A stretch of 64,000 nt of DNA from the NCBI GenBank assembly GCA_035515795.1, contig DATJAY010000005.1:124001-188000 (forward strand), read 5' to 3'. Origin of the DNA: Candidatus Acidiferrales bacterium. Lineage in GTDB: Bacteria; Bacteroidota; Ignavibacteria; Kryptoniales; JAKASW01. Every line of letters starts with the position of its first letter. Positions within the stretch are counted from its first letter, which is position 1. The translations under genes were made by a program, and so were the position numbers. The notes under the pieces were generated by a model, which saw nothing but the letters and a program-made list of their open reading frames with translations, had not been told where the DNA came from and made no database searches. Below are positions 1 to 64,000 of this stretch, in pieces.

Positions 1-264
1 CGCCAGTGAAAGGGCTGGCGTCGGACAATATCCATCCGAAAGAATAACTTTCAGACCGGTGCTCGCGATCACTTGAGCCGCTCTTTCCGCGAACTCCTGC
101 GACTGAAATCGCGTGTCGTATCCTATCAGTATCCCGTTTCTAGCCTTCTTATGCTTTTTGTAAAATCTAGCAGTGGCTAGGGCGACTTTCGATACGTTGT
201 CGAAAGTGTAATCTTGTGCGATGATTCCGCGCCAGCCGTCGGTTCCGAATTTTATTTTTGCCAT
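1..264 (-). CDS. Phosphoglucomutase/phosphomannomutase family protein, N-terminal part (cut by window edge)
   Basis: Translating the minus strand from the ATG at 264 gives 88 residues with no stop before the window edge. The start carries the FGTDGWRG signature of domain I of the alpha-D-phosphohexomutase family, followed by an IGYDTRF segment typical of the same domain. The catalytic phosphoserine loop would lie just beyond the edge, so sugar specificity (glucose, mannose or glucosamine phosphate) cannot be told. An AAGGA ribosome site lies a few bases upstream of the ATG. The gene diverges from the lipoprotein gene to its right. Expected role: cytoplasmic interconversion of hexose 1- and 6-phosphates for cell-wall or polysaccharide precursors. 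Confidence 0.9.
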   Translation of the reverse strand, partial: MAKIKFGTDGWRGIIAQDYTFDNVSKVALATARFYKKHKKARNGILIGYDTRFQSQEFAERAAQVIASTGLKVILSDGYCPTPALSLA

Positions 265-466
265 GGTGATTCCTTTTGATTTTAATGGAATAAAATAAAA
301 TTCAACCGTTTAAGTTGCAAAGACGTGACTCAGGAGTGCCATTTCAAAATCAGGGGATTGAATTGGTGCGAAACAATGTCTATGATATTTTCTGGATAGG
401 ATATAATTAAGAATGATTTTCTGCGTCTTATGGATGTAAAGTCCTAAAGCTTTCTTTGGAGATAAC

Positions 467-1270
467 ATGAAATTGCTAATCATCGCTTGCTCCTTTTGTG
501 CCTCGGTCATTGTTTGCTCCTGCATTCGCACTGGCTCCGGCACAACTGGACCTAAGATTCCGCAAACGATAGCCCTCGATGGTTATGGAGAGGAGCTTGA
601 TTCTACATACTACAAGGTTTGGTCGGATAGCTCATGGGAGGAGTTCTATCAGGATACGACTATAAACGGAGTGACCTACACCGTACTTCTTGATGCCTAC
701 GGCGAAGAAAGTCTTTACGACTCGGCAGGCTACTCCGGCTTCATTCTTCCTCAAACAATCTTTGGGGATACCGTTATTATATTTGATGCGCCGCTTCCTT
801 CCCTGCCTGATACCATGGTTTCTGGTCAAACATACGTATTGAAGACAACTTTCTCTTTTCAGGGAGTGAGTTTTGTTCTTGAAGACGACGAATCCTTTCA
901 GGGTGCGACCGCTTCGATCAACCTCCCATTCGGCACGTTCACGAATTGTCCGGACCTTGTATCAACCCAATCGATAACCGGCGGCGGGGAGACTGTGGCA
1001 GGAGGAGACCTCGAATATTGGCTAGCCAAAGGTCCTTCAGACATCCAGCAGAATATAAATTTGAACAATGGATACACATACACCATCGAAATGGTCTACG
1101 GAGTGGTCAACGGACAAGGCTGGGGTGTGAAGTATCCGAAAGCGCGGCTAAGTTACAAAGCATTTTCTAATGGGACGGTCACAGGACGGCGGCTCATTAT
1201 AGACTCTTACCGATCAATATCTCGAATTTATACTATTGTACCTCCGATTCGTAGCAGGAAAAGTAGATGA
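467..1270 (+). CDS. Hypothetical lipoprotein
   Basis: A 267-residue protein with a short hydrophobic leader ending in a plausible lipobox (VCSC, Cys19), so it is probably a lipid-anchored envelope protein. The mature part is rich in Ser, Thr, Gly and Tyr, acidic, and looks beta-rich. I recognise no domain. A GGAGA ribosome site ends four bases before the ATG. The gene stands alone between the divergent phosphomutase gene and the OPT transporter. The basic C-terminal tail after about residue 240 differs in composition from the rest, so a frameshift near the end is possible but not shown. Confidence 0.7.
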   Translation: MKLLIIACSFCASVIVCSCIRTGSGTTGPKIPQTIALDGYGEELDSTYYKVWSDSSWEEFYQDTTINGVTYTVLLDAYGEESLYDSAGYSGFILPQTIFGDTVIIFDAPLPSLPDTMVSGQTYVLKTTFSFQGVSFVLEDDESFQGATASINLPFGTFTNCPDLVSTQSITGGGETVAGGDLEYWLAKGPSDIQQNINLNNGYTYTIEMVYGVVNGQGWGVKYPKARLSYKAFSNGTVTGRRLIIDSYRSISRIYTIVPPIRSRKSR

Positions 1271-1446
1271 ATGTGAGTCAGGGCAGGATAGCTTTCGGCC
1301 TGTCCGATCTGTTGTTGAAATTCCTGTTCATTACATTTATATTCACGAAACGAAAATCGCCTTGAACTACCATACAAGATTTCGTGTCGACTCATTTCTT
1401 ATCAAGGGGCAAACAATTTTTCCCATAAACTAAAAAGGAGCTACTC

Positions 1447-3465
1447 ATGGCTGAAGAAGTGAAAACCATTTCACGTACCCAGTCTTTTGTGCCTGCCGAA
1501 ACTACGATGAAGGAGTTCACTCTAAGAGCGTTGCTGCTAGGATTGGTAATGTGTGTCATACTTGGAGCGGCAAATGCATATCTGGGTTTGAAAGCGGGAA
1601 TGACTATCGCTGCTACTTATCCGGCGGCAGTCATCGGAATGGCAGTGCTCAGGATAATGAAAGGGAGCCTGCTCGAGGAAAATTTTGCAAGAACAGTCGG
1701 CGCAATCGGCGAGTCGATTGCAGCGGGAGCAGTATTCACTATTCCGGCGTTTTATATTGCCGGGATCTGGAAGCAATTCGACAGCTCTCATTATCTGGAA
1801 GCGACCTCGATCATGTTAGTCGGAAGCGTGGTCGGAATTTTGTTTGTCACGGTTCTCAGGCGCGTCATGGTGGAAGACAGAGAGCTTCCGTTTCCGGAGT
1901 CAGTAGCGGCATCCGAGATTCATAAAGCAGGCAGGACGGGCGGAACAGGTGCGAAGTATCTTTTCAGCGCGATGGGACTTGGAGCCCTGATTCAGGCGCT
2001 TGGAGAGCTCAACTTCTTTGCCGGTGCATGGGAAAGGTTTATCAAATTTACTCCTCTTTCGATGACTCTCAAAAATGGTGCGGGCACTTCCACGGTTCAA
2101 TCCGGCGGCGGCACTCTCATCACGACTCCCGGCGTCAGCCCGGCGTACGTCGGCGTCGGCTATATTATCGGGCCGAGACTCGCCGGACTGAATTTCGGCG
2201 GCGGAGTCTTGAGCTGGGGGTTGTTTGTTCCGCTTCTTCTTTACTTCGTGGGCCCCAGTGCTCTTCCCGCGGACGCATCGCAGGATGCTTGGATCGCGCT
2301 GAGCTATTCTGTCTGGTTGACTCTCGTTCGTCCGATTGCAATCGGCGGAATGATTTTCAGTGCGGCATATACGCTTTATAAAATGAGGAAGAGTCTGAGC
2401 GTCGGTCTTGGTAGAGCTGTAAGCGACGTGAGAAAAGCGGCAGCCGGCGGAAGAGTCGAGATCAGAACCGAACGCGACATGGATTTTAGGTATGTAGGCG
2501 GCGGAATTCTTCTGGCCGGCGTCGCAACATTTTTCATATATAATTATTTTGCGCAAGATGTCTCCGCCGCTCTCACTGCGACGGTTGTCATGCTTGTGAC
2601 GGGGTTTTTCTTCGCTGCAGTTTCGGGATACTTGGTTGGAATAATCGGATCGAGCAATAATCCCGTGAGCGGACTCACCATTTCTACACTATTGATCGCG
2701 GCGATTCTCATGGTCGTGCTCGGGCAGACAGGCGTTGCCGGAGTCGCGGCGGTGCTCGGTGTTGCTGCTGTGGTTTGTGTCGCTGCCGCAGTTGCCGGTG
2801 AGATGCTTCAGGATCTAAAAGTCGGACACATACTTGGTGGTACACCTTGGAAAATGCAGGTAGGCGATTTGATCGGCGTGCTTGGCGGATCTGCGATTAT
2901 GTTCATCCCTCTCATGATTTTGAACCAGGGCGATATCAACCAGGGCGGAATCGGCTTCGGCGGACGAAACCTGCCGGCTCCGCAAGCCGGCATGATGGCT
3001 GCACTCGCTCAGGGAATCGTCGGTGGACACATGGCCTGGCCGCTCATCGTCGTCGGAATACTAATGGCTTTCGGATTCATCATCAGCGGTGTGAAGAGTC
3101 CGATGCTGGTCTTCGTCGGAATGTACTTGCCGTTCGGAACGGTGGCTGCGATATTCGTAGGCGGATTGATACGCGGAATCGTCGATCTCATCGGCAGGGG
3201 CAGAAAGTACAACGAAGCGCAGACAGGGAGGGTAGAGAACACGGGAATCCTTCTATCGTCCGGCTTAATTGCGGGAGAGGCATTGTGCGGACTCGTGTTC
3301 GCTGCCCTCGCCTTCTACGACATAAAATGGTTTTCTATTTTTGTCAACCCGAGCTTCGGAGTCAGTTTGTTCGTGTTCCTGCTCCTCGCTGTGATTTTGA
3401 TTTACTTTCCGATTCGCAATGCTGGATCACCCGATCAGCCTGCCCCGCCAAAGGCAGCAATGTAG
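1447..3465 (+). CDS. OPT family oligopeptide/metal-chelate transporter
   Basis: A 672-residue protein made almost wholly of membrane helices. The N-terminal region (GAANAYLGLKAGMTIAATYP, about residues 40-60) and the NPVSGLTIST segment near residue 410 are typical of the bacterial OPT (oligopeptide transporter) superfamily, and the length fits. Members import small peptides or metal-siderophore complexes across the inner membrane; the substrate here cannot be told. The start has a good AAAAAGGAG ribosome site at 1432-1440. The gene is monocistronic, ending just before two terminator hairpins. Confidence 0.92.
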   Translation: MAEEVKTISRTQSFVPAETTMKEFTLRALLLGLVMCVILGAANAYLGLKAGMTIAATYPAAVIGMAVLRIMKGSLLEENFARTVGAIGESIAAGAVFTIPAFYIAGIWKQFDSSHYLEATSIMLVGSVVGILFVTVLRRVMVEDRELPFPESVAASEIHKAGRTGGTGAKYLFSAMGLGALIQALGELNFFAGAWERFIKFTPLSMTLKNGAGTSTVQSGGGTLITTPGVSPAYVGVGYIIGPRLAGLNFGGGVLSWGLFVPLLLYFVGPSALPADASQDAWIALSYSVWLTLVRPIAIGGMIFSAAYTLYKMRKSLSVGLGRAVSDVRKAAAGGRVEIRTERDMDFRYVGGGILLAGVATFFIYNYFAQDVSAALTATVVMLVTGFFFAAVSGYLVGIIGSSNNPVSGLTISTLLIAAILMVVLGQTGVAGVAAVLGVAAVVCVAAAVAGEMLQDLKVGHILGGTPWKMQVGDLIGVLGGSAIMFIPLMILNQGDINQGGIGFGGRNLPAPQAGMMAALAQGIVGGHMAWPLIVVGILMAFGFIISGVKSPMLVFVGMYLPFGTVAAIFVGGLIRGIVDLIGRGRKYNEAQTGRVENTGILLSSGLIAGEALCGLVFAALAFYDIKWFSIFVNPSFGVSLFVFLLLAVILIYFPIRNAGSPDQPAPPKAAM

Positions 3466-3491
3466 GGACATAATCGGCCATTTTAATATAG

Positions 3492-3538
3492 GGCGGCTGA
3501 ATTAGCCGCCTTTTGTGTCCCGGTGAAGCACCGGTTTT
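3492..3538 (+). terminator. Tandem intrinsic terminators after the OPT gene
   Basis: GGCGGCT (3492-3498) pairs with AGCCGCC (3504-3510) around a 5-nt loop and runs into TTTT. Immediately after it CCGGTG (3520-3525) pairs with CACCGG (3529-3534) around AAG and runs into TTTTCT. Two closely spaced hairpins with U-tracts mark the end of the transporter transcript. They also show that the following gene does not begin at the in-frame start inside this region but at 3613. Confidence 0.8.
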
Positions 3539-3612
3539 CTCTTACAGCTTTCGTGTCTGTCAGCTATATTTCAATTCAGACATTCCTACGAACAATAAAT
3601 AAAAGGAAAGCC

Positions 3613-6600
3613 ATGAAGCATTATTACCTTTTAGCTCTTTCTTGCCTCTTGCCTTTGATTCCTTCTCTCTCAGTTTCGGCTCAGCCAAAATCTTCCACCG
3701 ATTCGTTAATGTCCTCTGCGACTTTCAGCGGCCTGCAGCTTCGTTCCATCGGACCCGCGTTCACTTCAGGCAGAGTGGCAGCATTTGCAGTCGACCCTAA
3801 CGATCGCGCGCACTATTTCGTCGCCGTCGCATCCGGCGGGGTGTGGGAAACGAAAAATGATGGCACATCATGGACGCCCGTCTTCGATAACGAGGGCTCG
3901 TATTCCATTGGCGCAATTGCAATGGATCCGAAAAACCCTTTCGTTGTCTGGGTCGGGACAGGCGAGAACAACAGCCAGCGGAGCGTCGGATACGGTGACG
4001 GTGTTTATAAAACGCTCGACGGCGGAAAAAGCTGGACTGACGTTGGTTTAAAAAAATCAGAACATATCGGAAGAATTCTTATCGATCCGCGAAATTCAAA
4101 CGTTGTTTTTGTTGCTTCGCAGGGGCCGCTCTGGGGTCCGGGCGGCGATCGCGGCGTCTTCAAGACAACCGACGGCGGCAGGACATGGAGGAACGTTCTC
4201 AGTATCAGTGAGAATACCGGTGTGAACGACATCGAAATGGATCCGACGAATCCTGATCTTTTGTACGCCTCATCTTATCAGAGACGCAGGCATGTCTGGA
4301 CGTTGATCGATGGTGGCCCGGAAAGTGCGATCTACAAATCGACAGATGGCGGCGAATCCTGGAGAAAAATTTCGAGCGGTCTGCCGACCGTCGACATGGG
4401 GAAAATCGGTCTTGCGATTTCTCCGGTTAAGACTAGCGTGGTGTATGCAATTGTTGAAGCCGCGGAAGGACAAGGCGGCGTTTTTCGATCCACCGATTTT
4501 GGTGAAACGTGGGAGAAGCGGAATAGTTTTGATCAGACGGCGATGTACTATAGTACAATCTACGCAGATCCGAGTAATGTCGACAGAATCTATGTCATGA
4601 ATTTCATGATCCAGGTTTCCAACGACGGCGGGAAGACTCTCACGCCTCTTAATACTAAATCAAAGCATGTCGACAATCATGCCATGTGGATCGATCCGCG
4701 CGACCCGCGTTATTATCTCGTCGGCTGTGACGGCGGAGTTTACGAAAGCTACGATCGTGGCGCGACATGGGATTTCAAAAATAATCTTCCTGTCACGCAG
4801 TTCTACGACGTCACGGTGGATAATTCTAAACCGTTCTACTACATCTATGGTGGGACTCAGGATAATAACTCGATGGGTGGTCCATCACGGACTGTGAGTG
4901 CATCCGGTATTGTCAATTCGGACTGGTTTATCACAGCCGGAGGCGACGGCTTTCAATCGCGCGTCGATCCCGAAGATCCCAACACCGTCTATTCGGAGAG
5001 CCAATATGGCGGACTTGTTCGCTTTGAAAGAAAAACGGGGCAGGTCCTCGGAATACAGCCCCAGCAAGGGGAAGACGAGGCTCCGCTTCGCTGGCAATGG
5101 GATTCACCGCTCATCATCAGCCCATTTTCTCATACCCGGCTCTATTTCGCCTGCAACAAACTCTTTCGAAGTGATGATCGAGGTGATACCTGGACTGAAG
5201 TCAGCGGAGACCTGACGCGGCAGATAGATAGGAATAAGCTGAAAGTCATGGGAAAGATCTGGAATGTTGATGCAGTTGCAAAGAACGCCTCTACAACTTT
5301 TTACGGCACGTGTACCACGATATCAGAATCTCCGATGAAGGAAGGACTCCTGTACGTCGGTACGGACGATGGGTTAATCGAAATGACCGAAGACGCAGGC
5401 AAAACATGGAGGAAGATAGAAAAATTTCCCGGCGTACCCGAAATGACTTATGTCTCTCGAGTTTATGCATCGCAATTTGATCTGAACACTGTCTACGCTA
5501 CCTTCGATAATCACAAGAACGCGGAGTTCACGCCATATGTTTTGAAAAGCACTGATCGAGGAAAGTCGTGGACCACGATCAGCTCGGACCTTCCGAAAAA
5601 CGGGCCAGTCCTTGCTTTTACAGAAGATTATATCGATCCCAATTTACTTTTTGTCGGCACGGAGTTCGGCCTGTTTTTCACAAGCGATGGAGGAAATCAC
5701 TGGATTCAGCTCAAAGGCGATATGCCGACGATTCCCGTGCGTGATCTCGTAATTCAGAAACGCGAAGGGGATTTGATCGCAGCCAGTTTCGGAAGAGGAT
5801 TCTATGTCCTCGACGACTATTCTCCGCTTCGTTCTGCGGATGAAAGGTCGCTTTCACAATCGGTGCTTCTTTTCCATGTCAAAGATGCAATGCTTTATAT
5901 CCAATCTCAACCTCTTGGCGATTCTGGAAAGGCTGCTCAAGGTGAATCTTTCTTCGCTGCACCCAATCCTCCCTTCGGGGCTACGTTCGCTTACTATCTG
6001 AAGGAAAGCCTCAAAACGAAAAAGGAAATTCGTCAGGAAAAGGAGAAGGAGGCCGAGAAAAAGGGCGAAGAAATTCCATATCCTTCGCAGGAAGAGCTGA
6101 CCTCAGAGAGCATGGAATCTCAGCCTGTTGTTGAACTGAGAGTGACAGACGAGTCGGGAAATGTCGTGAGAAAAATAGACGGTCCATCGACAGCGGGCAT
6201 GCACCGTGTCAACTGGGATTTGACTTACCCAGATATGATTGCCTCCGGAGGGAGCGATGGCTCCGGCCCTCTCGTGATGCCTGGCAAATATTCGGTGACG
6301 CTTTTTGAAAGAATCGAAGGTAAGATGGTACAGCTATCAAGTCCCCAAACATTTGCGGTCTACGTCGAAGGAGCCGACACCATGAAGCATGAAAACCACC
6401 AGGCACTTATCGCATTTCAAAAGAAAGTTGCGAGCTTAAACGGTGAAATCCGTGGAGCCATCGAGACCGCTAACCTTCTGAAAAATAGGCTCGGTCTAAT
6501 CACGCAAGCCTTGAGGCAAACTCCTGCCGCTGTTGACAGTCTGTGGATCATGGAACTCGGTATCGAGAAGGCGGCAGATTCAATACTAATTGCACTTCGA

Positions 6601-6870
6601 GGCAATGAGACTTTGCGTGCCTTGAGCGAAAATACGCCGGTATGTATCAGCGAACGAGTGTCCACGATAATGGGAAATGAAGCAACCTCTACCGCGAAGC
6701 CTCCTCAGACCGACATCAACTCATTTGAAACAGCGAGCGAAGAATTTATTCTGGAATCGGGCAGGCTGAAAGAGCTTGTCGAGGTGCGTCTGAAAAACCT
6801 GGAGGAGGAAATGAAAGCATCGGGATCTCCCTGGGTACCGGGCACGCTTCCGGAATGGAATGGGAAATAA
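3613..6870 (+). CDS. Secreted sortilin/VPS10-like beta-propeller protein with BNR repeats
   Basis: A 1085-residue protein with a signal peptide (residues 1 to about 23, ending SVSA-Q). Repeated KTxDGGxSW-type Asp-box motifs (for example KTLDGGKSW, KTTDGGRTW, KSTDGGESW, KSTDRGKSW) show a large BNR/sortilin-type propeller over roughly residues 40-750. The C-terminal third has a lysine/glutamate-rich stretch, an Ig-like segment and a helical tail. Such proteins are often annotated as glycosyl hydrolases, but I see no evidence of an enzymatic site. The ATG at 3613 is chosen because AAAAGGAAAG precedes it and a signal peptide begins there; an earlier in-frame start would sit in the terminator. Confidence 0.85.
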   Translation: MKHYYLLALSCLLPLIPSLSVSAQPKSSTDSLMSSATFSGLQLRSIGPAFTSGRVAAFAVDPNDRAHYFVAVASGGVWETKNDGTSWTPVFDNEGSYSIGAIAMDPKNPFVVWVGTGENNSQRSVGYGDGVYKTLDGGKSWTDVGLKKSEHIGRILIDPRNSNVVFVASQGPLWGPGGDRGVFKTTDGGRTWRNVLSISENTGVNDIEMDPTNPDLLYASSYQRRRHVWTLIDGGPESAIYKSTDGGESWRKISSGLPTVDMGKIGLAISPVKTSVVYAIVEAAEGQGGVFRSTDFGETWEKRNSFDQTAMYYSTIYADPSNVDRIYVMNFMIQVSNDGGKTLTPLNTKSKHVDNHAMWIDPRDPRYYLVGCDGGVYESYDRGATWDFKNNLPVTQFYDVTVDNSKPFYYIYGGTQDNNSMGGPSRTVSASGIVNSDWFITAGGDGFQSRVDPEDPNTVYSESQYGGLVRFERKTGQVLGIQPQQGEDEAPLRWQWDSPLIISPFSHTRLYFACNKLFRSDDRGDTWTEVSGDLTRQIDRNKLKVMGKIWNVDAVAKNASTTFYGTCTTISESPMKEGLLYVGTDDGLIEMTEDAGKTWRKIEKFPGVPEMTYVSRVYASQFDLNTVYATFDNHKNAEFTPYVLKSTDRGKSWTTISSDLPKNGPVLAFTEDYIDPNLLFVGTEFGLFFTSDGGNHWIQLKGDMPTIPVRDLVIQKREGDLIAASFGRGFYVLDDYSPLRSADERSLSQSVLLFHVKDAMLYIQSQPLGDSGKAAQGESFFAAPNPPFGATFAYYLKESLKTKKEIRQEKEKEAEKKGEEIPYPSQEELTSESMESQPVVELRVTDESGNVVRKIDGPSTAGMHRVNWDLTYPDMIASGGSDGSGPLVMPGKYSVTLFERIEGKMVQLSSPQTFAVYVEGADTMKHENHQALIAFQKKVASLNGEIRGAIETANLLKNRLGLITQALRQTPAAVDSLWIMELGIEKAADSILIALRGNETLRALSENTPVCISERVSTIMGNEATSTAKPPQTDINSFETASEEFILESGRLKELVEVRLKNLEEEMKASGSPWVPGTLPEWNGK

Positions 6871-7061
6871 AAAACAGGACTAGAAGCACGCGGAGGTTAT
6901 TAAGTTGCTCTGGTAAAGCTGGCCGTGTTCGTCGGAATCCGTACTTTCGACGTTGGCGGTGCAATGTTTTGTTTACAATGAGTTAAACATAGAGTAAAAA
7001 GGATTTCATAACTGTTACATAAAATGATAAGCTGAAACGATAATACATGCGGAGTTTTAGA

Positions 7062-9701
7062 ATGGCAAAAATAAGACCGAGATTTGCCCTGATGTCATGT
7101 CTTTTCGTGTGTGCATCCTGCAGTTTCGCGCTGGCACAGAGTGAGAATGAGATGGAATTCGACGAACCGGGCAGCGAGCAAGTCCTCAATCGTCAATTGT
7201 GGGAATTTGCCAAAGGGACCCCGTACGAATCTGTAGAGGCTTATGTCGAGAGGGCGCAAGAGAAGTCACGCACAGGAATGTCCGACGAGATAGAGCTTCC
7301 GACCGGCTGGAAGATTCATCCTGCCGGAAGACAAATCCAGGTCGGCCACCTTCCTTATGAAGCAATCATGTATAACGGAAAGCTTGTCGTGCTCAACACA
7401 GGTTACTATGCCGGTTACTCTCGTATTACGCTGGAGGATACCCTCGAACCTCAGGGAGTTTCAATCATCGACCCTGAGAGCGGAGAAATCCGAAACTCAT
7501 TGAAGCTTGGTTGCATATTCCCGAGCGCAGTCGTCGGAGCGGACGCATACCTGTATGTCAGTGGCGGGTTTGATTCCACCATTCATAAGATTGACAAGAA
7601 CTTTCAACTAGCTCAAGAGTACAAAGTCGGAGGTTACACAGCAGGACTTGCCCCGGTTGATTCTCAACATATCGCGCTTCTTTATATGGTTACGACCGAT
7701 ACTTCAAAGACTTCACGTGATCCTTTCGGCATGGGCCATTATGTGAAAGGCAGGATCGCACTGTTGAATCTCGTGAACGGGGATGTCGAGCGTGAGGCCG
7801 TCGTCGGTTATTTCCCCTATGCTGTCGAATTTTTGAACGGGAAGTTTTATGTGAGCGTATTGGGAGAAAATAAAATAAACGTCTATGATTCGCGTTTTCG
7901 AGAATTGAAATCGTTGAAAGTGGGAAGCGCCCCGGCAAGTATGACTGTTGATGGAGACTATCTCTATGTGGTGAACACAACTGCCGATGAGCTTACGGTG
8001 ATAGAAGCGAAGACCGACAAAATTCTTCGCAGGATCTTCGTGGGGAAGCATGGATACAGGTCCGGTGTTTCTCCCACTTCTTGCGCAATCCTCGATGGTA
8101 AACTGTACGTAAGCGAAGCGACTCTTAACGCTATTGCGGTCTATCGGTTAATAGACGGAAAGCTTCTCGGTTATATACCCACGGGATGGTACACCACAAA
8201 GGTTTTGTTGGACGGAAAGAATTTGTATTTCCTCAGTGCTAAAGGGATACTTCCAAGACGTCCCAATCCGAATGGACCCTCGCCCATTATAGAAGGCCAT
8301 AAAGAGGATTATGTGCTAAATCTCCTGAAAGGGACCGCTGGAATTGTTCCAATGAATTCCATAGATGATGATTTGTCCGAATGGACCAAGGAAGTTGAAG
8401 ACGGCTCGCCTGTTTATAGTCCGGAGAAGGGCCTCAAGCTTCCGATCAAACATATTTTTTACATCATAAAGGAAAACCGATCTTACGATCAGGTACTCGG
8501 AGACCTCGGAAGAGGAAACGGCGATTCGAGTTTGACGATCTTCGGGAGATCGATCAGCCCCAATGTCCACAAGTTGGCGTCGGACTTTGTTACGCTCGAC
8601 AATTTCTATGCCGATGGTGAGATAAGCGTACTCGGACACAGCTTCACGACAAGCGGCTATGCAAGTCCATTTCTAGAATGGCTCGGCAACGCATCGTACA
8701 GCGGCCGATACAAGGGGTATCCGTTCGGCACAGTCCCAGCCGTTTTCTCGAAGGAGTACATTTGGGATGCGCTCGACTTAAAAAGGGTCGATTACAAAAT
8801 CTATGGCGAGCCGTATTATCTGATGACTGCTGCTTATAGAATCATCGAAAAGTTTTTCGGTGCAAGCAGCGTCATTGCAGAAAAATTTTATTCGAATAGC
8901 ATGGCACTCGCCGCGAGTGTAGACAGAGGGGCAGAGTTCAGCGAATTCGTGCAGACATTTTATGGAAAGGCAAACAACAGAAAGAGCGCCCTCAAGCTTC
9001 TGAACGATGATGCTTTCACGAAGGGAATATCGAGAATTTTTACGGGAGATGAAACGCTTCACAATGCCCTGCGGAAAAATCTCCGTTTCAGGAGGGCATT
9101 TGCAGATTTCTTGTACCACTATTCTTTCAATTACTGGACTTGGGATTTGTGGTATTCTGACCTGCGTCGGTTCGAAGCGTGGAAAGCTGACTTCGAGCAG
9201 CAGTTGAAATCCGGAAAGGTCGTGCCGTTCGAGTACATCTGGCTTCCTAACGATCACACGGGAGGAATAAACCCCAATTACCAGAATCCGTATCAGCTTG
9301 TTGCACAGAACGACGCTGCGTTGGGTTTGATGGTACAGACGATTGCCGCGAGCCCCATCTGGGAAAACAGTCTGATACTTGTGGAGGAGGACGACGCTCA
9401 AAATGGTCCTGATCACGTCGATGCGACGAGGACTGAGGCTCTTGCCGCCGGCCCGTACGTTAAAAGAAATTCCGTCGTTGACGACCGCTATGACCAGCTC
9501 AGCACGATCAGAACCGTGGAATTAACCCTTGGACTCAATCCACTCAACTTTGAAGATGCGGTAGCGGTACCGATGTTTAGTATCCTTTCTTCTAAACCCG
9601 ATTTTACAAAATTTGATTCCGCCCCTCCATCAGATAGTTTATCTGCTTCAGACAGATTCATTCTTGAAAGAATGGCGGCTCATGCAGGGGAAGAAAAATG
9701 A
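7062..9701 (+). CDS. YncE-like beta-propeller fused to alkaline-phosphatase-superfamily phosphoesterase
   Basis: An exported protein (signal peptide ending FALA-Q) of about 879 residues. The first half has YVTN/YncE-type propeller repeats (for example [20 protein letters not shown]). The second half begins [18 protein letters not shown], the metal-binding start of the PF04185 phosphoesterase family, and continues with [16 protein letters not shown]. This matches the known bifunctional YncE/alkaline-phosphatase-like architecture; the substrate is unknown. GGAG at 7051-7054 with a 7-nt spacer favours the ATG at 7062 over the in-frame ATG at 7047. Its stop overlaps the deoC start by 4 nt, so the two genes are probably translationally coupled. 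Confidence 0.88.
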
Positions 9702-10390
9702 GCAAGGAAATGAAAATATCCGCGCAGGAACTGGCAGGAATGATCGATCATACTCTTCTCAAGCCGGAAGCGACGCCACATGAAGTGGAACAACTCTGCA
9801 AGGAGGCAATCGAATTCAACTTTGCGAGTGTCTGTATAAATCCATGTTACGTTGGACTTGCGAAGGCCAGACTGATGGGTTCGGCAGTAAAAGTTTGTAC
9901 AGTCATCGGTTTTCCGCTCGGTGCAGCTACTACTATGTCGAAGGTGGGTGAAGCGAAAGAGGCGATCGCGAACGGTGCGCAAGAAGTGGACATGGTCATT
10001 AATATCGGGAGACTGAAGTCAAGAGATTATGGTTATGTAGAAAATGAAATCCGCGAGGTCGTGCAGTCTGCTCACTCGAGAGAGGCAATCGTGAAAGTCA
10101 TAATTGAAACCTGTTTGTTGACGGACGAGGAAAAAGAGAAGGCATGTCTTCTCTCCAGGAATGCCGGCGCTGATTTCGTGAAAACATCTACGGGGTTCAG
10201 CAAGGGGGGGGCGACGACGGCCGACGTTGCTTTGATGAGGAGAACAGTCGTGAACAAGATCGGTGTGAAGGCATCCGGCGGTGTGAGAAGTTACGATGAA
10301 GCAATCAGTATGGTAGAAAGCGGCGCGACAAGAATCGGAACAAGTTCGGGCGTGAAAATAATTTTGGAAGCAAGACAGCGTATCGGCTAA
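9698..10390 (+). CDS. deoC: Deoxyribose-phosphate aldolase
   Basis: A 230-residue cytoplasmic class I aldolase that splits 2-deoxyribose 5-phosphate into glyceraldehyde 3-phosphate and acetaldehyde in deoxynucleoside salvage. The full set of family motifs is visible: [11 protein letters not shown] at the N terminus, EVDMVINIG (Asp98), the Schiff-base lysine in FVKTSTGF (Lys162) and the second lysine in VKASGGVR (Lys191). The length is normal. It overlaps the preceding phosphoesterase gene by ATGA. No other nucleoside-catabolism genes are near. An eight-G run near 10205 lies in the frame and does not break it. Confidence 0.97.
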
Positions 10391-10733
10391 GCAAAAAAGT
10401 TTCTTAACTCCTTCAATTTTATCCCTCCTTTTTTCGTTGTTGAATTACGCAACGGGCAACGCTGAACATTTCACCACCCTGCAATTCTTCTAATTCAACC
10501 GAGATTCTCCGATTCCAGTGAATCTTCATTTCTTGAACGTTGAAGAATTCCATCCGATCGCTCGTGGCGGGAGAATCTTGATCGAGCTGTCTTTTACAAT
10601 CTGGTAAGTCATATGAAATCAATCGATTATGGTGGAAGAAATTTCGTGGAACAGCGTATTTCGGTATAGCAATTGCAAAATATTCAGTGAAAATATTCTC
10701 GTGTAATACGGAAATTGAAAATGGAGGTTTAAG
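10391..10733 (+). other. Intergenic region upstream of the GcvH/NrfD cluster
   Basis: No convincing gene lies in these 343 bases; the minus-strand frame here runs through into the antisense of the next gene and has no recognisable protein features. The region holds a sigma-54-type promoter candidate at 10662-10677, listed separately, and an AT-rich stretch before the next start. No deoC terminator with a clear U-tract is visible. Confidence 0.6.
10662..10677 (+). promoter_or_regulatory. Candidate sigma-54 (-24/-12) promoter
   Basis: The bases CGGTATAGCAATTGCA match the sigma-54 consensus TGGCACGN4TTGCA at the invariant GG and GC, which are exactly 12 nt apart, and at the whole TTGCA element. 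The site lies 57 nt before the first gene of a cluster that itself encodes a sigma-54-dependent response regulator at 16166-17530. The -24 half is imperfect (CGGTAT), so this is a candidate only. Confidence 0.4.
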
Positions 10734-11444
10734 ATGGTTGCGATATTTGTAGTAGCGACGATAATCGTGTTTCTTATTATCGATTATTTCGTGCAGCGTG
10801 CGGAAAAACATAAAGTGGTACAAACTTCGTCGGCGACGGTCAAGGCCCGGTTTATCATTCCCAAAGGGTATTTCTTCGGAAGAGGACATACGTGGATCGA
10901 AATCTTATCGAACAGCCTGGCGAGGATCGGACTCGACGATTTTTCCCAGAAGATTATCGGGCGAATTGATGAGGTCGCTTTCATTCCGACGGGCAAGGAA
11001 GTCATGAAAGGTGACAGACTCTTCGCAGTGCAACAGGGGAGTAACGCCCTCTGGTTCCGTGCGCCTATTTCGGGAAAGGTTGTTTCATTCAATGATGAGC
11101 TTACACACTCGCCTGACGTCGTCAGGAAGAAACCTTACTCTGATGGCTGGGTTGCTATAATAGAACCGGCAAACCTTGAAAAGGAAACAAAGCTTCTTTC
11201 GATGGGAGAAGAGGCAGCACAATGGCTTAAGGAAGAAATCAAAAGATTCAGAAATTTCATAACGGCGCAGGGAACCACCAATGCGTCGTCCGGTCTTCCG
11301 GCATTGGCTGCAACAGCGGCCGCCCGAACCGGAGCGACATTATTGGATGGCGGAATTCCTGTTGAAGGTGTCATGGAACATTCATCGAAGGAAACATGGC
11401 AGAAATTCGAAAACGATTTTCTGACAAACGGTGATGCAAAGTAG
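10734..11444 (+). CDS. Membrane-anchored GcvH-like (lipoyl-fold) protein lacking the lipoyl lysine
   Basis: A 236-residue protein with one N-terminal membrane helix (about residues 2-19) and a GcvH-type fold over residues 45-150: GHTWIE, IGLDDF, KGDRLFAVQQ, APISGKVV, then HSPDVV and PYSDGW, all in canonical order. An ungapped comparison with classical H protein from GD to AP puts Ser103 where the lipoylated lysine belongs, so glycine-cleavage function is unlikely. A C-terminal GATLLDGG motif (200-207) recurs in the second GcvH-like protein of the cluster. First gene after the sigma-54 promoter candidate. Its role is unknown; a structural or regulatory part of the neighbouring NrfD-type complex is an inference. 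Confidence 0.8.
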   Translation: MVAIFVVATIIVFLIIDYFVQRAEKHKVVQTSSATVKARFIIPKGYFFGRGHTWIEILSNSLARIGLDDFSQKIIGRIDEVAFIPTGKEVMKGDRLFAVQQGSNALWFRAPISGKVVSFNDELTHSPDVVRKKPYSDGWVAIIEPANLEKETKLLSMGEEAAQWLKEEIKRFRNFITAQGTTNASSGLPALAATAAARTGATLLDGGIPVEGVMEHSSKETWQKFENDFLTNGDAK

Positions 11445-11460
11445 AGTAATGGAGCATGAG

Positions 11461-12270
11461 ATGCAAAAGCAATTTGGAATTTTGGTCGATACGACGCAAT
11501 GTATAGGGTGTATGGCGTGCGAAGATGCATGTGCCGACAAATGGGGTTTCCCTCATACCGACGTGCACGAGCTTTCCTGCAACAAAAACACCGTGGTACA
11601 GCAGTGGGGCGATACTTATGTACCGAGGCTCTGTATGCACTGCGAAAATCCCGCATGCGCATCGGTCTGTCCGGTAGGTGCCTTGCACAAAACGGCGGAC
11701 GGCCCTGTGGTTTATGACGAAAGCAAATGCATCGGTTGCCGCTATTGCATGCAGGCATGTCCGTTCCAGGTCCCGAAGTACCAATGGAACATGCCGAATC
11801 CGAAAGTGACGAAGTGTAACATGTGCTACGATAGAGTTGAAGCGGGCAAGCAACCAGCATGCGTCGAAGCATGTCCGGCGCAGGCGAGGATTTTCGGATA
11901 CCGTGACGACTTAATGGAGGCAGCGAGGCAAAAAATAAAAAGCAATCCTCAAACCTACGTCCAGCATATTTTCGGGGAAACCGAAGTCGGCGGCACCTCG
12001 ACGATTTATCTCGGCAGCGTTGATTTTGCGAAACTGGGATTCAGAACGGATCTTCCGCAAATTCAACTCCCGCAATATACATGGAATATCATGTCGAAGA
12101 TACCGGATTACTTTGTCTGGGGAACGACATTGATGACGGGATTCTGGTGGCTGACTAATCGAAAAAAGAAAGTCGCGGAATATGAAGCCAGGTTAAAACG
12201 TGAGGGATCAAATGGCAACGATAAAGACGATGGGCGGAATGCCGATGGAGGTCGAGATGGACACGAGTAA
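11461..12270 (+). CDS. HybA/NrfC-type ferredoxin subunit with four [4Fe-4S] motifs
   Basis: A 269-residue electron-transfer protein. Sixteen cysteines form four clusters: 14/17/20/24, 58/61/66/70, 90/93/96/100 and 119/122/134/138, the usual pattern of iron-sulfur subunits paired with NrfD/HybB proteins. There is no Tat or Sec signal at the N terminus; a short hydrophobic segment near residues 216-232 followed by Arg/Lys could anchor the C terminus. GGAG at 11450-11453 supports the ATG at 11461 over earlier in-frame starts that overlap the previous gene. No catalytic partner (molybdopterin oxidoreductase or hydrogenase) is encoded beside it. Confidence 0.92.
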   Translation: MQKQFGILVDTTQCIGCMACEDACADKWGFPHTDVHELSCNKNTVVQQWGDTYVPRLCMHCENPACASVCPVGALHKTADGPVVYDESKCIGCRYCMQACPFQVPKYQWNMPNPKVTKCNMCYDRVEAGKQPACVEACPAQARIFGYRDDLMEAARQKIKSNPQTYVQHIFGETEVGGTSTIYLGSVDFAKLGFRTDLPQIQLPQYTWNIMSKIPDYFVWGTTLMTGFWWLTNRKKKVAEYEARLKREGSNGNDKDDGRNADGGRDGHE

Positions 12271-13492
12271 GTTTTCTTACACAATTTCAAATTGGTTTAA
12301 ACACTTTACTTTTTGGAAATGTGTCTTTCTAGTTCTGGTAATTGTGGGTTTGTATTCCACGGCGATAAGGTTCGCATTTGGACTTGGTGCCGCAACGAAT
12401 CTGAACGATAATTTCCCATGGGGATTGTGGATCGGATTCGATGTGCTTTGCGGAGTCGGGCTTGCCGCCGGCGGATTTGTCATCGCGGCATCGGTTTATA
12501 TTTTCCATCTCGACGACTACAAAGCATTGATAAGACCAGCTGTCTTGACTGCGTTTCTCGGATATGTTCTCGTCGTGTTTGCCCTTCTTTTCGATCTCGG
12601 ACGGCCGTGGAATATCTGGCATCCGCTCGTGATGTGGAATCCGCATTCGGTGATGTTTGAAGTGGCGTGGTGCGTAATGCTCTATACTGCCGTCCTTGCG
12701 CTGGAGTTCAGCCCGATCGTACTGGAGAAGTTCAAATTGGAAAAAGCACAACGGGCCGTCCACTCGATAATTATTCCGCTGGTGATCTTGGGCGTGATGC
12801 TGTCAACACTTCATCAATCATCGCTCGGCTCGATGTATCTGATTACTCCCGAGAAAACCTATCCGCTATGGTACTCTGGAAATCTTCCGTTTCTTTTCTT
12901 CCTGAGCGCCGTAGCCGTCGGCCCGGCGATGGTCATAATAGAATCTTTTCTGAGCTCGCGCGCATTTCATCGCGAGATCGAACTGCCGCTCTTGTCTCGT
13001 CTCGGAAAAGTATCGGCGGTTGCGTTGGCAGTATATCTGGTTTTAAAAATGGAAGACGTCGTAAACTATAATCTTGTTTCGCATTTGCTTACCTCTAATC
13101 TCGAAGGAATACTCTATTGGATTGAGATCGTGATCGGCGCGCTCCTTCCTATGATCCTTTTGATTGTTCCAAAAGTCAGGACGAGCAAACGCGGTTTGTT
13201 CGGTAGTGCAATCCTGGTAGTGACCGGATTTGTTTTGAACAGGATGGATGTCAGCATTACTTCTCTGGAGCGGTACTATGGCACAAACTATTTCCCCAGC
13301 TGGATGGAGATCTCCGTGACAATGATGATAGTCGCACTCGGTTTTGGTGCGTTTGCGTGGGCAGCAAAGAATCTCGCCGTTTTTCCGAAGGAAGATAAGG
13401 TCAGAGTTCATGATGAAGGTTGCGAGGTGGTTATAGTCGATGCTCCTTCGAAACCCATCCCGGTCTTTGTAGAAACAAAAGCAAAATATTAA
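12257..13492 (+). CDS. NrfD/HybB family quinone-interacting membrane subunit
   Basis: About 411 residues with roughly ten membrane helices. The start of the membrane domain (NFPWGLWIGFDVLCGVGLAAGG), the FDLGRPWNIWHPLVMWNPHS region and STLHQSSLGSMYLI are typical of the long HybB/NrfD (polysulfide-reductase NrfD) family, which exchanges electrons between an iron-sulfur subunit and membrane quinone. GGAGG at 12247-12251 precedes the ATG at 12257; in-frame starts at 12212 (ribosome site GAGG) and 12200 are alternatives, with larger overlap of the ferredoxin gene. The overlap and order imply a complex with the preceding ferredoxin. Confidence 0.92.
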   Translation: MDTSKFSYTISNWFKHFTFWKCVFLVLVIVGLYSTAIRFAFGLGAATNLNDNFPWGLWIGFDVLCGVGLAAGGFVIAASVYIFHLDDYKALIRPAVLTAFLGYVLVVFALLFDLGRPWNIWHPLVMWNPHSVMFEVAWCVMLYTAVLALEFSPIVLEKFKLEKAQRAVHSIIIPLVILGVMLSTLHQSSLGSMYLITPEKTYPLWYSGNLPFLFFLSAVAVGPAMVIIESFLSSRAFHREIELPLLSRLGKVSAVALAVYLVLKMEDVVNYNLVSHLLTSNLEGILYWIEIVIGALLPMILLIVPKVRTSKRGLFGSAILVVTGFVLNRMDVSITSLERYYGTNYFPSWMEISVTMMIVALGFGAFAWAAKNLAVFPKEDKVRVHDEGCEVVIVDAPSKPIPVFVETKAKY

Positions 13493-13507
13493 GCAGAGAG
13501 GTGTATT

Positions 13508-14356
13508 ATGTCCGAAAAATCGGCTGGACAGGATCTCAAATCTATGAATCGTGTGATTCCCGAAGGCGAATCAAGCTGTATTTGGGTAGATGCCGGAGTC
13601 GTCTCTTATAGGCTGTGTGATCGCAATTTCGAATGCGAGGATTGCCCGTTTGATCAAGTGATGCGGCGGGAGTCTCGTCGAGACTCCAATGTCTCAATAT
13701 CTGCTAAAGATTGGTCGAGTGAAAAGAAACACTTCGACCAATCTTTCACCGGGCACGAGACTATTGCCGATCTGGTGAAAAAATTCTTTTCTGTTTCCGC
13801 TGCGTGCGAACTTCCAAGCAGGCGCTTTTATTCCAGGAATCATGTTTGGGCAAAAAAGATCGATGACGGCTGTTATCGAATCGGTTTAGACGAGTACGCC
13901 GCTTCGCTTCTTCGTGATACTTGGAGCGTAATACTTCCGCAAACTGGAACAGTGTCCAGGCGCAATGCACCATTATCATGGGCCATTCTTGAAGATGGCA
14001 CTATAATGGTACGTTCTCCGCTGAACGGAAAGGTATCGATGAGCAATTTGCATTTGAAGGAGTCTCCTTCTCTGATCGTCTCCGACCCGTACGAATCGGG
14101 CTGGATTTGTGAAATCGCCGGCGTGGAGGACAAAGCGGTAGGATCAAATTCCTTCGACGAAGCGGCGGGAAAAAAATTCTACGACAATCAATTTGCCGAG
14201 CTGGAGAAAACAATCGTATCCGAACTTGAGCGGAAGCCTGAGCTCGTCGGGGCTACGATGATGGACGGCGGAACGAGACCGAAGACTCTGAAAGATCTGC
14301 TTGGCCCTCAAAAGTATCTTTCCATTTTGAAATCGCTCTTGTCGATGGACCTGTAA
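13508..14356 (+). CDS. Second GcvH-like protein, with N-terminal Cys cluster and no lipoyl lysine
   Basis: A 282-residue soluble protein. Residues 36-49 (LCDRNFECEDCPFD) give a C-x5-C-x2-C cluster (Cys37, 43, 46) that could bind metal. Residues 107-205 carry the GcvH fold (FYSRNHVW, YRIGLDEYA, VRSPLNGKV, SDPYESGW). Asp163 occupies the lipoyl-lysine position, so like the first paralogue it cannot be lipoylated there. The C terminus has GATMMDGG (248-255), shared with the first paralogue. An AGAGAGG ribosome site precedes the start, 15 nt after the NrfD gene. The role is unknown; a redox-sensing or assembly partner of the membrane complex is only an inference. Confidence 0.8.
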   Translation: MSEKSAGQDLKSMNRVIPEGESSCIWVDAGVVSYRLCDRNFECEDCPFDQVMRRESRRDSNVSISAKDWSSEKKHFDQSFTGHETIADLVKKFFSVSAACELPSRRFYSRNHVWAKKIDDGCYRIGLDEYAASLLRDTWSVILPQTGTVSRRNAPLSWAILEDGTIMVRSPLNGKVSMSNLHLKESPSLIVSDPYESGWICEIAGVEDKAVGSNSFDEAAGKKFYDNQFAELEKTIVSELERKPELVGATMMDGGTRPKTLKDLLGPQKYLSILKSLLSMDL

Positions 14357-14365
14357 TTTCTGATA

Positions 14366-14405
14366 GCGGAATTCTGCCTCGTTGATTGATACTTCCGCGT
14401 CTTTT
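14366..14405 (+). terminator. Possible weak terminator after the second GcvH-like gene
   Basis: GCGGAA (14366-14371) can pair with TTCCGC (14393-14398) around a 21-nt loop, followed by GTCTTTTT. The stem is short and the loop long, so it may only attenuate read-through into the kinase/regulator pair. Confidence 0.35.
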
Positions 14406-14528
14406 TATTCTTTCATGCCTTCGCCAAGCCAAACATAATCGCATTTCACATCAATTTCACACAATTCGACTAGCCTTCTGTCGTCTTTCTCGGCATAAGG
14501 ATTGTTGAAATTTCTAACAAGGATAATG

Positions 14529-16157
14529 ATGCGAATTACAAGATTCTTGGCCTTCAGACTGGTCGTTATCGTGTTGCTCGTGATGCTTGCTTCAACTGCA
14601 ATCTTCACAAGCTTAATGCTTAAATGGCATTCGGAAAAATATCTTAGCGTCAATAAGGACTGGGCTTTGCGAACGAGCGACCTGATAAAGAGATCGACTC
14701 ACTACAGCATGTTGGAAAACAGGCGTGAGGATATCTACCAGACTATCAATACTCTCGGATCGGAGCCGGGCATAGAAGCAATTCGCATTTACAATAAGAA
14801 AGGTGAGATTACCTTTTCAACCGTGAGCGGGGAAACGGGAAAACATGTAAACACCGGTGCCGAAGCGTGCAACGTCTGTCACCAACCTGGAAAACCGTTG
14901 CCGTCAGATACCTCAAGCGGTCTAACAAGAATTTTCCTTTCCCAGAAAGGCTACCGCGTTCTTGGAGTGATCACACCTATAAAAAACGAACCGAGTTGTT
15001 ACAATACGGATTGCCACGAACATGCTGCGTCTCAAACCGTTCTGGGTGTCCTCGATGTTATGCTGCCGCTCAAGGAAATGGACGCGAGCCTTTCCCAGCT
15101 TCGAGGAGCAACTTATCTGACATCTGCGCTGATGGTCGCAGGCGTTACGGTTTTTGCGGGGATATTTATCTGGATAATGGTGAACGTGCCGGTAAGGAAA
15201 TTGATTCGCGGGACGGATGAAGTCACCAAGGGAAACCTCGGATACCGGATCATGGTACGCTCTCATGATGAGATCGGAGACCTTGCGGCTTCATTCAACA
15301 AAATGACCGAGGAACTCAGGAGAGCGAGGGACGAACTGACCAGGTGGGGACAAACGCTCGAAGAAAAGGTCGAACAGAAGACCGAGGACTTGAGAAGGGC
15401 ATTATCCAACATGGTACAGATGGAGAAAATGGCTTCGCTGGGAAAGCTGTCCGCAAGTGTGGCGCACGAGCTGAACAATCCTCTTGCTGGAATCTTAGCA
15501 TACGCAAAACTCTTGCGCAAGAAAATATCCAAACAGGATTTTTCTCCGGAAAACCTGAAAGAGATCGACGATGAGCTGAAGATGATCGCAGACGAAACTG
15601 CGAGGTGCGGAAATATCGTGACAAACCTGCTCCTGTTTTCGAGACAGAAAGTCGGTGAATTCCGTCCTCAGAACCTCGCTCTGGTTATTGAACAAAGCGT
15701 TAGACTCATTGCGCATCATTTGGCCATGAATGATGTCAAGTGTGAGGTCAAGCTTCCCGGTGAGCCTATTGAAATCAATTGCGATCCTCAGCAAATTGAA
15801 CAGGCCATGATAGCCCTTGAGATAAATGCGATCGAGGCAATGCCGGAAGGAGGCAATCTGAGGATAGAGCTGCAGAGAGTTGCAAACTTAAATGCCGCAC
15901 AAATTAGAGTTGAAGATACAGGCATCGGAATCAGCGAAGAAGATATTGATCATATTTTCGAGCCGTTCTATACGACCAAGATAGACGGAAAAGGCACGGG
16001 TCTCGGCCTGGCGGTCGTGCACGGAATCGTAGAGGGCCACAACGGCAGGATAGAAGTATCGTCGAAGGTACACTGTGGGACTACGTTCACGATCACTTTT
16101 CCAATAGGTCCGAATGCTTCTTCGGAGAAGGAATTTGCAAATTCACAAAAGAGTTGA
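14529..16157 (+). CDS. Sensor histidine kinase with two c-heme-like motifs in the periplasmic domain
   Basis: About 542 residues: membrane helix 1 (9-28), a periplasmic domain, helix 2 (about 195-218), HAMP, then a kinase core with the phospho-accepting His313 in SVAHELNNPLAG, the N box, VEDTGIGIS and GKGTGLGLAVVHG. The periplasmic domain holds CNVCH (114-118), a standard heme c attachment motif, and CYNTDCH (157-163), a CX4CH variant known from multiheme cytochromes; a heme or redox sensor is a strong inference. AAGGA at 14519-14523 with a 5-nt spacer selects the ATG at 14529. It is followed after 8 nt by its likely partner regulator. Confidence 0.93.
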   Translation: MRITRFLAFRLVVIVLLVMLASTAIFTSLMLKWHSEKYLSVNKDWALRTSDLIKRSTHYSMLENRREDIYQTINTLGSEPGIEAIRIYNKKGEITFSTVSGETGKHVNTGAEACNVCHQPGKPLPSDTSSGLTRIFLSQKGYRVLGVITPIKNEPSCYNTDCHEHAASQTVLGVLDVMLPLKEMDASLSQLRGATYLTSALMVAGVTVFAGIFIWIMVNVPVRKLIRGTDEVTKGNLGYRIMVRSHDEIGDLAASFNKMTEELRRARDELTRWGQTLEEKVEQKTEDLRRALSNMVQMEKMASLGKLSASVAHELNNPLAGILAYAKLLRKKISKQDFSPENLKEIDDELKMIADETARCGNIVTNLLLFSRQKVGEFRPQNLALVIEQSVRLIAHHLAMNDVKCEVKLPGEPIEINCDPQQIEQAMIALEINAIEAMPEGGNLRIELQRVANLNAAQIRVEDTGIGISEEDIDHIFEPFYTTKIDGKGTGLGLAVVHGIVEGHNGRIEVSSKVHCGTTFTITFPIGPNASSEKEFANSQKS

Positions 16158-16165
16158 AAATAAGT

Positions 16166-17530
16166 ATGGCGAACATTAATAGATCGGAGCAAGCGAGTGT
16201 TCTCATTGTCGATGATGAGCTTTCAGTTAGGGACTCATTGACAAAGTGGTTCATTGAAGACGGCTACCGCGTCGGTGCGGCGGAGAACGCGAATAAGGCG
16301 CTGAATCTCATGAACGATGGACCATGGGATGTAGTGCTTCTAGACATAAAGATGCCGGGCATGGACGGGCTTGAACTGCAAAAGAGATTGAAGGAGATCG
16401 ACAAGACTTCGGCAATCATCATGGTCACCGCTTTTGCTGCGGTTGACAGTGCGGTGCAGGCTTTGAAAGAAGGAGCGTTCGACTACATAACAAAGCCCGT
16501 TGATCCGGAGCATCTGTCCCATCTCGTGCGAAACGCACTCAGGACAAAGAAATTGTCGGATGAAAATTGGCGGCTGCGCCAGCAAATGTCGGAACTTTCG
16601 GGCGTCGAGGAAATCATCGGAGAAAGCCAGCAGATAAAAAAAGTGATCGAGCTTGCAAAGACTGTAGCGCAGACAGATACAACCGTAATGATCCGGGGCG
16701 AGAGCGGCACGGGCAAGGAATTGATCGCACGAACCATCCATGCGAACAGCACGCGAAAATTTTTCCCGATTATTACAGTCAACTGCGGTGCGGTGCCGGA
16801 AACCTTGTTGGAGAGTGAGCTATTCGGCCACGAGAAAGGAGCTTTTACCGGCGCGCAATACAGACGTAAGGGTAAGTTTGAAATGGCCGATGGCGGCACA
16901 ATTTTTTTGGACGAGATAGGAACGATCAGTCAGAAAATGCAGGTGCAGCTTCTGAGGGTGCTGGAGACAAGGCAATTCACGCGTGTCGGCGGGAATGATT
17001 TGATCTCAAGTGATTTTAGAGTAGTCTGCGCGACAAATCGTGACCTCGAGGCGGCAATCGCGGAAGGAAATTTCAGGGAAGATCTGTATTACCGCTTGAA
17101 CGTGTTCACCATATTCATTCCGCCTCTCAGGGAAAGACGGGTTGACATCCCACCGATGGTGAATCACTTCATGAAAAAATATGCTGCTTCTATGAACAAG
17201 GCCATGCTCGAAGTCGATCCGGAAGCGATGGATATTTTGATTCGCAACAAATGGCAGGGGAATGTACGCGAGCTTGAGAACGTCATCGAGCGTGCGATGG
17301 TCCTGGCAAAACCGCCATCTGTCAAGGCATCCGACTTGCCCTTCCAGCTTTCACAGATTCAAGATGAAAACGGCACGGGCGAAGATTCGCTCATGAGCAT
17401 GGAAAAAATTCATATCGCAAGAATTCTCAACAAATATGGATGGAACATCACGCGAGCGGCGGAAGCCCTCGACATAGACCGGGTCACGCTTTACAACAAA
17501 ATTGCTAAATACGGTTTGAAGAAACCCTGA
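16166..17530 (+). CDS. Sigma-54-dependent response regulator (NtrC family)
   Basis: A 454-residue regulator: receiver domain (acidic pair Asp16/Asp17, phospho-acceptor Asp60 in LLDIKMPG, Lys110), AAA+ domain with GESGTGKE (178-185), GAFTGA (225-230), which contacts sigma-54, and IFLDEIG, and a Fis-type helix-turn-helix at the end (ITRAAEALDIDRVTLYNKI). It is the evident partner of the kinase 8 nt upstream. The -24/-12 candidate before the first gene of the cluster makes self-linked control of the GcvH/NrfD genes likely. The ATG at 16166 has only a weak ribosome site; a TTG at 16154 is the alternative. Confidence 0.95.
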   Translation: MANINRSEQASVLIVDDELSVRDSLTKWFIEDGYRVGAAENANKALNLMNDGPWDVVLLDIKMPGMDGLELQKRLKEIDKTSAIIMVTAFAAVDSAVQALKEGAFDYITKPVDPEHLSHLVRNALRTKKLSDENWRLRQQMSELSGVEEIIGESQQIKKVIELAKTVAQTDTTVMIRGESGTGKELIARTIHANSTRKFFPIITVNCGAVPETLLESELFGHEKGAFTGAQYRRKGKFEMADGGTIFLDEIGTISQKMQVQLLRVLETRQFTRVGGNDLISSDFRVVCATNRDLEAAIAEGNFREDLYYRLNVFTIFIPPLRERRVDIPPMVNHFMKKYAASMNKAMLEVDPEAMDILIRNKWQGNVRELENVIERAMVLAKPPSVKASDLPFQLSQIQDENGTGEDSLMSMEKIHIARILNKYGWNITRAAEALDIDRVTLYNKIAKYGLKKP

Positions 17531-17587
17531 AAGCTGTGACTTACTTCAGAAGTGAGTCATAGCAAGTTTCGCCTAACTGCTCGAATA

Positions 17588-18196
17588 ATGTCATCCATAC
17601 TCCTTGTTGCAATCGCACCAGTAGATGTTTCTGTATTGTCCCCGCTTACCGAATCAATCGGGAAAACTTTTGAAGCGCGCGTTGATGTAATTCAATCCCC
17701 GCCGTTAGACGGTTCATTTGCATTTAATCTTTCACGGAACCAGTATAACTCTACTTCAATTCTGTCCGCGTTGCTAGAAAAGTCTGCCGAATGGATCCGT
17801 CCGGCAGATTTTTCTAATGGTCCGCCCTCCGTCCCTGCTGAACGAGACTTCACCAGGATGAGGTCGGGAGGCAAGATCCTAGGAGTTACCGATGGAGATA
17901 TCTTCGTACCGGTTCTTACTTATGTTTTCGGAGAGGCGCAGTTTGATGGGAAGGCTGCCGTTGTTTCATCGCACCGGCTCAGAGAGGAATTTTACGGACT
18001 CCAGCCCGATAAGATCGTCTTCATGTCCCGACTGGCCAAGGAGGCAATCCACGAACTCGGTCACACTTTCGGACTGATCCATTGCGGCAACTATTTATGC
18101 GTCATGCACTCGTCAACGGGCGTTGAAGAAGTCGACGTGAAGACGGACAGGTTTTGCGACGAATGCAGAAAGAAGCTGATTGCTCATGGCTGGTAG
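17588..18196 (+). CDS. Archaemetzincin-type zinc metalloprotease
   Basis: About 202 residues with the complete metzincin signature HELGHTFGLIH (155-165) followed by Cys166, Cys171-Val-Met and a closing CxxC pair (Cys190, Cys193), which is the archaemetzincin pattern (HExxHxxGxxHC-x4-CxM ... CxxC). His155, 159 and 165 should bind the catalytic zinc and Glu156 act as base; the cysteines bind a second zinc in known structures. There is no signal peptide, so it is presumably cytoplasmic. The substrate is unknown. The start is uncertain: ATG 17588 fits the family N terminus, GTG 17552 is an in-frame alternative. Confidence 0.88.
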   Translation: MSSILLVAIAPVDVSVLSPLTESIGKTFEARVDVIQSPPLDGSFAFNLSRNQYNSTSILSALLEKSAEWIRPADFSNGPPSVPAERDFTRMRSGGKILGVTDGDIFVPVLTYVFGEAQFDGKAAVVSSHRLREEFYGLQPDKIVFMSRLAKEAIHELGHTFGLIHCGNYLCVMHSSTGVEEVDVKTDRFCDECRKKLIAHGW

Positions 18197-18231
18197 CATG
18201 AAATATTTCACATTTTGAACCGCAGATAAAT

Positions 18232-18714
18232 TCATAAGATCAATTCCCAGTATCCAACGTCAATCCATTTATTAAATTTGTATCCGACCTCTTTGAAGTG
18301 TGCCACTTTCTTGAACCCGAATTTTTCATTGAGCGCGATACTTGCCGGGTTTGGAAGTGCGATCCCGCTTATTACGGCATGGAATGATTTTTCTTTCAGT
18401 ATCCTGAGAAGTTCTTTCTTCAGCTGCGAGCCGATTCCCTTTCCGATGAATCGAGAGTCAATATATGTTCCTGTTTCCACCGATTTCCGGTACGCCGCAC
18501 GGTCTCTCCAAGTTCTCCCGTAAGTATAACCGACCACTTTTCCATCGATTTCGTAAACAAGCCATGGATAATTCTGCATCGCGGTTTTGATGCGTCCCAT
18601 CATCTCATCCAGCGGTACGGGAATCTCTTCGAATGTGACAGAAGTGTTCTTTACATACTCATTATAAATGTCGCAAATGGCCTGCGCGTCGGACAAGCCC
18701 ACTATTCGTATCAT
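18232..18714 (-). CDS. GNAT N-acetyltransferase, phosphinothricin/methionine-sulfoximine acetyltransferase-like
   Basis: A 160-residue cytoplasmic acetyltransferase. IRIVGLSDAQAICDIYNEYV at the N terminus, EIPVPLDEMMGRI, VVGYTYG and the acetyl-CoA loop RFIGKGIGSQL (Q/RxxGxG/A), then NPASIALNEKFGFKKVAHF, match the PAT/MnaT branch of the GNAT superfamily. Members acetylate phosphinothricin, methionine sulfoximine or related amino-acid analogues; the natural substrate is unknown. It is convergent with the archaemetzincin gene and divergent from comEC. Confidence 0.92.
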   Translation of the reverse strand: MIRIVGLSDAQAICDIYNEYVKNTSVTFEEIPVPLDEMMGRIKTAMQNYPWLVYEIDGKVVGYTYGRTWRDRAAYRKSVETGTYIDSRFIGKGIGSQLKKELLRILKEKSFHAVISGIALPNPASIALNEKFGFKKVAHFKEVGYKFNKWIDVGYWELIL

Positions 18715-18835
18715 GGTTGCTCCGTAATATTATTTACACAACAAAATAACGACCGGGGGAAGAAATGAAAAGGGTTCGAATTGTATTGAATCGCACAACC
18801 GTTTGTGTTTAATTAAAGATGGTCAGGGTTGAAAA

Positions 18836-21226
18836 GTGAAAAGCCAGCCTGCTTTCAAAGCCGCACTCCTCGCCGCAGGAGGTATCGTCATAGGGAGACA
18901 ATTTTATGTCTATTCCTACGTCTTTCTTGCAGCTGCGATTTGTATGACGGTCGCCGCATCGTCATGGCTCATCCTGAAAAAGGGAAGGATATCTCCGGTA
19001 ATCTCCGGTCTCATCTATTCCGCGCTTCTCCTCTCTTTTGCCTTTTACATAAGCGTATCGTCATTGTCGCCAGCCATCCTTGCGAATTTTGCCGGCTTCA
19101 CCGGCACTGTTGATGAGACTCCGCGCGGTGCGCCTGCTTATTCAGTGATGCTCAATGACTGCCGCGGATACGATAAAAAATGGTACAGGATCGCTGGTGA
19201 TCTCATTGTTTCCTCCTCTTTCGAATTGAATTTGTCCGTCGGAGATAGGGTGGCGATCATCGGGAAAACGACCCCTCTTTCGAGCGCGAGAAACCCGGGG
19301 GATTACGATTGGAAATCATTTTACGAATTGAACGGAATTGCGGGGAGGATATTTGTGGAGGGCAAAAGAGATATCCTGCTGGTGTACCATGATACGAAGT
19401 TCAATTTTCTTAGGGATGTCATAGTACCGACGAGAGATTTTTTGCGCTCCAAGATCTCGGAGTTCATGCGAGGCGATGAAGCGGAGCTTGCAAAGGCCAT
19501 GATCTTAGGCGAACGCCGTGGAATCAACGGGGAAATCGACGAGCAGTTTGTCAATACCGGTACGATTCATATCCTGGCGGTTTCGGGATTACATATCGGT
19601 TTTCTGACGGGGATGCTGATGATAATGGCGGCTCTTCTGAGAATTCCGAGGAGAATGCGGTTTTTTGCGATGGCTCCGATTTTGATCTTATACGCCTTTG
19701 TTGTCGGTTTGATGCCGAGCATAACACGCGCCGTCATCATGGCTTTGGTTGTTCTGTTCGGACTTTTCTTGCAGAGGAAACCGCAGATACTAAACTCCCT
19801 GGGATTTGCCGCGCTTGTTATTTTGGCTCTTAACCCATCGCAACTTTTCACGCCGGGGTTTCAATTGTCGTTCGCAGCGGTGATGTCGATCGCCTTCTTA
19901 CACCAGAAAATTCTTGCGATGGTCCACAGAAGCTATCCAGCTTTAGAAGAACGTACCCTTCTAAATTCGATTGTTTCCCTTTCATTGTTAACGGTTGCCG
20001 CGACCCTCGGAACTGTTCCGCTTACCGTATATTACTTCAACAGGATCTCTCTCGTTAGTGTTATTGCCAATTTGTGCATAGTCCCGCTTGCAGGGATTTT
20101 TGCAACCATGACGTTCACCTCTATCGGCATGAGCGTGCTGTCGTCGTGGCTCGGCGGGATTTTCGGTGCCGCATCCCAATTGACCGGTTTTGTAATTCTC
20201 AAAATCAACTCGCTTCTCGGTTCGTCGAACTTCAGCAGCATGACGATTTCCGATTCCGGCTGGGTCTTTGCAGCTCTCTTTTATTTATGGCTTATTGCAG
20301 TAATTGCATTCCCCATGGCAAGTTCTTCGTCCGCTCAAAACTACCTCCGGAAAAAAATCATCTTTGCGATTCTTCTCGGTGCAAATTTCGTCCTCTACGG
20401 GGGATTTATGGGGCATCGAAAATCGGATACGAAATTGTACGTGCTGGATGTCGGCCAGGGTGATGCGATATATGTTGAGCTTCCGGATGGGAAGAACATG
20501 CTTGTGGATGCAGGGTTTAAGTTTAGAAATTATGATGTCGGTGAACGCATAGTGGTTCCTTTTCTACAGCGTCACGGTGTCCGAGAGTTGAACTATTTTG
20601 TGACAACACATTTGCACAGCGACCATATCGGCGGTGCAGCATCAATAATAGAAAAGTTTAAAATTGACAGCTTCATCTACCCTGATCAATCATCAAACTC
20701 GCAAGTGTGGCTGAATACTATGGCACATGTGAAGGCATTCAAAATTCCTGCAAGGATCGCGTCTGCAGGGATGATTTTAGATTCTTCTCCAACATGCAGA
20801 GTCTACGTACTGCATCCGAATCCAAAATATGTCGGCGAAGGCGGCCTCGCTTTTAAGACGAGACTGAACGATGGCTCGATAGTTCTGAAGGTGTGCATCG
20901 GAGGAAAGAGTTTTCTTCTTGCAGGAGACGCTGAAAAGCGTGTCGAGCATGATCTGGTAAAGATTTACGGACCATTTTTGTCCTCTGATGTTTATAAGGC
21001 GGGACACCATGGAAGCAACACGAGTTCGTCGGCGGAATTTCTGCAAACCGTTCACCCGGCTTATGCTGCAATTTCTGTAGGGATGAACAACAAATTCGGT
21101 CATCCATCTCCGGAAGTCATAGAAGAAATGAAGAGGGAGAATATCAAGATCTGGCGGACCGATTCAATGGGTGGAGCTTTCTTCGACGTCACCCCTGACA
21201 CTGTGAGGCTTGTTCAGTGGAGATGA
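18836..21226 (+). CDS. comEC: ComEC/Rec2 family DNA-uptake channel protein
   Basis: A 796-residue inner-membrane protein of full family length. N-terminal helices and an OB-like segment are followed by the Competence domain (VSGLHIGFLTG, near residue 250, and several helices), then a C-terminal metallo-beta-lactamase-like domain with VLDVGQGDAIYVELPDG, TTHLHSDHIGG and YKAGHHGS. It forms the channel for single-stranded DNA during natural transformation. The start is GTG with AGGG upstream. No other competence genes are adjacent. Confidence 0.94.
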   Translation: MKSQPAFKAALLAAGGIVIGRQFYVYSYVFLAAAICMTVAASSWLILKKGRISPVISGLIYSALLLSFAFYISVSSLSPAILANFAGFTGTVDETPRGAPAYSVMLNDCRGYDKKWYRIAGDLIVSSSFELNLSVGDRVAIIGKTTPLSSARNPGDYDWKSFYELNGIAGRIFVEGKRDILLVYHDTKFNFLRDVIVPTRDFLRSKISEFMRGDEAELAKAMILGERRGINGEIDEQFVNTGTIHILAVSGLHIGFLTGMLMIMAALLRIPRRMRFFAMAPILILYAFVVGLMPSITRAVIMALVVLFGLFLQRKPQILNSLGFAALVILALNPSQLFTPGFQLSFAAVMSIAFLHQKILAMVHRSYPALEERTLLNSIVSLSLLTVAATLGTVPLTVYYFNRISLVSVIANLCIVPLAGIFATMTFTSIGMSVLSSWLGGIFGAASQLTGFVILKINSLLGSSNFSSMTISDSGWVFAALFYLWLIAVIAFPMASSSSAQNYLRKKIIFAILLGANFVLYGGFMGHRKSDTKLYVLDVGQGDAIYVELPDGKNMLVDAGFKFRNYDVGERIVVPFLQRHGVRELNYFVTTHLHSDHIGGAASIIEKFKIDSFIYPDQSSNSQVWLNTMAHVKAFKIPARIASAGMILDSSPTCRVYVLHPNPKYVGEGGLAFKTRLNDGSIVLKVCIGGKSFLLAGDAEKRVEHDLVKIYGPFLSSDVYKAGHHGSNTSSSAEFLQTVHPAYAAISVGMNNKFGHPSPEVIEEMKRENIKIWRTDSMGGAFFDVTPDTVRLVQWR

Positions 21227-21555
21227 GTTGGCGGACAAAGGATAACGTGATGGAACAGTGATCGCTCATCAGATTATGGTGCCCGGGGCTAATCATGTAA
21301 GCATCCCTCGACTCCTTCGGAAGTAGTTTACGTTACAGTGATCATTTTTTCCATCGAGATGCTCAAGATTTTTTGTTTTTGCGGCGCAGAAGTCTTGTCG
21401 CGGTGCGAGCCAGACATGTTTCACACCTCGCAACGTACGCAGCGCCCCGTAACTTTCGAAAAAATTGAACGTTATGTCGCTGGCGAGCGGTTCGCAACCT
21501 TGATTTTTACTCTATGCAGGTTTAAATTTTACAGCAAAAAAATAAGGCGGAAAGT
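21227..21555 (+). other. Intergenic region between comEC and uppS
   Basis: No gene is supported in these 329 bases: a 73-codon frame (21338-21559) has no recognisable features or good ribosome site. A TTGATT (near 21502) spaced 17 nt from TAAATT resembles a weak sigma-70 promoter that could drive the envelope operon. No clear terminator for comEC was found. Confidence 0.5.
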
Positions 21556-22338
21556 TTGATCACCCAGAGCTCCGATGACAAAAACCTGCAGGACGAGTTA
21601 AAAAATACCGGAAGCATTCCCGAACACATCGCCATTATCATGGATGGCAACGGCAGGTGGGCCAAGCAGCGGTCGCTTCCTCGAGTCGCCGGTCATCGAG
21701 AAGGCGTAGCTTCGGTTCGAGACATAGTCGAGGCATGCGGACAATTAGGAGTGAAACATCTTACGCTTTACGCATTCTCGACGGAGAACTGGAAACGGCC
21801 GGAGCAGGAAGTCTCGACATTGATGAGGCTTCTCGTCAAGGCGCTGAGGGATGAGACAGACAAGCTTCACGAGAACAACGTCCGGCTTACCGCCATAGGC
21901 GACCTTGAGTCGCTCCCTCTCATTGTCCAGAATGAACTGAATGACGCGTTGGAAAAAACGAAACGAAATACCGGATTGAATTTGAATCTCGCACTGAGTT
22001 ATTCCGGCAGATGGGAGATAACGGAAGCGGTCAAGAGAATGATTGCCGACGCTATTGACAGGAAAATTTCTATTGACGATGTAAGTGAGTCCGTTATATC
22101 AAATTATCTCAGCACTTCGAGGATGCCAGATCCGGACCTGCTTATAAGAACAAGCGGCGAATTCCGATTGAGTAATTTTCTTCTGTACCAGCTTGCATAT
22201 ACTGAGATATATATATCAAAAGTTTATTGGCCGGAATTTCGAAGAAAACACCTTTACGAGGCGATAAGCGATTTCCAGAAACGTGAACGTCGGTTCGGGC
22301 TTGTGAGTGAACAAGTCAAACACCTGCAGACTTTTTAG
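21556..22338 (+). CDS. uppS: Isoprenyl transferase (undecaprenyl diphosphate synthase)
   Basis: A 260-residue cis-prenyltransferase that builds the C55 lipid carrier for peptidoglycan and O-antigen. The catalytic Asp30 lies in IAIIMDGNGRWAKQR and is followed by GHREGV, LTLYAFSTENWKRP, and the RTSGEFRLSNFLLYQLAYTE region that closes the active site. The TTG start at 21556 is chosen because AAGGCGG lies just upstream and the next ATG is inside the catalytic motif. First gene of the envelope block, about 110 nt before bamA. Confidence 0.95.
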   Translation: MITQSSDDKNLQDELKNTGSIPEHIAIIMDGNGRWAKQRSLPRVAGHREGVASVRDIVEACGQLGVKHLTLYAFSTENWKRPEQEVSTLMRLLVKALRDETDKLHENNVRLTAIGDLESLPLIVQNELNDALEKTKRNTGLNLNLALSYSGRWEITEAVKRMIADAIDRKISIDDVSESVISNYLSTSRMPDPDLLIRTSGEFRLSNFLLYQLAYTEIYISKVYWPEFRRKHLYEAISDFQKRERRFGLVSEQVKHLQTF

Positions 22339-22450
22339 TGAATTAAGCCGGAAGTATTCTTCAAGCGTGGATAACCTGCGGACCTTTCCTCCGTCTAAAG
22401 AAGTGTCGAGTTTCGGTAACAATTTGATTCATGGAGCCTTTTTTCGATAA

Positions 22451-24823
22451 ATGAAAAATATTCTATTAGCGGTCATTATATTTACCGGCATTGCGAATGC
22501 TCAAGTTCAGAGTCCGCAGAAGGCAAAGCCTTTGAAAATTCTCGGGATATCGGCTGAGGGAAACAGACTTACTGATGCTGGTGCGATCATCAGATATTCC
22601 GGATTGAGGGTCGACGGCGAATTCACACCTGGGGGTGATGAGATACGCCAGGCAATAAAACAACTATGGTCCATCGGGATATTCTCCGACATCCAGGTTC
22701 TGATCGACAATCAGGTCGGTGACGGCGTTTATCTCCTCATTCGAGTGAAGGAATACCCCAGGCTGAATGATATCGTGTTGAAGGGGAATGATGAGCTGAG
22801 CGAGAAGGACATCAAGGATCAGATAAATCTTGTCAAAGGCCAAATCGTAAACCGACAGGACCTGAGCACCATTGTATATAACATAAAGAAGAAGTACGAG
22901 GACAAAGGGTATCTCCTTGCTAAGATAGATCCCGAACTTGTGCCGGTCGCCGATACCGCGGGTGCACCTGTCAATCTCGTCGTAAACGTAGATGAAGGCA
23001 AGGAAGTCAAGATCGAATCGATAACCTTCGGCGGCAACAGAGATTTTGACGACGGCGATCTGCGCGGTGCGATGGATGATACTAAGGAAAAAGTGTGGTG
23101 GATGTTCTGGAGGAGCGCGAAGTTTGATCAGAAGAAATACGATGACGACAAAGGGAAAATCCTTGACTTCTATAGAAAGAACGGCTACATAGATGCTTCG
23201 ATACTCTCCGACTCAATATGGTACAGCCCGGACAAGGAGAATATGTTCATACATATTAACGTCGACGAAGGAAAGAAATATTACATCAGGCATATTACGT
23301 GGGAAGGGAATACAAAGTACCCATCTAGCATTCTGGATGAGCGGCTTGATTTGAAAGAGGGCGACGTCTACGACAAGGAGAAATTCGACGAAAATCTCCG
23401 CGGCAACAAAGACCAGACCGATGTCGCGTCCTTATACTTGGACACCGGTTATCTTACGTTCAGTGCCGATCCGGACGAAGTACGTGTTCCGCCGGATTCC
23501 GTGGACCTGAAAATAAAATTATACGAGCGGAATCAATTCCGCATCGGCGAGATCATTATTACCGGTAATACTAAGACCCAAGACAAAGTCATTCGTCGCG
23601 AGCTTTTTACAGTGCCGGGCGATTACTTTTCGCGTGCAATGATCATAAGAAGCGTAAGGCAGCTTTCGCAGATAAACTATTTTGATCCGGATAAAATTAA
23701 GCCTGATTATTACATCGTGAATGACTCCACGGTTAACGTGACTTACGATGTCAAAGAGAAATCGAGCGACACCTTCAATGCCTCGGTCGGTTACAGCCAG
23801 GCTTTTGGATTCACCGGTTCACTCGGTTTATCGTTCAACAATTTCGATATAGCTCATCCATTCGAGGGTGGGGCAGGTCAAGCGTTAACCTTTACCTGGC
23901 AGTTCGGAGTAAGCACCTACTATAGAACTTTCAGTCTCGGATTTAACGAGCCGTGGTTCATGGATACTCCAACTTCTCTCGGCGTGAACGTGTATGACAC
24001 CAGACAGATTTACGGAGTTGACTTGAGAATGACGGGTGCCTCAGTGAGCGTCGGACGGAGATTTGATTGGCCCGACAGATATTTTCGTGGCGACTGGATC
24101 TTTTCGGGCCAGAAGGTCGATGTGGCAAACGGTGAAGCTTACGGTTACTTGAACGGCGATTACAGCGAATTTACGGCCACGCAGGTGATTTCCAGAAACA
24201 GCACCGATAATCCAATTTTCCCGACGATAGGATCGAATCTTTCGTTGACAGATGAAATAGCCGGTCCCCCTGTTCTGCCGGGGCAAATAAATTTTCACAA
24301 ACACGTTTTCTCCGCAGACTGGTACACGTCGCTGCTCGGGACAAGCAGAGTTGTCCTGTACAGTGGAACAATGTTCGGGGTCGTCGGCGCTATAACAAAT
24401 CATCCTATAGTTCAGATCAACGACGAATTTTTCATGGGTGGAACGGGGCTCGGCTACATTTCCACGACACCCTTGCGTGGGTACGACGATAGGGCTGTCG
24501 GTCCCAAATCCCCTGATACCCCGGGTGGAAATCCGCTTGGCGGGCTGGTCATGTTCAAGCAGACTTTCGAGATGCGTTTCTCTCTGCTGACCGATCCGAT
24601 CCCGCTGTACTTGCTGTTGTTTGCCGAAGGTGGAAATGTATATAAAGATTTTCACCACACCGACATATTCCAGCTTGCCCGGTCGGCGGGTTTTGGCGCA
24701 CGCGTTATGATTAATCCGATCGGCATGGTCGGATTCGATTATGGCTACGGTTTTGATTCAGTCGCTCCCAATTCTCCTCCTTCCGGCTGGCATTTCCATT
24801 TCCAGTTCGGAAGGGGCTTTTAA
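22451..24823 (+). CDS. bamA: Outer membrane protein assembly factor BamA
   Basis: A 790-residue Omp85 protein: signal peptide (ending ANA-Q), five POTRA-like repeats over about residues 25-430 (for example IDNIVLKG-type turns and the ITGNTKTQDKVIRREL segment opening the last), then a 16-strand-type surface-antigen barrel ending in FHFQFGRGF with the terminal Phe typical of outer membrane proteins. It inserts barrel proteins into the outer membrane. The skp pair and lpx genes follow in the usual order. Confidence 0.96.
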   Translation: MKNILLAVIIFTGIANAQVQSPQKAKPLKILGISAEGNRLTDAGAIIRYSGLRVDGEFTPGGDEIRQAIKQLWSIGIFSDIQVLIDNQVGDGVYLLIRVKEYPRLNDIVLKGNDELSEKDIKDQINLVKGQIVNRQDLSTIVYNIKKKYEDKGYLLAKIDPELVPVADTAGAPVNLVVNVDEGKEVKIESITFGGNRDFDDGDLRGAMDDTKEKVWWMFWRSAKFDQKKYDDDKGKILDFYRKNGYIDASILSDSIWYSPDKENMFIHINVDEGKKYYIRHITWEGNTKYPSSILDERLDLKEGDVYDKEKFDENLRGNKDQTDVASLYLDTGYLTFSADPDEVRVPPDSVDLKIKLYERNQFRIGEIIITGNTKTQDKVIRRELFTVPGDYFSRAMIIRSVRQLSQINYFDPDKIKPDYYIVNDSTVNVTYDVKEKSSDTFNASVGYSQAFGFTGSLGLSFNNFDIAHPFEGGAGQALTFTWQFGVSTYYRTFSLGFNEPWFMDTPTSLGVNVYDTRQIYGVDLRMTGASVSVGRRFDWPDRYFRGDWIFSGQKVDVANGEAYGYLNGDYSEFTATQVISRNSTDNPIFPTIGSNLSLTDEIAGPPVLPGQINFHKHVFSADWYTSLLGTSRVVLYSGTMFGVVGAITNHPIVQINDEFFMGGTGLGYISTTPLRGYDDRAVGPKSPDTPGGNPLGGLVMFKQTFEMRFSLLTDPIPLYLLLFAEGGNVYKDFHHTDIFQLARSAGFGARVMINPIGMVGFDYGYGFDSVAPNSPPSGWHFHFQFGRGF

Positions 24824-24869
24824 AAGCTGAATTTGTTAATTTTATAATCAATAAAGAAAGAGGTTAGAA

Positions 24870-25421
24870 GTGAAAGAAAAATCGGTTGTTTTGATTTCGG
24901 CTGCCGTCATTTTATCGGCACTCGGATTCATGTTTGCAGCATCGCCGAATAGCTCTCAATTGAAAATCGGCTATGTCAATTCCGCAACTATTCTCGATCA
25001 AATACCGGAAGCACAAGCGGCTCAAAGGAAGCTCGATGCGCTGATGAAAGCGTGGAGTGATACCGTCAACCAAATGTCGCAACAATATCAGGACAAGGCG
25101 GATGCTTATCAGAAACAATCCGCCATGATGACAGATCAAGCGAAACAGGCAGCACAGCAGGACTTGAACACTCTCCAGCAGCAGATTTTACAGTACCGAC
25201 AGGAGAAAGTGGCGCAGGGCGGCGAACTCGATCAGACCCGCGAGAAGTTGATGAAGCCGATTCGCGATAAGGTTTATAAGGTTATCGCTCAAGTTGCGAA
25301 AGAAAAAGGAATGCAGTATGTCCTTGACAAGCGAGACGAATTGGCGATAATACTTTATGCAGACAAGAACTTCGATCTTACTTACGACGTGCTGGGCATT
25401 ATAAATCGCGAAGGTAATTAA
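24870..25421 (+). CDS. OmpH/Skp family periplasmic chaperone (first copy)
   Basis: A 183-residue exported protein (signal peptide about 1-25) with KIGYVNSATILDQIPEAQAAQ, the N-terminal strand and motif of the Skp/OmpH family, then a long Gln-rich coiled coil (about residues 50-130) and a C-terminal strand part (AQVAKEKGMQYVLDK). Skp trimers hold unfolded outer-membrane proteins on their way to BamA. The start is GTG; no in-frame ATG is available before the signal peptide core. It lies 46 nt after bamA and 6 nt before a second copy. Confidence 0.93.
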   Translation: MKEKSVVLISAAVILSALGFMFAASPNSSQLKIGYVNSATILDQIPEAQAAQRKLDALMKAWSDTVNQMSQQYQDKADAYQKQSAMMTDQAKQAAQQDLNTLQQQILQYRQEKVAQGGELDQTREKLMKPIRDKVYKVIAQVAKEKGMQYVLDKRDELAIILYADKNFDLTYDVLGIINREGN

Positions 25422-25427
25422 GACTTT

Positions 25428-26027
25428 ATGAAAATTGTAGCTTCTAAAACGTGGATTCTTGCCTGTGCCATGATGGTTTCTTCTGTCGCCTTCGGGCAGC
25501 AGAAGATCGGGTGGGTCGATTCTCAAGAAATCATGAAACAGCTGCCGGATGCTGTCGAAGCGCAGGGCAAGCTTGATGCTCTCGTTGCGCAGTGGCAGGG
25601 TGAGATCAGCAAACTCCAGACGCAACTGCAACAGGAAGCCGACGATTACCAGAAGAGGCGTCTCATTCTCCCGGAGCAAGCCAGGGTACAGGAAGAGAAC
25701 AAACTGGCAGACATGCAGAAGAAAGTATCCGATCTGAGAAATCAAAGATTCGGACAGAACGGGGACCTTTTTCAGCAGCAAAATAATATTATGCGGCCGG
25801 TTCAGGAAAAAGTAGTGCAGGCGATCCAGGACGTTGCCAAGGAGCAGGGTTATGATTATATCTTTGACAAAAGCGGCCAGGTCCTTTTGATGTATGCGAA
25901 CGACAAATATGACGTCACTTCGCTTGTTCTCGATAAGTTGAAAATCCCGACGACGAACAAACCCGGTTCCACCACACCAACGCAGCCTACTCCCGTGCCG
26001 CAGAATACACAACCCGTCGTACACTGA
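25428..26027 (+). CDS. OmpH/Skp family periplasmic chaperone (second copy)
   Basis: A 199-residue paralogue of the previous protein: signal peptide ending [26 protein letters not shown], a coiled coil, and [16 protein letters not shown]. It differs by a Pro/Thr-rich C-terminal tail (from about residue 172), probably unstructured. The stop overlaps the lpxD start (TGATG). Tandem Skp-like genes after bamA are common in the Bacteroidota. Confidence 0.93.
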
Positions 26028-27073
26028 TGAGAGTTTCCGAAATCGCCCGTGAAATCGGAGCTCGCGTCGACGGGAAACCGGATGCTGAAATAATAGGCGT
26101 CGGGAAAATTGAAGAAGCAAAAGCCGGCGAAATTACTTTTCTTGCCAATCCGAAGTACGAAAAGTATGTTTCGACTACCTGCGCGACTGCAGTAATTGTC
26201 TCGGAAAATTTCAAAACAAATCGAAAAGACATTACGCTGCTCCGCGTGAAGGATCCGTATGTCGCTTTCGTTTTTGCATTAAAAAAACTGGCGCCTTCCC
26301 GCGACCTTCTTCCGCCCGGAACGCACCTGGCGGGCCACATATCTTCGAAGGCAAAGTTGGGGAAGGATGTACGGATTGGCGCTTGTGCCATCATATTGGA
26401 TAATGCGCAGATCGGGGACAGAACAATGATTTTTCCCGGCAGCGTCGTGGGAGAAGATGTGGAAATCGGCGAAGACTCGGTGATTTATTCAAATGTGACT
26501 ATTTACCAGGGATGCAAAATCGGAAACAGGGCCACGATACATGCCGGTACGGCCATCGGAAGCGACGGTTTTGGATTTGCGCCGAAGGATGATGGCACAT
26601 ACGAAAAAATTCCGCAGCTGGGAATTGTCGTTATCGAAGACGATGTTGAGATCGGGTCGAACTCTTCGATCGACCGTGCCACTTTGGGCGAAACCAGGAT
26701 TTGCAGGGGCGTTAAGATAGATAACCTGGTACAGGTTGCCCACAACGTCATAATAGGAGAGGATACGGTCATCGCGGCACAAAGCGGAATTTCTGGAAGC
26801 ACGAAGATCGGCAAGCACTGCATGGTCGGCGGGCAGGTGGGCTTCGCGGGCCACCTTGAGATTGCCGACAACACGAATTTCGGCGCACAGTCAGGAGTGC
26901 CGAAATCGATAAAGGAGACCGGAAAAACATATTTGGGTTATCCTGCCAGAGAGCTGCGGGACACCCATCGGATCTGGGCAGCTTCGGAAATGCTTCCAGG
27001 GATAATTCGTGAATTCACCAAGCTGCAGCACAAAGTCGAAGAATTGGAAAACAAGATGAAAGGCCGCAGCTGA
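26027..27073 (+). CDS. lpxD: UDP-3-O-acylglucosamine N-acyltransferase
   Basis: A 348-residue enzyme of lipid A synthesis that N-acylates UDP-3-O-acyl-glucosamine. It has the N-terminal uridine-binding domain ([16 protein letters not shown]), a left-handed beta-helix of hexapeptide repeats, and the catalytic His239 in [13 protein letters not shown], at the same number as the E. coli enzyme. A C-terminal helical tail ([14 protein letters not shown]) follows. The gene is coupled to the second skp copy by a 1-nt overlap. Confidence 0.96.
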
Positions 27074-27161
27074 TAAGGATCGCCGTTTTGCTGCGGGCAA
27101 TGAGTCGTTGGCTGCTAACTAAATTGTTATTGAAACAGAAAAAGAGAGAGTAATATCATAG

Positions 27162-28574
27162 ATGCTTGTTCAACAGCGTACCATTTCAAAAAGCGTTTCT
27201 TTTTCCGGAGTGGGTCTTCATACCGGACTCGAATCGACAATCACGTTTCTTCCCGCACCAGAAAATCGCGGAATTGTATTCCGTCGCACGGATGTCGGCG
27301 GCAACCCTGAGATTCCTGCGATTGCTGACTACGTGGTCGACGTTTCGCGAGGTACGACCCTCGGCATCGGCGATGTCAAAGTTCATACCGTAGAGCATGT
27401 GCTGGCGGCGATCGCGGGCCTTGAGATTGACAACATAGTAATCGAGGTAGATGCGCCCGAGCCGCCTGTGGGCGACGGCAGCTCAAAACCGTTCGTCGAT
27501 GCGTTGTCGAGCGCTGGATTTACACAGCAGGACGCTCCCAAGGATTATCTCATCATCGACCAGACGGTTGAGTACAAAGATGATAAAAAAGATGTCGACA
27601 TGGTGGCACTTCCGCTTGACGATTTCAGAATTACTATAATGATCGACTACAAGAATCCCGCACTCGGAAGCCAGCACACCGGCCTATTCTCTCTTGAAGA
27701 AGAGTTTGTAAAAGATTTTGCTTCGTCGCGGACTTTCTGCTTCCTGAAGGAAGTCGAGATGCTGCACGAGAACGGCCTCATAAAAGGCGGGAACCTTGAC
27801 AACGCGATCGTAATAGTTGATGATGACATGACTCCCGAAGAGTTGAAGAGACTCGGGAAGAGACTGGGAATAAACGGATCGATCATTTTAGGATCGACAG
27901 GAATTTTGAACGATAAGGCACTGCGGTACAAGAACGAACCGGCTCGTCATAAGCTTCTGGATCTTATCGGTGATCTTGCGCTCGTCGGCGCGCCGATGAA
28001 GGCCCAGATACTTGCAGCGCGGCCCGGACATCCGCATAACGTGGAGTTCGCAAAGAAGATTCGAAAACTTTACCAGCAAAAGAAAATAGTAAAGAGGTAC
28101 CAGTTTACTAAAACCGCAGGCGTAATCTTCGATCTTGAGGCAATAAGGCGAATACTTCCGCATCGTTATCCGTTTTTGCTCGTTGACAAAATCGTCGACT
28201 TTAAGCTGGACGAAAAAGTCGTCGGAATAAAAAATATTTCCGCCAACGAGCCTTTTTTTGAAGGGCACTTCCCGTCCAGGCCTATCATGCCGGGGGTCCT
28301 TATAGTGGAAGCCATGGCACAGACCGGCGGTATTCTTCTCCTGAACGGGTTGGAAAATCCCGACGGCAAATTGGTCTATTTCATGGCTCTGAACAATGTG
28401 AAGTTTAGAAGAACAGTCGTGCCGGGCGATCAACTGGTAATGCAGGTCGAGATGATTTCCCGCAGGAGCAAGATGGCGGTATTGGCGGGGAAGGCTTTTG
28501 TAGACGGCACTCTTGTGGCCGAGGCTGAAATGACCGCGGCAATAGTCGATGCGAACAGCAATGGCTCCAATTGA
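27162..28574 (+). CDS. lpxC: Bifunctional UDP-3-O-acyl-GlcNAc deacetylase / 3-hydroxyacyl-ACP dehydratase
   Basis: A 470-residue LpxC-FabZ fusion. Residues 1-310 are LpxC, the zinc deacetylase that commits the cell to lipid A: HTVEHVLAAIAG (His79), RHKLLDLIGD (His263, Asp267) and GHPHN. Residues 322-470 are FabZ, which dehydrates 3-hydroxyacyl-ACP: LPHRYPFLLVDK (His334), FEGHFPSRPIMPG (His369) and EAMAQ (Glu383). The fusion is well known in the Bacteroidetes/Chlorobi group and supports the taxonomic placement. It competes for the same acyl substrate that LpxA uses, encoded next. Confidence 0.97.
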   Translation: MLVQQRTISKSVSFSGVGLHTGLESTITFLPAPENRGIVFRRTDVGGNPEIPAIADYVVDVSRGTTLGIGDVKVHTVEHVLAAIAGLEIDNIVIEVDAPEPPVGDGSSKPFVDALSSAGFTQQDAPKDYLIIDQTVEYKDDKKDVDMVALPLDDFRITIMIDYKNPALGSQHTGLFSLEEEFVKDFASSRTFCFLKEVEMLHENGLIKGGNLDNAIVIVDDDMTPEELKRLGKRLGINGSIILGSTGILNDKALRYKNEPARHKLLDLIGDLALVGAPMKAQILAARPGHPHNVEFAKKIRKLYQQKKIVKRYQFTKTAGVIFDLEAIRRILPHRYPFLLVDKIVDFKLDEKVVGIKNISANEPFFEGHFPSRPIMPGVLIVEAMAQTGGILLLNGLENPDGKLVYFMALNNVKFRRTVVPGDQLVMQVEMISRRSKMAVLAGKAFVDGTLVAEAEMTAAIVDANSNGSN

Positions 28575-28622
28575 GTTCGCCAACAGATCGGGTTTGGAAA
28601 ACCAACTCAAAGTGATTTGTAA

Positions 28623-29402
28623 ATGCCAACTTCAATAGATCCGAGAGCGGTCGTCAGCCGAAAGGCACAGCTGGGGAACGAAGTAAGCATCGGTCCTTTT
28701 ACGATTGTCGAAGATGATGTTACGATTGGCGATGGCTGCAAGATAGCTGCGAATGCGCTGATCGCGAACGGTGCACGCATCGGGAAAAATTGTGCCATTC
28801 ATCACGGCGCCGTCGTTTCGAATGCCCCCCAAGATCTGAAATACCGGGGAGAAGAAACCATAACAGAGATCGGCGACAATACGTTGATCCGCGAATTTGT
28901 AACCGTGCATCGTGGTACAGCGGAAACAGGGAAAACTGTGGTCGGTGCCGATTGTCTTTTGATGGCGAACGTCCATGTCGCTCACGATTGCAGGGTCGGA
29001 AACAAATGTATTCTGGCAAACGTCGTAGCACTCGGCGGGCACGTGACACTTGGCGATTGGGTTATAATCGGAGGATTAACACCTGTACACCAGTTTGTCA
29101 GCATCGGCTCTCACGTCATGATAGGCGGCGGCTTCAGGGCCGTACAGGACGTGCCGCCCTATGTGCTTGCCGGCCGCGAGCCGCTGCGATACGAAGGTGT
29201 GAACGTGATCGGACTTCGCAGGCGTGGATTTACACGGGAACAAATAGAAAACATCGAAAAAGCCTACCACGTTTTGTATTCATCCGGTCTGCTGTTCAGC
29301 GAGGCCATCAAGAAAATCGAAAACGAGTTTCAGCATTCTGAAGAAATCTGTACCATCCTGGAATTTTTGAAATCTTCTTCCCGCGGCATCATCCGCAAAT
29401 AA
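28623..29402 (+). CDS. lpxA: UDP-N-acetylglucosamine O-acyltransferase
   Basis: A 259-residue left-handed beta-helix enzyme catalysing the first acylation of lipid A synthesis. It begins IDPRAVVSRKAQLGNEVSIG, has many hexapeptide repeats, the catalytic histidine in NVHVAHDCRVG (His121), and the family C-terminal helical domain (GVNVIGLRRRGFTREQIENI). It completes the lpxD-lpxC/fabZ-lpxA block in canonical order. Confidence 0.97.
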   Translation: MPTSIDPRAVVSRKAQLGNEVSIGPFTIVEDDVTIGDGCKIAANALIANGARIGKNCAIHHGAVVSNAPQDLKYRGEETITEIGDNTLIREFVTVHRGTAETGKTVVGADCLLMANVHVAHDCRVGNKCILANVVALGGHVTLGDWVIIGGLTPVHQFVSIGSHVMIGGGFRAVQDVPPYVLAGREPLRYEGVNVIGLRRRGFTREQIENIEKAYHVLYSSGLLFSEAIKKIENEFQHSEEICTILEFLKSSSRGIIRK

Positions 29403-29482
29403 AAGAGGTTACAATCGGTCCTGTTCCAAAAAATCTATATGACGGCGTGCGCCAACCACACCTTCCCATATGCAAAGCAAAT

Positions 29483-30277
29483 ATGATTGAACGAGAGATG
29501 GAGAGGGACACTCACCTTCAACCATCGGCTGATCGAAATTGGATTTGCGTCGACACGGGTGAACATGACGGCAGGTTCAACATGGAGTTCGATATCCGAC
29601 TCGTGAACGAGTTTGACCTGGATGACACTCCGATTCTCCGTTTTTATTCATGGAAGCCTTATTGCATTTCGCTTGGAAAGAACCAAAGTTATTCTGATGT
29701 AAATACTGCACTCGCGGCACGGGATGGGATTGAAGTTGTGAAACGGCCTACTGGTGGAAAGGCTGTTCTCCATGGAGAGGAATTGACTTATTCAGTTGTG
29801 ATGAATACGAGCGGGTTGAAGGTCCGCGAAAGTTATAATCTGATCAGCAAGGCACTTGCAGAAGGTTTAGGGATCATCTGCGGCGACCTGGAATTATCTC
29901 AAAGCTCAGCGGATTTCCGAAAGCTGTTCCATGATCCTTCAACGATACCGTGTTTTGCGACATCCGCTGTTTACGAAGTCGAATGGCACGGGAAAAAAAT
30001 TGTCGGGAGCGCGCAGCACAGATTTGGCGACGTTTTGCTTCAACATGGCTCCATACTGGTTGGGAATTTTCACAAACAAATTGTGAAATACCTCAACGTT
30101 GACGATGAGGTTAGGCGGAAAGCATCGGCCGATCTCGATTCACATACGGCTGTCCTGGAAGAAATCCTGGGAAGGAAAATCGATCCTGCGGAAATAAAAG
30201 ACTCGATCAAAATCGGATTTGAAAAAGTGTTTGGTGCAAATTTCTCTGAGAACTTAACAGGTGTTGCAGCTTGTTAG
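29483..30277 (+). CDS. LipM-like octanoyltransferase / lipoate-protein ligase A family
   Basis: About 264 residues of the BPL/LplA/LipB fold. [36 protein letters not shown] and the lysine in [10 protein letters not shown] (Lys172) are the ligand-binding motifs. Cys157 in [12 protein letters not shown] sits where LipM-type octanoyl-ACP transferases have their catalytic cysteine, so LipM-like activity is favoured over an ATP-dependent ligase. It would lipoylate dehydrogenase complexes or H protein; the two GcvH-like proteins of this window cannot be targets at the usual site. Start uncertain (ATG 29483, ATG 29498 or GTG 29447). Confidence 0.88.
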
Positions 30278-30300
30278 ATCTTTTTCTAAAGGAGGATATC

Positions 30301-31116
30301 ATGGCTGAGGTTGAAAAATCCAAGGTGGTAACGACCCGGACTGTAATTCAATTGAAAAACAACGGCGTAAAGATAGCCGTATTGACGGCATATGATGCCA
30401 TTGTCGCCCGCATACTCGATGAGTCGGGAATCGATATTATCCTCGTCGGCGATTCCCTCTCGAATGTTGTGCAAGGAAACGACACGACGATTCCGGTAAC
30501 TCTCGAAGAAATGATCTACCATGCAAAGATTGTCGTTCGAGCGGTGAAGCGTGCGCTTGTAGTCGTCGATATGCCGTTTATGAGTTTTCAAGTCGACGCG
30601 CAAGATGCCATCCGAAATGCGGGAAGAATACTGAAAGAGACCGGCGCTGGTGCCGTCAAGGTGGAAGGAGGCAAAGCAATCGTCGAATCTGTTCGAAGGA
30701 TGACGGAGATTGGAATCCCTGTCATGGGACACCTTGGATTGACGCCCCAGTCCATAAATAAATTCGGCGGATATAAAACTCGCGGTTTGGAGAAAGATGA
30801 AGCCGCGAAAATCTTATCCGATGCAAGACTTCTCGAGTCTTCAGGTGCATTTGCGGTCGTGCTGGAAAAAATCCCTGCACGGTTGGCCGCGAAAGTCACG
30901 AAGAGCATCAGGATTCCGACGATCGGAATCGGGGCCGGCGTGCATTGCGACGGACAAGTGCTCGTCTATGCCGACATGGTCGGGCTGACGCAGGAGTTCA
31001 AGCCGCGATTCGTACGCCATTACGAGAACCTTGCGGAAAAAATGCACGATGCCTTTGTGAGGTACATCGGGGACGTGAAAAACGGAAAATTCCCATCGAA
31101 GGAAGAAAGCTACTAG
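30301..31116 (+). CDS. panB: 3-methyl-2-oxobutanoate hydroxymethyltransferase
   Basis: A 271-residue TIM-barrel enzyme making ketopantoate from 2-oxoisovalerate and methylene-tetrahydrofolate, the first step of pantothenate synthesis. [38 protein letters not shown] and [16 protein letters not shown] are diagnostic. AAAGGAGG at 30287-30294 fixes the ATG at 30301. It follows the LipM-like gene by 23 nt; no panC or panD is nearby. Confidence 0.97.
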
Positions 31117-31328
31117 TGAATTTCCAGTGGATACGTTTGGGGATCGCTTGTCTTTGAAATAGAGGCTGTGTAAATTCTTCTGGTACCTGATCCGAGTAGA
31201 ATGGGTCAAGGTAAGATTGCCTGGTGCAAAGGTGTGATTGTTGTGCAAGAAGCTATAGTGAGTTGAAATATGTCAGGGCGATATTTCGCAGATATTCGGG
31301 GGGAGTCGTGTCGCGACAACATACACAT

Positions 31329-32147
31329 ATGATTGGTCGGGATAAAGCAGTTTTCCTGATTGTCTCCCTAACCTGCTTGGAAATATGCTTTATGACGTCT
31401 CTTGTTCCCAACGGATTCTCACAAGCCAGAACTACCGCAGATTCGAACCAGAGCGCGGATACTACACGTTTAATTTCCACGCTTGGCATCGAGCATATTC
31501 AAGTTGCTTCGTTGCCAATGCAGAGAATGGTGACGAAGATCCCGGAAGAATTAGCACAAGCGACAGATGCTTTTACAGGTAAGCCGTCGCGAAAGGCGGT
31601 GAATGTCAACATAGTCGTGAGTCCCGAGGAAGCAAAAGACGCAGCAGTCACTGTCGTGCAGAAAAGCAAGATGACTATCGAACCAGGCTCAATAACTGTT
31701 TCCTGGATTACTCCCGATACAATCGGGACGTGGAGAGCGCCTCTTTCATTGGCTCTGCTTGAAGGAGACTACGATGTTGCGGCGACGAAGGCTGGTTTCA
31801 GGTGTGTGGAGGAATCCATCAAACTTTATGATACCCGGGACCGTGAAGTATCGATGGACATGCTCTCGCTTGAGTACTTGCGGCGACAAAGAGAACAATG
31901 GGGCACGTGTAAATGGATCAGTGCAGGAGTTGCTGCCTGTGCAGGACTATCTACGCTTTTCTTTTACGAAAGGATCGGGACATACACAAACAGGTACAAT
32001 ACGGCAGTGGGCCTCTCTGATATTCAAGCAGACAAGAATTCCGTGAGGACGAATCAGAATTCATATAGAATATCGTCCACAGTAGCTTTCAGTGCTGTCG
32101 GTAGTTTTCTTATAACGTGGTTGATTCAAAGCTTATACCACGAATGA
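31329..32147 (+). CDS. Hypothetical membrane protein with PEGA-like segment
   Basis: About 272 residues: an N-terminal signal or membrane helix (RDKAVFLIVSLTCLEICFM), a middle region with a PEGA-like segment (APLSLALLEGDYDVAATKAGF, then VSMDM) and two C-terminal helices (near residues 205-222 and 250-268). I recognise no family. The start is uncertain; a longer in-frame version begins at 31224 but lacks a better ribosome site. It is the first of four genes, up to 36529, that appear to form one unit of envelope proteins. Confidence 0.65.
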   Translation: MIGRDKAVFLIVSLTCLEICFMTSLVPNGFSQARTTADSNQSADTTRLISTLGIEHIQVASLPMQRMVTKIPEELAQATDAFTGKPSRKAVNVNIVVSPEEAKDAAVTVVQKSKMTIEPGSITVSWITPDTIGTWRAPLSLALLEGDYDVAATKAGFRCVEESIKLYDTRDREVSMDMLSLEYLRRQREQWGTCKWISAGVAACAGLSTLFFYERIGTYTNRYNTAVGLSDIQADKNSVRTNQNSYRISSTVAFSAVGSFLITWLIQSLYHE

Positions 32148-32152
32148 TAATC

Positions 32153-34060
32153 ATGAAAAGTAGATTGCACCTTTTTATTGTGATCCTTCTTCTTGCTTTT
32201 ATCTCTCTATCGTGCACCAAGAAGGTCGAGTTTAACAACCCGTTCGATCCGAGTGTATCATTGGCTCCGCCAACCAATCTTCGCGTAGCGTCGGTGACAG
32301 ATAGCTCTCTGTTATTTCAATGGAGCGACCACTACATCATCCGCAGCGAAGCTCAAACGTCGATTGCATCAATCATGTTCGAGGGAAGCTTTGATGATAC
32401 TGTTTTTTCAGTGATAGACACTTTCAGTGCAACCGACACGACGGGGATTGTAAGCACAAAATTTGATACCACCAGTCAGACGCAATACTTTCGCATCTTT
32501 GCAAAGATAGGTGAGAGAACATCAACTACTTCAAACGTGGTAGCCTGGATAAAATCGTCGATCAATCCATTCGGACTCTCATTAACAAGTGTTAGTGAAT
32601 ACGGGCGCACGCTAAACTGGCGTGAGTCGTCTTCCCTTGTTGAAAAATTTCAAATCGAAAGAAAAGCAGGAACCATTGGAAGTTTCGATGTTATCGGAGT
32701 AACTCCTCCCAGCGTCACGAATTTTCTTGATACAGCAATAATTCTTACGAACACCACTTATTATTATCGAGTCTGTGCGATTTTACGAGGGGGTCTTAAG
32801 AGTCTCTATGATACGGCTTCGATTTATATTTCATTTCCTCCACCAAGTAATTTGATGATGAGTGCTAGCGATTCCAGCAGCATCAGCTTGACTTGGTCAG
32901 ACAATTTTACAGGATTAGTTGGTTCTGAAATCCAAAGAGGCGAGGACAGCATTACCTTCGTGACAGTTGGCACTGTTGGGCCCGGTATAACTAAGTTCAC
33001 CGACATTGGTCTCGATAGAAGCAAGATGTATTATTACAGACTGAGAAATTTCACCCAATACAACAAATCTCCATATTCCGCTTCCATTAGAATTTTCTAT
33101 GGATGCGACTCACTCCACCAATTGACGACCCTGCCGTTTTCCGTACCAGTTTCAGCGGGCTATACATTTGGTTCAATTTACGTGAGCAGGCAGGGTAACG
33201 TAGCAATGTTCTGGTCAAAAGATGGTACGATAACCGTTTGGGATGTAGTTTCCAGATTGATACTGCACACTTTTTCTCAACTTGGGACGATCGGCCGGGT
33301 TGGCTTGAGTGGAAATGGAGCAGTCCTAGGTATTATGGATAGTTCCGCCGGTTCGTTTTCTCTTTATTCGACCACCGATGGACATCTTGTACGGGAAATT
33401 ACAATAGCACCTCCAGCTGTTGATTTGGAAATGTCAAATGACGGTCTCTCGCTGATTACTTCGGGTGGTGATGACACTATTCGCGTTTGGAACGTCGAAC
33501 GTGGCTCAGTGATAGCCTCGATGACTGGCATTCAGAAATCTCCCACCTCCTTGTTTTTGACGGAAGGCGGGGATACTCTCGTTTCAGGAGGTGGAAACAC
33601 ACTTTGTTTCTGGGATTTACATTCTGGATCCTTACTTCAGACAACTTCGGGTGGATATTTTAACAAACCTATTTACAGGTTAGCCAATGGCAATTGGGTT
33701 GGCGCAAATTTCGACGATTCCGGTGTCAGGGTCTTTGGTCTTTCAACTGGAGCCACCATACTTACAATACCGACACGATTGTCGGACCTGTCATACACTT
33801 CTTGGTTTTTATCACCTGATGGCGCGACGCTGTTCGCAGGTGGGAGTGACGGCTTCACTGCCTATAATCTGATTCCTGCACCTCCAGTCGCGGCCGGATT
33901 TGCCGATTACCCGGCGACGTGGATTATCGCGCGAATGGGGGAAAGCAGTAAGTTTATTGCAAAGGATGAACTCAATTATTATGGTGGAGCGCCGATTATT
34001 TTTGAAATGAAATTTGATTGGATAACTCAAACTTCAGGTTTCAATGGAGGCTTCCGATGA
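32153..34060 (+). CDS. Lipoprotein with fibronectin type III-like domains and a WD40-like propeller
   Basis: A 635-residue lipoprotein: signal peptide with lipobox ending LSLSC (Cys21), then NNPFDPS. Three FN3-like units follow (PPTNLRVASVTDSSLLFQWS, LSLTSVSEYGRTLNW, PPPSNLMMSASDSSSISLTW), and from about residue 330 WD-type repeats (GTITVWDV, DDTIRVWNVERG, NTLCFWDLHSG). It is probably surface-exposed and binds something. The ATG at 32153 follows the previous gene by 5 nt. The next gene overlaps its 3' end by 17 nt. Confidence 0.78.
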   Translation: MKSRLHLFIVILLLAFISLSCTKKVEFNNPFDPSVSLAPPTNLRVASVTDSSLLFQWSDHYIIRSEAQTSIASIMFEGSFDDTVFSVIDTFSATDTTGIVSTKFDTTSQTQYFRIFAKIGERTSTTSNVVAWIKSSINPFGLSLTSVSEYGRTLNWRESSSLVEKFQIERKAGTIGSFDVIGVTPPSVTNFLDTAIILTNTTYYYRVCAILRGGLKSLYDTASIYISFPPPSNLMMSASDSSSISLTWSDNFTGLVGSEIQRGEDSITFVTVGTVGPGITKFTDIGLDRSKMYYYRLRNFTQYNKSPYSASIRIFYGCDSLHQLTTLPFSVPVSAGYTFGSIYVSRQGNVAMFWSKDGTITVWDVVSRLILHTFSQLGTIGRVGLSGNGAVLGIMDSSAGSFSLYSTTDGHLVREITIAPPAVDLEMSNDGLSLITSGGDDTIRVWNVERGSVIASMTGIQKSPTSLFLTEGGDTLVSGGGNTLCFWDLHSGSLLQTTSGGYFNKPIYRLANGNWVGANFDDSGVRVFGLSTGATILTIPTRLSDLSYTSWFLSPDGATLFAGGSDGFTAYNLIPAPPVAAGFADYPATWIIARMGESSKFIAKDELNYYGGAPIIFEMKFDWITQTSGFNGGFR

Positions 34061-35789
34061 AGTTGACGGTCGGAAAATCTTGAGACTATTATTTAGAGGA
34101 TATTTGATTGTCCTTTTTGCGAGGCAAATCGACCTGAAGGTGCAGAAGATCTTTACCGGGATATTAGCCGTCCAAATTCTAATAAGGGTTACCGCGTCTT
34201 TCTTCATCCTTTCTTTGTCTTCGTGCGGCTTCATCGAGCCGAAGCCTGCAATTAACAGCCAAGCTGGACATGTGCCTGGATTAAGATTACTCGTTTTCAA
34301 AAACGGTCAGCATGTTGCCGGGACTATCAACTTGACTGTTGTTCCAGATTCGATGCCGGCGCAAATTACCCAACTAAACCTAAGCGTGGACTCTACTTCG
34401 GTTAGCCCGCTCAGTCTTAACACGACTAATTTTTCACAGGGCGACCATGTTCTGCACTTCACTGCGCGATTGACGAGTCCAACTTCAGGATTTGTGAATT
34501 ATCAGAACGGTGTCGTTGATACATTGAACGTGACGCTGAACTTTGACCAGACACCCGCTAGAGCGGTATCAGGTCTTTCAGTTTCAAACTCAAACGCGCA
34601 TCCTGTCCTGTCTTGGTCGCCCAATCCATTCTCGACTTTTCTTTGTTACATCGTTCGTAGAAATAATACAATCATCGATAGCATATTTTCTGAGACGACG
34701 GCCTCTTTTGTCGATACTGGCTATACTCTCGCTGATTTTGATAGAGTAAGTTATGATGTTGGTACGTCGAATTGCGGGAGCGTTGCATATTCGCCGGCCA
34801 TGACCTTTCAACTTGGACAATTTTTGTCGCTGATTCCTATATCGGGCAATCTGGACTACTCCAATGTGACAGGCGTTCTAGAAAATCTTGGCGATAAGGT
34901 TATCTTTGAATCCGATTTTGGCATTTTGCACAGCGACTTCTCGGTTGACTTCTACAGCTTTCTTGTGTCCATGTCTACTCAAACCCATAATATCCTGTCT
35001 CAAGCAAAAGTTCAATCAACGTGGATGGACTATACTCCAGGGCCTTACGCAAAGAGTCTTGATGCAGCAAGAATTTTTGGGGTTCAACCATACACTGGTA
35101 CCATCATTGTACTTGATACTAATCTTCAACAACTGAGTTTGTCTTCTGTGAGTTTCGGATCCCCAAGAAACCTGTTCGCCGTAGGTTGGGCGGACAACTT
35201 ATATTCCTCCGATGGTAATGGAACTTTATACGTATACGCCTCGGACGGTACCCGCATTAACTCTTACGAAAATATACTTGGTGGTCAGGCACGGTTTCTC
35301 AGCATATCTCCCGATGGCACGACTATGCTCGCCGCGGACAACAAGGGAATTAAGAGCTTTGCGCTCAGTCATGACTCGGTAGTCTTCAAACTTCAGTCCC
35401 CGATCAAAGATCAGTTGGGGTTGTTCCATTGCGATTGGAACGACTCCTTAGTATTCATAACAAGGCAGAATGCAATAGTTGAGGGGTGGGATGTAGGAAC
35501 ACTTAAATCTCTCGGTTCCTTTCATCCGTCAGCAGGTGTGCCGCAAGTATCGAGCGTTACTGCGCTAACCGCTAATTCAAGATACCTTTATGTCGCGTAT
35601 ACCGTCCGGTATAACAATGGGCCTGCTAGCATTGTTGTAGAGTATGACGTTTCTACCAGGCAACAAACGCGCTCCTGGATATTTCCATCCGTAGTCCAAT
35701 CGCTCCTTGGTTCTGAGAAAGGTCGTTATCTTTTTGCCTGTACTTCTAGCAATCAATGGATCGTTGACCTTGGAGTTGGACAGTTATGA
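34044..35789 (+). CDS. Lipoprotein with FN3-like and propeller-like regions
   Basis: Up to 581 residues. A hydrophobic stretch ends in a lipobox (LSLSSC, Cys61 from this start), unusually far from the ATG at 34044; in-frame TTG at 34104 or GTG at 34140 would give a normal leader, so the true start is probably downstream. An FN3-like unit (AVSGLSVSNSNAHPVLSWS) and a C-terminal propeller-like region (SISPDGTTMLAADNKGIKSF) resemble the preceding lipoprotein, suggesting related roles. The stop overlaps the next gene by ATGA. No known function. Confidence 0.72.
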   Translation: MEASDEVDGRKILRLLFRGYLIVLFARQIDLKVQKIFTGILAVQILIRVTASFFILSLSSCGFIEPKPAINSQAGHVPGLRLLVFKNGQHVAGTINLTVVPDSMPAQITQLNLSVDSTSVSPLSLNTTNFSQGDHVLHFTARLTSPTSGFVNYQNGVVDTLNVTLNFDQTPARAVSGLSVSNSNAHPVLSWSPNPFSTFLCYIVRRNNTIIDSIFSETTASFVDTGYTLADFDRVSYDVGTSNCGSVAYSPAMTFQLGQFLSLIPISGNLDYSNVTGVLENLGDKVIFESDFGILHSDFSVDFYSFLVSMSTQTHNILSQAKVQSTWMDYTPGPYAKSLDAARIFGVQPYTGTIIVLDTNLQQLSLSSVSFGSPRNLFAVGWADNLYSSDGNGTLYVYASDGTRINSYENILGGQARFLSISPDGTTMLAADNKGIKSFALSHDSVVFKLQSPIKDQLGLFHCDWNDSLVFITRQNAIVEGWDVGTLKSLGSFHPSAGVPQVSSVTALTANSRYLYVAYTVRYNNGPASIVVEYDVSTRQQTRSWIFPSVVQSLLGSEKGRYLFACTSSNQWIVDLGVGQL

Positions 35790-36529
35790 AACGAGTAATC
35801 TTTCGTTTAGTTTTGTCATTGTTCGTCTTTCGTCCAGCCTTTTCTCAAAACTATATTCCCATCGATATCTGGCAACCGTTTATATCTGTCGGATATGAAT
35901 CTGCATCCACTGGTGACGTGAGCATTTTCTATCATAATATCGTCCAATCGTACCGCGACCAGGGAATTCCAGTTCCCACTCAAACCGATTTCGGCCGTAC
36001 GTTGGCGGTTAATGGCGGTTTTCTTTATTGTCCGATAGCGTCTATATGGTTTGGTCTCTCCATGGGTTGTCTCTACTCACCGGCTTTCTCAGACTATCAG
36101 GACTATGCTGGTACACTGAAAGTTGACGGATCGGTTGTAACGTATCCAATAACAATTATAACACAATATAAATTGACTGACGTCGGTTCCTTTCCGATCC
36201 TGATCATTGTGAAACCCGGTTTCAGTTATTTTGCATCTAAGATTACTCAGGATCTTGAATTTGCAGGTTCCCCTCAAAACGATTTTCATTCCAAAATCTC
36301 AAGTTATAGTTGGGCATTCTGCATCGAGGCCGGCCTCGGAACGTCTGTTCAGATCGGAAGGATTACTGCGACGATCGAATCGGGGTACCATCTTTCAGGT
36401 GTCGGACCTCTGGATTATCATCAGAACCCTGGACCGGCGAACGATCCTTACTGGGGTGAAAGACATTTCATGTGGTCGATGGGGCAGTCGGGTTTCATTG
36501 TCCGCCTCACAACTGGATTCAATCTATAG
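35786..36529 (+). CDS. Predicted outer-membrane beta-barrel protein
   Basis: A 247-residue exported protein (signal peptide ending AFS-Q). Alternating hydrophobic/polar strands rich in Tyr, Phe and Gly (for example PFISVGYESA, NGGFLYCPIASIWFGLSMG, GFIVRLTTGFNL) and the aromatic-ending C terminus suggest a small barrel of 8-10 strands. It starts within the stop codon of the preceding lipoprotein gene, so it is coupled to it. No family recognised. Confidence 0.7.
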   Translation: MKRVIFRLVLSLFVFRPAFSQNYIPIDIWQPFISVGYESASTGDVSIFYHNIVQSYRDQGIPVPTQTDFGRTLAVNGGFLYCPIASIWFGLSMGCLYSPAFSDYQDYAGTLKVDGSVVTYPITIITQYKLTDVGSFPILIIVKPGFSYFASKITQDLEFAGSPQNDFHSKISSYSWAFCIEAGLGTSVQIGRITATIESGYHLSGVGPLDYHQNPGPANDPYWGERHFMWSMGQSGFIVRLTTGFNL

Positions 36530-36575
36530 GGACAATCATTGTTTAATCACTTGAATCATAGCGGAAAAGATTTCA

Positions 36576-37121
36576 ATGGAACATTGTATTAACCATCCCG
36601 GCAAAAAAGCACTCTCTGTCTGTCATGGGTGTGGAAAAAATTTTTGCGAAGTCTGTTTAGACGAAGGCCGGGAATTCTATTACTGCAAAAACCCTGCTTG
36701 TCAGGAATTGTTAAAGAAAGACAAGAAGGTTGAGCTGCTGCCGGAAAAAATGATGTGCCCGGTCTGTTCCAGCGAGTTGGAACTTTCTAACGAGGATAGG
36801 ACTTCGAAGAAATTCCACTGTCCGGAGTGTAAGTCGTTTGTCGATTTAACTGAGGATCCGCCGAAAATCTGGGACGACAAGAATTATTTGCTTTTACTTA
36901 CTACTATGAACCAGGGCGACATTGCTGTGATCAAGTCACTTCTGGACAACGCAAACATAGATTACTATGCATTTGACGAGGATTTTCTTTCCATGAGACC
37001 TTTGGTTCAACCGGCAAGATTTTTCGTGGCTGAAAGTGACGTTGAAAAGGCGAAGGAAATTATGGAAAGCCTGAACCTCAATTTCTTTGGGATCACGAGA
37101 CGGAATAAAATTGAAGAGTAA
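36576..37121 (+). CDS. B-box/zinc-ribbon protein with DUF2007-like C-terminal domain
   Basis: A 181-residue cytoplasmic protein. Residues 1-45 hold a B-box-like zinc motif (CINHPGKKALSVCHGCGKNFCEVC), residues 60-90 a second zinc ribbon (CPVCSSELEL ... CPECKSFVDL), and residues 105-170 a DUF2007-like domain (TTMNQGDIAVIKSLLDNANIDYYAFDE, then RFFVAESDVEKAKEIM) known from putative signal-transducing proteins. Molecular role unknown. It is separated from the barrel gene by 46 nt. Confidence 0.8.
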   Translation: MEHCINHPGKKALSVCHGCGKNFCEVCLDEGREFYYCKNPACQELLKKDKKVELLPEKMMCPVCSSELELSNEDRTSKKFHCPECKSFVDLTEDPPKIWDDKNYLLLLTTMNQGDIAVIKSLLDNANIDYYAFDEDFLSMRPLVQPARFFVAESDVEKAKEIMESLNLNFFGITRRNKIEE

Positions 37122-37551
37122 ATCATAATGGGCCGGATGGCTTATCTATAACCTTTCGCGGTATTCCTTGGCCAGACGTTCTCACGAAGCTTGACATTCA
37201 ATCCATGGCACGCTAAATTATGCTGAAGTTTTATTGAAGAGCTTTATTGAAATATCGCGGCGGGGAAAAGAGGTAACCATTTCAATATCGTCTAGAAGAG
37301 GGTAACAAAATTCTTTATCCACGTAATCTTAGATTAAGAGTTTTCCTGAACGGATATTTTTTGGAACCTTTCAAGTTTTTGTTGAGCGTCAAACGGGTAA
37401 TTAATGGCGAAAGCGGTCGCGAACGTTTTGAATTTTCATTGTGCCCGTCTGGTCGTCCCGGGAAACCCATTTATGTCGGGATAGATAGAGGAATTTCTTG
37501 GGACGCACAAGCGATCTCTGGAGCTGGCTACATTCTTAGGAGGTATTAAAA
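37122..37551 (+). other. Long gene-free leader upstream of the cold-shock gene
   Basis: These 430 bases have no supported gene; a 62-codon frame (37361-37549) has no family features and ends against the cold-shock ribosome site. A promoter candidate at 37191-37219 would give a leader of about 325 nt. Long structured leaders that control translation are known for cold-shock genes in other bacteria, so this may be a regulatory RNA leader; no specific fold was established. Confidence 0.45.
37191..37219 (+). promoter_or_regulatory. Sigma-70-type promoter candidate for the cold-shock gene
   Basis: A perfect TTGACA (37191-37196) is separated by 17 nt from TAAATT (37214-37219), a four-of-six match to the -10 box. 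Transcription would start near 37226, about 325 nt before the cold-shock ATG. Confidence 0.4.
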
Positions 37552-37755
37552 ATGCCGAACGGCAAGGTGAAGTGGTTCGATGGGAAAAAAGGATTCGGGT
37601 TTATTGAGCAGGAAAATGGACCTGAAATATTTGTCCACTATACGGACATAAAAACCGACAAACAATATAAAACTCTCGACAAAGGTGTCGAGGTGGAGTT
37701 CGAAATTGTTGAGGGCGCCAAGGGACTCAAAGCTGTTAACGTTACCGTGAAGTAG
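37552..37755 (+). CDS. Cold-shock domain protein
   Basis: A 67-residue single cold-shock domain: GKVKWFDGKKGFGFIEQENG contains RNP1 (KGFGFI) and IFVHYTDI contains RNP2. Such proteins bind single-stranded RNA and melt structure. IFVHYTDI has Tyr-Thr in place of the commoner Phe-Ser. AGGAGG lies at 37540-37545 with an 8- to 9-nt AT-rich spacer. Confidence 0.96.
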   Translation: MPNGKVKWFDGKKGFGFIEQENGPEIFVHYTDIKTDKQYKTLDKGVEVEFEIVEGAKGLKAVNVTVK

Positions 37756-37758
37756 AAC

Positions 37759-37832
37759 CAAGGGGCACAGAGGAAAAACGCGACAGGACCTCGCCGCTTT
37801 GTGCCTTTGCATCTCTGTACCTTTGTGCCTAT
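37759..37832 (+). repeat. Degenerate CACAGAGG/CTTTGTGCC repeat patch
   Basis: GGCACAGAGG (37764-37773) faces two inverted partners, CTTTGTGCC (37797-37805) and CCTTTGTGCC (37820-37829), separated by TTTGCATCTCTGTA. These short direct and inverted units after a stop codon resemble the dispersed accompanying CACAGAGG-type intergenic repeats I know from many environmental genomes. The outer arms can also fold into a hairpin followed by TATCTTTTG, which may act as the cold-shock gene's terminator. Confidence 0.5.
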
Positions 37833-37847
37833 CTTTTGAAACATAGA

Positions 37848-38327
37848 ATGAAGACGATGAGTTTTGAATTTAAATCGAAAGACATCGAGAACATCGGCGT
37901 CGTTTTAAAAGTAAAGCCGGTAAAACGCGGCAACTTTTATCGCTTCGATTTGGATGACAAAAAATCCAAAAGAAAACTTTCGGTAGAAATTTATCCGGCA
38001 ATCAAAACAGGGAAACAAAGCGGGAATTTGATTTCAGTTTATACAATCAATTCTCATCTCCAATTGCATCAGTGTACGGGTTATCTTGCTTCTGAAATGC
38101 TTGGGGAGGTGACGTTTTATTCCGAGATGGACGGAAAGATCAGCGGGTTGATTATCGAACGGGAAGCAGGGTGCTCACTTTATGCGAACGTCGATAGGAG
38201 CGTCCTTTCGGGAGACTTTACAAGGTTCGGACCGGAAGTTATGTTGAGCAGCATTGCACTGTCGCTTGCGGAGACGCAATTGTCCGCGGGTGTAAAAGGC
38301 AAATCCCGCGTCTCCACCGGTTCATAG
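37848..38327 (+). CDS. Hypothetical protein
   Basis: About 159 residues, no signal peptide or membrane helix, mixed alpha/beta composition; segments FYRFDLDDKKSKRKLSVEIY and GEVTFYSEMDGKISGLIIER look like beta hairpins. I do not recognise a family. Starts at 37848 and 37857 are both possible, with weak ribosome sites; the upstream TTG at 37836 lies at the repeat patch. It precedes ybeY by 67 nt. Confidence 0.6.
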   Translation: MKTMSFEFKSKDIENIGVVLKVKPVKRGNFYRFDLDDKKSKRKLSVEIYPAIKTGKQSGNLISVYTINSHLQLHQCTGYLASEMLGEVTFYSEMDGKISGLIIEREAGCSLYANVDRSVLSGDFTRFGPEVMLSSIALSLAETQLSAGVKGKSRVSTGS

Positions 38328-38367
38328 CCTCGGGGGTCGTCCGATCCGAAGGGATTCTCCAGGAGAG

Positions 38368-38384
38368 GTCCGCCGCGGGCGGAC
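38368..38384. repeat. Short perfect GC-rich inverted repeat
   Basis: GTCCGCC, a GCG loop and GGCGGAC form a perfect 7-bp stem directly upstream of ybeY, in a short GC-rich stretch unlike its surroundings. It has no U-tract, so it is not a standard terminator; a dispersed palindromic element or a structure masking the ybeY start is possible. Confidence 0.5.
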
Positions 38385-38394
38385 ATTCGGACAA

Positions 38395-38817
38395 GTGAAA
38401 ACACGAGTTTTTTACGAACATAGACATGCTCCGAAGTTTGATCATGGTACACTTGCGTTGCTTGTTCGGCGCATCTTGCGGGAAGAGGGGAAGAAATCCG
38501 ATAATATTAATGTGGTACTTGTTGACGATGAATATTTGAAGGAAGTAAACAAGAAGTTCCTGAACCACGACCATAGAACTGATGTTATATCCTTCGACGT
38601 CGGAGAAGATGGAATAATAGATGGGGAGATTTATGTCAGTGTGGATCGTGCGATAGTGCAAGCAAGACGATATAACGTTTCTCTTGAGAAAGAGATAACG
38701 AGATTAATCATTCACGGGATTCTTCATCTTTCAGGATGGGACGACGCGTCTCGGTCACAAAAATTACGAATGAGAAAGCGCGAAAATGTATTCATCGAGG
38801 CGTTTTGTAAGAAATAA
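38395..38817 (+). CDS. ybeY: Endoribonuclease/rRNA maturation factor YbeY
   Basis: A 140-residue metalloprotein of the YbeY family, which acts in 16S rRNA 3' processing and ribosome quality control. NHDHRTDVISFD and HGILHLSGWDD (His107, His111, Asp117) form the metal site. The third ligand is Asp rather than the His of the commoner HGxLHLxGYDH motif; Bacteroidota YbeY proteins typically show this substitution. The start is GTG with a weak ribosome site. Confidence 0.93.
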   Translation: MKTRVFYEHRHAPKFDHGTLALLVRRILREEGKKSDNINVVLVDDEYLKEVNKKFLNHDHRTDVISFDVGEDGIIDGEIYVSVDRAIVQARRYNVSLEKEITRLIIHGILHLSGWDDASRSQKLRMRKRENVFIEAFCKK

Positions 38818-38825
38818 GCTGACCT

Positions 38826-38869
38826 TTCGAAGGAATCAGAGATCCTTCGAACCTCCGGGAGAATGGAGG
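38826..38869 (+). repeat. Two adjacent inverted repeats between ybeY and smg
   Basis: TTCGAAGGA (38826-38834) pairs perfectly with TCCTTCGAA (38843-38851), and directly after it CCTCC (38852-38856) pairs with GGAGG (38865-38869). They lie just downstream of the ybeY stop and just upstream of a promoter candidate. With no U-tract they may be 3'-end-stabilising or dispersed palindromic elements rather than an intrinsic terminator. Confidence 0.55.
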
Positions 38870-38874
38870 ATAAC

Positions 38875-38902
38875 TTGACTTTGGCAATTTTCAACGTATA
38901 TT
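38875..38902 (+). promoter_or_regulatory. Sigma-70-type promoter candidate for smg (and topA)
   Basis: TTGACT (38875-38880) and TATATT (38897-38902) each match the consensus at five of six positions with a 16-nt spacer. The start of transcription would fall near 38908, giving a short leader before the ATG at 38924, with AAGGA at 38909-38913. Confidence 0.5.
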
Positions 38903-38923
38903 TGTTTTAAGGATGAGAATAGA

Positions 38924-39379
38924 ATGCAAGAGAAAATCGTAGAGCTTATCGTCGTTTTGATGCGTGAGATAAGACAGGCTCGTGACATTTCCAAGGTCGA
39001 TGTCTCAAAATTGAAGGATAACGGTTACAGTCAGTCTGAAATTTCGACAGCGCTGAGCTGGATCTACGACAAGATGAATATGCGCGAGCCTTTGAAAAAT
39101 GTCAAAGGCCCGCGTGCGAGATCGTACAGGATGTTCCATGAAGCGGAAAGGCAGATCATCACTAAAGACGCGCGTGGATTCCTGGTCGAAATGTACGAGT
39201 TGGGCCTGATAGACCACCTCGATATGGAAAATATTATCGAGCGGTCCATGATGTCCGGGTTAAATATCGTAGACCGCAATGAGGTCAAATCGATTGTGGC
39301 GGGCGTCCTGTTTGAATATAATTCTCCGAATAAACCAGGCAGCCGGATTTTGCTTAATAGTTCAGATACGATAAACTAA
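38924..39379 (+). CDS. smg: DUF494/Smg family protein
   Basis: A 151-residue cytoplasmic protein matching the Smg/DUF494 family: VELIVVLMREIRQAR, a winged-helix-like segment (LKDNGYSQSEISTALSWIYD), and GFLVEMYELGLIDHLDMENIIERSM. Its exact role is unknown. The family is typically encoded beside dprA/topA, as here, where topA follows after about 100 nt. Confidence 0.9.
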   Translation: MQEKIVELIVVLMREIRQARDISKVDVSKLKDNGYSQSEISTALSWIYDKMNMREPLKNVKGPRARSYRMFHEAERQIITKDARGFLVEMYELGLIDHLDMENIIERSMMSGLNIVDRNEVKSIVAGVLFEYNSPNKPGSRILLNSSDTIN

Positions 39380-39480
39380 ATTCAAGAATCGAAGGCTAAG
39401 AGTCGAAAACAATTCCGTTGGATCAACAGACCGTTTGAAGCGGGACAATCTTTTTAATTTCATAAAATCAGCGTAAAAAA

Positions 39481-41862
39481 ATGGCAAAGAAACTTGTAAT
39501 TGTAGAATCACCTGCAAAAGCTAAAACCATAAATAGATATTTGGGAAGCGATTTTGTCGTCGAAGCATCAGTCGGTCATATAAAGGATCTGCCCAAGAGC
39601 AAATTGGGCGTCGATATCGAGCGAGGGTTCGAGCCGGAATACAAAACGATCCGGGGTAAAAGCGAAACGATCAAGAAACTCAAAGACCTTTCCGAAAAAG
39701 CTCAGCAGGTTTACATCGCTACCGATCCCGACCGCGAAGGCGAGGCAATCGCTCAACATATTGCGGAAGAGTTGAAGCAGGATTCCGATAAAGTTTTTCG
39801 CGTGCTCTTTACGGAAATAACGGAGTCCGGAATTTCAAAGGCGATGGAAAATCCTCTGAAGATAGATTCGCATCTGGTATATGCACAGCAAGCACGCCGC
39901 GTCATGGATAGGCTTGTCGGATATAAAGTCAGTCCTTTGATTTGGAAAGCTGTTTACCCGGGATTGTCGGCTGGACGAGTGCAGTCCGTCGCGTTGAAAT
40001 TAGTGTGCGAACGTGAAAACGAGATAAAAGATTTTCTGCCGATTGAACACTGGTCTATTCTCGGAAAATTCCGAACGGTCGAAGATCCTTCGCACGGGAA
40101 AAAGGCGGAGGAATTTGAAGCGAAGCTTTACTCGATAGGGGAGAATGACTTAAGAGACCCGCAGGGAAGTGCGAACTCGAAAGAACGCGACAAAATATTT
40201 TATATCAAGGATCAAGAAAGCGCTGCCAAACTTGCGCAGGAGATTCTCGGTGAGAAATACAGGGTGGCTTCGATTGCCAGAAAAGAGCAGAAGAGGAATC
40301 CTGCTCCTCCGTTCATCACAAGCACACTTCAGCAGGCATCCTCCACTCGACTCGGTTTCTCTCCGAAACGGACCATGATGCTTGCACAGCAGCTTTACGA
40401 AGGCGTCGACCTCGGGCCGGAGGGGAGAGTCGGCTTAATCACGTACATGAGAACCGATTCTACTCGTATCAGCGAAGAGGCGATCAATGCCGCGCGCAGT
40501 TATATCAAGAGTGAATTTGGCGATGAATTCCTTCCTAAAGATGCCAGACATTTCAAAAAAGCAAAAGCGTCCCAGGATGCACACGAGGCGATAAGACCTG
40601 CTCATATGGAATATCTCCCTCAAGTAGTCAAGAAATACCTGCCGAGAGAGACGTTCTTGCTTTACGATTTGATATGGAAACGATTTGTCGCTTCCCAGAT
40701 GAATCCGGTAGTCTACGACCAGATCACAGTTTCAATTGAAGGGGGTAAATTTGTTTTTAAAGCATCCGATTCCCGTGTGAAGTTTGCCGGTTTTCTCCAG
40801 GTCTATGACATTACGGCAGAAGATGCTGACGTGTCCAGGCCGGATGAGGACGTCGATGAACTCCAGAAATTCAAGCTGCCGGCGACTCTAAAGGAAGGCG
40901 AGCAGGTAAATCTTGAGGATATTTTTCAGCGCCAGCATTTTACAAAACCGCCTGCCCGTTATACTGAGAGCAGCCTCGTCAAGGAACTTGAGTCGCTTGG
41001 AATTGGAAGGCCTTCAACGTATTCTGCAATTGTTTCTACGATCGAAGATAGGGGCTACGTCGAATTGAAAGAGCGAAAGCTGTATGCGACAGACCTGGGA
41101 ATGAACGTAAACAAGATTTTGTCGGCAAATCTTCCTGAGTTTTTCGATGTGAAGTTTACTGCCGAGATGGAATCGGAGCTTGACGAAATTGCAGGCGGGA
41201 ACAAAAAATATCTGGATGTCATGAAGGAGTTCTACTCGCCGTTCGATACCGCGGTCAAGAAAGTCGAGGAAAAGATGGACGAGATAAAGTCCACGGTTGA
41301 CGGTCAGCAGGTTGACTGTGATATCTGTGGTGCGCCAATGGTAATAAAGTGGAGCCGGCGCGGAAGATTTCTCGCGTGCAGCAGGTATCCGGAATGTAAG
41401 AACACGAAACCGATCGACGCGCACGATGACAACAATCGTCCGACGGGTGACAAGTGTCCCGAATGCGGCGGCGACCTTATCTACAAGAACAGCCGCTTCG
41501 GCAAGTTCATCGGCTGTTCAAATTATCCGACATGCAAATTTACGAAGAGCATCACGACAGGAGTGAAGTGTCCGGAGTGCGGCAAGGGAGAGCTTGCCCA
41601 GCGATTTACCAAGAAAAAGAGAATTTTCTACGGCTGCACAAACTACCCGAATTGTAAGTATGCGACGTGGGATAAACCCGTCAACATCCCATGTCCGCTC
41701 GGTGATTCTCCATTTCTGCTTGAGAAATATTCCAAGGCAAAGGGGAATTACTACAAATGTCCAAAATGTGAGAGCGAGATCTCTCCCGAAGAGGTCTCTC
41801 CGAAAAACAAGGAAGATGTGGCGGCGGGATCGAACGGAAAGATCGAAATTGCAGCGAAGTGA
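39481..41862 (+). CDS. topA: DNA topoisomerase I
   Basis: A 793-residue type IA topoisomerase that relaxes negative supercoils. It has the Toprim domain (KLVIVESPAKAKTINRYLG, ATDPDREGEAIAQH), the active-site Tyr322 in LITYMRTDSTRIS, and KEFYSPF closing the core. The C terminus has three Cys4 zinc ribbons (for example CPECGGDLIYKNSRFGKFIGC) and a fourth, degenerate unit at about 735-770. The stop overlaps the recombinase start by GTGA, a conserved topA-xer linkage in this group as I know it. Confidence 0.98.
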   Translation: MAKKLVIVESPAKAKTINRYLGSDFVVEASVGHIKDLPKSKLGVDIERGFEPEYKTIRGKSETIKKLKDLSEKAQQVYIATDPDREGEAIAQHIAEELKQDSDKVFRVLFTEITESGISKAMENPLKIDSHLVYAQQARRVMDRLVGYKVSPLIWKAVYPGLSAGRVQSVALKLVCERENEIKDFLPIEHWSILGKFRTVEDPSHGKKAEEFEAKLYSIGENDLRDPQGSANSKERDKIFYIKDQESAAKLAQEILGEKYRVASIARKEQKRNPAPPFITSTLQQASSTRLGFSPKRTMMLAQQLYEGVDLGPEGRVGLITYMRTDSTRISEEAINAARSYIKSEFGDEFLPKDARHFKKAKASQDAHEAIRPAHMEYLPQVVKKYLPRETFLLYDLIWKRFVASQMNPVVYDQITVSIEGGKFVFKASDSRVKFAGFLQVYDITAEDADVSRPDEDVDELQKFKLPATLKEGEQVNLEDIFQRQHFTKPPARYTESSLVKELESLGIGRPSTYSAIVSTIEDRGYVELKERKLYATDLGMNVNKILSANLPEFFDVKFTAEMESELDEIAGGNKKYLDVMKEFYSPFDTAVKKVEEKMDEIKSTVDGQQVDCDICGAPMVIKWSRRGRFLACSRYPECKNTKPIDAHDDNNRPTGDKCPECGGDLIYKNSRFGKFIGCSNYPTCKFTKSITTGVKCPECGKGELAQRFTKKKRIFYGCTNYPNCKYATWDKPVNIPCPLGDSPFLLEKYSKAKGNYYKCPKCESEISPEEVSPKNKEDVAAGSNGKIEIAAK

Positions 41863-42755
41863 AACTGCGTGAATTAATAGATTCTTTTCTCGAATTTCTA
41901 AAAAAGGAAAAGGGAGCATCGGAAAAAACTCTCTCTACCTACGAGCAGTCGTTGAGGGAATTCGATAATTTTTTGTGTGAGTATTCGGGTGGTGCGGACC
42001 CTTCTATCAATAGTCTGTTGGAAGAAAGTGTTCGGGGTTTTCTTGTCGAACTCGACAAACGGCATAATAATAGAAGGACTGTCCGGAAGAAACTTTCAAG
42101 TATAAGATCCTTTGCAAAATATCTCGTGAAGTTTGAATACGTTGAGCGCGATTTCACTGGTTTCATCAGCACTCCGAAAGCGGCTAAGCCGATCCCGGTC
42201 TATATAGAGGAGGAGGGAATTAGAAATCTGCTTGGAGCGACTCCGAAAAGTGCGAAGGACTTCCGAGATATAGCTATGATAGAGCTTCTTTACGGAACCG
42301 GGATGCGCGTGAGTGAGTTATGTAATTTGGACGAAAAGGACATCGATTTTGACAGCAGGCTCGTTACGGTTTTGGGAAAAAGGAGGAAGCAAAGAGTTAT
42401 TCCCGTGATCGACAGGGCGATTGATGCTGTCAGGAATTATTTAAAAGTAAGGGACGAAACATCTGGCAGAAAGGTGAGTAATCTTTTCGTTTCATCTAAC
42501 GGGAAGAGAATGCTCCCGGCTTCCGTATATCGCATTGTCGCGAGGAGAATTCGAGAAGTATCGGACGTTGAGCGAAGGGGTCCTCACACACTGCGTCATT
42601 CGTTTGCGACACATCTTCTAAACCATGGTGCAGACCTCGAAGCTGTTCGGCAACTTCTAGGTCATGAGAGTCTGTCCACGACCCAGGTTTATACTCATCT
42701 CTCTGTTGAACAGTTGAAAAAAATATACAAGAGTGCTCATCCGCGCGCGAAATAA
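41859..42755 (+). CDS. Tyrosine recombinase XerC/XerD
   Basis: A 298-residue site-specific recombinase of normal Xer length, with N-terminal SAM-like core-binding domain (TLSTYEQSLREFDNFL) and catalytic residues Arg150 (GTGMRVSEL), Lys174, His243 and Arg246 (HTLRHSFATHLL), His269 (LLGHESLSTTQ) and nucleophile Tyr278. It should resolve chromosome dimers at dif. No attachment site or mobile-element gene is near, which favours the housekeeping role. GTG start coupled to topA. XerC versus XerD cannot be told with confidence. Confidence 0.95.
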   Translation: MKLRELIDSFLEFLKKEKGASEKTLSTYEQSLREFDNFLCEYSGGADPSINSLLEESVRGFLVELDKRHNNRRTVRKKLSSIRSFAKYLVKFEYVERDFTGFISTPKAAKPIPVYIEEEGIRNLLGATPKSAKDFRDIAMIELLYGTGMRVSELCNLDEKDIDFDSRLVTVLGKRRKQRVIPVIDRAIDAVRNYLKVRDETSGRKVSNLFVSSNGKRMLPASVYRIVARRIREVSDVERRGPHTLRHSFATHLLNHGADLEAVRQLLGHESLSTTQVYTHLSVEQLKKIYKSAHPRAK

Positions 42756-42835
42756 TTCCATTGTCCGACGGGTCAATTGGGTAAGAATTAAAGATCGTAT
42801 CGGATGTGCCGATAGATAAAAATAGGAGGAATCTT

Positions 42836-43138
42836 ATGAACATCAGCATCACTTCCAGGCATTTTAAAGCTGACCCGGCTCTCAAATCATACGCTGAGGA
42901 CAAGGTTTCCAGACTTGACAGATTTTTTGACGGAGTCGTGCGCTGCGACGTCATTTTCCTGAATGAACATTCCAAACCGAACGGAACCGACAAGATGGTC
43001 GAAATAAAACTTGCCGTGCACAACAAAGTCTTGACAGCACAGGAGACCACCAACGATTATTTCAAAGCAGTCGATAAAGTGGTCGATAGGCTCGAAGGAC
43101 AGTTGGTGAAATTCAAACAGAGGCTCCGCAAAGTATAG
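42836..43138 (+). CDS. hpf: Ribosome hibernation promoting factor (short form)
   Basis: A 100-residue protein: MNISITSRHFKADPALKSYAEDKVSRLDRFF, VEIKLAVHNKVLTAQETTND and FKAVDKVVDRLEGQLVKFKQ are typical of HPF/RaiA, which binds the 30S subunit and silences ribosomes in slow growth. It lacks the long C-terminal dimerisation domain. AGGAGG at 42824-42829 fixes the ATG at 42836. hprK follows. Confidence 0.95.
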   Translation: MNISITSRHFKADPALKSYAEDKVSRLDRFFDGVVRCDVIFLNEHSKPNGTDKMVEIKLAVHNKVLTAQETTNDYFKAVDKVVDRLEGQLVKFKQRLRKV

Positions 43139-43237
43139 AAATCGCGGAGTTCGACACTCATAATAGTCTGCGTCTGACACGCGTTCCCTTTTTGCTCAGG
43201 TGCATTTGCGCCGTTTTATTTATATATTTCTTGTGTC

Positions 43238-44254
43238 ATGGCATCGCGCGTTTGGGAAACCAAGGAAATAAGGCGAAAAGACATCAGCGTCGGCGAGCTT
43301 TACAAGTTAGCCCACGACAGGACAAAGCTGCGTCCGATAAACGGGGATGTCGGCTTCGGAAGACTCATAAACGACAAGAATGTTCACCGGCCCGGTCTTG
43401 CCCTCGCAGGCTTCGTCGACCTGTTCACCTACAACCGCATCCAGATTTTCGGCAATACGGAAGTTCAATTCCTCAGCTCGCTCAAGCCTGAAGATAGACA
43501 CCGCTCATTCCAGACGATACTTCAGTTTGAAATTCCCTGCATGATTTTTACAGACAGGAACGAAGTAGAACCGGAATTAATAGATATGGCGACTGCGCGC
43601 GGTGTTTCGGTTTTCGGTACCACTCTGGAAACGACACGCTTTGTTTATATCCTTGGCGAATTCTTAGACGATATTTTTGCTCCAAGCACAGTGGTACACG
43701 GTTCGCTGGTTGACGTTTACGGAATAGGGTTGTTGTTCCTCGGAAAGAGCGGCATCGGAAAGAGCGAGATCGCACTTGATCTTGTCGAACGCGGCCACAG
43801 ACTTGTCGCGGACGACGCCGTCCAAGTCGTTCGTCAAGGAGAAGATATTCTTGTCGGAAAGAGCTCGAAGATCGCGCAGCATTTCATGGAAGTAAGAGGA
43901 CTCGGTGTTATCGATGTTCGCAGCGTTTTTGGAATCAGGGCCGTCAGAAAAAGAAAACGGATTGAAGTTGTTGTAGAACTTGAAGAGTGGGATCCCAATC
44001 AGGATTACACCAGGACCGGCCTTGACCATGAGTATATTTCAATTCTCAGTGCCGAGGTCCCGCTTGTCAAGCTTCCTATCTTGCCGGGCAAAAATATTAC
44101 GGTCATTGCGGAGGTCATCGCGCTGAACCATCTTCTACGTTCTTACGACTACGATGCAGCAGAGGTATTTAATAAAATACTCATGGACGCGATAAAGAAG
44201 AAGAAAAAAGAAGGCACCGCTGCGAATCGATACTTCGAAAGGGATATTGAATGA
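43238..44254 (+). CDS. hprK: HPr kinase/phosphorylase
   Basis: A 338-residue homologue of HprK/P, which phosphorylates and dephosphorylates the Ser of HPr. It has the N-terminal domain, the conserved VHGSLVDVYGIG (His154), the P-loop GKSGIGKS (169-176), LVADDAV, and the MEVRGLGVIDVRS signature. No PTS gene is in the window, so it may serve a regulatory HPr elsewhere. It lies beside hpf, as is common, and overlaps the SDR gene by 4 nt. The ribosome site is weak. Confidence 0.95.
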   Translation: MASRVWETKEIRRKDISVGELYKLAHDRTKLRPINGDVGFGRLINDKNVHRPGLALAGFVDLFTYNRIQIFGNTEVQFLSSLKPEDRHRSFQTILQFEIPCMIFTDRNEVEPELIDMATARGVSVFGTTLETTRFVYILGEFLDDIFAPSTVVHGSLVDVYGIGLLFLGKSGIGKSEIALDLVERGHRLVADDAVQVVRQGEDILVGKSSKIAQHFMEVRGLGVIDVRSVFGIRAVRKRKRIEVVVELEEWDPNQDYTRTGLDHEYISILSAEVPLVKLPILPGKNITVIAEVIALNHLLRSYDYDAAEVFNKILMDAIKKKKKEGTAANRYFERDIE

Positions 44255-45012
44255 AGATGGTGAGAAAGACAAAAAAGTTTACGAAAAAAATTGTTGAAGG
44301 TGCTCTTGCTGGAAAAGTGGCGATCATAACGGGAGGATCGAGAGGGATCGGCAAATATATCGCGAGACGTCTGGCTGCTGAAGGTGCCTCCGTGGTTATT
44401 GCGGGACGAACGATTTCAGACCTCAAGGTCGCTCAGGAGGAAATTTCAGCCGAGGGAGGACGGGTGATCGCGGTGCAGACAGATGTGTCGAACGAAAAAA
44501 GCGTTCACAGGCTGCTTTCTAAGACTCTGACTGAATTCGGGACGATCGATATTCTTATAAACAACGCCGGTCAATACATTGAAAAATCGATCACCGATAT
44601 GTCTGTTGAAGAATGGATCAATGTTATCAACACCAATTTGACCGGACCGTTTCTTCTGACTCGTGCAGTTCTTCCGGAGATGATAGAAAAGAAGGACGGG
44701 ACAATAGTGATGATTTCTTCCACCTCGGGCAAGAGGGCAAAGGCGAATTCGGCCGCATACTCGGCATCGAAATTTGGCATCGAAGGATTTTCGGAAGCGC
44801 TGCTGAGAGAGGTGAGGGAGCATAATGTCCGCGTGATTGTCGTGACGCCGAGTTCGGTCGATTCGAGCGAGAGAGATTCGCAGCAGATCCTGAAAGGTGG
44901 CGAAGGTGCAAGACTTCGCGCCGAGGATGTAGCTGAAGTAGTCGTCGGGGCGATCAAGCTACCGCCGCGCGCTCTCGTTAGAGAAGTAGAACTATGGGCG
45001 ACAAATCCCTGA
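44251..45012 (+). CDS. Short-chain dehydrogenase/reductase (FabG-like)
   Basis: A 253-residue NAD(P)-dependent oxidoreductase: GKVAIITGGSRGIGKYIA (nucleotide-binding TGxxxGIG), NNAGQ, the catalytic Ser in MISSTSG and YSASKFG (Tyr-x3-Lys). It resembles 3-oxoacyl-ACP reductase, but the substrate is not assured. A basic 18-residue extension precedes the Rossmann fold. Its start lies in the hprK stop (ATGA), so the two are coupled. Confidence 0.92.
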   Translation: MKMVRKTKKFTKKIVEGALAGKVAIITGGSRGIGKYIARRLAAEGASVVIAGRTISDLKVAQEEISAEGGRVIAVQTDVSNEKSVHRLLSKTLTEFGTIDILINNAGQYIEKSITDMSVEEWINVINTNLTGPFLLTRAVLPEMIEKKDGTIVMISSTSGKRAKANSAAYSASKFGIEGFSEALLREVREHNVRVIVVTPSSVDSSERDSQQILKGGEGARLRAEDVAEVVVGAIKLPPRALVREVELWATNP

Positions 45013-45152
45013 AGGAAAATCAATAATCGAGATTCAAGGTCGAAAAGAGAGAGTCAGGGCGGTAAAAGGCGGAACAAGATATTAAGTAATGTTGTTGCTA
45101 TTTTTCGTTAGAGATGGCGTAACCAGTTGGGTAATGACTTTTGAATTTGACT

Positions 45153-46136
45153 ATGTTTGAACCGTCTTACATAAGACTCTATGAATCTGGCGAGCTGGAG
45201 AGAAGAATCAACATTCTCGATGAGATGCTCTCATCGTGCAATATCTGTCCTCTTGATTGCCGGGTCAATCGCACAAAAGGCGAAATTGCACGATGCTACT
45301 CCCGCTATCTACCGATCGTGAGTTCGTATTGTCCTCACTTCGGTGAAGAGCCGCCGCTTGTCGGTACGAGAGGTGCAGGAAACATTTTCTTCGGGAATTG
45401 CAACCTGCGCTGTGTGTATTGCCAGAATTACCAGATCAGTCAGAATTATAAGAACGAAATAAAGAATGAGGTGAGCTGCGAACGGCTTGCTGAAATTATG
45501 ATTGAGCTGCAAAACAAAGGCTGTCACAATATCGGTCTTGTTTCGCCGACACACTTCGTTCCACAGATCCTAAAGTCAGTGTCCATCGCGATCGAAAAAG
45601 GATTACACCTGCCCCTTATTTACAACACTAATGCTTACGATTCGGTCGATGTCCTTCGCTTGTTAGATGGCGTCATCGACATTTATCTACCAGATTTGAA
45701 ATACGGCTATGACTACGATGGGTACAGCTATTCTAAAGTCAAAGAGTATCCTAGGTTTGCAAGACTTGCGGTCAAGGAAATGCATCGGCAGGTCGGGAGC
45801 GAACTTGTATTCGGCAATGATGATCTATTGAAACGCGGGCTGGTAATCCGCCATTTGGTTTTGCCAAACGATATCGCCGGCAGTGAAGAAACTCTGAAAT
45901 GGATTTCTGAAGAACTTGGAAAGGACACCGCTCTTTCCATTATGTCTCAGTATTACCCGACGAACAAAGCGGACGCGGTCGTACTTTTAGATCGTCGTAT
46001 CCGTGAATCTGAGTATGAGCGGGTGCTTGCACTTCTCGACAAATATGGGCTGGAAAATGGATGGATGCAGAATTTCGAGAGCCAGGATTATTATAAGCCC
46101 GACTTTTCGGATAGGGTAGAACCGTTCAAGCGCTGA
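45153..46136 (+). CDS. Radical SAM protein, PflX-like (pyruvate formate-lyase activase homologue)
   Basis: About 327 residues with the radical-SAM cluster motif CNLRCVYC (Cys83, 87, 90) and an N-terminal extra Cys set (CNICPLDCRVNR, CYSRYLP, YCPHFGEEPPLVG). This architecture is the PflX branch (COG1313) of PFL-activase homologues; the substrate is unknown. QYYPTNKAD is also family-typical. The ATG at 45153 is preferred over the TTG at 45141. Monocistronic in appearance. Confidence 0.9.
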   Translation: MFEPSYIRLYESGELERRINILDEMLSSCNICPLDCRVNRTKGEIARCYSRYLPIVSSYCPHFGEEPPLVGTRGAGNIFFGNCNLRCVYCQNYQISQNYKNEIKNEVSCERLAEIMIELQNKGCHNIGLVSPTHFVPQILKSVSIAIEKGLHLPLIYNTNAYDSVDVLRLLDGVIDIYLPDLKYGYDYDGYSYSKVKEYPRFARLAVKEMHRQVGSELVFGNDDLLKRGLVIRHLVLPNDIAGSEETLKWISEELGKDTALSIMSQYYPTNKADAVVLLDRRIRESEYERVLALLDKYGLENGWMQNFESQDYYKPDFSDRVEPFKR

Positions 46137-46142
46137 ATAATT

Positions 46143-46175
46143 TTCTACGCATTTCCCGAATGCGGACACGTAGAA
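46143..46175. repeat. Inverted repeat between convergent genes
   Basis: TTCTACG (46143-46149) pairs with CGTAGAA (46169-46175), and a nested GCATT/AATGC pair lies inside. It sits between the 3' ends of the radical SAM gene and the minus-strand small ORF and could end transcription in both directions, but no clear U-tract follows. Confidence 0.4.
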
Positions 46176-46230
46176 AGAAGGTCTGTAACTCTACATCTCT
46201 GTGGTCGCAACTGCGTGTGCCTGAGTTCCT

Positions 46231-46449
46231 CTATGTATTCTCTTCATCGTCGTCGAACGGGAAAAATATTTCCCTCGAATGGGGATCACTTTTCTCTTTA
46301 ATCGAGATGCCTTTCGGATAAATTTCCAGGTCGACCTTATCCTTCAGGTATCCGGCTATGATCGCCGAGAATAATTCTTCTTCTTCCTTCCGGGTGAGTC
46401 TGCGAGAAGATGCACCACTTCCATGATCTGCAATTCTATTGTCGTCCAT
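46231..46449 (-). CDS. Small acidic hypothetical protein
   Basis: A 72-residue frame from the ATG at 46449, in which the C-terminal part LTRKEEEELFSAIIAGYLKD and the acidic end FFPFDDDEE look like a genuine small soluble protein. AAAGAGAG lies upstream. A longer in-frame reading from 46515 would run through a perfect hairpin (46489-46511) and is less likely. No family recognised. Confidence 0.5.
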   Translation of the reverse strand: MDDNRIADHGSGASSRRLTRKEEEELFSAIIAGYLKDKVDLEIYPKGISIKEKSDPHSREIFFPFDDDEENT

Positions 46450-46782
46450 GACATTCTCTCTTTTCGTTATTTGATTCTGTTGCTTCTTTGTCCGAAGCAA
46501 CGCTTCGGACAGCACCTTACAACTATTATCGGAACAAAATCAGCCAAACTTAATTGGACTTGATGAGCATGAAACACGAGGCTGGCATTGAGCACTCGAG
46601 CAGATTGCGTCAAGCTGCAGGCCGGAGAATTGACAAGTTATCCTTTTGGTGTGCAAAAGGGCGTGAAACGAGAAGATGAAAGCTCGAGTTTTTGCTGTGG
46701 ATCGTGAGTCGACGGTCAAATCAGATATTTACATTCACCGAATAATTAATTAAACTTTGGAGCAAATGAGGAGATACTGCGT
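46450..46782 (+). other. Divergent intergenic region before cstA
   Basis: These 333 bases separate the small minus-strand ORF from cstA. They hold the perfect inverted repeat at 46489-46511 and a TTGACA at 46630-46635 without a good -10 at proper spacing. No gene is seen. GAGGAG at 46766-46771 is the cstA ribosome site. Confidence 0.5.
46489..46511. repeat. Perfect 10-bp inverted repeat with 3-nt loop
   Basis: TGTCCGAAGC (46489-46498), loop AAC, then GCTTCGGACA (46502-46511) is an uninterrupted palindrome in the region between divergent genes. It has no downstream U-tract on either strand. It may be a dispersed palindromic element or an operator. Confidence 0.65.
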
Positions 46783-48618
46783 ATGAATGCTATGCCGATC
46801 ATCGTCTTGACCCTTGCTGTCTTCGCAATCGTATATAGATTTTATTATAGCTTCATCGCGGCGAAGGCTGCCGTGTTGGATGATTCACGCGTAACCCCGG
46901 CGCACCGCTTGTATGATGGCCACAACTATTATCCGATGAGCAAGTGGGTTCTCTTCGGCCATCACTTCGCGGCCATAGCCGGTGCCGGACCGCTTGTAGG
47001 CCCTGTTCTCGCCGCGCAGTTCGGATTCCTTCCCGGATTTTTGTGGCTGCTGTTCGGGGTGGTGCTCGCCGGCGCGGTGCAGGACTTCATAATATTTGCC
47101 GCGTCGGTTCGTCATGACGGAAAGTCTCTCGCGGAAATTGCTCGGGCGGAGATAAGCCCGGTGAGCGGAGTCATCGCGTCAATAGCGATTCTCTTTATCG
47201 TCGTCGTTGCACTGGCAGGGCTCGGCATCGTTGTGGTCAATGCGCTCGCGGAAAGTCCGTGGGGAACATTTGCCATAGGCACGACGATCCCAATTGCCAT
47301 TTTCATGGGCCTCTGGATGTTCAAGTTCCGGAAGGGAAAAACCGTAGAAGCCACGGTCATCGGCGTTATCCTTTTGACAATTGCAGTTGTAGGCGGCAAG
47401 TATGTTCCCGAATCTTCGTTCGCTCCATATTTTACATTTGATCATCACACCCTGACGATCCTGATGGCAGTTTATGGCTTCTTCGCGTCCGTTCTTCCGG
47501 TGTGGTTCCTTCTTTCGCCGCGCGACTATCTAAGTTCGTTCATGAAATTGGGCGTTGTAGCATTTCTTGCTCTTGGTATAATTATAGTTGCTCCGATACT
47601 GAAGATGCCGGCATTTACCGCCTACGTCTCAGGCGGTGGGCCGATCATTCCGGGGAAATTGTTTCCGTACCTGTTTATCACGATCGCATGCGGCGCAATC
47701 TCAGGATTCCATGCCCTCGTCAGCTCCGGCACTTCACCGAAAATGGTTTCAAAAGAATCCCACATAAAGACGATTGGATTCACCGCGATGCTTTGCGAAG
47801 GTTTCGTCGGGATACTTGCGCTGATAGCGGCGACGAGTTTGTTTCCGCTTGACTACTTCGCGATAAATGTGCCGGTGCAAAAATTCGCCGCTATTGCCTC
47901 TCAGCTTAAGTCGATGGGATTTGATGTTTCCAATTTGCCAGCGTTGTCGAAAGAAGTCGGCGAGCAGCTCGCAGGAAGAACTGGCGGCGCCGTCTCACTC
48001 GCAGTCGGCATGGCACAGATATTTTCGTCGATTCCCGGCTTGAAAAATTTGATGGCATACTGGTACCACTTCGCAATCATGTTCGAAGCGCTCTTCATCC
48101 TAACGACGATCGATGCAGGCACAAGAATTGGAAGGTTCGTGTTGCAGGAAGCGTTGGGAAAAATTTACGGGCCGTTCTCAAAGGCAAGCTGGATGCCGGG
48201 AACGATTGTCACGAGCGCAGTTATAGTTTTCGGCTGGGCTTATTTTATTTATACGGGCACGATCGCCACTATCTGGCCGATGTTCGGAGCAGCGAACCAG
48301 CTTCTCGCTGCAGTTGCACTCGCAGTAGGGACTACATACATAATAAACCGCGGCAGAGCAAGATACGCCTGGGTTACGATCGTGCCGATGCTGTTCGTAG
48401 GTGCGACGACGCTGACGGCAGGATGGATGAATATGGCAAACATATATTATCCGATGATTTCACAGCCGGGCGTGCAAGTGCAGGGATATTTGAATTTAAT
48501 TCTCACAGCCGTCATAATGGCAAGCGTTGTCGTGATCCTTTTTGATGCAGTGCCAAAATGGTACATGACCGTTAGAGGAACACGGCCGGTATTTGTCGAG
48601 GAAGCGGCGACAAAGTAA
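46783..48618 (+). CDS. cstA: Carbon starvation protein CstA (peptide/pyruvate transporter family)
   Basis: A 611-residue membrane protein with about 16 helices. [33 protein letters not shown] (shown here only in part: [19 protein letters not shown]), [33 protein letters not shown] and [12 protein letters not shown] are diagnostic of the CstA family, which imports peptides or pyruvate during nutrient stress. GAGGAG lies upstream of the ATG. It is convergent with the TonB receptor gene; a short CGAG-CGG-CTCG stem with T5 at 48647-48662 may terminate it. Confidence 0.94.
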
Positions 48619-48681
48619 AAGATGTGTTGATGGATAGTGAGATTACCGAGCGGCTCGTTTTTATCCCTGTGAGGTTATGGG

Positions 48682-50925
48682 TCAGAACTTCATCGTCACG
48701 ACGACCGAGTAGTTCCTTATCGGTGCGACATTCCCGATCATCTCAACGTAATAGTATTCGAACGCGTTGTTGACCACAAGACTTACTTCAAGGGGGCAGC
48801 CGACCGATGTCAAATCAACCCCTGCGCGTACATCTGTTACATATATTGGCACACGCTGGTCTCCGTCTTTCATGATCCCCAATTGAACAAGTTCTTGGTC
48901 GTAGTTCTCAAACTTTGAAAGATATCGGAAGTCAATCGACGCCCTGAAAAGCGAATACGAAAAATCCGCGGAGGCATAGAAAATCTCCCGCGAGCGGTAC
49001 TTCAAAACAGTGCTGTCGGAAATGTCCCGGGGGTATATGTAAGTATAGCTCGCATTCAATGTCAGGAAATTCGTTCCAACGTTGCTTGAAATGTCGATCT
49101 CGTATCCCTGGATGCGCGCACGAGTAACATTTTCAAATTTTATTTGCTCGGTTAAAGTGTCAAATTCAGGTTCTATCATATTCCAGTAATCGCTTTGGAA
49201 GACCGAGGCATCGACGAGGCCGTACCACGATACCGGGATTCTCGCGCCGATTTCTCCAGATAGACTTGTTTCCGGAAGCAAGTCTGGATTTGGCACAATG
49301 ATCACACCGCCGGTTGACGTATTGGAATATAGTTCGCTTAAACTTGGCGCGCGAAAACCTGTTCCGAGCGAGGCCCTGAGGGAAGATTCACTGCCGAGAT
49401 CATAAACCAATCCGAGCTTTGGGTTAAACTGGTTGAACTCCTGCTTACCTCGTATTTTTTCATAGTCGTATCTAGCTCCTATCGTGGTACGCCATTGATC
49501 GAGTTTTCTTTCTCCCTGAAAATACACCGCGCCGCCACTGCCCTCCTTTGTCGAAAACAAGTTTGAATTTATGAAATCCGGCTCGACCTCGGTGCCGAAA
49601 GTCAGTATAGTCATTGAGTCGGCCTTCCATGTTCCTTGAAATTCCAGATAGCCTAAGTTTGAGGTGGAAGTGTCGCCGGACACATTTGCAGCCTGACCTT
49701 GAGGCTTCCCGAAATTGTCGTACCAGTAGTTGAAATAATAGCTTCCGCGAACAGCATAAAGGAATTTACTGCTCACAATATTCGTATAGATCCATGCAAG
49801 GTTTGCTCTGGTTGAATTCACCCACTCGCCGAGAGAACCGTCAGGAGGCTGGAGGGCGTGATTCAGATCTTTCCACCAAAGAAAACTGCCCGTGTGCTGC
49901 GTGAATACATTTCCGAAAATCTTCAGAGTCTGGTTCTCACCGATTGTTCCGGCAGACTTGATAAAAAAATTTAAATTGTCAAAACCGTCGTTTTCGATGT
50001 ACCCGTCATCTTTTTTGTAGATCAGCGACGTCGTGAGCCCAAAATCTCCTAGACCGAGCTCCCCGGATGCAAACGAATGACTGATGGAAGCGCCCTGAAA
50101 GAAACGCGGCTTACTGGACCATTGCCACCCGCTGTACCGAGGCTGCTCGTATAAGCCACCGTATAGCTTAACGTTTGTCGAACTCGCATCGAGATTATTC
50201 TTGGTTATCACGTCGACGACTCCGCCGAGCGCGCTTGAACCGTACAGAGCTGAACCTGCTCCCTTGACAACTTCCAAGTGATCGATGTCCTCCATCGGAA
50301 TTGATTCCCAATTAGCTCCACCAGTATCACCCGAGAGAAGAGGTATTCCGTCAATCAACAGGAGCACTCGGCTTCCTATTCCATAGGCAAATCCGCTTGA
50401 GCCCCTGATGTTGACCTGATCCTGAACGAAATTAACCCCGGGAACGTAGCGCAGCGCGTCGTCTAATGAAAGATTATTTCTCCGCTCAATCTCCGACGAA
50501 CTTAGCAAGCTTATACTCACAGGGACTTCTGCCAAACTTTGTTCGCGCTTGCTCGCCGTGACTACCACCTGCTCAGTTTGTACCGGCAGCGGCTGAAGAA
50601 ATATCGTGATCCTCTTTTGTGCCATGGTATCCAATTTTAGCTTCTCGCTAAACGCCCTGAACCCGATCATGGATACAGCAATCTTGTAGACATTCTTTTC
50701 TAACTTCGCAAACGAAAAGGAGCCGGTCGGCTTGGTAAGCATTCCAAATCTTGCCGTGCCATGATCGTCTCCAGATTGAATTACTACTGTTGCCCCCGCA
50801 ATTGCGGAAGAATCTTCGGCGGAGAGTACGACGCCGTCTAATCTTGTCTGCGGGAGGCAGCTATTTTGAAAAAGCTGCAAAAGAACTATTGCCTGGAGTA
50901 GGCGGTGGATTCTTGAAATTGACAT
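48682..50925 (-). CDS. TonB-dependent receptor with carboxypeptidase-regulatory-like N-terminal domain
   Basis: A 747-residue outer-membrane transporter: signal peptide, carboxypeptidase-regulatory-like domain (about 27-105: LDGVVLSAEDSSAIAGATVV), TonB box/plug region (EQVVVTASKREQSLAEVPVSISLL, VNIRGSSGFAYGIGSRVLLLIDGIPL, KGAGSALYGSSALGGVVDVITK) and a beta-barrel ending YSVVVTMKF. The RxxxLLxDGxP plug and sequence resemble vitamin B12/siderophore receptors, but no riboswitch or metal-uptake partner is seen, so the ligand is open. Its start lies inside the upstream lipoprotein gene (65-nt overlap). Confidence 0.93.
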   Translation of the reverse strand: MSISRIHRLLQAIVLLQLFQNSCLPQTRLDGVVLSAEDSSAIAGATVVIQSGDDHGTARFGMLTKPTGSFSFAKLEKNVYKIAVSMIGFRAFSEKLKLDTMAQKRITIFLQPLPVQTEQVVVTASKREQSLAEVPVSISLLSSSEIERRNNLSLDDALRYVPGVNFVQDQVNIRGSSGFAYGIGSRVLLLIDGIPLLSGDTGGANWESIPMEDIDHLEVVKGAGSALYGSSALGGVVDVITKNNLDASSTNVKLYGGLYEQPRYSGWQWSSKPRFFQGASISHSFASGELGLGDFGLTTSLIYKKDDGYIENDGFDNLNFFIKSAGTIGENQTLKIFGNVFTQHTGSFLWWKDLNHALQPPDGSLGEWVNSTRANLAWIYTNIVSSKFLYAVRGSYYFNYWYDNFGKPQGQAANVSGDTSTSNLGYLEFQGTWKADSMTILTFGTEVEPDFINSNLFSTKEGSGGAVYFQGERKLDQWRTTIGARYDYEKIRGKQEFNQFNPKLGLVYDLGSESSLRASLGTGFRAPSLSELYSNTSTGGVIIVPNPDLLPETSLSGEIGARIPVSWYGLVDASVFQSDYWNMIEPEFDTLTEQIKFENVTRARIQGYEIDISSNVGTNFLTLNASYTYIYPRDISDSTVLKYRSREIFYASADFSYSLFRASIDFRYLSKFENYDQELVQLGIMKDGDQRVPIYVTDVRAGVDLTSVGCPLEVSLVVNNAFEYYYVEMIGNVAPIRNYSVVVTMKF

Positions 50926-51388
50926 AAATATTTATTCCATTTGCGAACGTGTTTTCTGGAACGACTACACCTTCCGGCGAACCGACACCATTCAAATAGC
51001 CATAAGCGCCGACCACCTTCCAATCGACAAAAGTATTTGATCCGTACTGCATCGCGATTACGACATACTGAAAAGTGGACGACGAATCGAGATCAAAAAT
51101 GTAAGACAGTGAATCGACAAACAATGGGAGAGCAGCTCCTCCAATTGGCGGATAGATCTTCGCTTGTCCGGTCAAAACTTCGTTGATAATATTAAGCGGA
51201 GGGTATTTGTAAAACGCCACGATACGAATATCATAAACACTGTCGGCAGGCGGATGTGGCCAATTTGAAAAATACACTGTCCCGCCGAAGCCAGGCTGGA
51301 CTTCAGGAGCAGGCGCCGGTTCAAGACCATGTGTACAGCCGCAGAAAGTTACGCAGAATATAATGGCTAGCACAAGTATGGTTCTCAA
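50861..51388 (-). CDS. Hypothetical lipoprotein upstream of the TonB receptor
   Basis: A 175-residue protein with a lipoprotein leader (FCGC, Cys18), then a Pro-rich linker and a beta-rich domain (GGTVYFSNWPHPPADSVYDIRIVAFYKYPP). Its 3' end overlaps the receptor gene by 65 nt, so the two are co-expressed; the lipoprotein may be an accessory of the receptor, by context only. No family assigned. Confidence 0.72.
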   Translation of the reverse strand: MRTILVLAIIFCVTFCGCTHGLEPAPAPEVQPGFGGTVYFSNWPHPPADSVYDIRIVAFYKYPPLNIINEVLTGQAKIYPPIGGAALPLFVDSLSYIFDLDSSSTFQYVVIAMQYGSNTFVDWKVVGAYGYLNGVGSPEGVVVPENTFANGINIYVNFKNPPPTPGNSSFAAFSK

Positions 51389-51413
51389 TTCTAAACCGGA
51401 ATTTTTGAATTCG

Positions 51414-52835
51414 TTATTTTGCGGCGGAACTCTTAGAAGCGAACAATGTCCATGGGTGTGAAATCATGTCGTGCAAATACTTCGACTGCCATCTGTATCC
51501 CGGATGCGCAGCAAAAAACTTTGACGCGATGAAACTTTCGCCACAAGGATGTCCCATGCGCGCCACGAACTCCATCTTGCCTGCCATTTCTGCCGTAGCA
51601 ACTTTCCCCTGTACTGCACCGCCAGGCGTGAACGGCCGCCAACCCCACTGCCTGACACCGATGGAGTCTTCGTCGGTGTGTCCGCACAAAACGCAAGCGT
51701 TAGGCCCTTCCTTCCCACGAACCTGGTCGAAGTGGTCTCCCATAAACTCTTCGGCGCGCTTTGCATCGATTCTTCCTTTATACTCCCGCATTAACTTTTC
51801 CCACCTGGCTCTCCTGTCGTTCATCGATGTGTAAAGATTGCCTGCCTTGAATGTGGTTTCTTCCACAATAAGTCTTTTGTCGACCGGGAAGTTGGAGCCG
51901 ACATAATATCCATCTTTTGTACGCCAGGTTTTGTAATTTTTCAGCCCGAGCTCAAGCCGCGCCACTTCGTTCGTCTTGGTATCTCCGACAAGCCAGTCAT
52001 TTGCGTATCCGCCATTGTTTCCTGTTGTCATGATCTTCACAAAATCATCGATGCTGTTTGAGTATTGCTCGGCTTCTCTCGCGCGCATGAACTCCGGAGT
52101 CCCGCTGGTGTCAAAACCTCTAAACTGCGCGATCGTCGTTTCGGTAATTAGAATCCCGGCGCTGTTTTCCGCAAAATCATCTCCACTGTGGATGAAGCCC
52201 GGGAAGGTGTCCATGAAAATTTCATTGCCCTTTTCAGGCACGATATCTTCGATGATGTTCCATCGTTCGCCGATTATGTAATCGATCCAGTTGTTATGCG
52301 CCATCACTATCCTGCCGTCGGAAGTGTAACTACCCGTCGCAATAAATGCGCTGCAGCTTCCGGGAGACTTGTCGATGTCGGCTCCTTTGATTCTCTTTGC
52401 TCTCAATGCAGGCAGATAATATTGGGCAAGTTCAATCCATCCGTTCAAAGCCGTAATATCGATTGTGTCATACTTCATCCCGCGGGCATTCAAACCTTCC
52501 GATATTCCTTCAATTTCATTTTTGTATTCATCGGTCAGTTTGGGCCGGAACATTTTCTCGGCAGATTGTCTATAGAAACTCCAGTCTTTGCGAGTCGAAC
52601 GGCTCAGGTAGAACTTCAGCGTCTTAATCGCATCATCGATCTCCCGAGCGAGCAAGTATCCGTGCTGGTAGCCTATCTGATTTGGTGTACCTTCCACGTG
52701 GATATAAATCCAGCCCGCTTTATCCTCACGAGAGGCATTCTCCAATCTCGCGTCTAAGCTGGCGTGCCATGATGTTAGAAATAGGGAGTACGCAGCAAAT
52801 ACCAGGTACAAATACGGTAAGCGGTTAATTCTCAT
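51414..52835 (-). CDS. C45-type / phospholipase B-like Ntn-hydrolase, exported
   Basis: A 473-residue protein with an N-terminal signal/anchor helix. PNQIGYQHGYLLAREI, NEIEGISEGLNARG, ITALNGWIELAQYYLP and GSCSAFIATG, where Cys161 would become the N-terminal nucleophile after self-cleavage, place it in the C45/phospholipase B-like branch of the Ntn-hydrolase fold. It may act on lipids, acyl-amino acids or peptidoglycan-related amides in the periplasm. A distinctive CVLCGH sits near residue 395. The start at 52835 fits the leader. Confidence 0.82.
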   Translation of the reverse strand: MRINRLPYLYLVFAAYSLFLTSWHASLDARLENASREDKAGWIYIHVEGTPNQIGYQHGYLLAREIDDAIKTLKFYLSRSTRKDWSFYRQSAEKMFRPKLTDEYKNEIEGISEGLNARGMKYDTIDITALNGWIELAQYYLPALRAKRIKGADIDKSPGSCSAFIATGSYTSDGRIVMAHNNWIDYIIGERWNIIEDIVPEKGNEIFMDTFPGFIHSGDDFAENSAGILITETTIAQFRGFDTSGTPEFMRAREAEQYSNSIDDFVKIMTTGNNGGYANDWLVGDTKTNEVARLELGLKNYKTWRTKDGYYVGSNFPVDKRLIVEETTFKAGNLYTSMNDRRARWEKLMREYKGRIDAKRAEEFMGDHFDQVRGKEGPNACVLCGHTDEDSIGVRQWGWRPFTPGGAVQGKVATAEMAGKMEFVARMGHPCGESFIASKFFAAHPGYRWQSKYLHDMISHPWTLFASKSSAAK

Positions 52836-52950
52836 GGCATTTCCCTCGGATTCGTATCATTCCAATCACACTTCTCATGTCCCCGGCTTATCAACCTCTC
52901 GACTTCTATTCTCCCGTACAAAGCCGCATCTTTTACTTATTGCATCTTAT

Positions 52951-53466
52951 CTACTGTCTGCTTCTCGTCTGCGGATTTTTGAAAACGTTATCCGGTACGA
53001 CCCAGGCCCCCGGGAATCCATGACCTGTAATATAATTAGCCGCTTGAGAGGCGTCATACCTCGCTCGAAAGTCACCTGCGCGAATCTTGTAGTATGGGGA
53101 ATCATAAATAATGTAAACGTTGTAGTCGGCTAAAAGCGTTTCCGCCCTTGTTCGATCCCCAATAGCCTCGGAAAGATCCAAAGTCGAGCCGATTTGCACG
53201 CGAAACCCCGGTATCGTGTTCGAGCTTTCCGTGCCGATGATTATGTCGAGGGTGTCCTTCGTGACCGCCGTGGAATCTGAATGATTGTTAAGTGAATCTC
53301 CTTTGACGGACACCGTGTCTTCGATTCTTGAAAGTGTGTCTGCAGATTCAATTGTATCCTTATGCATGCCCGCTGCCGTGGCGGAAGGAAGGGCGAGGCA
53401 GCAGTCCAGGAGGAAAAAAGTAAGGGCTAGTATGGTAAGAGCTGATTTCATAGATGTTTGGAACAT
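52951..53466 (-). CDS. SPOR-domain envelope protein
   Basis: About 171 residues: N-terminal signal/membrane helix, a Ser/Thr/Asp-rich linker, and a C-terminal SPOR domain (FRVQIGSTLDLSEAIGDRTRAETLL ... YYKIRAGDFRARYDASQAANYI), which binds septal peptidoglycan denuded of stem peptides. AGGA with a 6-nt spacer supports the ATG at 53466. It is separated by 116 nt from the downstream Ntn-hydrolase gene. Confidence 0.85.
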   Translation of the reverse strand: MFQTSMKSALTILALTFFLLDCCLALPSATAAGMHKDTIESADTLSRIEDTVSVKGDSLNNHSDSTAVTKDTLDIIIGTESSNTIPGFRVQIGSTLDLSEAIGDRTRAETLLADYNVYIIYDSPYYKIRAGDFRARYDASQAANYITGHGFPGAWVVPDNVFKNPQTRSRQ

Positions 53467-53605
53467 CGACATTCCTGGTTTATTTGCGGAAACTCCGATG
53501 GCTCTCATTAATCGTAAAAAATTTACAGGTGTTCAGGATAGGAAACAAGCATATAAGTAGAGAAGCCTGGAAGGGATACTTTCTGACTGGATTTCTTATC
53601 CCAAC

Positions 53606-53639
53606 AAAAAAGAGGCAGACAGATTTCTCCGCCCGCCTC
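53606..53639 (-). terminator. Strong intrinsic terminator with GNRA-type tetraloop
   Basis: Read on the minus strand, GAGGCGGGCGGA pairs with TCTGTCTGCCTC over 12 base pairs (including G-U pairs) around a GAAA tetraloop and is followed by a T6 run. It lies 28 nt after the stop of the large secreted protein gene and should end the long minus-strand operon. Confidence 0.85.
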
Positions 53640-53666
53640 TCAGGGTAGAAGGGTCGATAGGGACGA

Positions 53667-56036
53667 CTACTTCAGCAAAACCATTTTCTTCACCGCCGAA
53701 AAACTAGATGTCGATAATCTATAGAAATAGACCCCGCTCGGCAGAACTTCGCCATGCAGGTTGCGACCATCCCATGTAACGACATGCGGTCCAGGGCTCA
53801 TCTCGCCATCAAGAATTGTGACGATCTTTTGGCCGAGTATGTTATATATCGTAATACTTACGCGCTCGGTCTGGGCAATACTGAACGCGATTTGTGTTGT
53901 CGGATTAAATGGGTTCGGGTAGTTCTGCTCGAGAGAATAAGTTGTCGGTTGAACTGTCGGATTCTTTACAACTAACGGCGATTCAGGATCGACGGAGAGA
54001 TTAGCCATAGTTGACGACGTAGTCCCGTCTGAATTATAAGTTGTGCTCGATGCACTTGAGCTAGTTGAATTGTATCCAACCACATCAGTGAACACGTTAA
54101 ATGCACCCTGTGACAATCCGGTGATCGTGTAGTTGCCGTTACCATCCGTTATGCCATAACCCATGATGTTTCCATTTGCATCTGCTGAATAAACAATTGC
54201 GCCGCTTACACCAGTATGCATGGTGCTGGTTGTGATTGTGCCGCTTATAGATGCGTAGCCGGAAGCCGAATCGGGGATAGGCATGACATAGATATTAATT
54301 CCGCCGACGGCATTGCCGTCTATCTGAACTGCGGTCGCTTCCTTCCATCTCACCGTAGGACCACTAAGACTATAGAACGAGAGTGCGTAACTTCCAAGCG
54401 GGAGCGCAAGAATTTTGTAATATCCCGGCGGGAGGTCGGCAAACGTATATGTGCCTGTAGTATCCGCATCCGTGAAGTAGGCGCCAGCGACATGCATCTT
54501 CAGTGTGTCTCTATAATTCCAGACGTCCCTGAAAGCAATCATCCTCGCGGCGACACCTGTACCGCTTGTTGAATCAAGCACCGAGCCGCTGATTTGACCG
54601 AGGACCACTGGAGGTACGGGTATCAAGTTGAAGTTGATGCCGGTGGTATCGCTCAATAAGTTGAGGATGTCTGCGGTTAACAAGTTCTGCTTGTCATTAT
54701 AGAAAGTCCTGAAGTACCCTTTTGCCCAGGCAAAAGCAACGTAATGGCCTTGGGGCAGCGTGTCGTTGTATACTCCGTTACTGTCGGTATGAGTTCTGAA
54801 AACGTACGGTGAGTGGACGTCATCGAGATCGAAACGGTGGTTGATTCCTTTATCATGGATTGCATCTTCAAAGAAATCGCGGAAATTCTCGTCGTTTATC
54901 CATTCGTTCAGATCTTCTTTAGCTTCGTTGAACACGAATCCCGCTCTCGCGAAGACAACCAGTGCACCTTTCATGATATTCCCGCTTGTGTCTGTAACAC
55001 TTCCGGAAACAGTGAACTTCGGAAGTCGATAGAAACGACCTTTAAGAGTGAAGTTTGCACTGTAAGTCGAATCCTTTGTTACTCCGATAGGTGTTGCATC
55101 TTTGAGATCCTGGACATTGTTGTACCACTCCGGCAAATAATTTTGGTCGAGAGGAATGGCGCGGACAAAATATTTTCCGCCGTCGACATGATTTATCGAA
55201 TAGTTGCCGGCTGAATCAGTCTCTGCTCTGTAATCGAAGAAGTCCCAGGGCAAAGGCATAAATCCTCCGATCATCGTGAGAGGAATTGCAGATCTATAAA
55301 GATGGACTACGACGTGAGAAAGCGGTTGCCCGAGAGTATCCGACACATTGCCGGCAATCTGCGCATCGATCATCGCCACCCTAACCACGAAGTCCTGTCT
55401 CGCCTCACCGCCCAAGCTTGAGGTAACTATCACCTCGACATCTCTATATCCTGACACTTGCGGTATCCACGTTATTAGTCCGGTGGAATCAATTACCATG
55501 AGTTCCGGATGTTCACCCAGGCGGTAGTGAAGAACCGCAGCAGGCGAATCTGAAACGGCGGTGACTTTATATGAGTAGACGGAGTCAACGGTAGCGTACA
55601 GCGGAGGAGTGGAAGTGATCGTGACTTTGTCTTTGTTGAAGTTGGAATACAGATAAACCGCAGCCATATTGCTCTCTTCAGAATCACCGGACAAGTTGAA
55701 GGCCTTTACCAAATAAACGTATGCAATAGGTATCGGGGGATAAATGGCGATCATTGGAGGCAATGTATCTGTGTAAGATGTCCCCGTAGTTGAATCAATG
55801 GGTGTGAAATGTGGTGCCGCGAAGGTCATCAACCTGGGATCATATGCAGCTCGATAAACGCGATAATATGTTGCCGTAAAGTTCGAAAGCTGTTCCCATG
55901 ACAAATTTACATAACCAGCATTTAGCACCGCACTGAGAGAAAAGTCGGCCTCAACCGTCTGGGACCGCACTGCGGAGGTCATAAGGATTGTGCCCATCAA
56001 TCCAATAAACCAAAGAGAGTATATTTTTCTGAGCAT
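53667..56036 (-). CDS. Secreted protein with carboxypeptidase-like domains and type IX sorting signal
   Basis: A 789-residue exported protein (signal peptide ending VRS-Q). An FN3-like unit (LSAVLNAGYVNLSWEQL) and a cadherin-like unit (TSTPPLYATVDSVYSYKVTA) precede several carboxypeptidase-regulatory-like domains (IAGNVSDTLGQPLSHVVVHL, VSGSVTDTSGNIMKGALVVF, ISGTITTSTMHTGVSGAIV). The C terminus is a type IX secretion sorting domain: YPNPFNPTTQIAFSI ... GVYFYRL ... KKMVLLK. AGAGGAAAGA precedes the ATG at 56036, which opens the signal peptide; a longer frame upstream is rejected. Confidence 0.9.
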   Translation of the reverse strand: MLRKIYSLWFIGLMGTILMTSAVRSQTVEADFSLSAVLNAGYVNLSWEQLSNFTATYYRVYRAAYDPRLMTFAAPHFTPIDSTTGTSYTDTLPPMIAIYPPIPIAYVYLVKAFNLSGDSEESNMAAVYLYSNFNKDKVTITSTPPLYATVDSVYSYKVTAVSDSPAAVLHYRLGEHPELMVIDSTGLITWIPQVSGYRDVEVIVTSSLGGEARQDFVVRVAMIDAQIAGNVSDTLGQPLSHVVVHLYRSAIPLTMIGGFMPLPWDFFDYRAETDSAGNYSINHVDGGKYFVRAIPLDQNYLPEWYNNVQDLKDATPIGVTKDSTYSANFTLKGRFYRLPKFTVSGSVTDTSGNIMKGALVVFARAGFVFNEAKEDLNEWINDENFRDFFEDAIHDKGINHRFDLDDVHSPYVFRTHTDSNGVYNDTLPQGHYVAFAWAKGYFRTFYNDKQNLLTADILNLLSDTTGINFNLIPVPPVVLGQISGSVLDSTSGTGVAARMIAFRDVWNYRDTLKMHVAGAYFTDADTTGTYTFADLPPGYYKILALPLGSYALSFYSLSGPTVRWKEATAVQIDGNAVGGINIYVMPIPDSASGYASISGTITTSTMHTGVSGAIVYSADANGNIMGYGITDGNGNYTITGLSQGAFNVFTDVVGYNSTSSSASSTTYNSDGTTSSTMANLSVDPESPLVVKNPTVQPTTYSLEQNYPNPFNPTTQIAFSIAQTERVSITIYNILGQKIVTILDGEMSPGPHVVTWDGRNLHGEVLPSGVYFYRLSTSSFSAVKKMVLLK

Positions 56037-56189
56037 GTTATCTTTCCTCTTTTTTAATAAGGATGACTCAATCGGTGTGCCGTAGAACCATCGGAAACAG
56101 ATGTGAAAGAAGGGACATTTGCAGGGGGATAAAAGATCCTGCAAAAAGTGCATGCGCGTGCGCAACAGTTGCAGAACGGTTTTCGCTAA

Positions 56190-56996
56190 CTAGAAGCTGA
56201 TCTTGAGGACGAGGTTTGCTGTCGATTGCCTGGGTGTGTAATCCAGACTAAAATACGGCGGAAGTTTTATGAACGCATCCACTGCAGAGTAAGCGTAAAC
56301 TAAAACGAATGCTGATGCTGAATAAAATTCAGATTGGTAATACAAATTGTACGTCTTATACCGGGAAGAGGCGGAACTCGGAGTGGACGCATTTAGATAG
56401 CTTGTGCGCGCGCCTCGGCGCAGAAAATCAAAAGAGACAAATGATATTGCAGAGACCGCCCCTGCCCCCAAAAGAACGTGACCTTTGACCTCCTCACCTT
56501 GGTAACTCTGTTCCCATCCGGGGAAAATGACCGCTCTGAAAGTCGGTCCCTCATTATCGCTCTGTACAAAGCCTCCTTTTGACGAATAATCTGGCGCAGT
56601 TCCAGATTGTCTTTGGCGCTGTGCCTCTGCCTTCGCAATCTCAAAAACCTCTAGAATTTTCGGGGAGGTAAGAACGGGATCCAATGTGAAATTGTGATCC
56701 ACTTCCAAAGCATTTTCGAAATGACCAATTGCCGCATCGTTCTTTCCTTGTGCGACTGATGAGAATGCTATGTATTTTTCGAACTGGACCCGCAATGAAT
56801 CCGGAAGATTTTTCTCCTCGAGCGTCCGACGTGCGAGCAATTCAGATGAAATATACGAGCCGCTGTCGTACAATGATTTTATGCTCGAGAGGGTTGAGTC
56901 AAACTCGGCGCGGGTTTGCGAGAAAACCGGCGCGCAAAGGAAAGTACAGAGGGATAAATAAGGAGCGAGAAACAAAAGGCGCAATGCCGTTTTCAC
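56190..56996 (-). CDS. Exported TPR-like hypothetical protein
   Basis: A 268-residue protein with a signal peptide (ending VFS-Q), a TPR-like helical region (about 30-115: SELLARRTLEEKNLP, GHFENALEVDHNF) and a C-terminal region with two hydrophobic segments (HVLLGAGAVSAISFVSFDFL, FYSASAFVLVYAYSAVDAFI) and an aromatic-ending tail. The family is not recognised, although the C-terminal GWEQSYQGEEVKG segment recalls exported proteins common in Bacteroidota. It overlaps the Kelch gene by ATGA. Confidence 0.75.
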   Translation of the reverse strand: MKTALRLLFLAPYLSLCTFLCAPVFSQTRAEFDSTLSSIKSLYDSGSYISSELLARRTLEEKNLPDSLRVQFEKYIAFSSVAQGKNDAAIGHFENALEVDHNFTLDPVLTSPKILEVFEIAKAEAQRQRQSGTAPDYSSKGGFVQSDNEGPTFRAVIFPGWEQSYQGEEVKGHVLLGAGAVSAISFVSFDFLRRGARTSYLNASTPSSASSRYKTYNLYYQSEFYSASAFVLVYAYSAVDAFIKLPPYFSLDYTPRQSTANLVLKISF

Positions 56997-58327
56997 TTTG
57001 CCAGAAGCATTTTCTTCGTTGCAATGAACTTTCCTGCTGTCGTTGGCGCGACCTCGCTTGCTGTGAGTTTGTAGAAATAAACGCCGCTCGATAATTTGCT
57101 CCCATCGAAAACCACTTCATATTCGCCGGGATTTTGATGTGCACTGACTAATGTAGCAACTTCTCTTCCGAGAACATCGAAAACCTTTAAACTCACCTCG
57201 CTGACTGAGGATATCTGATAGCTGATTGCCGTTGATGGATTGAACGGGTTCGGATAATTTTGCGCCAATGAAAAAGCCTGAGGATTGGCATTCTTGTGTT
57301 CAAGAACGCCTATCAACTGCATGCTCGGGTCCGGAACCTCTTCCACTGAAGGGACAGCGAATTCTCCTCCGTTGTAATCAGGAGAGATTCCACCAAATAT
57401 AAATATATTCCCATCGTCCCCGGTATCCGCGATAAATCCTGCTCTTGGGATACGCAGTGACACTTTCGATTCGTTTTCATATGCCGATCCTAAAGCACCG
57501 AAGTTAAGGAGCTCTACGTCTCCGTAAAACCCTTCGTTGGTTGTCGCTGCGCCGTAGCCAGAAATCGCAAAAACAGAATCACCTTTAACAACCACTTCAA
57601 AAAACGCTCGCGGATATTTCCAAGCAAAGCCTATCTGTAATGCCCCGGTTGCCAGGTCGTATCTTTCTACGTATCTGTACGGAGCAAAAATCTCCGCGAC
57701 TTCAACCAAACCTCCGAAAATGTAGATATACTTTCCAATCTTGACCGCGTGATGGAAGGCGCGTCCCCACACTACAGTGTCGGGTGCCACACTCCAGGCT
57801 CCGGTAGCCGGGGAATAAAATTCGACCGTCCGACGAAAGCCCTCAGAACCAGCTCCACCGAAAACGAAAATGCTGTCGCCATACACTACAGATGCGGCAC
57901 CTTCTCGGCGGTCATTCATGTGCTCCGAGTAATGCCATTGGTTTTTCGTTGGGTCGTACACCTCGACCGTGTTAAATATACGCCCCCCTGCGCTGTCGGC
58001 TCCTCCCATCACATAGATTGAGTCGCCGAGCGCCACAGCGGTCGCGTAGGCCCTCGGAGTGTTTAACGGAGCAACGGTCGTGTCCCAGGTTGCAGTTTTG
58101 AAGTCGAACGCATCGACTGTCGATGTTGCATGGACAGACGTGAGTTGACCCCGCACAATTTGCGTTCCTCCTCCGATGAGATAGAGTTTGCCTCCTATCC
58201 GTGCTGAACACATCCCGACTCTCGGACGCGGCATGTCGGGAATCGAAGAACCTTGCGAACACGCGACATTATAAACCATTCCGAAAAACCCGAATGTTAA
58301 AGCCGCTGTCAATTTCCACGATTTCAT
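56993..58327 (-). CDS. Secreted Kelch-repeat protein with type IX sorting signal
   Basis: A 444-residue exported protein (signal peptide ending ACS-Q). Six Kelch units of the form GGK(L/I)Y(L/V)(I/M)GG (for example IGGKLYLIGGG, LGDSIYVMGGADS, KIGKYIYIFGG) form a propeller over residues 25-320. The C terminus (AQNYPNPFNPSTAISYQ ... GVYFYKLTASE ... KKMLLAK) is a type IX sorting domain, so the protein is probably attached to or released from the cell surface. The ATG at 58327 is favoured; GTG 58336 is in frame. Confidence 0.9.
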   Translation of the reverse strand: MKSWKLTAALTFGFFGMVYNVACSQGSSIPDMPRPRVGMCSARIGGKLYLIGGGTQIVRGQLTSVHATSTVDAFDFKTATWDTTVAPLNTPRAYATAVALGDSIYVMGGADSAGGRIFNTVEVYDPTKNQWHYSEHMNDRREGAASVVYGDSIFVFGGAGSEGFRRTVEFYSPATGAWSVAPDTVVWGRAFHHAVKIGKYIYIFGGLVEVAEIFAPYRYVERYDLATGALQIGFAWKYPRAFFEVVVKGDSVFAISGYGAATTNEGFYGDVELLNFGALGSAYENESKVSLRIPRAGFIADTGDDGNIFIFGGISPDYNGGEFAVPSVEEVPDPSMQLIGVLEHKNANPQAFSLAQNYPNPFNPSTAISYQISSVSEVSLKVFDVLGREVATLVSAHQNPGEYEVVFDGSKLSSGVYFYKLTASEVAPTTAGKFIATKKMLLAK

Positions 58328-58376
58328 TTGCACCAAACCTTCGTAACTCCAGTATTATATCTCAACAACCGTGCCA

Positions 58377-59936
58377 TTAGTTTTTCGAATTCATTTGAAA
58401 ATTGAAGTTCAATCTCAAGGTATCGCCCGGATTAATTTTTAAATTCTGTATGATGTCTTGAAACGAGGGGTTATGAATTCTCAATTTACGGACGCCCGCG
58501 GACACAATAACAGGTTTGCTCAATGGGGTAGTATCCCTCTTTAGATCATCTACATAGATATCCCCCCACGGGGTAACTGTCACGAAAACATATCCTGCGT
58601 TTTTCAAAAAGTCCGCTTCTATCGTTGAAAGATTTTTTGGGCGTACATCAACTTCCTTCACGATCGGCACAAAGATCGGATTATTGAACGTGAGAGTGTG
58701 TTTGCCGACAGGAAATTTTATTGATCCGGCAATCGGAGTCCTGCCGATGTACTCACTGTCTATATCAACCTCAGCCCATGGGTTACAGGTAATCGATATA
58801 TATCCAGAGTCGGTCGATGTATGAGCAGTTTTCAATGTACTCGACGTCGGCACAGCATGGACCAGAGGATTTTCGTTCAAGGTGGTTTTCTTAGGAGACA
58901 TCTTGGACTCGGCGGTACTTTCTCTCATGTTGGTGCCGGGATTTTCTTTTTCCACCACGGCACCGTAGGAAGTATCGATTGCCTTTGTTGCGGGAGTTTT
59001 CATGCCCCGCCCAGTTGAGTTGATGAAGAAGTATATCAGAATCGACGCAGGAATCAACACCAATCCAATCGCAGCAAGAACCGGTTTGTTCTTGCCTTTC
59101 GCGACCAACCTCTTGATTTTCTTCATCCCTTTTCTCTCGCCCGTTAGAGAGTCCAGGAAATCGGCTGCCTCTTCTGCAGATGAGAATCTCATCCTTTTGT
59201 CCGGAGCGAGAAGGCGCTTCAAAAACTCAGACATCATCGGTGAAAACTTCTCCGACAATTTTTCAATTGATTCCGGACGGAAGTTTTGTATTCTATTTAT
59301 ACACTCAGCATAAGAACTACCTCGAAGGATTTGCTCGCCCGTAAGAGTTTCGATCAACGTGACTCCAAGCGAGAACAAGTCGGTTCTGGCATCGACGGTC
59401 TCGCCCCGCGCTTGTTCCGGAGACATATATGCCGGCGTGCCTATCAGACTGCCTTCCATGGTGAGCGAAGGCGCATTGGAAACCGCGGCAAGTCCGAAGT
59501 CGGTCACTTTGATGATTCCGCTTTGCGAGACAAGAATATTTCCTGGTTTTATGTCTCTGTGCACCACTCCCTTTCCATGAGCGTAAGAAAGCGCATTCAG
59601 AACTGAAGCTGCGACTTTTGTCATCAGTTCTTCGGAATGTTCGCTGTCGAGAAGCATTTTCTCCAGCGATTTCCCTTCCACATATTCCATGACGATAGCC
59701 GGCGCCCCGTCGATCTCAGTCAGGTCATACACCTGCACGATGTTCTCACATTGAAGTATCGCGCAGGCTTTTGCTTCCCGGGTGAATCTGGTTGCCAGAT
59801 TTTTATCGCGCAGCAAATATTTGTGGAGGATCTTAAGCAGAACGATTCTATCGAGGATGCTCTGGTGCGCTTTATAAACGGATGTTGTATTGCTCTCGCT
59901 TATTTTTTCCAGGATCGCAAAACTACTTTGACTCAC
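58377..59936 (-). CDS. Ser/Thr protein kinase (PknB-like) with two PEGA domains and degenerate glycine loop
   Basis: A 519-residue membrane kinase: catalytic domain (10-262), membrane helix (284-305), Ser/Thr-rich linker, PEGA domains at about 378-443 and 448-513. Lys35, Glu54, HRD (126-128), Asn133 and DFG (146-148) are intact, followed by SPE (172-174). The glycine-rich loop, normally IGEGGMG, reads ISESNTT (12-18): all three glycines are replaced. That could reduce or alter ATP binding, so activity is uncertain. The gene starts within the sigma-54 activator gene (14-nt overlap); the two are probably one signalling unit. Confidence 0.93.
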   Translation of the reverse strand: MSQSSFAILEKISESNTTSVYKAHQSILDRIVLLKILHKYLLRDKNLATRFTREAKACAILQCENIVQVYDLTEIDGAPAIVMEYVEGKSLEKMLLDSEHSEELMTKVAASVLNALSYAHGKGVVHRDIKPGNILVSQSGIIKVTDFGLAAVSNAPSLTMEGSLIGTPAYMSPEQARGETVDARTDLFSLGVTLIETLTGEQILRGSSYAECINRIQNFRPESIEKLSEKFSPMMSEFLKRLLAPDKRMRFSSAEEAADFLDSLTGERKGMKKIKRLVAKGKNKPVLAAIGLVLIPASILIYFFINSTGRGMKTPATKAIDTSYGAVVEKENPGTNMRESTAESKMSPKKTTLNENPLVHAVPTSSTLKTAHTSTDSGYISITCNPWAEVDIDSEYIGRTPIAGSIKFPVGKHTLTFNNPIFVPIVKEVDVRPKNLSTIEADFLKNAGYVFVTVTPWGDIYVDDLKRDTTPLSKPVIVSAGVRKLRIHNPSFQDIIQNLKINPGDTLRLNFNFQMNSKN

Positions 59937-61422
59937 CGCCCCATTCCTTTATCCTGTATTGAAGCCACCTGAGTGATACGCCTAATTTCTCTGCAGTACG
60001 AGTTCTGTTGCGGCCGGTTTCGGTAAGAGTTTTTTCGACGAGCCTTCGTTCAAATTCTTCCAGGGTTTGTCCGCTTTGGAGAAGTTCTTCTTCTGAGTAC
60101 TGCTGTAGCTTCAGATCTTCGTCAGACAACTCGTCGCTCCTTGAAAGGACCACTGCTCGCTCGATTACGTTTTGAAGCTCACGGACATTACCATTCCATG
60201 GATGCATGAGAAGGCGAGCCATTGCACTGCCGCCAATATTCCTCACATATCTTCCATGCGTTTCAGAGGCTTTTCTTAAAAAGAAATTTGCCAGCACGGG
60301 AATATCCTCGGCACGGTCTCTGAGAGGCGGGAGGTGAATTTCCACGATATTGAGCCTGAAATACAAATCCTCTCTGAATTTTTCTTTCTTGATTTCCTCG
60401 GTGAGACTCTTGTTAGTGGCCGAGATTATCCGTACGTCAACCTTGATATTTTCCACCCCGCCGAGTCTTCTTATCTCTTTTTCTTGAAGCACACGAAGCA
60501 GCTTTCCCTGCAATGACGGCGGGAGATCGGCCACTTCGTCGAGAAAAAGTGTTCCACCTTCCGCGTATTCGATCAAACCTTTCTTATCGGAAGTTGCTCC
60601 CGTGAAAGCACCTCTCTTGTATCCGAACAGCTCGCTCTCAAGAAGTTGTTCAGGGATCGCAGAACAATTTATTGCCATGAAAGGCTTTTCTCTCCGGGAA
60701 CCCTGTTCATGTATTGCGCGGGCGATCAATTCCTTGCCTGTTCCGCTCTCGCCGGTAATCAGAACGGAGACATCGGTGTCAACAACGCGGTGGACAAGAT
60801 CCAAGACTCCCTTCCAAATCTTGCTCTTTCCTATGATCCCAGGAAAAAGATCCGAGCTGGCAACCTGATTTTTAAGCCGGGTGTTTTCAGTTTTAAGATC
60901 ATCATATTGTCTTGCATTCTCTACGGCAACGGCCGCCAAATTTCCGAATACCGCGAGGAACTTCAACGTTTCCTCGTTAAATTTCCGTCGAGACTTCGTG
61001 CTGTCCAGATAAATCGCGCCGGTGGTCTTGTCTTGTATGACGGCACCTGTTTGACGGAGGCGGAGCGGTACGCAGATTATAGAGAGTATTTGTTGTGCCA
61101 CTATGCTGCGCGACGCCTCAAATCTTTCGTCGTTGAGAGCATCAAAAGTCATAATCGGCTCACCGCTTGCAAGAACCTTATTGATAACGGAGGAAGATGC
61201 GGCAGACTCGTCGGCCTCCTTCCTGCTGCTGAAATTTTTGCTTGCAACAACGTTAAAACCGTTTTGCTCGTTCACCATGACGATGTATCCCCGCTCGGCG
61301 TCAAGATGCGCCATGGCAGTCTCCAGCACCTTCTCGGTCAGTTCTTGCCGATCGAGAATCGAATTGATTTTCTGGGTTATTTCGTATAATACGGTAAAAT
61401 TATCCTTCACATGATCAGACAT
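59923..61422 (-). CDS. GAF-domain sigma-54-dependent transcriptional activator
   Basis: A 499-residue activator: N-terminal GAF domain (about 20-168), AAA+ domain with GESGTGKE (224-231), GAFTGA (271-276), TLFLDEVADLP and WNGNVRELQNVIERAVVL, then a Fis-type helix-turn-helix (NRTRTAEKLGVSLRWLQYRI). There is no receiver domain, so control is by a ligand of the GAF domain or by the kinase encoded in overlap. It follows the lipoprotein gene by 12 nt. Target promoters are unknown; no good -24/-12 site was found upstream of its own operon. Confidence 0.95.
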   Translation of the reverse strand: MSDHVKDNFTVLYEITQKINSILDRQELTEKVLETAMAHLDAERGYIVMVNEQNGFNVVASKNFSSRKEADESAASSSVINKVLASGEPIMTFDALNDERFEASRSIVAQQILSIICVPLRLRQTGAVIQDKTTGAIYLDSTKSRRKFNEETLKFLAVFGNLAAVAVENARQYDDLKTENTRLKNQVASSDLFPGIIGKSKIWKGVLDLVHRVVDTDVSVLITGESGTGKELIARAIHEQGSRREKPFMAINCSAIPEQLLESELFGYKRGAFTGATSDKKGLIEYAEGGTLFLDEVADLPPSLQGKLLRVLQEKEIRRLGGVENIKVDVRIISATNKSLTEEIKKEKFREDLYFRLNIVEIHLPPLRDRAEDIPVLANFFLRKASETHGRYVRNIGGSAMARLLMHPWNGNVRELQNVIERAVVLSRSDELSDEDLKLQQYSEEELLQSGQTLEEFERRLVEKTLTETGRNRTRTAEKLGVSLRWLQYRIKEWGGESK

Positions 61423-61434
61423 ATGAGTTCCAGC

Positions 61435-62433
61435 TTATTGTGACGGCACGAAGAAAGCAGCTTCGTGCGAGCAAGCGCTATTTCCAAACTGGTCCACTAC
61501 CGCAACAGTCCAATAATAATTCCCGTGGGGTAATCCAGGTAAAGAACTCGGATAGGAGTAATTTATTGTATCTGGGTTAGTCCCTGGGTTAATCTCCGAC
61601 TTTGACCAAATTGTTCCGCCCGCCAGGCTTACCACCTGCAACTGGTAAGTATATTCGAACGAAACTATTACCCGACCCCAACTGAACACCGGATAATTAG
61701 TTGTTGTATCTTGAAACGGTGACGTTGGTAAAGGCTCAGATTCTATGATTCTCGTGACATAAAATCCGGGGCTCAGCCCGATACCGTTTTCCCGGTCGAT
61801 CGCGACAACTTCAAATTGTTTTCCGATAAGCCATTGGAGATCATTGTTCGGGAGCGAATCCGCATTGATAGTAACCTGATAGACATTTAGAGCAGCGTTG
61901 TAATTCATGCCGAAGGTGAGAGAATCAATCTTCACATAAACTGTGTCCACGTCCAGGGGGCCGTCAGGATCCGTAACGCTGGCAGAAACCGATGCGGTAT
62001 AAACAGGTCCCGGATACCAATGATCAGTCTTGTTTGTTATGACCACCGCATTGTTTGCCTGCGGAAGTGCATCCAGATGAACCAGCGTGTCGAGAGTTCC
62101 ACCGACGAGCATGGCTATTCTTAACGTATCGTTTAGGTATGAAGATTTTGTTATCACTACAGAGATACTTCCAGATGGCGCATTTGGAAAACTGAAGCTT
62201 CCATCTGCCGCGGTTACCTGCGCCAAGTTCGTGCCTTCGATTGTTACCAATGCTCCGGAGATTCCTACGCTGAGTGAATTCAAAATCAGCACTTTCCCTG
62301 AAAGGTTTCCATCGGTCGTGTGGTTGGGCGAACCCGGGTCTAAAGGATTATCGCGGGGTGCGTCCGGAGCGCAGCCGTTGAGAATCGCGGCAGAAAGCCA
62401 TAACGTCACCAGGATGGTTTTGAAGTTCCTCAT
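61435..62433 (-). CDS. Lipoprotein with carboxypeptidase-regulatory-like domain
   Basis: A 332-residue lipoprotein (lipobox LNGC, Cys21), then RDNPLDPGSP, a carboxypeptidase-regulatory-like domain (about 43-120: LSGKVLILNSLSVGISGALVTIEG) and an Ig/FN3-like C-terminal half. AGAAGGAGC ends just before the ATG at 62433, which opens the leader. It is the first gene of the operon of activator, kinase and secreted proteins. It may be the surface component of that pathway, by context only. Confidence 0.8.
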   Translation of the reverse strand: MRNFKTILVTLWLSAAILNGCAPDAPRDNPLDPGSPNHTTDGNLSGKVLILNSLSVGISGALVTIEGTNLAQVTAADGSFSFPNAPSGSISVVITKSSYLNDTLRIAMLVGGTLDTLVHLDALPQANNAVVITNKTDHWYPGPVYTASVSASVTDPDGPLDVDTVYVKIDSLTFGMNYNAALNVYQVTINADSLPNNDLQWLIGKQFEVVAIDRENGIGLSPGFYVTRIIESEPLPTSPFQDTTTNYPVFSWGRVIVSFEYTYQLQVVSLAGGTIWSKSEINPGTNPDTINYSYPSSLPGLPHGNYYWTVAVVDQFGNSACSHEAAFFVPSQ

Positions 62434-62620
62434 GCTCCTTCTACTCATGTCCAGTTTATCAACGAAAGGGTGGAAAATCAAGTAGCATCAGGCTTATGCA
62501 TAAGAGGGTTGGCGATATTGGAGTGTTGACGGAGAAATGCCGGGCAGAAACTACATGGGCCCGCTCTCGCGGTCTATTCGAGCTAAAGAAGAAATGCAAC
62601 GAGAAACGGGAAAAAAATAT

Positions 62621-62884
62621 TTATCCGTTTCGAATGACTTTGATAATCGAACCTGCTACCGAGTTGAGTACTTCGTCGGAGTTGTAGAAGCCTCCTTCGA
62701 TCCTGCTGCGTATCTCAGAGAGTTTATTTTGAATCTGCACGTCATGAAGTCTCTTAGCTTCAGGTGAGAGCTCCACCTTGTCGCTTGTATTTTGTACGGA
62801 TTGCTTTTCTGAAAGATCCACTTTCTTCTTGACTTCCTTCGTGTTTTCAAAACTTGTTACAGAATCAATTGGGTTAATAGCCAT
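62621..62884 (-). CDS. flgM: Anti-sigma-28 factor FlgM
   Basis: An 87-residue small protein: an unstructured N-terminal half (AINPIDSVTSFENTKEVKKK), then KVELSPEAKRLHDVQIQNKLSEI and IRSRIEGGFYNSDEVLNSVAGSII, typical of FlgM, which holds flagellar sigma-28 until the hook is complete. AAGGAGGG upstream fixes the ATG at 62884 and rules out a longer reading. It follows the FlgN/FliT-like gene by 10 nt. Confidence 0.9.
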   Translation of the reverse strand: MAINPIDSVTSFENTKEVKKKVDLSEKQSVQNTSDKVELSPEAKRLHDVQIQNKLSEIRSRIEGGFYNSDEVLNSVAGSIIKVIRNG

Positions 62885-62894
62885 AGCGCCCTCC

Positions 62895-63320
62895 TTAAGT
62901 CTTATCCCGCTCATTAACTATTGAAACAGGATATGTGGCCACCGCCTTGCGAGGCCCCGCCAAATAAATATTTTCTGGCGGGAGATGCCGCAGGGCGGCA
63001 TAAGTAGCGATGTCCTTCGCTTTTCTCATATTGGCGAGTTCCTTTAGCAGCGTGGTGGTTTTTGCTCTTATCACGTTCGTTGCCTCGGAAACGTCCTGTT
63101 GTATATTTTTCATCAACAAATTCATCTCATCTAATATATCGGAACTTGTTGTTGAGACTTTAACCTCGACGAGAGCCTTCAAATCTTCGACCAGTTCACG
63201 ACGTTCACCCATTAGCCTCATAGATTCGCTCAAATCGCCGTCTTTTACCGACTTTCTTAACGTGGAGGCATTCTCCGCTAAACTACGAGTTATTCTCAAC
63301 GCTTTCGCTTCTGTATTCAT
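62895..63320 (-). CDS. FlgN/FliT-like flagellar chaperone (putative)
   Basis: A 141-residue mostly helical coiled-coil protein (SLAENASTLRKSVKDGDLSES, MNLLMKNIQQDVSEATNVIRA). Sequence similarity to a named family is not clear to me, but the helical content, length and position between fliD and flgM fit the FlgN/FliT export chaperones. In that role it would hold hook-associated proteins or FliD before secretion. Confidence 0.6.
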   Translation of the reverse strand: MNTEAKALRITRSLAENASTLRKSVKDGDLSESMRLMGERRELVEDLKALVEVKVSTTSSDILDEMNLLMKNIQQDVSEATNVIRAKTTTLLKELANMRKAKDIATYAALRHLPPENIYLAGPRKAVATYPVSIVNERDKT

Positions 63321-63361
63321 ATCGATTCTTAAATCAACATTTTAAGTTCACACTGCAAGAT

Positions 63362-64000
63362 CTACAACAAACCACTTGTTGACATGTTACTCCAGATGCT
63401 GCTGAGAGAGCTTTGGGTTTGGTTCAGCTGAATCAAGAGTGACTCATACGCGGTGAATTGACTGCGCATGGCATCAGCCTGAATGTTAATGCTTGATTGC
63501 ATCGAGTTTATCATGTCATTCATCGAATTGATCTGGTCCTGCGATCCGTTTATCTTTTGGTCCATCACTCCACCCGGCTGTGAAAATGATTTCACCAGGT
63601 TGTCGAGCTGCACGGCAACTCCGTCAGTAGAATTGAATAAATCGCTCACGGCCGAAGGGTTCGAGGTCAAAGCGCTCGTAAATGTGGACTGGTCGCCGAG
63701 GGAAAGGGTTCCGTCATTATTGAGAGTTATGCCAATTGCGTTCAACGAATTAGGGTTACCGCTTTTCACGGAATTTACCGGGCTCATTAGAATATTCTGC
63801 AATGCCATCTGCAGGTTCATGAATGTAACGTCGCCCGCAAGCGGGGCACGGGTGACCGCAGCATTGGAACTGCCAGAAGAACTGCTTGTGGTGTCCCTCA
63901 TGTTTTGTGTTAATGACGAAATCAGTGTGTTATAAGAATTGATAAAATTCTGAACGGTAGATTGGATTGCGTTCGTGTCCGGTGCGATCGTCAGCGTTAC
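63362..64000 (-). CDS. fliD: Flagellar filament cap protein FliD, C-terminal part (cut by window edge)
   Basis: The minus-strand frame stays open from 63362 to the window edge (212 residues), beyond the first internal Met at 63901: the upstream part reads TIAPDTNAIQSTVQNFINSYNTLISSL, which matches the FliD C-terminal family. ITLNNDGTLSLGDQSTFTSAL and the C-terminal coiled coil (QDQINSMNDMINSMQSS) follow. FliD caps the growing filament. The gene opens the minus-strand set fliD-flgN/fliT-flgM. Confidence 0.93.
   Translation of the reverse strand, partial: VTLTIAPDTNAIQSTVQNFINSYNTLISSLTQNMRDTTSSSSGSSNAAVTRAPLAGDVTFMNLQMALQNILMSPVNSVKSGNPNSLNAIGITLNNDGTLSLGDQSTFTSALTSNPSAVSDLFNSTDGVAVQLDNLVKSFSQPGGVMDQKINGSQDQINSMNDMINSMQSSINIQADAMRSQFTAYESLLIQLNQTQSSLSSIWSNMSTSGLL

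Follow-up and report, generated by a model that had tools for sequence, protein, structure and literature searches.

The Kinase and Its Gene Island

The window, by which we mean the whole 64,000-nucleotide stretch of DNA analyzed, carries on its forward strand a conserved island of genes in the order GcvH-like, HybA-like, NrfD, GcvH-like, kinase, regulator and archaemetzincin. The island opens with a GcvH-like protein with a hydrophobic N-terminus (10734-11444), followed by a HybA/HmcB-like iron-sulfur protein (11431-12270, from profile matches), an NrfD/HybB/HmcC-like membrane subunit (12200-13492; PF03916, with NF045714 below its cut-off) and a second GcvH-like protein (13508-14356), which has a Cys-rich start, CDRNFECEDCPFD. 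Both GcvH-like proteins are recognized by PF01597, and lipoylation was considered for them and rejected, since in an alignment with the genome's true GcvH neither shows a Lys at the lipoyl position or in an adjacent column. Further upstream, a phosphoesterase-like protein and deoC (7047-10390) are shared with L009-L012 and absent from the other loci found by contig scan.

The open reading frame at 14529-16157 starts with the ATG at 14529 as residue 1 and encodes 542 residues, with the antisense frame interrupted by stops. The product runs from a first membrane helix through a sensory domain and a second helix to a HAMP domain for signal relay (15183-15320; PF00672, E 1e-11), a HisKA phosphoacceptor domain (15438-15647; PF00512) and a HATPase_c catalytic domain (15783-16106; PF02518), and with this Pfam complement of HisKA and HATPase_c preceded by HAMP it is a sensor histidine kinase. 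Because HAMP, HisKA and HATPase_c all come after the second hydrophobic stretch, the loop of about 155 residues between the helices is predicted to be periplasmic, and the translation, Pfam matches and a structural model together point to a heme-c Cache domain with two motifs as its sensory part. The next gene (16154-17530) has a TTG start that overlaps the kinase stop and encodes an NtrC-type response regulator. Pfam and alignment give it a receiver, an AAA+ sigma-54 activator domain with GAFTGA and a Fis-type HTH, and the genome has a sigma-54 gene. An archaemetzincin (M54; 17552-18196; PF07998, NF033823) closes the island, to which it is assigned by synteny.

Upstream of the first island gene lies a promoter-like element, TCGGTATAGCAATTGCA (10661-10677, forward strand), the sole site in the window to score 12 of 13 against the sigma-54 pattern. 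Among 13 upstream regions compared, taking the first Met as the start (possibly wrong in L011, L014, and L015), a strict score of at least 12 was reached only in the window (12) and in L017-L019 (12-13). The element is canonical in the latter three, and lower in score or missing in the other nine regions. By eye, a GG at -24 and a TT or TTG at -12 can be aligned in 12 of the 13 regions, the exception being L014, with the GC at -12 replaced in L009-L013, L015, L016, and L023. We call the element sigma-54-like only, because its -12 part is degenerate and six of the 13 regions have no strict site.

Conservation of the Island and Its Paralogue

A pattern-based contig scan, which needs short exact peptides, recovered at least 16 relatives of the kinase. 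Of these 16 loci, 15 have HybA-like and NrfD genes next to the kinase, together with GcvH-like genes, while the locus L020 has only a weak GcvH-like gene on the far side. The archaemetzincin gene is found in 12/16, and of the four loci without it three are cut off by the end of the contig. Kinase, regulator and module occur together in Bacteroidota, Ignavibacteriota, a Caldithrix genome (L021) and a KSB1 genome (L022), and in the last two the module is encoded on the other strand, still adjacent to the kinase. In the phylum of L024, among 20 loci that were picked from the better matches and several of which end early, HybA and NrfD are both present at 10, at least one module gene at 14, and archaemetzincin at 10. 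An archaemetzincin accompanies the two-motif kinase and regulator in the window, L014, L020, L053, L089, and L100-L102, and L014 and L020 carry a second, tandem kinase-M54-regulator set. In the literature searched, which covered few subscription papers, we found no paper that treats archaemetzincin together with a histidine kinase.

The same genome also contains a paralogous kinase and regulator (L126:8110-11145), near a GcvH-NrfD-FeS set on the opposite strand. PF01597 detects five GcvH-like proteins in this genome, namely one true GcvH, the two in the island, and two located approximately 4 and 10 kb away from the kinase paralogue. The four divergent proteins all lack a Lys in the lipoyl column and in the columns flanking it, and they lie at or near both of the genome's loci for such kinases (the window; L143, L144). 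When 14 divergent GcvH-like copies were aligned, 13 had no Lys at the lipoyl column, with L013_1, L089_b, and L098_a having one a column over.

The initial annotation held that the genes under control of the kinase encode a redox module, and regarded a redox or gas signal as plausible on that account. The way the module travels with the kinase (15/16 and 10/20 loci), with a sigma-54-like element in front of it, speaks for such control. A different reading is that the kinase controls distant respiratory genes and that its neighbors are such by location only. Half of the 20 remote loci do lack the HybA-NrfD pair, as this would predict, however, kinase, regulator and module stay together across phyla even where the module is encoded on the other strand (L021, L022), and the paralogue is likewise found near an NrfD/FeS/GcvH set. 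We therefore regard control of distant genes only as very unlikely, and take the adjoining module as the probable target in what follows.

Two Heme Motifs in the Periplasmic Domain

It was also noted at the outset that CNVCH and CYNTDCH stand between two membrane helices, and both are indeed seen in the translation between two hydrophobic stretches. Motif 1 (CNVCH; C114, C117, H118; 14868-14882) is an extra site by comparison with one-motif relatives, and motif 2 (CYNTDCH; C157, C162, H163; 14997-15017) is the site common to GSU0935-type sensors. The codon pattern for CxxCH is near chance when taken alone, as it has six matches in the window, where shuffled sequence averages 2.95 and attains six in 4 of 100 cases. 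The motifs are therefore judged to be real because they are conserved across homologues and not by their codon pattern alone. Around motif 1 (about 14793-14912) there is a weak resemblance to a heme segment of the nitrite reductase NrfA, which we rejected as too weak (1fs9 chain E 5.8e-4; best stretch i-Evalue 0.51).

Conservation was assessed in two sets of sequences. The first comprises 38 distinct homologues, drawn from the window, the paralogue, 15 of the 16 contig-scan loci (L023, which ends before the motifs, was left out) and 20 of 33 places found by a same-phylum search that had a match in 22 of 148 genomes. Free variation of the motifs was not found, with both present in 38/38 at a distance of 43-44 residues from one another. 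Motif 1 is exactly CxxCH in every one of these sequences, none of which had been chosen for motif 1, and the paralogue retains both motifs at 37% identity. The second set came from a wider search in the phylum of L024, where at least 122 of 297 genomes have a match at 1e-8 with at most 10 candidates scored per genome, and adds 30 loci from that search and 68 further stretches that were fetched. The fragments L023, L049, and L052 were dropped from an earlier count, and with domains of <170 residues left out, 121 distinct domains remained. Motif 2 is present in 121/121, a Met at the position of Met61 in 121/121, and motif 1 in 93/121, although part of this conservation is selection, because the search profile had itself been built from two-motif sequences.

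The form CX4CH that had been given for motif 2 holds for most two-motif domains (85/93), but its spacing is not fixed and ranges from X2 to X5. The remaining two-motif domains have CX2CH (four), CX3CH (two), or CX5CH (two) at this site, the longer and intermediate variants being the unusual spacings seen in L070, L071, L072, and L083. Domains without motif 1 show CX2CH at site 2 in 26 of 28 cases. The genome also has four PF01578 matches, which are cytochrome c assembly proteins. Overall, the suggestion that one or two covalently bound hemes form the sensing center gains support from motif conservation and from the sequence kinship to c-heme sensor domains set out below.

Fold, Kinship, and Candidate Ligands

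An AlphaFold2 model built on 38 sequences gives the periplasmic domain a mean pLDDT of 86.7, and in this model it is a single Cache domain between the two membrane helices. Foldseek and VIA-align 2 both match the model to Cache domains, those of WalK, KinD, and CitA, and VIA-align 2 aligns 137 residues with 4ywz_B at a Z of 13.7 and an rmsd of 2.2. The two c-heme sensors 3b42 (GSU0935) and 3b47 (GSU0582) of Geobacter sulfurreducens are absent from the best 50 matches in either search, which may be because they were crystallized as swapped dimers (PMC8396549). The tie to these sensors rests on a sequence profile and not on the fold search. In a profile search of PDB sequences, 3b42 matches with an E of 5.3e-5 and 3b47 with an E of 0.0015. 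The pairing of code and gene was taken from PMC12889525 for 3b47, and from the hinge sequence given in PMC3460858.

In this profile alignment the CxxCH of 3b42 falls on motif 2 of the window and not on motif 1, with a spacing of X2 against X4 here, and Met61 (14709-14711) falls on chain position 26 of 3b42. As His144 corresponds to chain position 110, position 26 is Met60, which is named as the axial ligand of GSU0935 in PMC8396549. Taken singly the two pieces of the match are weak (i-Evalue 6.8 for the Met piece and 0.1 for the motif 2 piece). The Pfam family PF21563 (Mcp40H-20_sensor), which from its name and match appears to cover GSU0935, matches 29 of the 38 members weakly at E up to 0.05. 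The window domain scores 17.7 bits against a cut-off of 27, and the paralogue 29.1 bits against the same cut-off of 27 when neighbors in frame are included. PF11845 (DUF3365/Tll0287-like) had no match to the full kinase up to E 0.1, nor does it figure in the 25 families recorded for the 38 members.

Met61 is thus a candidate distal ligand of heme 2, and this bears on the main rival to redox sensing, in which NO (or CO) would bind heme 2 by displacing Met61, so that the kinase would report a gas and not a redox potential. Such chemistry has precedent, since the reduced forms of GSU0582 and GSU0935 bind NO and CO with displacement of Met60 (PMC8396549), and slow release of NO, as in established NO sensors, is reported for a HAMP-linked sCache_heme protein (PMC12889525, a preprint). 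However, all 121 domains keep Met61, whereas in the NO-sensing example the axial Cys present in its stand-alone relative is missing, according to the same preprint. None of the eight window proteins scanned resembles an NO-handling enzyme, and heme 1 would have no obvious role in gas binding. We consider gas sensing unlikely, although it is the competing explanation that deserves most attention.

For heme 1, the candidate distal ligand is His165 (15021-15023), which forms a CHxH with motif 2. Of the 93 two-motif domains, 87 have a His at this +2 position, as do 2 of the 28 one-motif domains (leaving six and two exceptions, respectively), a contrast between sequences related by descent to which no true probability attaches. 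We read this as indicating that site 2 and Met61 are old, that site 1 is a later addition, and that His165 probably arrived with site 1 as its likely second ligand. This order is proposed because GSU0935 has site 2 only, and not from a rooted tree. In trees of 89 and 101 domains, made by a quick method with the motif columns removed, one-motif and two-motif domains are not cleanly separated. The topology requires two changes and brings long branches together (L113 with L122, then L122 with L123).

It might also be that heme is attached to motif 2 only, with motif 1 being a metal site, a disulfide switch or a structural relic. The 28 of 121 domains that lack motif 1 would fit this, as would the finding that no Cache domain among the 11 PDB profile matches is described as carrying two hemes. 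An idle motif 1 is harder to reconcile with its exact CxxCH form in all 38 homologues that had not been selected for it, and with the way in which its candidate ligand His165 tracks its presence, so we hold a single heme at motif 2 to be distinctly improbable. Binding of two hemes is very probable and is the reading that we carry forward.

Kinase-Less Copies in Respiratory Clusters

In loci of the phylum of L024, the two-motif domain is also found in short proteins among respiratory genes. In all four of the loci L132-L135, a protein of approximately 280 residues with this domain follows, on the same strand, genes for proteins with 7 and 12 CXXCH motifs, and in L134, the sole locus tested for this, a cytochrome b561-type protein is encoded in between. 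In L136, L137, and L139 a short two-motif protein follows HybA and NrfD on the same strand. The three short two-motif proteins scanned have no kinase domain, and two show a weak HAMP below the cut-off. Among the matches listed there are 22 open frames of 220-360 residues, and by our count by eye 15 of them have a kinase-sized match, of at least 500 residues, within 10 kb on the same contig. Nine short two-motif proteins form one group (SH-aLRT 100), with L057, the tenth, left out of this check as possibly cut.

The gene order of L132-L135 resembles that of the cbc5/bccR region of G. sulfurreducens. BccR controls CbcBA. The two-motif proteins of this region are GSU0591 and GSU0599 (PMC8396549), and CbcBA is described as working at low potential in this organism (PMC10553843). 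A speculative thought, to which we give only a small chance, is that duplication gave a respiratory complex and the regulator of that complex the same electron-transfer component, the two-heme Cache domain. The kinase would then see the same partner and the same potential as the complex, and two hemes could provide a steep or two-step redox threshold.

Proposed Mechanism and Significance

Considering the above, we think it probable, though by no means assured, that the kinase is a di-c-heme Cache redox sensor which acts through the NtrC-type regulator and sigma-54 on the GcvH-HybA-NrfD-GcvH operon. The motifs and their conservation, the predicted fold, the homology, the order of the genes and the promoter-like element are observed, and heme loading, the ligands, contact between the hemes, the signal, the direction of switching and the regulon are the parts of this scheme that we infer. 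A single Cache domain with two c-type hemes would read the redox state of the periplasm. The older site, heme 2 (C157/C162/H163), would be His/Met coordinated, its distal ligand probably being Met61, where the first helix ends, and heme 1 (C114/C117/H118), as the added site, would probably be bis-His with His165. If His165 does serve heme 1, the hemes would be near neighbors, and electron exchange between them is to be expected. A change in the oxidation state of heme 2 would detach Met61 or let it bind and thereby move the first helix, in line with the model published for GSU0935 and GSU0582, which has a redox-linked Met60 switch (PMC8396549). This shift would pass along the membrane helices and HAMP and alter kinase activity, the kinase would phosphorylate the adjacent NtrC-type regulator, and the regulator together with sigma-54 would drive the operon, which encodes an electron-transfer module likely tied to the quinone pool.

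How anaerobes sense the potential of extracytoplasmic acceptors is poorly understood, and this two-heme kinase family offers a compact and widespread candidate. The predicted ligand pairs, Met61/His163 and His118/His165, make the sensing step open to direct mutational test. More broadly, the family suggests that a Cache sensor gained a second heme, and it ties uncharacterized NrfD-GcvH-archaemetzincin islands to redox control. In the literature searched, with few subscription papers covered, we found no description of the two-heme family, its ligand pattern, the NrfD/GcvH-like/archaemetzincin island or the kinase-less respiratory copies.

Comparison with Known Systems

On the output side, the module shares HybA/HmcB-like and HybB/HmcC-like sequence with the Hmc and Hyb systems, but it falls short of the NCBIfam equivalog cut-offs for Hmc (247.7 against 420 bits for HmcB and 335.7 against 550 bits for HmcC). 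The eight proteins scanned include no multiheme cytochrome, and the module has two GcvH-like proteins instead. On the sensory side, the sCache_heme/DUF3365/Tll0287-like family (PF11845) also combines a Cache domain with an inserted heme c motif and is often fused to signaling parts, however, its members carry a single CXXCH according to the preprint (PMC12889525), and the window kinase is unmatched by PF11845.

Two heme motifs have been reported for GSU0591 and GSU0599 of G. sulfurreducens and for Adeh_2011 and Adeh_3383 of Anaeromyxobacter, the Geobacter signal proteins having the form CX2-4CH and GSU0599 being annotated as two-component (PMC8396549; PMC3831638). Their likeness to the window kinase is by motif description and not by sequence. 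The closest known counterparts are GSU0935 and GSU0582 of G. sulfurreducens (3b42, 3b47), which are likewise periplasmic, held between two membrane helices and placed before HAMP, with motif 2 and the Met ligand in alignment. These have one heme and a chemotaxis output, whereas the window protein has a kinase as its output and carries an additional motif besides the CX4CHxH of site 2. Heme-c Cache sensors, some of them listed with two motifs, are already known, and the window kinase is a probable two-heme variant of these sensors and not a new kind.
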